NCBI GenBank assembly: GCA_021204375.1
Contig: JAJPZL010000213.1
Coordinates: 1 to 15,059, forward strand
Direction of reading: 5' to 3'
Origin: Bacteroides sp.
GTDB lineage: Bacteria > Bacteroidota > Bacteroidia > Bacteroidales > Bacteroidaceae
Length of the DNA: 15,059 bases
Shown: positions 1-15,059 of the stretch, in pieces
How the letters are laid out: every line of letters starts with the position of its first letter
Numbering within the stretch: position 1 is the stretch's first letter
Notes under the pieces: generated by a model
The model's database searches: none
What the model was told of the DNA's origin: nothing
Seen by the model: only the letters and a program-made list of their open reading frames with translations
Made by a program: the position numbers and the translations under genes

Positions 1-23
1 TGCTACAACAAAGTAATAAAAAG

Positions 24-554
24 ATGACCACTAAATCCCACTATAAATTATCTTCGTTACTATTTATGATATGGATGGTAACTATACTGGGAATAACCTG
101 CGGATTTCTCCTAGTAAAAGCTCTGTTCAATAAAGATCTTACCGGGCATGTGCTTACAGCCAGGATACTTTCTGTGTGCGTTTTTATTCTTGAACTTCTG
201 TATATCTGGTTATTTATGACTGAGTGTAAACGGATAGAAGCCAGCGAAAAAGAGATCACCTTTATCAATCCCGTTTTTCCCTTTATCCGGAAAACGGTTT
301 CATGGAGTACATTTGACTACTATATTATAATAACCGATAGTAACGGATACGGTATTTATGATACCATCTGGTTAATAAAAGATAAACGACTGAAGAGTCG
401 TATATCAGGTTACTCTGTAAAAAACCTTCCGGAGATCATAGCGGCAATAAGGCTTCCCTACAAAGGACACCCGAAGATAAAAGACAGTAAAAACTTCTCC
501 TGCCGCTTTTTATCGGCAGAAGTACCCGAAATATTCCCGACGGACCTCTCCTGA
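24..554 (+). CDS. Small membrane protein of unknown function with C-terminal soluble domain
   Basis: I do not recognise a characterised family. The 176-residue product has two hydrophobic segments, at about residues 10-33 and 45-66, separated by a short polar loop. A soluble part of about 110 residues follows, rich in alternating beta-type stretches (about 68-145). This layout (two N-terminal helices, then a compact beta domain) resembles small bacterial membrane proteins with a PH-like domain, but that is an analogy only. The start at 24 is preceded by an A-rich stretch (AAGTAATAAAAAG) typical of Bacteroidales starts. The frame stays open to the left edge with no other ATG, so a start outside the window cannot be excluded. 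It converges on the glycosidase operon, and its TGA stop touches the A-run that forms the T-tract of the opposite-strand terminator. Confidence 0.6.
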   Translation: MTTKSHYKLSSLLFMIWMVTILGITCGFLLVKALFNKDLTGHVLTARILSVCVFILELLYIWLFMTECKRIEASEKEITFINPVFPFIRKTVSWSTFDYYIIITDSNGYGIYDTIWLIKDKRLKSRISGYSVKNLPEIIAAIRLPYKGHPKIKDSKNFSCRFLSAEVPEIFPTDLS

Positions 555-593
555 AAAAAATGCCACAAACTTCCATACAGAAGCCCGTGGCAT
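554..593 (-). terminator. Rho-independent terminator of the glycosidase operon
   Basis: Read on the minus strand, ATGCCACGGGCTTC pairs with GAAGTTTGTGGCAT around the 6-nt loop TGTATG, giving a 14-bp uninterrupted stem with three G.U pairs. The stem is followed directly by a run of T. It begins 40 nt after the stop of the GH2 gene. On the plus strand the three G.U pairs become A.C mismatches and no T-run follows, so the structure is directional and serves the minus-strand operon rather than the gene at 24-554. Confidence 0.9.
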
Positions 594-632
594 ACCTACA
601 CACACTCACACCTAAAACCTTGTCTATAAAAA

Positions 633-3248
633 TTACTTTTCTGTTCCAAACTCAGTCTGCTGACGCTCTACCTCGATCAGCATCTGGTTCTTCTCCTCTT
701 CAGAAAGGATCACTTTGGGTGCACCCGCTCCGGAAGTAACACCGGCACTACCCTGAACTGCATTCCGCTCTTCGAGGTAACACATAGCAAATTCAGCCGG
801 AACTGATTCAAACTCAATCTCAGCGGGTGTCGGAGCCAGTGTACCCTCAAACTGTACACGAGCCGTCACTTTGATCTTACCCGGTGTTTGAGTCGAACGG
901 ATCAGCACCGGAGCCGAACCAAACTCTACGGCACGGGGATTAGCGTTGATCGAAGCATCCCCGATGATCTCTCCCTCACCCTCTACCGTAAATACAATAT
1001 TCTCTTTCGCCAGACGGCGTACATTCCCACTATCATCCGTTACCTCAGCCACTACGATCAGAAAGTCGGACCCATCGGCAATAAGTGCCTGCCCCTGATG
1101 GTCGATAGAGAGTTGCAAACGAGTAGAACGGCGCGAAGGCATCTTCCGGTGGGTACATACCACCTCACCGTTTATAATCCCCTCTGCTACCAGATTCACC
1201 TTTTCCCAGTTCTTCTGGAAATAACTATAATCACGGGCTTCCCAGAAGTCCCATACCTGTTCAAAAACAACCGGAGCATTGGGCATATGTCCCGGAGCGT
1301 GCATCACCGGTTTAGTCCAGCTTTTGGTACCGTCGTACATCGAAAGCCGTACCGAATCGCAATTACTGAACACAATTACCTCCGCATCCGAGAAAGGAGA
1401 CATTTCATGAGTAATATAAACCATCGGTCCCGATTCAGCCAACGGATGATCCAGATCGGCAGCCGTCTGCGAACGGAACATATAGTAAGCATATTTCGGC
1501 TGGCGGAACGCATCGTAAATCCCTCCCCAATAGGGATCGGGATGGTATCCGCGCTGATGGTCGAACGGATGCCACTGCGCCCCTCCGATAAACTGCCCGT
1601 TGGTCCGGTAAAGTTCGTCGTAACTCTTAGCCAGCGACATAGCCTGTACCAGCAACGAACGTTCGCCCCAGCTACGGCTGGCACGGTTGTTATTGTTATG
1701 AGCATACCAGTCGTCTACATTCTCCCCGAATTCCCGGGTAAAGATCACCCGGTCGGCTATATCCTTTTCATCGTCTCCCGGCCAGCCATATACTACGTCG
1801 TAGTTATCTTTCACCCCGTCCGAATGTACATCGGCAGCAGCGGCCGGACGTCCCGGATAGGGAAATTCATCTTTTGTGATCTGCAAAGCCTCTAGCGAAA
1901 ACTCCAGCGGGAAACGGGTTTCATTCAGGATCGGTTCCCACATCAGTACCGACGGATGATTACGGTCCCGGCGGATCATCTCTCTTGTATTTTTATGCAC
2001 CAGTTCGACAAAGTGAGGCTCTTTGTTCCAGAACTGCCAGCCCGGAGTAGCCACAATTACAAACATACCCAGTTCGTCGCAGGCGTCCATAAAGGCAGGA
2101 TCCATCGGATAGTGAGCCACACGAATGATCCGGCACCCTGCATCCCTTAGCTTTTTTGCATCCCTCCATTGCTGTGAGTTGGGCATAGCATTGCCCACAT
2201 AGGCAAAATCCTGATGGCGGTTAGCCCCTATCAGTTGCCCGAAAGGCTTACCGTTGAGCCAGAAGCCCTCCTTATCCCGGAACTCAGCCAGGCGAATACC
2301 CGCCCGGGTAACCCCTCCGTCAATGGTTCTGTTATCCTCTTTGATACGGGATTCCACCCGGTATAAATAGGGACTATCCGGTTCCCACAACTTCGGGTTC
2401 TTCACCGTAAAGGTATGATACACCGTCTGGTCTTCGCCCAGCTTCAAAGTGACACGGCTCGAAGTACGTTTTACTACTTTACCATCTTTTTCCGTCAGTG
2501 CCGTCTCTACAGTTACCGTACGGGTAGTAGTTCCTTCATTCTTTACCTCAGTATTTACATACACCTCCGCACTCTTTTCACTGATCTTATCGTAGTGTAC
2601 AAACACCCCCCCTCCGGCTACCTTATCCGCCTCTACCGCATCGGTAATAGATACCGGAGACTTTACGATCATCCATACATCCCGGTAAATACCCCCGTGA
2701 TAAGTAAAATCGAGTGTATACTGACGCTTGCCGGGAGGATACTCCCGGTCGTCGCTGTTATCAGTCAGCACAGCGATCAGGCACGAATCTCCCGCCTGCA
2801 CTCCGGCCTCCGTAAGGTTCACATTAAAAGGCAGGTATCCTCCGATATGCTCCTGTACTTTCCGGCCGTTGATATAAATATCCTGTTTTCCCATAGCCGC
2901 TTCGAAATGCAGGATCACCTGTTTACCCTGTGCAGATGCCGGAACCACAAACCATTTGCGGTACCACGCCGGACCCTGATAGTTACGGGTACCACTCGCC
3001 TCCGCCGGCATCAGTTCCACCGTATGAGGTGTAGAAACCACCTCCCAGGCGGAATCATCAAAATTCACTTCGTGACCCCCCGGCAGGTCGCCTTTGAAGT
3101 AGCGCCATCCCGGATTAAAGCTGTAAATATCCCGTCCGCTGTCAGGAAGCGGGAAGAAACCCGCCACTGAGATCTCAGGACGATAGTAACCGGCACTGGC
3201 CAGTACCGGAAAAAGGATCCATATCCAAAAAAGTAATCTGCTTTTCAT
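633..3248 (-). CDS. Glycoside hydrolase family 2 protein (beta-galactosidase/beta-glucuronidase type), exported
   Basis: An 871-residue exported glycosidase. Residues 1-19 form a signal peptide (hydrophobic core, then ASA/G). A jelly-roll sugar-binding domain follows (about 43-196, with the DIYINGRKV motif and FTYHGGIYRDVW), then an immunoglobulin-like domain (about 200-318) and the catalytic TIM barrel (about 325-600). The predicted acid/base is Glu443 in WEPILNE, the counterpart of the usual W-S-L-G-N-E. The predicted nucleophile is Glu506 in FTREFGE. Only 63 residues separate them, fewer than in LacZ. Residues 710-815 look like an added Ig/Big-type domain, and a polar tail ends the protein. 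GH2 enzymes are retaining exo-glycosidases; the variant WEPILNE motif does not let me name the sugar (beta-galactoside, glucuronide or mannoside are all possible). It is the last gene of the operon: its ATG lies 3 nt after the stop of the preceding gene, and a terminator follows 40 nt after its TAA. Confidence 0.92.
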   Translation of the reverse strand: MKSRLLFWIWILFPVLASAGYYRPEISVAGFFPLPDSGRDIYSFNPGWRYFKGDLPGGHEVNFDDSAWEVVSTPHTVELMPAEASGTRNYQGPAWYRKWFVVPASAQGKQVILHFEAAMGKQDIYINGRKVQEHIGGYLPFNVNLTEAGVQAGDSCLIAVLTDNSDDREYPPGKRQYTLDFTYHGGIYRDVWMIVKSPVSITDAVEADKVAGGGVFVHYDKISEKSAEVYVNTEVKNEGTTTRTVTVETALTEKDGKVVKRTSSRVTLKLGEDQTVYHTFTVKNPKLWEPDSPYLYRVESRIKEDNRTIDGGVTRAGIRLAEFRDKEGFWLNGKPFGQLIGANRHQDFAYVGNAMPNSQQWRDAKKLRDAGCRIIRVAHYPMDPAFMDACDELGMFVIVATPGWQFWNKEPHFVELVHKNTREMIRRDRNHPSVLMWEPILNETRFPLEFSLEALQITKDEFPYPGRPAAAADVHSDGVKDNYDVVYGWPGDDEKDIADRVIFTREFGENVDDWYAHNNNNRASRSWGERSLLVQAMSLAKSYDELYRTNGQFIGGAQWHPFDHQRGYHPDPYWGGIYDAFRQPKYAYYMFRSQTAADLDHPLAESGPMVYITHEMSPFSDAEVIVFSNCDSVRLSMYDGTKSWTKPVMHAPGHMPNAPVVFEQVWDFWEARDYSYFQKNWEKVNLVAEGIINGEVVCTHRKMPSRRSTRLQLSIDHQGQALIADGSDFLIVVAEVTDDSGNVRRLAKENIVFTVEGEGEIIGDASINANPRAVEFGSAPVLIRSTQTPGKIKVTARVQFEGTLAPTPAEIEFESVPAEFAMCYLEERNAVQGSAGVTSGAGAPKVILSEEEKNQMLIEVERQQTEFGTEK

Positions 3249-3251
3249 CTT

Positions 3252-5495
3252 TTATCTCTTTATGTAGCTCGTATTCATTACAATATCTTTTCGGCGACTC
3301 TTCGGAAACACTTTCAGATCAATCACTTCTCCGTCCCTCAACTCTGCCTCTACCACCGTATTTCCCGGAGCATGCAGTTTAAAACGGATATCCTTATCCT
3401 GCGGCCAGGCCGGGAATAGTAATATCTCATCTCCGTTTGTCTGAAGAAGCATCTCCTGCAACCCGATCATACCACTACCACCCCAGTTATGGTCGGGTGT
3501 CCAGTCGTAACCCGGTCCCCAGAAGGCCGGGAAACGGTGTGGCCCATCCCCCAGTTTCAGGGAAGTCAGCCGATAGGCCTCTTCCGTCAATCCCAGGCAG
3601 GCAGCCCAGATATTATCCTGTTTCCATCCAATGTGGATACGGAACTCCAGGGCATCCGGATCATACAAATAAGTATTACGGGCAATCTCCAGATCAGGTC
3701 TTCCTACCCCATAAATGCGCCAGGGATAGACCGGATAAAGCTGCGGAGTCTCCACATTATTAATTCGCTCCCATGTTTTGGCAGGAGAGATCATGGTACG
3801 CCCTTCCAGCTCCCGCAGAGGAAGCGGAGGGATCTTAGTCAGCATCTCCGGCATCTGCCCGTAACTCTCCAGTACTACCCGCAGGGCCGCAATGGTACTG
3901 GATGCATTGTTGGTCATTTTATAGGTCTCGCAGGCAGAACCCGGAAAGAGGATCAGGTGCCCCTCCCCATCCAGTGACTTTCGTCCCCGGCGGGAAGCTA
4001 AGTATTCATAATGCTCCTCAAAAAAGCGGAGCGAACTCTCAATAAGCGGTATATAAGGAGTAATGTCATCCCCGTTATAAACGTTACGATCCAGGATCAT
4101 CTGGCAAAACTCCAGTACGGTATCCCACTCATACTCCAGCCAGGCATTATACTCCACCCCTTTATCAAAATAGTCGGGACGTTTAAATCCATATTCAGCC
4201 GGATTGGGCAAACCGAAGTTCTCTATCTGTTCTCCGAAACAGGCACCTCCGTGTCCCCAGTATACTTCACTACGTAGTTCAGTATTCCCCAGCATCTGGT
4301 TGTAAAACTCAAACTGGGCATCCATCATATCAAAATCACCTGCTTTCAGCATCGGCCAGTAGACCAACCGCTGGTTCTGTGCAGTCATGGTACCCCCGCC
4401 CCATTTGCGGTAATCCGGCGTAAAGGCCTGCTTCTCATCCACAAAAACCGGATCAAAGGTAAACAGCCCTCCGTTAAACTTAGTCGGTACACTTCCGTAC
4501 GCATTGCATCCCAGCATATAACGGAACAGCATGTAGTTACGGGTTATCTCCGTACTCTCTCCGCTACCGATGATATAGCTACGGTTATGGAAAGCCTTCC
4601 ACCACTCCCGGCTCCGTTTTTTGTCAGCCGCAGATACAGCAGCCACCGTCCGGCGAAGTTCCTGTTCCCAAAGAGCCATATCCTCCGTCTGCTGCGTATG
4701 CAACGCTATCTTTATATGGTGATTGCGGGCAGGCTTTACACTCTCGTAACACCACGCCTTAAAATCAGTACCGGCATACTCTCCGTCCCGAGTTCCCCTA
4801 TACCGCAGGTTATCGCCCCAGAGCATTCCACCAAAAGTAAGATGGGCCAGCGGATTCATCATCCTCTCCTTTACCTCTTCCAGTCCCTGCTGTCTGACCG
4901 TCCAGTCAAAAATTGTCTCCTGCGGGTTACGGTGATAAAAAAGAATGCTCTTATCCCCAGGCTCTATCCCATCAGCAGCCGTCAAAGAGCCTTCGGGCGG
5001 TGCCCATTTCCAGGAGTTCTGCTGACCTTCCCCCTTCCGGATGAGACGATCCCGATAACGCCAGTTCTCATAAAAGACCTCTGCCTTTACAGCCTGTTTG
5101 CTTTTTACCTCCACATGGATAACCGGCTTGAATACATCCACCCACAACTCAATAGTACCTGCTGCGGTAGTGATCTCTATATGCCCCTCTTCCGGCTTCA
5201 GCTCCTGGCTGAATTCCGTATTACCATTAAAAAAGTCGGGTGTAAAGGCCATCCGTACACGCCCCTGTTTCAGTTGAGTATTATGGCGATCAAACGTACC
5301 ACTCCGGCTCATATAGAAAAAGAGTTCATCCCCCTCTACCCATACATTCAGGCCGATATCTCCTCCGCCACACGGCATAGACTCCGAAGAGTTACGACTC
5401 TGGCTCTCCCAGATAAGGTGAGCATGCTGCCCCCAAAGGAACAACATGCTCATCCATACCAACGCTAATAATGAAAAGATCTTTTTTACTACCAT
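3252..5495 (-). CDS. Exported DUF5703/GH95-like (alpha/alpha)6-barrel protein, putative glycosidase
   Basis: A 747-residue exported protein. Residues 1-22 form a signal peptide (MVVKK, then a hydrophobic core ending near WGQ). The mature N-terminus (HLIWESQSRNSSESMPCGGGDIGLNVWVEG) is the beta-sandwich entry typical of DUF5703 proteins, which are distantly related to GH95 alpha-L-fucosidases. Residues about 300-680 look like an (alpha/alpha)6 barrel rich in aromatic and acidic residues (YGSVPTKFNGGLFTFD near 333-348, WGGGTMTAQNQRLVYWPML near 365-383, GHGGACFGEQ near 414-423). The end (about 685-735) is a small beta domain like the GH95 C-terminus. No catalytic pair can be assigned from sequence alone. 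Position between an esterase and a GH2 enzyme, with 3-nt spacers on both sides, supports a role in glycan breakdown; an alpha-fucosidase-like activity is inference. No disruption is visible. Confidence 0.75.
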   Translation of the reverse strand: MVVKKIFSLLALVWMSMLFLWGQHAHLIWESQSRNSSESMPCGGGDIGLNVWVEGDELFFYMSRSGTFDRHNTQLKQGRVRMAFTPDFFNGNTEFSQELKPEEGHIEITTAAGTIELWVDVFKPVIHVEVKSKQAVKAEVFYENWRYRDRLIRKGEGQQNSWKWAPPEGSLTAADGIEPGDKSILFYHRNPQETIFDWTVRQQGLEEVKERMMNPLAHLTFGGMLWGDNLRYRGTRDGEYAGTDFKAWCYESVKPARNHHIKIALHTQQTEDMALWEQELRRTVAAVSAADKKRSREWWKAFHNRSYIIGSGESTEITRNYMLFRYMLGCNAYGSVPTKFNGGLFTFDPVFVDEKQAFTPDYRKWGGGTMTAQNQRLVYWPMLKAGDFDMMDAQFEFYNQMLGNTELRSEVYWGHGGACFGEQIENFGLPNPAEYGFKRPDYFDKGVEYNAWLEYEWDTVLEFCQMILDRNVYNGDDITPYIPLIESSLRFFEEHYEYLASRRGRKSLDGEGHLILFPGSACETYKMTNNASSTIAALRVVLESYGQMPEMLTKIPPLPLRELEGRTMISPAKTWERINNVETPQLYPVYPWRIYGVGRPDLEIARNTYLYDPDALEFRIHIGWKQDNIWAACLGLTEEAYRLTSLKLGDGPHRFPAFWGPGYDWTPDHNWGGSGMIGLQEMLLQTNGDEILLFPAWPQDKDIRFKLHAPGNTVVEAELRDGEVIDLKVFPKSRRKDIVMNTSYIKR

Positions 5496-5498
5496 ATA

Positions 5499-6923
5499 CT
5501 ACCAATTATCCGAGCGGAAGGAGGAGACAGGCAGGCCGTCGCCACCAAAAAGGTCGCATTTCACATAATTTTCAAAACCATACCGAACCGCTACCGGGTG
5601 AGGTACCTGTTCGCTCTTTACCTGGACCTTGTTCCGCACGATCCAGGCCTTGGCCGGATAAAAGACCCGGTCTTCCCCCGCTACCTGGAAAAGCTTCGAT
5701 TCAAAATCTTTAGCCGCTATCCACATCGGTGCCCGGTCAAAACTCACGATCACCGTATCATTCTGTACCTCCATAGAGTCATAAAAAGGACTATCTCACG
5801 AGATACCTTCCACCCCATACGTTTTGGAGAGTGCCAGCAATGCCAGTCTTTCACCGGCCGTACGTTTATCCGCCGGATGAATACAGGTTCTGTCCCCCGC
5901 ATCCAGTAGCACCGCCATTCCCGTATTCGGAACCCGATGCTCCACTTTCGCCTATGCCTCCCGCAGGTAGGCAGAATTGATCACCTCCTTACCAGGTTCG
6001 GTAATGATCCCGTAATCGTACGGAGCGATCTGGCAATAGTAAAAAGGAAAATCCCCCTGTCCCCATAGGTCTCTCTAACCCGTGATCAGGGTAGAGAACA
6101 TATCGGCATAACTATGGGCCCGGTTATAATTATCTTCGCCCTGGTATCAGATCACTCCCCGTATGGAGAGTCCGATAAAGGGACTCAGCATTCCATTGAA
6201 AAGCACCGTCGGCGTACGGTTCTTAGAGGTGATATCCTCCTCCCTCCTTGGGATCGACACCTCCGGAAAAGCTTTCAGCATATCCTTGTTCATCCACGCC
6301 TCGGCAGCCGAGCCACCCCAGGCAGCTACGATCAACCCCATCGGTGCCCCGGTACTCTCATTCACTAATTTCCCGAAATGATAAGCCGTAGCACTGAACT
6401 CCTTCACGGTCTCCGGTTTAGCCTCTTTCCACTCACCGGTTATATCTTCCTGCGGCAAAACAGTCGCTGTACGTTTGGCCGTAAAGAGACGGATAGCCGG
6501 ATTGCTGCTCCGCAATAGATCCATATTGGAACCGGCGATGGGTTGATTCTTATACCCCTTCATAGGCATCTCCATATTGCTCTGTCCCGAACAGAACTAC
6601 AGCTCACCGACCAGGATATTTTCCAGGCGGGTCACCTCCCCGTTATCCAGTGTGATCGTATAAGGACCCCCGGCCGGGGGTGTCCGGAAAGAGAGTTTCC
6701 ACTTTCCATCCTTTCCCGCAGGAGTACTATACTGAGCACCATCCCATCCGGTTATTACTTTTACTGTTTTTCCGGCAGTCGCCGTTCCCCACAAATTAGC
6801 CTGGGTCTGCTGTTGCATCACCATACCATCCGAGAAGAAAGCCGGTAGTTCTACCTTTGCATACAGGTTACTCAAAGCAGCCGCCACTAGGCAGGCCGCT
6901 ATCATTCGTTTCAGTTGGTTCAT
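5499..6923 (-). pseudogene. Sialate O-acetylesterase-like SGNH esterase, inactivated by five in-frame stops
   Basis: One reading frame of 475 codons runs from ATG (6923) to TAG (5499) without an indel and matches the whole length expected for a sialate O-acetylesterase-like protein. It starts with a signal peptide (MNQLKRMIAACLVAAALSNLYA) and a beta domain. The SGNH nucleophile motif GQSNMEMP (Ser115) and the catalytic His in IHPADK (His349) are both kept. Internal stops are TAG at codon 109 (6597-6599), TGA at 259 (6147-6149), TAG at 283 (6075-6077), TAG at 324 (5952-5954) and TGA at 376 (5796-5798). The first three replace Trp expected by the family (VGE-W-xCSGQSN, GxI-W-YQGE, LI-x-x-W-R) and the fourth replaces Gln (LREA-Q). 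Intact relatives remove acetyl groups from sugars (sialic acid or plant glycans). Spacers of 3 nt on both sides place it as the second gene of the operon. No function is expected from this copy. Confidence 0.9.
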
Positions 6924-6926
6924 CGT

Positions 6927-9900
6927 TTACTTTTCTATGGTAAAGCCTACAGGGCCTAACAGGCCGGCAGGTATTAGTTTATCCTCTTTCATGCGATATT
7001 TAGCATTGGTCCAGATCCCCTCAAACGGAGCCTTTCCCTGATCCGCCCCATTGAGCGCATTGGCCCAGGTATTGGTCACCTCGATCTCCAGCGTGTTGGT
7101 GCCTTTTTTCAGGGCAGTAGTCACATCGGCCCGGTAGGGAGCCGTCCATACAATACCATAATCCACCCCGTTTACCCGTACGGTAGCCACATCGGCCACT
7201 TCACCCAGTTCCAGGTATACTCTATCTGCTTTTACATTTTTCCATTTGAAAGAAGTACAGTAAGTAGCGGTTCCGGAATAGTAACTGATGCGCTCCTCCG
7301 TCTCCTGACTCCAGTCAAAAAGTTCATTCCGGGTTATAACCGTATCAATAAGCGGGAAGTTCACCTTCCACTCTTTTACCTCTAAAGGAACCGAGGTTAT
7401 CTTCGGGGTTTTTACCGTAACAGCTTTTACATCCGTATCCTCTTCAAACACCACAAAAAGCGACTCTCCGCTACAGAGTTCCATCGGTACGATTGTCCGC
7501 CCCTTCTCCATGCGGTAAGAAACCTCCCGGCGAATCTCTCCTGTGACCGGATCCCAGTTCTCCGGCTTTTTACCTTCTATGCGGAAAGAGGCCTCTATAG
7601 TTCTCTTCTCTTCCAGTTGATTAGAGATAAAGTATACATCCGCTTCGGCTCCCCGGCGGTGTGTCCAGGCAATACCTGCCGGTACCACTACATCCAGCTC
7701 CAGGCCATAAGCCGAAAAATCATCCGCCGTAAAAGGAAGTTCCGGAATAACCACTCCCCCTCTTCTGAGCTCCTCGATCTTTGCCTGAGACTCTGCAGAA
7801 AGCGGCACATTATTCGGGTTCATCGGACGCTCGCCCGGAATAATCAACACTTTGTAAGAAGCACCTCCCGGTAATACTAACCGACCCTTCTCAACCTTTG
7901 CTAACCTGATCAATGCATCTTTATTGAAAGAGTCATACGCATATCCACGAAGCGGATTGACCCATTTATCCGGGTCGGCCATATTAGCCGTATGCCTCAC
8001 TCCCACAGGCTCTTCCCGGAGCGGCTGCCCTACATTGGCCAGACGCACCTGTTCAGCCTCTACCCGCTCCTTTCCGAAAATACCCGGCAAAAACGGGACC
8101 AGCCGTTCCGGAAGGATAGAACGACGCGGGATCTCCTCTCCCGTATATACCGCCATATCCACCACCGGTACACCATATTGCAAAAGCACCTGCGAACGGG
8201 TTACATAATCGGTAAAAGCCTTTCCTCCATCACTGAACCAGGTCTGGTCGCGCTGAAAAAAGAGGCCGATCCCATCCAGCGTCATACCCGGTTTCCGGTC
8301 TAGATAGGGGTTATGCGCATAGACATGATAAAAAAGCTTATTGATACCCAGTGCATAGTTACGATCCAGCAGGGTTTTGAACATCGCCGGATGTTCGTTC
8401 CATACCCCCCGTAATTCCGTAAATCCTTCAGCCTGGATCAGTCTCTTTCCATAAATATGAGCGCCGCTGATGGCATCCAGCATATCGTTGGGCTTATCGT
8501 GCGTAGGGCTTTTCAACCAATATTCCCCCATCGGGCGGTCTACCTTCTGGTGATGCAGCAAACCATCACTCACCATAGTCGGTGCCACACACTCAGCAGA
8601 GAATTCACAATCATACTCGCGGGCCGCAGTAGCCAGTACTTCATAAAATACATCCACGACCAACTCGGCAATGGTAGTACGTACATCCCTGAGTACCTCT
8701 TCAGAGCGTTCAACACTCTCTACAGGTATACCCGCCATTAGTGGCAACCATGGCCTCAGGTCGTAACCACGACGTTTGCGGAACTCCTCCGGAAAAGTTT
8801 TACTCCAGTTCTGGCTTCCACACTCCCAGCTATCAATGTGCAGATATTTAAGTACCCTGTGCGCCAGTACCGGATCGGTCTGGCTGAATACCGCTCCAAA
8901 CCAGTGATCAAACTGCTTCCTGACCGCAGCCGCACTGAATTTATCACACTCCAATCCCTTTCCGCCTCCGGCAGTCGCATTGGTGTGTCCGGTAGAGGTG
9001 TGTCCCATACGCAGGATCTTCCAGTATCCTTGGGGGAGCGTGGCAGTAAGCAGGTCTCCCTGCAATGAAGAGGTGAGGTCTACCATATCCCGCTGTTTCA
9101 CACAATCCTCCGTACCTATCTCGCCGGGAGTAGTATCATACGCCACCCTCCATACCAGGCCCGCTTTTCCCTCCCACGCATTCAGGCGGGGCTCACTATG
9201 CAGTAAAAGTCTATCTATCTTCAGGTTCGGCGACCATTTGGCAGCATCCAGGTCTTCACTGCCCGGTTCACTTCCGGCAGGATCCCAGTAAAAACGAAAA
9301 TAACGGGCAGTTGTCGGCGGAATGGCATGTGTAGAGTTCGCATCCGTATTCTGCCACCCCTGACGGGCCGGAACCAGCTGTTTAACCAACAGGAAGTTCT
9401 CCCCGTCATCGCTCGCCATCACCTTCAGGCGGTGTGACTGGTAGTTGTTCCCTTTCAGTACGATCTCTACATTGCGTGCCGTAAAAGGCCGTTCGTATTC
9501 AAATTGTATCCACGAGGGTACCGAAGAGCGGATCACACCGTTCTCATCCACCGTGATCACCCGTTTACCCTCTTCCACATCCTTCGGGTTTATATTCTCG
9601 TAAGTCATGGTATACACCGGAGTATCTACCGGTGCCGCTACCGGATAAGCCAGTAGCGCAATATCTTCATAATATCCTTCCACTGTTTCCGGACGGCTCA
9701 GCAGCAAGTCAGTGAGCTTTCCACCCGCTACAACCGTATCCGTAAATATCACCTTCTGCATAGACTCCTCCGGTGTGATCCAGGGACCACCCGCCAGTGC
9801 AAACCCATCGCAGATGTGCATCCCCAGTTGCAATCCCAGGCGGTCGGCCTCCTCCATGCTGTAACGCACCATCTCCCAGAACTCAGGAGTAAGTTGCTCT

Positions 9901-10169
9901 ACCGCTCCGGGAAACCCGTCTCCCTGCTGCGGAGAACGGATCGGCATCAGATAGGTACCACCCAACCCGGCCTCTTTCATCGCCTCCAGATCAGCCGTCA
10001 ACGCCGGTTTGGTTACCGCCCCGTACATCCAGTACCAAAAGCACCAGGGTTTAGCCTCCTCCTGTGGGGCCGCGAACTGCTCACGCAATGACTGCGCAGC
10101 AGTTTCGGGCCTGCACAAAGAGATAAACAATATGATTAAAAATGATATACGAATTCTTTGTTTGTTCAT
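6927..10169 (-). CDS. GH106-type alpha-L-rhamnosidase, exported
   Basis: A 1080-residue exported enzyme of the Glyco_hydro_106 family, which cleaves terminal alpha-L-rhamnose from glycans such as pectin. I chose the ATG at 10169 because it gives a normal signal peptide (MNKQRIRISFLIILFISLCR, cleavage near TAAQ/S). The frame stays open 56 codons further upstream, but that extension has no export signal and runs into the divergent promoter. Family hallmarks are the mature start AKPWCFWYWMYGAVTKPALTAD (39-60), LGLQLGMHICDGFALAGGPW (111-130), HIDSWECGSQNW (444-455), FSAEC (523-527), GEYW (548-551) and AEGFTELRG (580-588). Glu449 and Glu581 are the likely catalytic pair: they lie 132 residues apart, as do the two catalytic glutamates I recall for the characterised GH106 enzyme BT0986. 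A GH2-like sugar-binding beta-sandwich ends the protein (about 960-1078). It is the first gene of the operon and is divergent from the lipoprotein gene. Confidence 0.9.
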   Translation of the reverse strand: MNKQRIRISFLIILFISLCRPETAAQSLREQFAAPQEEAKPWCFWYWMYGAVTKPALTADLEAMKEAGLGGTYLMPIRSPQQGDGFPGAVEQLTPEFWEMVRYSMEEADRLGLQLGMHICDGFALAGGPWITPEESMQKVIFTDTVVAGGKLTDLLLSRPETVEGYYEDIALLAYPVAAPVDTPVYTMTYENINPKDVEEGKRVITVDENGVIRSSVPSWIQFEYERPFTARNVEIVLKGNNYQSHRLKVMASDDGENFLLVKQLVPARQGWQNTDANSTHAIPPTTARYFRFYWDPAGSEPGSEDLDAAKWSPNLKIDRLLLHSEPRLNAWEGKAGLVWRVAYDTTPGEIGTEDCVKQRDMVDLTSSLQGDLLTATLPQGYWKILRMGHTSTGHTNATAGGGKGLECDKFSAAAVRKQFDHWFGAVFSQTDPVLAHRVLKYLHIDSWECGSQNWSKTFPEEFRKRRGYDLRPWLPLMAGIPVESVERSEEVLRDVRTTIAELVVDVFYEVLATAAREYDCEFSAECVAPTMVSDGLLHHQKVDRPMGEYWLKSPTHDKPNDMLDAISGAHIYGKRLIQAEGFTELRGVWNEHPAMFKTLLDRNYALGINKLFYHVYAHNPYLDRKPGMTLDGIGLFFQRDQTWFSDGGKAFTDYVTRSQVLLQYGVPVVDMAVYTGEEIPRRSILPERLVPFLPGIFGKERVEAEQVRLANVGQPLREEPVGVRHTANMADPDKWVNPLRGYAYDSFNKDALIRLAKVEKGRLVLPGGASYKVLIIPGERPMNPNNVPLSAESQAKIEELRRGGVVIPELPFTADDFSAYGLELDVVVPAGIAWTHRRGAEADVYFISNQLEEKRTIEASFRIEGKKPENWDPVTGEIRREVSYRMEKGRTIVPMELCSGESLFVVFEEDTDVKAVTVKTPKITSVPLEVKEWKVNFPLIDTVITRNELFDWSQETEERISYYSGTATYCTSFKWKNVKADRVYLELGEVADVATVRVNGVDYGIVWTAPYRADVTTALKKGTNTLEIEVTNTWANALNGADQGKAPFEGIWTNAKYRMKEDKLIPAGLLGPVGFTIEK

Positions 10170-10246
10170 ACGAAAGGGTTTTATACTCAAAGACGGAAAA
10201 AAGCCCCTTTTGTACTCGCAGATATCCTTATTATATAAGCAGCCCC

Positions 10247-10254
10247 GAAAGATA
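10247..10254 (-). promoter_or_regulatory. Possible -7 box upstream of the glycosidase operon
   Basis: On the minus strand TATCTTTC differs by one base from the Bacteroidales -7 consensus TAnnTTTG and lies 77 nt upstream of the chosen GH106 start. No convincing -33 TTG accompanies it. It is the best candidate in the 189-nt divergent region (10170-10358), but weak. I see no other clear element there apart from the plus-strand promoter at 10327. Confidence 0.25.
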
Positions 10255-10326
10255 ACCGATCCCTTTACCGGCCTGTTTATCCGTAAAAATAGTTCCGGAA
10301 CAGCTCTCTTTTTTGTGAAATATGAA

Positions 10327-10334
10327 TATCTTTG
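10327..10334 (+). promoter_or_regulatory. Bacteroidales-type -7 promoter box of the lipoprotein gene
   Basis: TATCTTTG followed by CACCCC is an exact match to TAnnTTTG, 24 nt before the ATG at 10359, which predicts a leader of about 18 nt. No clear -33 TTG is visible at the usual 19-21 nt spacing. Confidence 0.7.
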
Positions 10335-10358
10335 CACCCCAACTAAACTCTCTTAACA

Positions 10359-11150
10359 ATGAAAAAACAAAGCTTACTTATCTGTGCCGCAGGCATTGTT
10401 CTCTCCTCGTGTTTATCCGGCAAAGCCATTCAAAAGGAGATCCGGGAATACCGCTCCAACCTTTTTTATGAACTCAGCACTCCCCTTTATCCGGATACCG
10501 CCCTCACCCGGGTTCACCTGAAGTTCATTGACTGTTCCAATATGGATTATTACACCGGCGTACGGGAAAAGGGAACGATCATACTTCTCCTGCTACTCTA
10601 TATGTACGACAAGCATCGCTTTAAGAGCAGGCTGGGAGAAGCGTCGGTTTACCCTACCTACAGGGAGTTCCTTACCGAAGCTTTACTGACAGAGTGCAAT
10701 AGCAGTACCTGCCTCCACTTAGTAGAAGAAGGGCAGACTCCTCCATCCGACCCATCCGCTTATACGATGGAAGTTAAAATCATAAACAACCAGACATACG
10801 CTATTACTACGACAGGTTCCCATTCGGTAATCTGGTTTGAATGGGAATACCTCACCTTTGAAAAACACCGGCTGAAACAGGTAGAGACAGACCTCTCCAT
10901 CCGGATCACTATAGCCCGGGGAGAAGAGACCCTCCACGATAAGGTGTACAGCCGGAAGTGGATGCAGTCCCTGTATGACCGGAACTATCCGGACAGGCAG
11001 AAATTAAACAGAATATGCGTAGAATATATGGCAGAGCCCCTCTCCCGGTGTACCAAAGAGCTGGTAGAGGATATTGCCACAGAGCTGCATCTGTTGTTTA
11101 CCGGTTTTATGTACAAAGAAAAATTGTACAAAGAAAGATCCCGGCTCTAA
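10359..11150 (+). CDS. Lipoprotein of unknown function
   Basis: A 263-residue predicted lipoprotein: MKKQSLLICAAGIVLSSC is a signal peptidase II leader with lipobox LSSC and acylated Cys18. I recognise no family. The mature part mixes charged helices and beta stretches. It has one short very hydrophobic run (IILLLLLYMY, about 74-83), probably buried rather than membrane-spanning, and only a few cysteines, so no metal-site pattern. A polar lysine-rich end (MYKEKLYKERSRL) is encoded by a near-duplicate DNA segment (TGTACAAAGA twice). It has its own promoter and is transcribed away from the glycosidase operon, so it is not part of it; a link to the operon is unsupported. Its TAA lies in the loop of the hairpin that terminates the opposite-strand fhs. 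Confidence 0.72.
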   Translation: MKKQSLLICAAGIVLSSCLSGKAIQKEIREYRSNLFYELSTPLYPDTALTRVHLKFIDCSNMDYYTGVREKGTIILLLLLYMYDKHRFKSRLGEASVYPTYREFLTEALLTECNSSTCLHLVEEGQTPPSDPSAYTMEVKIINNQTYAITTTGSHSVIWFEWEYLTFEKHRLKQVETDLSIRITIARGEETLHDKVYSRKWMQSLYDRNYPDRQKLNRICVEYMAEPLSRCTKELVEDIATELHLLFTGFMYKEKLYKERSRL

Positions 11151-11190
11151 AAGGCCGGGAAGCGAAGATAAAATAGGCTGTGTACAAAGA
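11110..11190. repeat. Three direct copies of TGTACAAAGA
   Basis: The decamer TGTACAAAGA occurs at 11110-11119, 11125-11134 and 11181-11190. The first two lie inside the lipoprotein reading frame, 15 nt apart. The third lies in the convergent intergenic space. They read as a small local duplication. Confidence 0.6.
11139..11160 (-). terminator. Terminator hairpin between the convergent lipoprotein and fhs genes
   Basis: TCCCGGC (11139-11145) pairs with GCCGGGA (11154-11160); a T.G pair extends the stem to 8 bp around the loop CTAAAA. On the minus strand the hairpin starts 38 nt after the fhs stop and is followed by TCTTTCTTTG, so it most likely ends fhs transcription. On the plus strand no T-run follows, though it could still slow polymerase at the end of the lipoprotein gene. 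Confidence 0.7.
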
Positions 11191-11198
11191 GGGACAAA

Positions 11199-12870
11199 TT
11201 AACTCAGTCCCTCGATCAACCCGTTTACCAGATCGATCCGCTCTGCCTGCGGGCTTTTGGGTAACCCGGGCATCCGCATAATATCCCCGGCAACAGCCAC
11301 GATCATTTCCGCTCCGTTATTGATCACCAGATCCTTGATATGTACTTTAAACCCTTCCGCACATCCGTAACATTTAGGATCGGTAGAGAACGAATACTGG
11401 GTCTTGGCAATACACGCCGGATAATGGCCGATACCCATCTCCCGGATCAATTTCAGCTTCTTCCGGGCCGCCATGCTATAGGTAACCTCCGCAGCTCCAT
11501 ACAATTTGCAGGCTACCGCAGCTATCTTTTCCGGAATTGGATCTTCATCCCTGTAGGTAAATGTCAAGGGTCCGGAAGGCTGGCGTTCTATAAACTCCGC
11601 CACCGTTTCGGCAAGCGACACAGCCCCCTCTCCCCCATCAGTGAAAGCACTGTTCACGGCAAACCCGGATCCTACCTGCCGGCAGAACTCCTCTACCAGA
11701 GCAATCTCCTCCTCCGTATCCGAAGCATACTTATTAAAAGCCACCACCACACGCTGTCCGAAAGCGTTCATATTATCCAGGTGCTTCTGCAAATTCTTCA
11801 ATCCCTTTACCAGGCTCTCCTTATCCGGCCGGGTAATATTTTCCAGCTCTGCCACTCCATGTATTTTCAGGGCCTGCGCCGTAGCGACGATCACCGTTAG
11901 GCAAGGCTGGATCCCGGCCTTCCGGCACTTGATATTAAAGAACTTCTCCGCTCCCAGGTCGGCACCAAAACCAGCCTCCGTCACGACATAATCAGCAAAG
12001 GTCATGGCCATTTTAGTAGCCAGGATAGAGTTACATCCATGCGCAATATTGGCAAAAGGCCCTCCGTGTACAATGGCCAGAGTATTCTCGGTCGTCTGCA
12101 CCAGGTTGGGATGCACGGCATTCTTCAGCAACACCGTAATAGCCCCGGCCACTCCCAGGTCTTTCACCGTGAAGGGTTGCCCCTCATAGGTAAATCCCAG
12201 CAGGATATTCTCAATACGGCGGCGCAGATCCTCCAAATCCTTAGCCAGGCACAGGATAGCCATAATTTCAGAAGCAGGAGTAATGTCAAAACCCGATTCA
12301 CGGGGAATACCGTTGCTCCTTCCCCCCAGTCCCGTCACTACATTCCGCAGGGAACGGTCGTTCACATCCAGTACCCGTTTCCAGAGTACCTCCCTCAGCC
12401 CAAAACCGGAAGCCTGATTCTGGTAAAGATAATTATCCAGCAAAGCCGTGATCATGTTGTGGGCCGAAGTGACGGCATGAAAATCTCCCGTAAAATGGAG
12501 GTTGATATCCTCCATCGGAAGTACCTGGGCATATCCTCCGCCGGCTGCTCCCTCCCCCCTTCATCCCGAAACAGGGGCCCAGAGAGGGTTCCCGCAAGGC
12601 TACCATAACCTTTTTACCAATCCGGTTCAACCCCAGTGCCAGCCCGATGGAGACAGTTGTCTTCCCGATCCCGGCTTTGGTCGGGGTAATGGCAGTAACC
12701 AGGATCAGGTTACTCTTTTTTATCCGTTCCGGGTCTATTAAAGAAACAGGCACTTTGGCAATGTACCTTCCGTAGTTTTGTATCTCCTCTACCGAAATTT
12801 CGCTATCGGCAGCAATCTGTTTGATCCTCTTTAGTTTAATACTTCTGGCTATCTCAATATCACTCTTCAT
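11199..12870 (-). pseudogene. fhs: Formate-tetrahydrofolate ligase, frameshifted by a 4-nt duplication
   Basis: Fhs makes 10-formyltetrahydrofolate from formate, ATP and tetrahydrofolate in cytoplasmic one-carbon metabolism. Residues 1-106 read from the ATG at 12870 and include the nucleotide-binding loop [11 protein letters not shown] (62-72) and [14 protein letters not shown] (93-106). The frame is then lost. The remainder, beginning AAGGGYAQV and continuing [20 protein letters not shown], reads in another frame to the TAA at 11199. The cause is a tandem TCCC (GGGA on the coding strand) at 12549-12556. Removing one copy restores 555 residues, the usual family length, with perfect motif continuity. 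No other disruption is seen. The gene is monocistronic, with its own promoter and terminator. As written it cannot give a full protein, but a recent mutation or a base-calling error in a C-rich run are both possible. Confidence 0.92.
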
Positions 12871-12895
12871 GTGGGCAGCTTCAATTAATGAGCTA

Positions 12896-12903
12896 CAAAA
12901 ATA
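12896..12903 (-). promoter_or_regulatory. Bacteroidales-type -7 promoter box of fhs
   Basis: On the minus strand TATTTTTG matches TAnnTTTG, 25 nt before the fhs ATG at 12870, giving a leader of about 19 nt. A -33 TTG is not obvious; a GTTT lies at about 17 nt spacing. Confidence 0.55.
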
Positions 12904-13020
12904 ACAAAATATCGGCTGATAAACCCGGAGCAGCTATATTTTAGGAACTTTTTCTATCCCTTCCCTGTTAAACCATTCTGACAGAAAGAGTCATCCCCCT
13001 GAAAAGTAGTTCCCCGACCC

Positions 13021-13042
13021 TCAATTTTACCGGTAAAATTGA
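13021..13042. promoter_or_regulatory. 22-bp perfect palindrome, candidate operator
   Basis: The half-site TCAATTTTACC is followed immediately by its exact reverse complement, giving 22 bp of unbroken dyad symmetry with no spacer. Symmetry stops at 13020/13043. It lies between the divergent fhs and acyltransferase genes. Its right end contains the TTG (13039-13041) that serves as the likely -33 element of the acyltransferase promoter, as expected for a repressor operator. A terminator is unlikely: no gene points into it from nearby and no T-run adjoins it. Confidence 0.6.
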
Positions 13043-13069
13043 ATACCAGATATATTTTTAATACTTTTG
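13039..13069 (+). promoter_or_regulatory. Promoter of the acyltransferase gene (-33 TTG, -7 TACTTTTG)
   Basis: TTG at 13039-13041 and TACTTTTG at 13062-13069 are separated by 20 nt, the spacing of Bacteroidales sigma-ABfr promoters. The -7 box ends only 6 nt before the ATG at 13076, so transcription would begin at or next to the start codon. The -33 TTG lies inside the palindrome. Confidence 0.55.
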
Positions 13070-13075
13070 CAGAAT

Positions 13076-14058
13076 ATGCCTATTAAGCTAACAACATACA
13101 ACCAGAGCAGAAAAATACCGGATCTTCCGGGAAATAATATATTTCACTCCACCTACCTGTTTCAGATCTATGAAGCAACCCCCAACTATACCCCTCTTTT
13201 GCTGGTAGCTACCCTGGAGGATAAACCCATTGCCAAAATGCTGGCAGTGATCCGGAAAGCCAAACGTACCTTCCCCCCTTCCATCATCAAACAGTGCGAA
13301 GTGTACGATACGGGAGAGTTCCTGGACGAGACCATCGACAAAGAAGTAGTATTCGGGGAGATGCTGGAACACCTCACCGCTAAAGCCACCCGCGAATCCT
13401 TCCTGATCGAGTTCAAGAACCTGGAGAATGCACTCTTTGGTTACAAATACTTTCGCCAGAACAACTACTTTCCAGTCAACTGGCTGCGGGTAAGGAACTC
13501 GCTTCACACCAGTGAGACCATCGAAGAGCGGTGCAGCCCCTCCCGGCTCAGGCAAATAAAAAAGGACTCCTGAACGGAGCTGTGGTAGAGGAGGCATGCG
13601 ACGAAAAAGATATCCTGGAGTTCTCCCGGATGCTGCATAAAAAATACTCTTCCCGCATCCGGAAGCACTTTCCCAACATTGCTTTTTTCGAGCACATAAA
13701 GAATCATTTAGTACTCAGGAACCAGGGAAAGATATTTGTGGTACGTTACAACGATAAGATCATCGGAGGCTCAGCCTGCGTCTACTCCGGAGACACCGTA
13801 TATCTCTGGTTCTCAGGAGGAATGACCAAAACCTACCTCACCCAGTACCCCGGTGTACTGGCCGTCTGGAAAGCCCTGACAGATGCCAAAGAGAACGGTT
13901 TCTGCCACCTGGAATTCATGGACATAGGTCTCCCCTTCAAACGCCACGGATACCGGGAGTTCGTACTCCGTTTCGGCGGCAAGCAACTCAGCACCCGCCG
14001 CTGGTTCCGTTTTCGGTGGAGCCTGGTCAACCGCATTCTGGTAAAAATATATTCTTAA
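13076..14058 (+). pseudogene. GNAT/FemAB-like acyltransferase, interrupted by a -1 frameshift at A AAA AAG
   Basis: The reconstructed 327-residue protein resembles the FemAB-like / BioF2-like GNAT group, which transfers acyl or aminoacyl groups to cell-surface precursors; the substrate is unknown. Residues 1-163 read in one frame (MPIKLTTYNQS to QIKK) and meet a TGA at 13571. The rest reads in the -1 frame from GLLNGAVVEE to the TAA at 14056-14058 and holds the typical C-terminal fold: IFVVRYNDKIIGGSACVY, then YLWFSGGMTKTYLTQYPGVL and HLEFMDIG. Codons ATA AAA AAG at 13556-13564 form the slippery heptamer A AAA AAG (13558-13564), and slipping back one base joins the two halves exactly. Equally, one A lost from an A7 run explains it. 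The ATG at 13076 is preferred: an upstream TTG (13067) lies in the promoter box. The gene is divergent from fhs, with no cotranscribed neighbour. Confidence 0.78.
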
Positions 14059-14379
14059 AAGCTCCATGTCCATTCACTCTACACACTTTTGAGAGTACAT
14101 ACTTGATCGGGGCCGGAAGATGAAAGCCAAGCTGTTCAAGCTATAAAAAAACGACTCATTCTATGGCCTAAGTACCGATGGTATGTACTACTCCGGCCTG
14201 TTTGAAAATCTTCTAACCACAATTGAGCATATATTCCAAAACAGAATAAGTTCTCCCAAAATATGAACACAGCCATCTTATAAATGACGGATGCGAAGCC
14301 AACCGAGTACCGCTTTAGTCCTTGATCTTTCTTTTTGGTTCTTTTTCTCTGCCCTGATGCAAAGAAAAAGAACATCCAC
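14059..14379. other. Non-coding region between convergent genes
   Basis: About 320 nt separate the acyltransferase from the minus-strand flavoprotein. A 79-codon frame on the minus strand (14136-14375) spans most of it, but its low-complexity start (MFFFFASGQRKRTKKK) comes from the arms of an inverted repeat and it resembles no family I know, so I do not call it a gene. Apart from the inverted repeat at 14338-14373 and a short AGTAC/GTACT dyad (14171-14189), I see no promoter, tRNA or clear terminator. The part at about 14291-14335 looks like it could belong to a dispersed repeat, which I cannot test here. Confidence 0.5.
14338..14373. repeat. Long inverted repeat downstream of the flavoprotein gene
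   Basis: GTTCTTTTTCT (14338-14348) and AGAAAAAGAAC (14363-14373) are perfect 11-bp inverted arms. After one mismatch, TGC/GCA adds three pairs around the loop CCTGAT. The structure starts 7 nt after the TAG of the minus-strand flavoprotein gene, so it may end or stabilise that transcript, but no T-run follows on the minus strand. Its A/T-rich arms and position are also consistent with a dispersed intergenic repeat. Confidence 0.6.
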
Positions 14380-15003
14380 CTACCGTATAAAATTAGTCAT
14401 CACCCGTTCCTCCTGCTCCGGCAAAGAGATCCCAGCCTCCTTACCCAACTCTATACACTTGATCAGCCACGCCATATTCCGGCCGATCCCCCGCATCGTC
14501 TGCATCCCCTCCTTATCCTCTCTAACCTGATCCGGGGTAAATCCATGCACCATGTTCCAATATTGCGAGGAGACTAAAGGCATATTGTTGATGGTAAAAT
14601 ATTTATTGAGCTGATCCAGCGAAGCGGTAGAACCCGCCCGCCGGCAACTTACCACAGCTGCACCCGGTTTAAAAGCCAGTCTTTCGCCTCCCGCATAGAA
14701 GAGACGATCCAGGAAAGAGGTCATCGTACCATAGGCAGCCGCATAATGCACAGGCGACCCGAATACAAAGCCATCATACTCATCCAACCGATCAATGGCC
14801 TCATTGACAATATCCTTTACCACACACCTTCCGGTTTTAAAACAGGCATTACACCCCATACAACCCGGAACAGGTTTTACACCCAGCCACAACAGTTCTG
14901 TTTCAATACCCTGCTGCTCCAAAACACCGACCACCTCCCGAAGGGCCGTATACGTACATCCCTCTCTATGGGGACTTCCATTTACCAGTAATACTTTCAT
15001 CAT
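14380..15003 (-). CDS. Flavodoxin-fold NAD(P)H-dependent FMN oxidoreductase with four-cysteine motif (iron-sulfur flavoprotein-like)
   Basis: A 207-residue cytoplasmic protein of the NADPH-dependent FMN reductase / flavodoxin-like superfamily. VLLVNGSPHREGCTYTAL (4-21) is the FMN-phosphate loop, and GSPVHYAAAYGTMTSFLDR (82-100) is the second flavin loop. Cysteines 48, 51, 54 and 60 (C-x2-C-x2-C-x5-C) match the compact cluster motif of iron-sulfur flavoproteins, so a [4Fe-4S] cluster beside FMN is likely. The natural electron partner and substrate are unknown; family members act as electron carriers or reduce quinones and oxidants. The protein starts with two consecutive ATGs (15003 and 15000); either could be used. 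The 56 nt upstream inside the window are A/T-rich without a recognisable TAnnTTTG box, so the promoter or a preceding operon gene probably lies outside. The gene ends in TAG, showing that TAG is a normal stop here. Confidence 0.85.
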   Translation of the reverse strand: MMKVLLVNGSPHREGCTYTALREVVGVLEQQGIETELLWLGVKPVPGCMGCNACFKTGRCVVKDIVNEAIDRLDEYDGFVFGSPVHYAAAYGTMTSFLDRLFYAGGERLAFKPGAAVVSCRRAGSTASLDQLNKYFTINNMPLVSSQYWNMVHGFTPDQVREDKEGMQTMRGIGRNMAWLIKCIELGKEAGISLPEQEERVMTNFIR

Positions 15004-15059
15004 TTTATTATTTAAATGATTATCCGCATAATGTCCTATTATAAATTCTGGATTTGAAG

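What the first reader, a model, noticed from the sequence alone, without database searches (positions are those of the whole stretch)
5499..6923. Full-length esterase with five nonsense codons and no indel
Decaying bacterial genes usually gather frameshifts and deletions. Here all 475 codons stay in one frame, the catalytic Ser115 and His349 survive, and the only visible damage is five stops (TAG, TGA, TAG, TAG, TGA). Four replace residues the family conserves (Trp, Trp, Trp, Gln), and each needs one C:G to T:A transition (TGG to TAG/TGA, CAG to TAG). That points to recent decay under transition-biased mutation, deamination damage, or a mutator, rather than old relic DNA. Normal TAA, TAG and TGA stops in neighbouring genes argue against a changed genetic code.
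Basis: partly seen in the sequence, partly recalled or inferred. Interest (0 to 1): 0.72.

Follow-up and report, generated by a model that had tools for sequence, protein, structure and literature searches.

The report
Broken esterase in a decaying Bacteroides
A sugar-trimming enzyme gene of an uncultured Bacteroides-like bacterium carries five recent stop mutations, and it is one of many genes that look broken across that genome, which makes the wider decay more interesting than the single gene.

Summary
The sister genome and six syntenic orthologues carry Trp, Trp, Trp, Gln and Gly at the stop columns. It is best read as a recent pseudogene; a changed code does not fit. The 'C:G to T:A' argument from these five stops alone is nearly circular, since every transition that creates a stop is C:G to T:A. 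The wider result: this Bacteroides-like assembly carries in-frame stops inside coding sequence at 17.4 per 100 kb, against 0, 0.4 and 0.8 in three control sets. In seven contig pairs against its sister, 32 nonsense changes lie on this genome's side, all at G:C pairs, 26 by transition. The sister has its own breaks, with one nonsense codon each in mutS and mutL. Best reading: gene decay under relaxed selection and AT-biased mutation. Artefact remains a rival: a third MAG with a similar accession prefix is also broken, while 0 of 78 genes in 15 other records are. The esterase's stop-to-missense ratio is higher than neutral decay predicts.

The parts
5499..6923 (-). SASA-family carbohydrate esterase pseudogene, 475 codons, five internal stops, no frameshift
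6597..6599 (-). internal TAG, codon 109; relatives carry Trp
6147..6149 (-). internal TGA, codon 259; relatives carry Trp
6075..6077 (-). internal TAG, codon 283; relatives carry Trp
5952..5954 (-). internal TAG, codon 324; relatives carry Gln
5796..5798 (-). internal TGA, codon 376; relatives carry Gly
6927..10337 (-). GH106 alpha-L-rhamnosidase, intact here, broken in the sister
3252..5495 (-). DUF5703 protein, intact here, broken in the sister (indel and one nonsense codon)
633..3248 (-). GH2 glycosidase, intact here, frameshifted in the sister
11199..12870 (-). formate-tetrahydrofolate ligase split over two frames (12433-12870 and 11199-12515); split over three in the sister, one break at the same G-rich tract
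13067..14058 (+). GNAT/FemAB-like acetyltransferase in two frames here, with a 1-base length difference in an A run near 13558; one 327-codon frame in the sister

Best explanation
The stretch is a recent pseudogene of a carbohydrate esterase, one of many genes decaying in an uncultured Bacteroides-like lineage. Shown: five in-frame stops at conserved columns; a genome-wide excess of in-frame stops in the contigs sampled; independent breaks in the sister genome, including one nonsense codon each in mutS and mutL; an excess of missense and nonsense C:G to T:A changes without a synonymous excess. Inferred: the lineage came under relaxed or inefficient purifying selection (for example host restriction with small populations); AT-biased mutation supplied mostly C:G to T:A and some G to T changes; accessory genes such as glycan-degrading clusters gathered stops and 1-base indels while conserved genes were kept. 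Loss of mismatch repair may have helped; in the window's own genome this is unknown. That the esterase gives no full-length product is inferred.
For: Stops at W, W, W, Q, G columns, conserved in the sister and 6 of 6 outgroups. Stops with in-frame coding on both sides and no ATG within 15 codons: 55 in 316 kb here (none of them in the window), 4 in 115 kb of the sister, 10 in 1200 kb of relative G170, 0 in 289 kb of isolates, 1 in 266 kb of other MAGs; where a sister alignment exists 16 of 18 such hits here are nonsense against a sense codon, and the scan finds 16 of the 32 known. Stop types TAG:TGA:TAA 29:14:12, near the neutral 0.53/0.28/0.19. tblastn with 876 G170 proteins, end-proximal stops ignored: 7 of 38 genes broken here, 2 of 73 in isolates, 2 of 58 in other MAGs (both in MO.1_1); here 4 of 10, 3 of 14 and 0 of 14 with rising identity. 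32 nonsense here against 5 in the sister in seven contig pairs. Missense C:G to T:A, this genome to sister, 233:144 in units with stops and 254:186 without; synonymous 494:596 and 643:637. Frameshifting indels 0.58 per kb coding, 4.3 per kb non-coding. Three tRNA-ligase genes uninterrupted as far as their contigs reach. Sister mutS and mutL each with one stop.
Against: The esterase has many stops for its missense: 5 nonsense, 17 missense, 29 synonymous on this lineage, where neutral decay predicts about 1 nonsense per 20 missense (0.1 to 0.6 stops expected). Contigs L179, L184, L180 and L193 were picked for their stops, so the rate of 32 is inflated. In the sister, 4 of 10 genes are broken but all four lie at the window's locus and 0 of 6 elsewhere. 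Missense C:G to T:A also leans to this genome in units without stops. Host and sample are unknown. MutS and mutL could not be read here. MO.1_1, not a sister, is also broken in 2 of 5 genes at the locus, which could mean a batch effect.
Confidence: 0.72

Rival explanations
1. Assembly or DNA-damage artefact: low-coverage consensus errors (cytosine deamination, guanine oxidation, homopolymer indels) made false stops and frameshifts in this MAG and in others of the same batch.
For: All 32 nonsense changes are at G:C pairs and all 6 transversions are G to T, two classic damage types (recalled). Of 18 records checked at this locus only the window, C.2_15 and MO.1_1 are broken, 7 of 13 genes, against 0 of 78 genes in the other 15 (stops in the first 45 and last 15 residues were ignored). 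30 of 34 frameshifting indels in coding DNA are one base.
Against: Errors do not avoid silent sites: missense C:G to T:A is in excess by 157 over 50 units but synonymous is not. Five stops by random C:G to T:A error imply about 86 such errors in the window (from 0.058 nonsense per change); polarised counts over four genes are 77 here and 74 in the sister lineage. Indels are about 7 times rarer in coding than non-coding DNA. About 27 kb of conserved genes (11 genes of L149, five units of L193, three tRNA ligases) hold no stop; one search took 26 kb and expected 4.5, p 0.011.
Confidence: 0.19
2. Programmed read-through or a changed code: stops are decoded, so the esterase is still made.
For: The esterase keeps a low missense rate in spite of five stops, and 24 of 32 stops in the paired contigs stand at Trp or Gln columns.
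Against: One codon stands for different residues (TAG for W, Q and E; TGA for W, G and R). Composition fits neutral nonsense. The three long neighbours have no internal stop in about 2,750 codons. No suppressor anticodon among the tRNAs found, though only 15 tRNA matches were found. Frameshifts accompany the stops.
Confidence: 0.04
3. Isolated pseudogene in an otherwise ordinary genome.
For: The three adjoining genes of the cluster are intact here.
Against: Excess of in-frame stops in the contigs sampled and two further broken genes in the window.
Confidence: 0.05

Closest known systems
Gene decay in a recent symbiont, SOPE (PMC3914690; search listing, start of abstract and four passages seen)
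   Same: Many genes broken by premature stops and frameshifting indels
   Different: [quoted passage not shown] here mutS and mutL carry stops in the sister, only point changes and small indels were looked at, no host is known, and the organism is Bacteroides-like
Mismatch-repair-deficient mutator bacteria (recalled)
   Same: Transitions and 1-base indels; mutS and mutL broken in the sister
   Different: No synonymous C:G to T:A excess in this genome relative to the sister; nonsense changes confined to G:C pairs, some G to T; repair genes not found in this assembly
SASA-family sialate O-acetylesterases (PF03629; PDB 9h4u, 9ega, 7kmm matched by sequence with an intact orthologue)
   Same: Family and Ser/His motifs; sits in a glycosidase gene cluster
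   Different: Five internal stops

Membership tests
SASA carbohydrate esterase (PF03629) | Profile match above the gathering score | tested here: met
   46.8 bits with X at stops (cut-off 24.8); two intact orthologues 62.5 and 60.0
SASA carbohydrate esterase (PF03629) | Ser in GQSN and His in IHP | tested here: met
   S115 and H349 present; their catalytic roles are recalled
SASA carbohydrate esterase (PF03629) | Uninterrupted reading frame | tested here: not met
   five internal stops
Genome in early decay | Many broken genes compared with relatives | tested here: met
   7 of 38 against 2 of 73 in isolates and 2 of 58 in other MAGs (9, 5 and 8 before end-proximal stops were set aside); 17.4 against 0 to 0.8 in-frame stops per 100 kb
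Genome in early decay | Core genes spared | tested here: met
   three PF00133 tRNA-ligase genes uninterrupted as far as contigs reach; 11 of 11 matched genes of contig L149 intact; a small sample
Genome in early decay | Host-restricted life | not testable with these tools
   no sample data for either MAG
Mismatch-repair mutator | mutS or mutL inactivated | tested here: inconclusive
   met in the sister; neither gene nor the sister's mutS locus found in this 79% complete assembly
Mismatch-repair mutator | Raised mutation rate at silent sites | tested here: inconclusive
   no synonymous C:G to T:A excess here against the sister, but the sister may be a mutator too

The most novel reading that the evidence does not exclude
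A Bacteroides lineage is caught at the start of genome erosion: two sister species with assemblies still of 3.3 and 4.0 Mb break accessory genes independently by point nonsense and 1-base indels, after mismatch repair was lost, as a step towards dependence on a host.
Probability: 0.4. Interest if true: 0.65.

Novelty: new member of a known kind. Interest (0 to 1): 0.42.

Why it matters
If real, it is an early stage of genome decay in Bacteroides, a genus best known (recalled) for large glycan-foraging genomes, with a close sister decaying independently. That would let the order of events be tested: repair loss first or gene loss first, which genes go, and how fast. If it is an artefact, it warns that some public MAGs carry false stops that look like biology.

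Tried and rejected
Changed code or suppression: rejected as main reading (one codon for several residues; no suppressor anticodon among 15 tRNA matches; intact long neighbours). Uniform deamination damage: rejected on synonymous counts. Nonsense over missense: strong in the esterase. At contig level 26 transition nonsense stand against 157 excess C:G to T:A missense, for which the 0.058:0.602 ratio predicts about 15, so much of the excess may come from picking stop-rich genes and contigs; for the esterase it is left open. One search counts differing sites, not codons, so its nonsense figures (29 and 10 for transitions) differ from the 32 and 5 codons. The first codon scan with a fixed score threshold was replaced by one scaled to the model. 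The first breakage count (9 of 38, 4 of 10, 5 of 73, 8 of 58) held stops near protein ends that look like over-long query starts (the intact window GH2 was among them); one search sets aside stops in the first 45 and last 15 residues. Literature: eight searches, listings only, save passages of PMC3914690. Searches returned no paper; none of the 10 of 94 papers shown holds the term 'Bacteroides species'; the 6 papers were not opened; the source study of C.2_15 was not found. Absence in print is weakly tested. mutS, mutL and the sister's mutS locus were not found in this assembly: with 79% completeness this is no evidence of loss.

Full report
Observation. The esterase lies on the minus strand, 6923 to 5499. 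It has 475 codons with the terminal stop and five internal stops at codons 109, 259, 283, 324 and 376. Ser115 and His349 are present. With X at the stops it matches PF03629 at 46.8 bits, against 62.5 and 60.0 for two intact orthologues. It aligns in a single frame to six intact syntenic orthologues.

Relatives. The window is contig C477 of a 3.30 Mb, 506-contig assembly, 79% complete. Of 158 genomes of its genus searched, its own included, the closest is G118, which holds a 13.5 kb syntenic stretch at 92.8% identity. The same sequence is held as JAJQBG010000427.1, MAG 'Bacteroides sp. isolate C.2_15' (L035). The other contigs paired with G118 match it at 90 to 95%. The sister's esterase carries W, W, W, Q, G at the five columns but is itself frameshifted twice. 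Six of six syntenic outgroup orthologues carry the same residues.

What the five stops say by themselves. In the standard code every transition that makes a stop is C:G to T:A, so 'each needs one C:G to T:A transition' carries little information. Given the sister's codons and kappa 4 to 10 (about 5 from 535 transitions and 208 transversions), 4 or more of 5 stops by transition has p 0.31 to 0.69, and 3 or more of 5 at Trp 0.24 to 0.44.

Genome-wide. A codon-usage scan for stops with in-frame coding on both sides and no ATG within 15 codons gave 55 in 316 kb of this genome (24 sequences, the window among them but giving none), 4 in 115 kb of the sister (8 sequences), 10 in 1200 kb of the single-contig relative G170, 0 in 289 kb of 13 isolate loci and 1 in 266 kb of 12 other MAG loci (0.6 setting). 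The isolate and MAG loci lie around one gene cluster, so G170 is the fairer control. Where a sister alignment exists, 16 of 18 hits were nonsense against a sense codon; the other two were not confirmed, and the scan caught 16 of the 32 nonsense codons known there. The 55 are TAG 29, TGA 14, TAA 12, close to the neutral 0.53/0.28/0.19.

With 876 G170 proteins as queries and end-proximal stops ignored, 7 of 38 matched genes were broken here, 2 of 73 in isolates (both frameshifts in L056), 2 of 58 in other MAGs (both in MO.1_1), and 4 of 10 in the sister, all four at the window's locus and 0 of 6 elsewhere. Before that filter the counts were 9, 5, 8 and 4. By identity to G170, 4 of 10, 3 of 14 and 0 of 14 genes were broken here at 50-65, 65-75 and 75% or more. 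Three PF00133 tRNA-ligase genes (IleS, LeuS and MetS by size, recalled) are uninterrupted as far as their contigs reach; one runs off its contig.

Paired with the sister. Seven contig pairs, 58.7 kb of coding and 4.2 kb of non-coding sequence, carry 32 nonsense codons on this genome's side and 5 on the sister's. Sister residues at the 32 are 12 Trp, 12 Gln, 4 Gly, 2 Glu, 2 Arg; 26 arise by transition (one by two steps) and 6 by transversion, all six G to T. At kappa 5, 26 of 32 by transition has p 0.001 and 32 of 32 at G:C pairs p 2e-4; at kappa 10, 0.10 and 0.006. Four of the contigs were chosen for their stops, so the rate is inflated, though the spectrum should not be. The 32 stops fall on 17 of 50 units, with 21.6 expected if spread evenly (p 0.02; overall dispersion p 0.06). 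Frameshifting indels in coding DNA number 34 against 3 in-frame ones, and they are about 7 times rarer per kb than in non-coding DNA.

Selection or damage. Missense C:G to T:A differences lean to this genome: 233 to 144 in the 17 units with a stop, 254 to 186 in the 33 without; synonymous ones do not (494 to 596, 643 to 637). Random damage, or a raised mutation rate in this genome alone, would add silent changes too. In the window, polarised C:G to T:A counts over four genes are 77 here and 74 in the sister lineage, while five stops by random C:G to T:A error would bring about 86. Relaxed purifying selection fits best.

Repair genes. The sister has a full-length mutS match with one TAA at a Gln column (residue 231 of the G170 protein) and a mutL match with one TAG, aligned to Gln in one reference and His in the other. 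The truncated first parts keep MutS domain I and most of II, and the MutL ATPase region. G170 and G077 have matches without stops. In the window's genome neither gene, nor the sister's mutS locus, was found; at 79% completeness its repair state stays unknown.

Against this reading. First, the esterase: on this lineage 29 synonymous, 17 missense and 5 nonsense changes. If the missense excess dates the loss, only 0.1 to 0.6 stops are expected; even if all 22 non-synonymous changes were neutral, five stops have p 0.003 to 0.004. The gene was picked because it has stops, which softens this but may not remove it. Second, of 18 records checked at this locus, breakage is confined to the window (1 of 4 genes), C.2_15 (4 of 4) and MO.1_1 (2 of 5); 0 of 78 genes in 15 other records are broken. 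C.2_15 and MO.1_1 share accession letters and are not sisters, so a batch artefact or a shared habitat is possible.

Literature. SOPE, described as a nascent symbiont, is the nearest case seen (PMC3914690; start of abstract and four passages); a minimal mismatch-repair set is said to appear intact there. The listings of eight searches of the open-access library showed no report of such decay in Bacteroides, which is a weak test.

Verdict. The gene is an ordinary recent pseudogene. The wider decay in two sister Bacteroides-like genomes, with mutS and mutL hit in one, is what deserves follow-up, after the reads have been checked.

Noticed in passing
11199-12870 (-): Formate-tetrahydrofolate ligase is frameshifted in the window and, at the same G-rich tract but with a different length, in the sister: a possible slippage hotspot.
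   Followed up: partly
13067-14058 (+): Acetyltransferase in two frames, with a 1-base difference in an A run; one frame in the sister.
   Followed up: partly
L297:53-2665 and L303:1489-3351: mutS and mutL of the sister MAG each carry a single nonsense codon.
   Followed up: yes
L037:4821-8029 and 9998-12163: A third MAG (MO.1_1), not a sister, has broken GH106 and DUF5703 genes at the same locus.
   Followed up: partly
L179, L184, L193, window: All six transversion-made stops found in the paired contigs of this genome are G to T on the coding strand.
   Followed up: partly
L184:4182-9925 (-): Genes that look like an efflux pump carry several stops; two of the four units have a strongly one-sided missense C:G to T:A excess in this genome (16:3 and 14:1).
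   Followed up: no
L056:5378-8541 and 8562-9985: Two of the isolate control genes (Phocaeicola sartorii record) also score as frameshifted.
   Followed up: no
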